Below are positions 1-5,577 of a DNA stretch of 5,577 nt, one piece after another. Each line of letters opens with the position of its first letter. The stretch's first letter is position 1. The notes under the pieces were generated by a model. The model ran no database searches. It was given only the letters and a program-made list of their open reading frames with translations, and had not been told where the DNA came from. The position numbers were made by a program, and so were the translations under genes. This stretch comes from Chroococcidiopsidaceae cyanobacterium CP_BM_RX_35 (GTDB lineage Bacteria > Cyanobacteriota > Cyanobacteriia > Cyanobacteriales > Chroococcidiopsidaceae), in contig JAFAVL010000362.1 in NCBI GenBank assembly GCA_019242465.1, positions 1 through 5,577 of the forward strand, in the 5' to 3' direction.

Positions 1-176
1 CTCCATTTTTGCCATTGATAGCGCTGCCAAACATTCAAGCTAATACTCAGCACAACTAGTGCCAGTAGCAATGGCCAAGTTGCGAATAGGAAAACGATCG
101 TAACCGCAATCGGCAAAATGAGAATGAGGGAACCACCAGCATTATTACCTATTGCTTTTTCTGTCATGCCTGTCAT
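1..176 (-). CDS. Small membrane protein, N-terminus only (runs off left edge)
   Basis: The frame is open from an ATG at 176 to the window edge, giving 58 residues with no stop. After a short polar start (MTGMTEKAIGNNAGGS) comes a hydrophobic stretch of about 35 residues (from SLILILPIAV to about LVVLSISLNV), enough for one long or two short membrane helices. A basic, Trp/Gln-rich segment (WQRYQWQKW) follows, which would be cytoplasmic by the positive-inside rule. The layout resembles a conserved cyanobacterial protein of unknown function with a GGSLxLxLPIAVT-like opening, but this is from memory. A second ATG at 167 gives the simpler start MTEK and may be the true one; neither ATG has a clear Shine-Dalgarno. 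The rest of the protein is outside the window, so no function is assigned. Confidence 0.62.
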   Translation of the reverse strand, partial: MTGMTEKAIGNNAGGSLILILPIAVTIVFLFATWPLLLALVVLSISLNVWQRYQWQKW

Positions 177-409
177 GGCAAATTTTTAAATTGCTGGCAA
201 AAGGACAATCTTATCTTGGCAAAAATTCGGAGCAATTGCTTGCTTTGTTGCAAAAAATTGTGATAACGTTTTGCCTTACCGGACGAGAAGAGGATGGAAG
301 GACAGGTCTTATTGACACACAGGACTTGCTGCACCTCAGCTGTCAGAGAGCAAAATTTGCCTTGCCTTTGCAGCATAGGTTCAGAAAGTTGCTGTAGACG
401 GTTTTAACT
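177..409. other. Intergenic stretch without a supported gene
   Basis: This 233-bp stretch lies between the stop of the PIN gene (410) and the start of the membrane-protein gene (176), both on the minus strand. It should hold the 3' end of the PIN transcript and the promoter of the next gene. Open frames on both strands exist here but read as low-complexity, composition-driven translations. One of them (376 to 173, minus) ends in an ATGA overlap with the 176 start, but its protein sequence looks random. I see no strong terminator; the best short stems (for example GCTG/CAGC around 330-344) are only 4 bp and lack a T-run. Confidence 0.5.
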
Positions 410-895
410 TTACCTTGCCATTGAACTGAAGCAGTTTTCAATTGTAATCTCCTGCCATTTTTTTGCAGGAGTATATCGATTGATATCATCTGTATCAATT
501 GTTGCAACGACAACATAGTCCCCATATTGGGAAGCAAGCGTAATTGCTTGAGATGCAAGAATAACGTCAATATCAATCCTCTCATCATGAGCAGTCTTTT
601 GCCCCGTCTGTCTTGCCCATGCCCATAGTTGGGCTCCCTTCAACATGATCTCAGTCGAAAGCGGATAGTAGACAATTCCCATCTTGCCAACCAAGTTTAA
701 AGCTTGAACGCTTGCAAGCTTTTTGCCGAAAACCAGTGTTCTACGCAGTTCGTAGTCGATAATCTCCGGCACGGCTACTACAATATTGCTACGAACTAAC
801 TGTTGAGCCCAACGCATGCAAGCAAGATGTTCTGCCTTGGCTGCTGGATTCGTGATAAGAGAGAGTGGATAAGAATCGAGGAGAACAAACGGCAT
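410..895 (-). CDS. PIN-domain ribonuclease (VapC-like toxin candidate)
   Basis: The 161-residue protein is one full PIN domain. Acidic positions fall where the family needs them: D7 in the opening strand (FVLLDSYPL), E44/D47/E49 in PEIIDYELRR, D110 in DIDVILASQA, and D134 or D136 in VVVATIDTDDINRY, followed by the usual A-x-x-W ending (W147). PIN domains of this kind are Mg2+-dependent single-strand RNases and usually act as VapC toxins paired with an antitoxin encoded just upstream. Here the upstream gene ends 14 nt before this start, and it is 222 residues long, not a typical short VapB. The ATG at 895 puts the first catalytic Asp at residue 7, which is normal; the Shine-Dalgarno is poor, consistent with translation from the upstream gene. 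It is the last gene of the four-gene cluster. The fold is confident; toxin activity and partner are inferred. Confidence 0.9.
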   Translation of the reverse strand: MPFVLLDSYPLSLITNPAAKAEHLACMRWAQQLVRSNIVVAVPEIIDYELRRTLVFGKKLASVQALNLVGKMGIVYYPLSTEIMLKGAQLWAWARQTGQKTAHDERIDIDVILASQAITLASQYGDYVVVATIDTDDINRYTPAKKWQEITIENCFSSMAR

Positions 896-909
896 CTTGA
901 AGGTTGTCT

Positions 910-1578
910 TTACTTCCAGCCGAATTCTTGCTTCAGGTACTCGAAAGTTTCAGACTGCTCCTGCTTCTCCTCTTCAGTCAAAGGATCTAACTGATCTAAC
1001 CGATGAATCTGCTGTTTACTTTGCTCAAGAATCTGCTCTAGTGGTTGCTTCCCAAGAACTAATTGCCACGTTCCAGTAGATAAGTGTTCTTCCTCAATGC
1101 TCTCACTGTTCCGAGCAATTGCCTCAAAGATAATGTCAGCAAACTTATCCAGGAGTTGCTCTCGCCGAGTACTTTGCCAAAAGAAGTTATAAGCTACCAT
1201 CACGGAGTCATAGGTTAGTCCAACTCTATCTAGCAGCGTATAGTTTGTAGGTTCTCGCCCAGAGAATATCAAAGCCATCTGCCTATATTGCTCACGTTCC
1301 TCAGGGAGTAGGCTGCTCCAATTTTGTGCTGCTTCTTCAGCTTGCAGTACCATCCCCTCATAAAGTACCAGTTCTACTCGTGCTAGGATAGGAGCTTCCC
1401 GCAAGATGGGTTGAAAATTCCGCTCCTCAAAGTATGTGTACCACTCTAAGTAGGTTCTGCCTCGAAATCGAGCCATAACCGTGTTGAAAGTCTTAGTCGC
1501 ACGCTCCAAACCTCGATTGAGAAAGTCCCGGATCTGAGCTTCGGGAAAAACTTCTTGAACTAGGGCGATCTCACTCAT
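910..1578 (-). CDS. Unrecognised helical protein, possible partner of the PIN protein
   Basis: I do not recognise this 222-residue protein. It starts MSEIALVQEV, has no signal peptide or membrane segment, and is rich in Glu, Gln, Arg and aromatic residues (for example TYLEWYTYFEERNF), suggesting a soluble, mostly helical protein. The last 35 residues are highly charged and end in the helix-like segment EQSETFEYLKQEFGWK, the sort of tail that in many antitoxins wraps a toxin; this is only a resemblance. I chose the ATG at 1578 because it overlaps the upstream stop in ATGA (1575-1578), a classic coupled junction, with a partial AGG signal 7 nt upstream. An upstream ATG at 1611 would add 11 residues (MEAGQFKDRRR) but needs a 37-nt overlap. 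Its place immediately before the PIN gene makes it the best antitoxin candidate by position. Confidence 0.8.
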   Translation of the reverse strand: MSEIALVQEVFPEAQIRDFLNRGLERATKTFNTVMARFRGRTYLEWYTYFEERNFQPILREAPILARVELVLYEGMVLQAEEAAQNWSSLLPEEREQYRQMALIFSGREPTNYTLLDRVGLTYDSVMVAYNFFWQSTRREQLLDKFADIIFEAIARNSESIEEEHLSTGTWQLVLGKQPLEQILEQSKQQIHRLDQLDPLTEEEKQEQSETFEYLKQEFGWK

Positions 1579-1856
1579 ACGTCGCCTATCTTTGAATTGT
1601 CCTGCTTCCATTGTTGCACCATATTGGTTAGCTGTTTACAGCTGGTTTGCAGGAATTTTCCAATTGCTTTGTATAAGGTACTATAGTCTCGACGCAACAA
1701 AGGGTTGAGAGAAAGTTCGGCTGGAGAACGAGCATTGCTATTGCTAGATAGGGCATCAAGCAAATCCATTAAAGAGTTAGGTCGCTTCAGGAAGTCGTTA
1801 TACAGCTCTTGGCGGAACTCCTGAAACTGAGCAATTAGGTCTTCTGTTGTAGACAT
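1575..1856 (-). CDS. 93-residue protein resembling a transposase N-terminus
   Basis: The frame begins 3 nt after the stop of the three-domain gene (TGA-GAC-ATG) and ends in a 4-nt ATGA overlap with the next gene, so it appears to be translated as part of the operon. The central segment (SLMDLLDALSSNSNARSP, then AELSLNPLLRRDYSTLYKAI) resembles, as I remember it, the opening 60-70 residues of a cyanobacterial DDE transposase family of roughly 400 residues. If so, this is either a truncated remnant or a domesticated fragment lacking the whole catalytic core. No DDE residues can be present at this length. Alternatively it is an independent small helical protein; at 93 residues it would also fit a small antitoxin. 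It has no membrane segment. Existence as a gene is fairly likely from the two tight junctions; the relationship to transposases is tentative. Confidence 0.68.
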   Translation of the reverse strand: MSTTEDLIAQFQEFRQELYNDFLKRPNSLMDLLDALSSNSNARSPAELSLNPLLRRDYSTLYKAIGKFLQTSCKQLTNMVQQWKQDNSKIGDV

Positions 1857-1859
1857 GTC

Positions 1860-3014
1860 TCAAGCAAATACGGGTGGCCACAGTTGGGATACTGATAGTT
1901 CCCATTCAGGTAACAACGCCGGAATTGTAAGTTTGTCGCTCTCTCGTAGCACGTGGAACTCAGTGCTAGAGTTATAAACAGTAACAGTCTGTTCGTCTGG
2001 ATCGATGAGCAGTCCTATCTTCGCCCCCAGCTCTAACAATCGTCGCAGCTTCTGTTGTCGTGATGCCAATTGGTCAAAGGCAGATTTAATCTCTACTACT
2101 AGGTCGGGCACTAATTCGGGATAAGTTCTTGGCAATCGCTTCAAGCGTTCTCGTGCAAAGAAAGAGATTAAAGGAGCGACTACATCTCCATTAGGCAACT
2201 GAAATCCCGTCCCGGCACTAACAATATGCCCGAGCTGACGAGGCTCGACCCAGGAGAACAAAAGTGCACAAAAGCGAACGCTAATTTCGCCAGAGGTAAA
2301 GTCGTTGGGAGAGTTACCCAAATCTTCCCCACTGCTCTTAATCCCAACGGAACTGCTGGTTACTAGTTGTATAGGTGTAGGTCCCAAGATGATTTCTTTT
2401 AGCACTTGTTGCCGCAGCTCTTGCAGATCCACTCTCAGGGTTTGAAGCACTCGCACTGCTACCCCATCCATCACCTGGAGCGAACCTAGCAGGAGATGCT
2501 CTGTGCCAATGTAGCTATGACCCAGCCTTCGAGCTTCTTCTAGCGAGTTGTCCAGGACAAGCTTAGCTTTGTGAGTAAAAGGACACTCCACGCCTTTAAC
2601 TCCAGCACCACGCCCGATAATTTTTTCGACTTCAATCCTCGCAGCGTCTAGATTTACCCCCGCCAATTTGAGTACCTTAGCAGCAACCCCACAATCTTCT
2701 GCAATCAGTCCCATTAGGAGTTGCTCGGTCCCCACAAATTGATGCCCCAAGCGACTACCTTCCTCTTGAGCAAGGACTATCACCTGCTTAGCCTTGGCAG
2801 TGAATCTTTCAAACATAGACTTTTCCTCAGAGGAGAAAATTGATTCAATCGGACAGCGAAACAGTTGGGCAATTTTGAAGGTCAGGGGCAGGCTGGGGTC
2901 ATATTTTCCCACTTCAAGGGCGTTGACCGTTTGACGGCTCACACCTAGATGTGCTGCCAAGTCCGCCTGTGACCAGTTGCGTTCAGCTCGGAGAATGCGT
3001 AAACGGTTTTCCAT
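1860..3014 (-). CDS. XRE helix-turn-helix / ClpC N-domain / Uma2 fusion protein
   Basis: The 384 residues hold three domains. Residues 1-66 are a complete small XRE-type HTH ([20 protein letters not shown], then YDPSLPL and FKIAQLF), like stand-alone regulators of about 66 residues. Residues 67-209 match both repeats of the ClpC N-terminal domain, starting [10 protein letters not shown], with the paired GTEQLL (E97) and GTEHLL (E172) motifs; in ClpC this domain docks adaptors and substrates. No AAA+ ATPase follows. After a polar linker (210-242), residues 243-384 are a Uma2/DUF820 PD-(D/E)XK-fold domain with [10 protein letters not shown] (E308, K310), [14 protein letters not shown] and a typical [19 protein letters not shown] end. 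The usual Asp of the first Uma2 motif (PD) is Leu here (L282). It leads the four-gene cluster and is the likely autoregulator at the palindromes upstream. No clear Shine-Dalgarno precedes the ATG at 3014, whereas an internal ATG at codon 67 has a good one. Confidence 0.92.
2814..2828 (-). promoter_or_regulatory. Internal ribosome binding site and start inside the fusion gene
   Basis: On the minus strand GAGGA (2828-2824) lies 7 nt before the ATG at 2816-2814, which encodes M67 of the fusion protein. This Met aligns with the native start of ClpC proteins (MFERFT). Initiation here would give a 318-residue ClpN-Uma2 protein without the DNA-binding domain. The signal is better than anything directly before the full-length start at 3014. 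It may also simply be a fossil of the gene that was fused. Confidence 0.42.
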
Positions 3015-3018
3015 TGCT

Positions 3019-3039
3019 TCAAAACTGATTCATCTGCAT
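3019..3039 (-). other. Possible six-codon leader ORF before the fusion gene
   Basis: Minus-strand ATG at 3039 opens a frame of six codons (MQMNQF) ending in TGA at 3021-3019, four nucleotides before the ATG of the fusion gene at 3014 and in a different frame. The best Shine-Dalgarno of the region, AGGGAG (3050-3045), is 5 nt before this leader ATG, not before the gene. Termination next to the real start could feed ribosomes onto it. A sequence this short may be chance. Confidence 0.25.
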
Positions 3040-3054
3040 AGCTTCTCCCTTACC

Positions 3055-3070
3055 TTACCATATATGGTAA
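3055..3070. promoter_or_regulatory. Perfect 16-bp palindrome, likely operator of the cluster
   Basis: TTACCATATATGGTAA is identical on both strands. It lies 41-56 bp upstream of the fusion gene ATG and just downstream of the extended -10, roughly +6 to +21 if transcription starts near 3076. On the minus strand an extra GGTAA half-site (3054-3050) follows directly. Position and symmetry fit a binding site for a dimeric XRE regulator, most simply the first gene's own HTH. Binding is inferred. Confidence 0.5.
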
Positions 3071-3077
3071 AGTCTAG

Positions 3078-3092
3078 TTGATATTATATCAA
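3078..3092. repeat. 15-bp perfect inverted repeat over the -10
   Basis: TTGATATTATATCAA has two 7-bp arms (TTGATAT / ATATCAA) around a single central base. It covers the whole extended -10 of the cluster promoter, so a protein bound here would block RNA polymerase directly. Part of the symmetry is the AT-rich -10 itself, so a regulatory role is less certain than for the 3055-3070 palindrome. Confidence 0.45.
3083..3091 (-). promoter_or_regulatory. Extended -10 promoter for the four-gene cluster
   Basis: The minus strand reads TG-A-TATAAT (3091-3083), a perfect extended -10 element, about 70 bp upstream of the fusion gene ATG. No good -35 sits 15-18 bp further up, which extended -10 promoters tolerate. 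The element is inside a second perfect palindrome (TTGATATTATATCAA on plus, 3078-3092). An alternative reading uses TTGATA (3092-3087) as the -35 with TACCAT (3069-3064) as the -10, spaced 17 bp; in that case the 16-bp palindrome would overlap the -10. Confidence 0.48.
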
Positions 3093-3298
3093 GCTAACTT
3101 TACTAAAGCGAGAGGAGAAATTTGATTGGGGCTACTGCTGTATGACTTTATGACTTGAGTTCAACACAGGGCTGTCCTCACTACTTATTGGTTGCTAGTC
3201 GATTGCTGCTCTCGCCAAGCTGGCAAATTTTTGGCGTGGCACAATTACCTCTTTGATGGCGATTTGGTATAAGCTGTTCTGAGAGTACGTAGTAGCCG
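3093..3298. other. Intergenic region between holB and the four-gene cluster
   Basis: No gene is supported here on either strand. It should contain the 3' end of the tmk-holB transcript and sequence upstream of the cluster promoter. I see a perfect tandem duplication of TATGACTT (3141-3148 and 3149-3156) and an inverted repeat CGCCAA/TTGGCG (3213-3218 and 3231-3236, 12-nt loop). The latter lacks a downstream T-run on the minus strand, so it is not a convincing terminator for holB. Confidence 0.5.
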
Positions 3299-4267
3299 CT
3301 AGTGCAACATTGCTAGTAGCGTACATTCCCAAACCAACCGTGGTTGGGCGAAGCAAAGTAGAGATTTGCGGGCTTGCTCAAGCTGTTGTATGGGAGAGCG
3401 CTGAATTTGCCCGACTGAAAATTGCTGCCAGTAATGGTGCTGTAGATAGTCCACTAACCAAAGCTGAGCTGCTGTATCCAGAGTTGTATCAATTTGACGG
3501 GCGGTTTCCAGCACATCCTTGAGGGATTTGGGAGGGGCAACTATCGCTTGGAGTAAGTTAGAGGGAATGACTTGGAGCTGCTGCCAGGAGGCGATCGCTG
3601 CTCCTGGACTACCTTGGGCAACCGCCAATACTGATGGCTGCTGCAAAATTTCTGCATGACCGGTCTGCTGTAATATCTGAGTCATCCCCTCTAAATTTAG
3701 GCGATAGAAGGGAATGCGTTGACACCTAGATACCAGCGTTGGTAACAAGGATTCGGTGGATGGTGCGATCAATATGATCGTTGCCAGTCCTGGTTCTTCT
3801 AGCGTTTTTAGTAAGGCATTTGCTGCTGCTTCTGCCATAGTCTCAGCCTGTTCAATGACGACCATACTCCTCGGCGCTGCTAATGGGGAGCGGGAGAGAA
3901 ACTGGGCAATTTCGCGTACCTGCTCTAGCCGAATGAGAGGTGGTGCCTTGCGCTTTAACCCAGCCGCAGCTGCCTCAGCAGCAGAGAGTCGTTGCCCTTG
4001 ATGAAGATAGGTAGGTTCTACCCACAGTAAGTCGGCGTGATTGCCCAACAGCAAGCGGTGTTGCATCTTTTGCTGCCGCTCTGTTGGCATCCCAGCACAA
4101 AAAATTTGTGCTACAAAGCACCTAGCCGCTAGGCTGCGCCCTACCCCATCTGGACCTGCAAACAGATAGGCAGGAGCAATCCGATCCTTGATAATTGCCT
4201 GAGTCAGTAGCTCAACCGCTTGGTTTTGCCCTACCAGTGGTGCAAAAAAATTGCTCAACTCTCCCAC
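3299..4267 (-). CDS. holB: DNA polymerase III subunit delta' (clamp loader)
   Basis: The 322-residue protein is the delta' subunit of the clamp loader that places the beta sliding clamp on DNA. Family marks in order: LVGQNQAVELL (11-21), Walker-A-like AGPDGVGRS (37-45), NHADLLWVEP (76-85), IRLEQVREI (112-120), AEAAANALLKTLEEPG (145-160) and LVSRCQRIPF with the SRC motif (180-182). The P-loop Lys is Arg44, in keeping with delta' being a non-hydrolysing subunit. The four-Cys zinc site of the E. coli protein is absent: only C50 and C57 lie in that region. The start at 4267 is GTG and overlaps tmk by 13 nt. A TTG at 4258, overlapping the tmk stop as TTGA with GAGG 8 nt upstream, would give 319 residues beginning at SNFFAPLVGQ and is a real alternative. 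It is almost certainly co-transcribed with tmk. Confidence 0.94.
   Translation of the reverse strand: MGELSNFFAPLVGQNQAVELLTQAIIKDRIAPAYLFAGPDGVGRSLAARCFVAQIFCAGMPTERQQKMQHRLLLGNHADLLWVEPTYLHQGQRLSAAEAAAAGLKRKAPPLIRLEQVREIAQFLSRSPLAAPRSMVVIEQAETMAEAAANALLKTLEEPGLATIILIAPSTESLLPTLVSRCQRIPFYRLNLEGMTQILQQTGHAEILQQPSVLAVAQGSPGAAIASWQQLQVIPSNLLQAIVAPPKSLKDVLETARQIDTTLDTAAQLWLVDYLQHHYWQQFSVGQIQRSPIQQLEQARKSLLCFAQPRLVWECTLLAMLH
3591..3598. repeat. HIP1 octamer GCGATCGC
   Basis: An exact copy of the highly iterated palindrome GCGATCGC, over-represented in many cyanobacterial genomes, lies within holB. It supports the taxonomic assignment; no local function is implied. Confidence 0.85.
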
Positions 4268-4914
4268 CTCTCATACCACTGAGTCAGTTGTTGCCACAAA
4301 ATTGCCTGAATCTGCTCTTGCACAGCAACCTCATTCAAGCTGGCATTAACTCGCACTATTCGTTGTGGATGAGCTTTTGCCAACTCTGTATAACCCTGCT
4401 GGACTCGTTGATGAAATGCTAGTTCAGCTTGTTCAATCCGATCGGTAGAGCTTCTGCCCTTTGCCCGTGCTAGCCCCTGTTCAACATCAACATCCAGCCA
4501 CAACGTTAAATCGCTTTCTAGCCCACTTGTGGCAATCTGATTCAGCTGCTTAATTAAACCGAGGCTCAAACCTCGACCATAGCCCTGGTAGGCAATGGTC
4601 GAATCGGTATAGCGATCGCATAAAACCAGTGCTGAATCAGCTAAATGTGGCTTCAAAACCGCCTCAACATGCTGCGCCCGATCAGCTGCGTATAACAACA
4701 GTTCAGCTACATCCTGTATAGGTTTTTCTCCTGCTTGCAGCAACAATTGCCGCAGCCCCAAGCCCAACTCAGTACCACCTGGTTCGCGAGTGACGACGAC
4801 TTTTGACAAGGGGCAAGAGGGAGGGAAATTTTGGAGCCATTGCCGAGATCGCTGCATTTGGGTGGTTTTGCCGCAGCCCTCTACTCCCTCAAACACAATC
4901 AGTTTGCCTCCCAT
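4255..4914 (-). CDS. tmk: Thymidylate kinase (dTMP kinase)
   Basis: This 219-residue enzyme phosphorylates dTMP to dTDP with ATP in the cytoplasm, an essential step of dTTP synthesis. The P-loop FEGVEGCGKTTQ (8-19), TREPGGTELG (42-51), the LLLYAADRAQHV helix (72-83), the DRY motif CDRYTDSTIAYQGYGRGL (99-116) and a lid segment with Arg residues GRSSTDRIE (153-161) are all in place and correctly spaced. The basic lid and the absence of an Arg in the P-loop fit the E. coli-like type of TMP kinase. Length is normal. The ATG at 4914 has a strong AAGGAG Shine-Dalgarno (4926-4921) 6 nt upstream. It is the first gene of the pair with holB, which overlaps its 3' end by 13 nt; coupling of the two replication-related genes is common in cyanobacteria and other bacteria. 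Confidence 0.97.
   Translation of the reverse strand: MGGKLIVFEGVEGCGKTTQMQRSRQWLQNFPPSCPLSKVVVTREPGGTELGLGLRQLLLQAGEKPIQDVAELLLYAADRAQHVEAVLKPHLADSALVLCDRYTDSTIAYQGYGRGLSLGLIKQLNQIATSGLESDLTLWLDVDVEQGLARAKGRSSTDRIEQAELAFHQRVQQGYTELAKAHPQRIVRVNASLNEVAVQEQIQAILWQQLTQWYERWES
4612..4619. repeat. HIP1 octamer GCGATCGC
   Basis: A second exact GCGATCGC lies within tmk, about 1 kb from the first. Two copies in 5.6 kb is well above the chance expectation of one per 65 kb and typical of HIP1-rich cyanobacteria. Confidence 0.85.
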
Positions 4915-4943
4915 CTCTATCTCCTTAAGATGTAAATATCATC

Positions 4944-4972
4944 ATGACTCGTACTCGTTGGTTCTGTATCAT
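4944..4972 (+). promoter_or_regulatory. Candidate promoter of the 115-residue protein gene
   Basis: ATGACT (4944-4949, 4 of 6 to the -35 consensus) and TATCAT (4967-4972, 5 of 6 to the -10) are spaced 17 bp, with the gene ATG 36 bp downstream. They sit in the 93-bp region shared with the divergent tmk gene. A tandem ACTCGT repeat (4947-4958) lies in the spacer. The match is modest and could be chance. Confidence 0.3.
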
Positions 4973-5007
4973 AGGATCGACTGTATGCTCTAAGGCGAGG
5001 ATTAATT

Positions 5008-5355
5008 ATGGCTCGCTATCTTTGTTCGTTCACCGTTGTTGTTCCTTTCGACCGTCTCCGACAGTTGCTCACAGAAGTTCTGCAAGCTTGCAACCTTGAC
5101 ATCATCTATGACACGGGTGACTACGTGATGGCGCGTGAGGTACTTGGTGAAGTTCCCTTCACCAAATTGGTAACAGTGGAAGTGTTGATTGATAAGATTG
5201 CAGCTACTGAAACAGAAGCGCGGATGAACTTTGTCATCAAAAATGAGGAATTGCCGCTCCAAGTTGACAATCACTGTCACCAAATGTTTAATCGGGTTTA
5301 TCAGGCAATCGCCAATAATCATCACTGGCAACTGGTTAAAAGTATTGCCGGATAG
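5008..5355 (+). CDS. Conserved cyanobacterial protein of unknown function
   Basis: The 115-residue product begins MARYLCSFTVVVPFDRL and has no signal peptide or membrane segment. Its pattern is strand-helix-strands-helix: an opening strand, a helix (RLRQLLTEVLQAC), several strands (LDIIYDTGDYVMAREV, LVTVEVLIDK, ARMNFVIKNEE) and a C-terminal helix (HQMFNRVYQAIANN), suggesting a small alpha/beta protein. It resembles, from memory, a short family found across cyanobacteria with the conserved phrases DYVMARE, KLVTVEVLIDK and RMNFVIKNEELPLQVDNHC, but I know no function. GAGG (4997-5000) 7 nt before the ATG at 5008 supports the start. It is divergent from tmk and convergent with the FHA gene, with only 27 bp between their ends and no clear hairpin there. 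The gene is well supported; the role is open. Confidence 0.9.
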   Translation: MARYLCSFTVVVPFDRLRQLLTEVLQACNLDIIYDTGDYVMAREVLGEVPFTKLVTVEVLIDKIAATETEARMNFVIKNEELPLQVDNHCHQMFNRVYQAIANNHHWQLVKSIAG

Positions 5356-5382
5356 ACTTTTGTAACACTGGCTACCAACGAT

Positions 5383-5577
5383 TTATTCTTCAATAATTGG
5401 CAACATGTTCGGACCAATCAATGTCACATCCCATTCATCCTGTGGTCCTGTTGTCAAGGTCTCTCGCCCCAACAGGTAATAAATAGCACGCACTTGAGGT
5501 CCAAATACAATCTCATCTTCATTCTTTAAGTCGTGGGTTGAGACTTTGCGACCGTTGATCAATATCCCATTGGCACT
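5383..5577 (-). CDS. FHA-domain protein, C-terminal fragment (runs off right edge)
   Basis: The last 64 codons and the TAA stop (5385-5383) are visible. They open with SANGILINGRKVSTHDLKNEDEIVFGP, the distal half of a forkhead-associated domain: the NG-x-x-x-NG turn, the L-x-x-x-DEIxFG strand and a closing strand (RAIYYLL). FHA domains bind phosphothreonine peptides, usually in signalling. The remaining 29 residues (GRETLTTGPQ to the final PIIEE) form a short acidic tail beyond the domain. The phosphothreonine-binding Arg and Ser of the proximal half are outside the window. The upstream part and any further domains cannot be seen, so the specific role is unknown. Confidence 0.86.
   Translation of the reverse strand, partial: SANGILINGRKVSTHDLKNEDEIVFGPQVRAIYYLLGRETLTTGPQDEWDVTLIGPNMLPIIEE

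Follow-up and report, generated by a model that had tools for sequence, protein, structure and literature searches.

An XRE domain, a ClpC-like docking domain and a Uma2 domain joined in a conserved cyanobacterial protein family with a candidate operator at its own promoter

Here, we analysed a stretch of DNA of 5,577 nucleotides (hereafter the window), whose reverse strand encodes at 1860..3014 a protein of 384 amino acids that was delimited by its open reading frame, Pfam domains and relatives. A single unbroken frame comprises an XRE helix-turn-helix (HTH), both repeats of the ClpC N-domain and a Uma2 fold. As the initial annotation had claimed, neither a stop nor a frameshift separates the domains. 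The observation of this fusion is confirmed as real and not trivial: XRE-ClpN-Uma2 proteins are a conserved cyanobacterial family. Judging from the domain anatomy and from a palindrome over the gene's promoter, we propose that the protein is a self-regulating transcription factor, similar to mycobacterial ClpC2, whose copy of the ClpC docking domain acts as a sensor or a decoy, a reading that we regard as about evenly balanced between right and wrong.

Architecture, spread and relatives of the fusion

The XRE/HTH_3 DNA-binding domain (residues 1-66, Pfam match 5-57; 2817..3014, reverse strand), assigned by Pfam, alignment and solved-structure matches, scored 52.1 bits against a curated cut-off of 23, and its residues S26, R27, Q28, T29, N31 and E34 are invariant in 31 sequences. 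CylR2 and a PbsX-family regulator are among the solved structures matching the HTH; such CylR2/PbsX-type XRE regulators resemble the window protein in HTH sequence, but the matched chains of 65-66 amino acids consist of the HTH only, unlike the three-domain protein. The double Clp_N domain follows (residues 67-209, equivalent to ClpC 1-143; 2388..2816, reverse strand; Pfam and solved-structure matches). Both of its repeats score above the cut-off, and alignment and residue retention place the first GTE docking motif at residues 95-97 (2724..2732, reverse strand) and the second at residues 170-172 (2499..2507, reverse strand). A linker (residues 210-234; 2313..2387, reverse strand; pLDDT below 50 over 212-237) leads to the Uma2 domain. 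Pfam gave no match to an AAA+ ATPase domain within the 384 amino acids, in contrast to the ClpC-type AAA+ chaperones.

In a search for relatives, 7992 candidates were scored and 3330 matches obtained; of the 120 matches listed, on which the domain count rests, 109 contain HTH, Clp_N and Uma2 together (hand count of Pfam domains). The named organisms among these three-domain proteins are cyanobacteria, Chlorogloeopsis fritschii PCC 9212 being one of the listed carriers. The homologues do not split the fusion into separate genes, in line with the earlier claim. A full-length fusion was found in 17 of the 217 genomes examined from one GTDB family and, in a class-wide draw, in 4 of 388 genomes, both lower bounds since at most 8 and 4 candidates, respectively, were scored per genome; two further genomes of the 388 encode Clp_N-Uma2 proteins without HTH. 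A contig search yielded a single end-to-end match to the query (1-383) among the 80 loci listed, L001, and ClpC dominated the rest. For residue counts, a set of 108 fusions was employed, composed of the window protein and the 107 proteins that passed a filter (compared to 109 three-domain proteins by hand count). A link to mobile elements was considered and rejected, as none of the 618 plasmid records with a match covers 80% of the query; likewise, eight viral-contig stretches matched a pattern, and none of them encodes a relative.

Across the N-domain, the fused Clp_N is 58-67% identical to that of cyanobacterial ClpC loci found in the contig search. In a quick tree of 76 rows and 140 columns with many weak nodes, it is closest to cyanobacterial ClpC, in contrast to ClpC2 of mycobacteria. 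The N-domain of ClpC itself is nearly invariant (over the retained columns, 11 of 26 ClpC rows are identical; a Melainabacteria branch holds three of the 26), whereas branches are longer for the fused copies, which cluster with copies fused to an ArsR domain (SH-aLRT 92), four XRE rows lying nearer to the ArsR rows with a support of 81. Compared with solved ClpC N-domains (5gui, 3wdb, 5hbn, 2y1r), the fusion shares both repeats and both GTE motifs, and differs in lacking the AAA+ domains of ClpC. The residues corresponding to G29, T30, E31, T105 and E106 of ClpC are kept in 99-100% of the 108 XRE fusions, compared to a mean retention of 63%, which bears out the earlier statement that both GTE motifs are retained. 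They belong to 26 Clp_N positions kept at ≥93%, several of which are probably structural, and GTE retention may have structural grounds as well. For this comparison, we relied on what we take to be the contact positions of cyclomarin and phosphoarginine. Altogether, as far as its residues tell, the fused Clp_N resembles a docking domain of ClpC that still works. The initial annotation had suggested that a DNA-bound protein could mimic ClpC, with a link to phosphoarginine. The mimicry stands as anatomy, given the identity, the tree and the docking motifs. The sensing of phosphoarginine by the Clp_N part is weakened: an McsB-type arginine kinase (PF00217) was matched in none of 19 carrier genomes, nor in 14 control genomes, while of two Bacillota controls an Exiguobacterium genome was positive and the second genome negative.

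The tree neighbours with an ArsR-type winged helix and a ClpC-like double Clp_N (ArsR-ClpN) occur in 32 of 217 genomes. Genome G001 also encodes such a protein (P0121), and examples include L145 (7061-7972, reverse strand) and L204-L233; annotations read e.g. 'metalloregulator ArsR/SmtB family transcription factor' or 'Clp protease'. The ArsR group was picked by length and position only, and beyond P0210 the other 106 rows rest on this filter; P0210, which has four Clp_N stretches and no HTH, was counted as ArsR in the quick tree and left out of the residue-retention set. Like the XRE fusions, ArsR-ClpN proteins join a DNA-binding domain to a ClpC-like double Clp_N and retain the GTE motifs, but they carry the ArsR winged helix instead of XRE and gave no Uma2 match. 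As the XRE fusions have a conserved promoter site, the ArsR-ClpN genes have a conserved sequence beside the start codon: a sequence like ATTTCGATTATTCTAGAAAT abuts the chosen start codon in all 21 readable upstream regions (29 loci given), preceded in 19 of the 21 by TTGACA as judged by eye. Since XRE and ArsR fusions both exist, cyanobacteria show at least two ways of joining a DNA-binding domain to a ClpC-like docking domain. Three further proteins (P0210, P0235 and P0240; 316-346 amino acids) consist of four Clp_N stretches with no match to an ATPase domain; P0235 is marked partial.

The fusion gene is solitary. In a comparison of 24 sequences (23 loci and the window; some loci span only 2.7-7 kb), neighbour clusters are shared by three sequences at most. 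The XRE fusion is present in 20 of the 24, and L130, L131, L145 and L146 encode other proteins instead. One following gene is common to L001 and L132, and another to L126, L139 and L141. No adjacent partner gene is kept across the family in these 24 sequences, contrary to what a type II toxin-antitoxin pair would show. In the window, a gene for DNA polymerase III delta' precedes the fusion gene. A frame of 93 amino acids (1575-1856, reverse strand) begins a few bases past the fusion stop, resembles the first 75 residues of transposase family NF041680 and is probably the remnant of an insertion sequence. Farther on (410-1611, reverse strand), two frames of 161 and 233 amino acids gave no Pfam match at 0.001; the spacing of acidic residues in the former appears to us PIN-like.

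An altered Uma2 domain

The Uma2 (DUF820) domain (PD-(D/E)XK fold; residues 235-375; 1890..2312, reverse strand; Pfam and solved-structure matches) shares fold and sequence family with the Uma2/DUF820 (COG4636) proteins 1wdj, 3ot2, 6okh and 9y1l. All four solved relatives contain a PD dipeptide, whereas the alignment places P-L there in the window protein, with Leu at residue 282 (2169..2171, reverse strand) in the position of the Asp. This is not a peculiarity of one sequence: the PD-Asp is absent from all 108 fusions, in which the position is taken by R (49), H (37), L (8), Q (5), G (3), C (2) or, once each, I, K, S and Y, but never by D. In contrast, each of the 14 separate Uma2 proteins compared keeps it, 13 of them from G001 and one encoded beside the L140 fusion (the fifteenth row, S_L140_3, is the L140 fusion itself). 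That gene, L140 8244-8810 on the forward strand, lies directly after the XRE-ClpN-Uma2 gene. The PD-Asp is required for catalysis in PD-(D/E)XK enzymes, and its loss from all fusions makes a working nuclease unlikely. On these sequence grounds, the Uma2 nuclease domain of the fusions is probably dead.

E and K of the E-x-K motif, E308 and K310 in the window protein (2085..2093, reverse strand; alignment), are present in 108 of 108 fusions, an invariance that is surprising for a purely structural module. The separate Uma2 proteins have E in 14 of 14 cases and K at that position in P0123 only; K310 therefore characterises the fusion branch and not the Uma2 family at large. Two HTH-free Clp_N-Uma2 proteins (L130 6989-7990 and L131 6980-7972, both on the reverse strand) possess neither the PD-Asp nor the E nor the K. 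The passages on this family in earlier papers describe DUF820 proteins as associated with toxin-antitoxin systems (PMC4963859) and the function of Uma2 as unknown (PMC1274311). The name 'Uma2 family endonuclease' spans at least one branch that is unlikely to be an endonuclease.

A conserved palindrome over the promoter

Upstream of the fusion gene, conservation together with palindrome and match tests delimits a 37-bp palindromic operator candidate (3067..3103, reverse strand), which ends 52 bp before the start codon. A promoter scan found one site, where shuffled sequences gave a mean of 0.6: TTGATA and TACCAT separated by a 17-bp spacer (3092-3064). The putative -35 hexamer (3087..3092, reverse strand) lies within the palindrome and the putative -10 hexamer (3064..3069, reverse strand) overlaps its end. 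The form common to the upstream regions is GTAAA-n3-AACTTGACA-n15-TTTACnATA, with the -35 and -10 hexamers within or overlapping it. Among 20 loci, which are related by descent and in which the site was placed by its best match to the L001 site, the mean pairwise identity is 0.70 in the 37-bp site, compared to 0.25 and 0.30 in upstream windows and 0.43 downstream; for pairs that include the window, it is 0.65 versus 0.27, 0.28 and 0.29 in the flanks. The best 40-base match exceeds the maximum of 2000 shuffles (25 of 40) in 16 of the 20 loci, L001 as the source of the reference included, and reaches 29 for the window; in L126, L128, L129 and L140 it does not rise above the shuffle maximum, and in L126 and L140 the spacer is one base longer.

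The symmetry itself is uneven across the family. With shuffles that, like those of the match test above, preserve base content and not dinucleotide content, the 20 sites have on average 11.2 of 18 symmetric pairs compared to 5.2 in shuffles (sd 0.41), and the 14 of 18 pairs in the window were never reached in 300 shuffles. By palindromy alone, the conserved site is the best palindrome at p ≤ 0.05 in nine of the 20 loci, the window included; p exceeds 0.05 in L126, L127, L128, L133, L137, L139, L141, L143 and L144, and the significant palindrome is a different one in L129 and L142. The window additionally contains a perfect 16-bp palindrome, TTACCATATATGGTAA (3055-3070), which overlaps the -10 hexamer as well as the main palindrome at its end, was not seen in the other upstream regions compared and is perhaps an extra half-site.

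Both patterns with which we searched for further copies were drawn from the same loci on which they were tested. Of 217 genomes, 13 have the site at 0-1 mismatch; all 13 are carriers, and the site always lies at the fusion gene. In these 217 genomes, no such copy was found at clpC or elsewhere, and four of 17 carriers (G457, G458, G537 and G560) have no site within one mismatch. A gap-tolerant pattern matched 16 of the 19 carrier genomes at a single site, in every case adjoining the fusion gene, and had no match in G458, G537 and G124, while its reversed control gave one match in the 19 genomes. At up to three mismatches, some match occurs in 56 of 217 genomes. All matches away from the fusion gene have three mismatches and were treated as background, because the reversed pattern matches in about 67 genomes (hand count). 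A wider regulon was considered and dropped, as the 217 relatives' genomes gave no evidence for one past the fusion gene itself. A conserved site with close copies only at the fusion gene predicts autoregulation without a wider regulon; the conservation may instead reflect activation or plain promoter conservation.

A proposed ClpC decoy that represses its own gene

But what might a DNA-binding protein do with the docking domain of a protease chaperone? A precedent is ClpC2 of mycobacteria. The study on this protein, in those parts that bear on its regulation, describes it as a partial homologue of ClpC1 that represses its own promoter at pseudopalindromic sites that overlap its putative -35 and -10 elements, that is kept off the DNA by the ClpC1 ligand cyclomarin A and that acts as a sponge protecting against this compound (PMC10030653). 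In anatomy, the fusion matches this logic: it is a protein similar to the ClpC N-domain without ATPase, has one operator candidate, located at itself, and lacks a partner gene common to the loci compared, and we therefore propose an autorepressor. As sequence, the pseudopalindrome over its own -35 and -10 is present in the window and conserved in the family, although palindromy alone is significant in only nine of 20 loci. The DNA-binding solution differs, since the authors suggest for ClpC2 that its C-terminal domain contacts DNA (PMC10030653), whereas the fusion has a separate XRE HTH predicted to do so and an attached Uma2 domain; the release mechanism would thus differ too. The initial annotation knew of no described system with this domain order. 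Among the matches listed from open-licence PMC papers, we found no published description of the XRE-ClpN-Uma2 architecture either, but ClpC2 provides a precedent for an autorepressing decoy that resembles the ClpC N-domain. Overall, the earlier interpretation is partly supported, with the idea of mimicry sharpened by the operator candidate; it had noted neither this conserved site nor the missing PD-Asp nor the parallel to ClpC2.

In the proposed mechanism, the XRE part would repress its own gene by binding to the palindrome that covers the promoter. A ligand of the ClpC N-domain, be it a surplus adaptor or client or a foreign peptide or protein hijacking ClpC, would lift repression by binding to Clp_N. 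Derepression would then supply more fusion protein, the extra copies of which could compete with ClpC for the ligand as decoy or sponge. Known cyanobacterial ClpC adaptors named in the relevant part of a published account are ClpS1, ClpS2 and NblA (PMC7966870), each of which could be a ligand of the fused Clp_N. Uma2 would most likely be catalytically dead and serve in dimerisation or in the binding of a ligand or of nucleic acid. With neither a second close copy of the site nor a widely shared neighbour, the conserved output would be the protein itself.

Three other readings deserve consideration. The same adaptors, together with a Clp_N that is ClpC-like and keeps its docking motifs, would suit a protein that gathers ClpC adaptors or clients, or attaches to the Clp machinery, and whose action is mainly on proteolysis and not on transcription. 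As close operator copies occur only at the fusion gene, there is little reason for a DNA anchor except autoregulation, and we consider this reading unlikely. The altered yet constrained pocket of Uma2, with R or H at the PD-Asp position in 86 of 108 fusions next to the constant E and K, invites the idea of an autorepressor that senses a ligand unrelated to ClpC through Uma2, e.g. DNA ends or nucleotides, with Clp_N as a spacer or oligomerisation part. This is quite unlikely in our view: the ArsR-ClpN family keeps the GTE motifs without a Uma2 match, which suggests that Clp_N is the part useful to both families.

A toxin and its antitoxin united in one protein would assign the antitoxin to XRE and the toxin to the Uma2 nuclease, with Clp_N as the point where the Clp protease takes over and releases the toxin. 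Antitoxins typically autoregulate, which would suit the operator candidate, and the invariance of E308 and K310 speaks for this reading as well. Yet the PD-Asp is gone from every fusion while every separate Uma2 protein has it, and the ClpC N-domain is a docking receptor rather than a degron. Although the Uma2 family is called a likely solo toxin of cyanobacteria in the pertinent passage of Makarova 2009 (PMC2701414), we regard a toxin-antitoxin function of the fusion as very unlikely.

We thus favour the self-regulating decoy, which can be extended speculatively. XRE-ClpN-Uma2 and ArsR-ClpN proteins might form a whole class of cyanobacterial 'guard' factors with a captured ClpC N-domain at their core, which watch the docking site of ClpC: once a hijacker such as a phage protein or a cyclic peptide is caught, the decoy gene would be derepressed and the cell flooded with decoys, and a repurposed Uma2 would add an input from nucleic acid or a ligand. 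In this extended form, we consider the idea rather unlikely. If the proposed autorepressor is real, the ClpC docking domain would serve as the sensor of an autorepressor in two phyla, in ClpC2 of actinobacteria and in cyanobacteria, with different solutions for DNA binding, and surveillance of the ClpC docking site would thereby become a general strategy. Few ClpC adaptors are known from chloroplasts according to the corresponding section of the account cited above (PMC7966870), and one protein with one operator would offer a compact handle on ClpC binders in cyanobacteria and, by descent, in chloroplasts.
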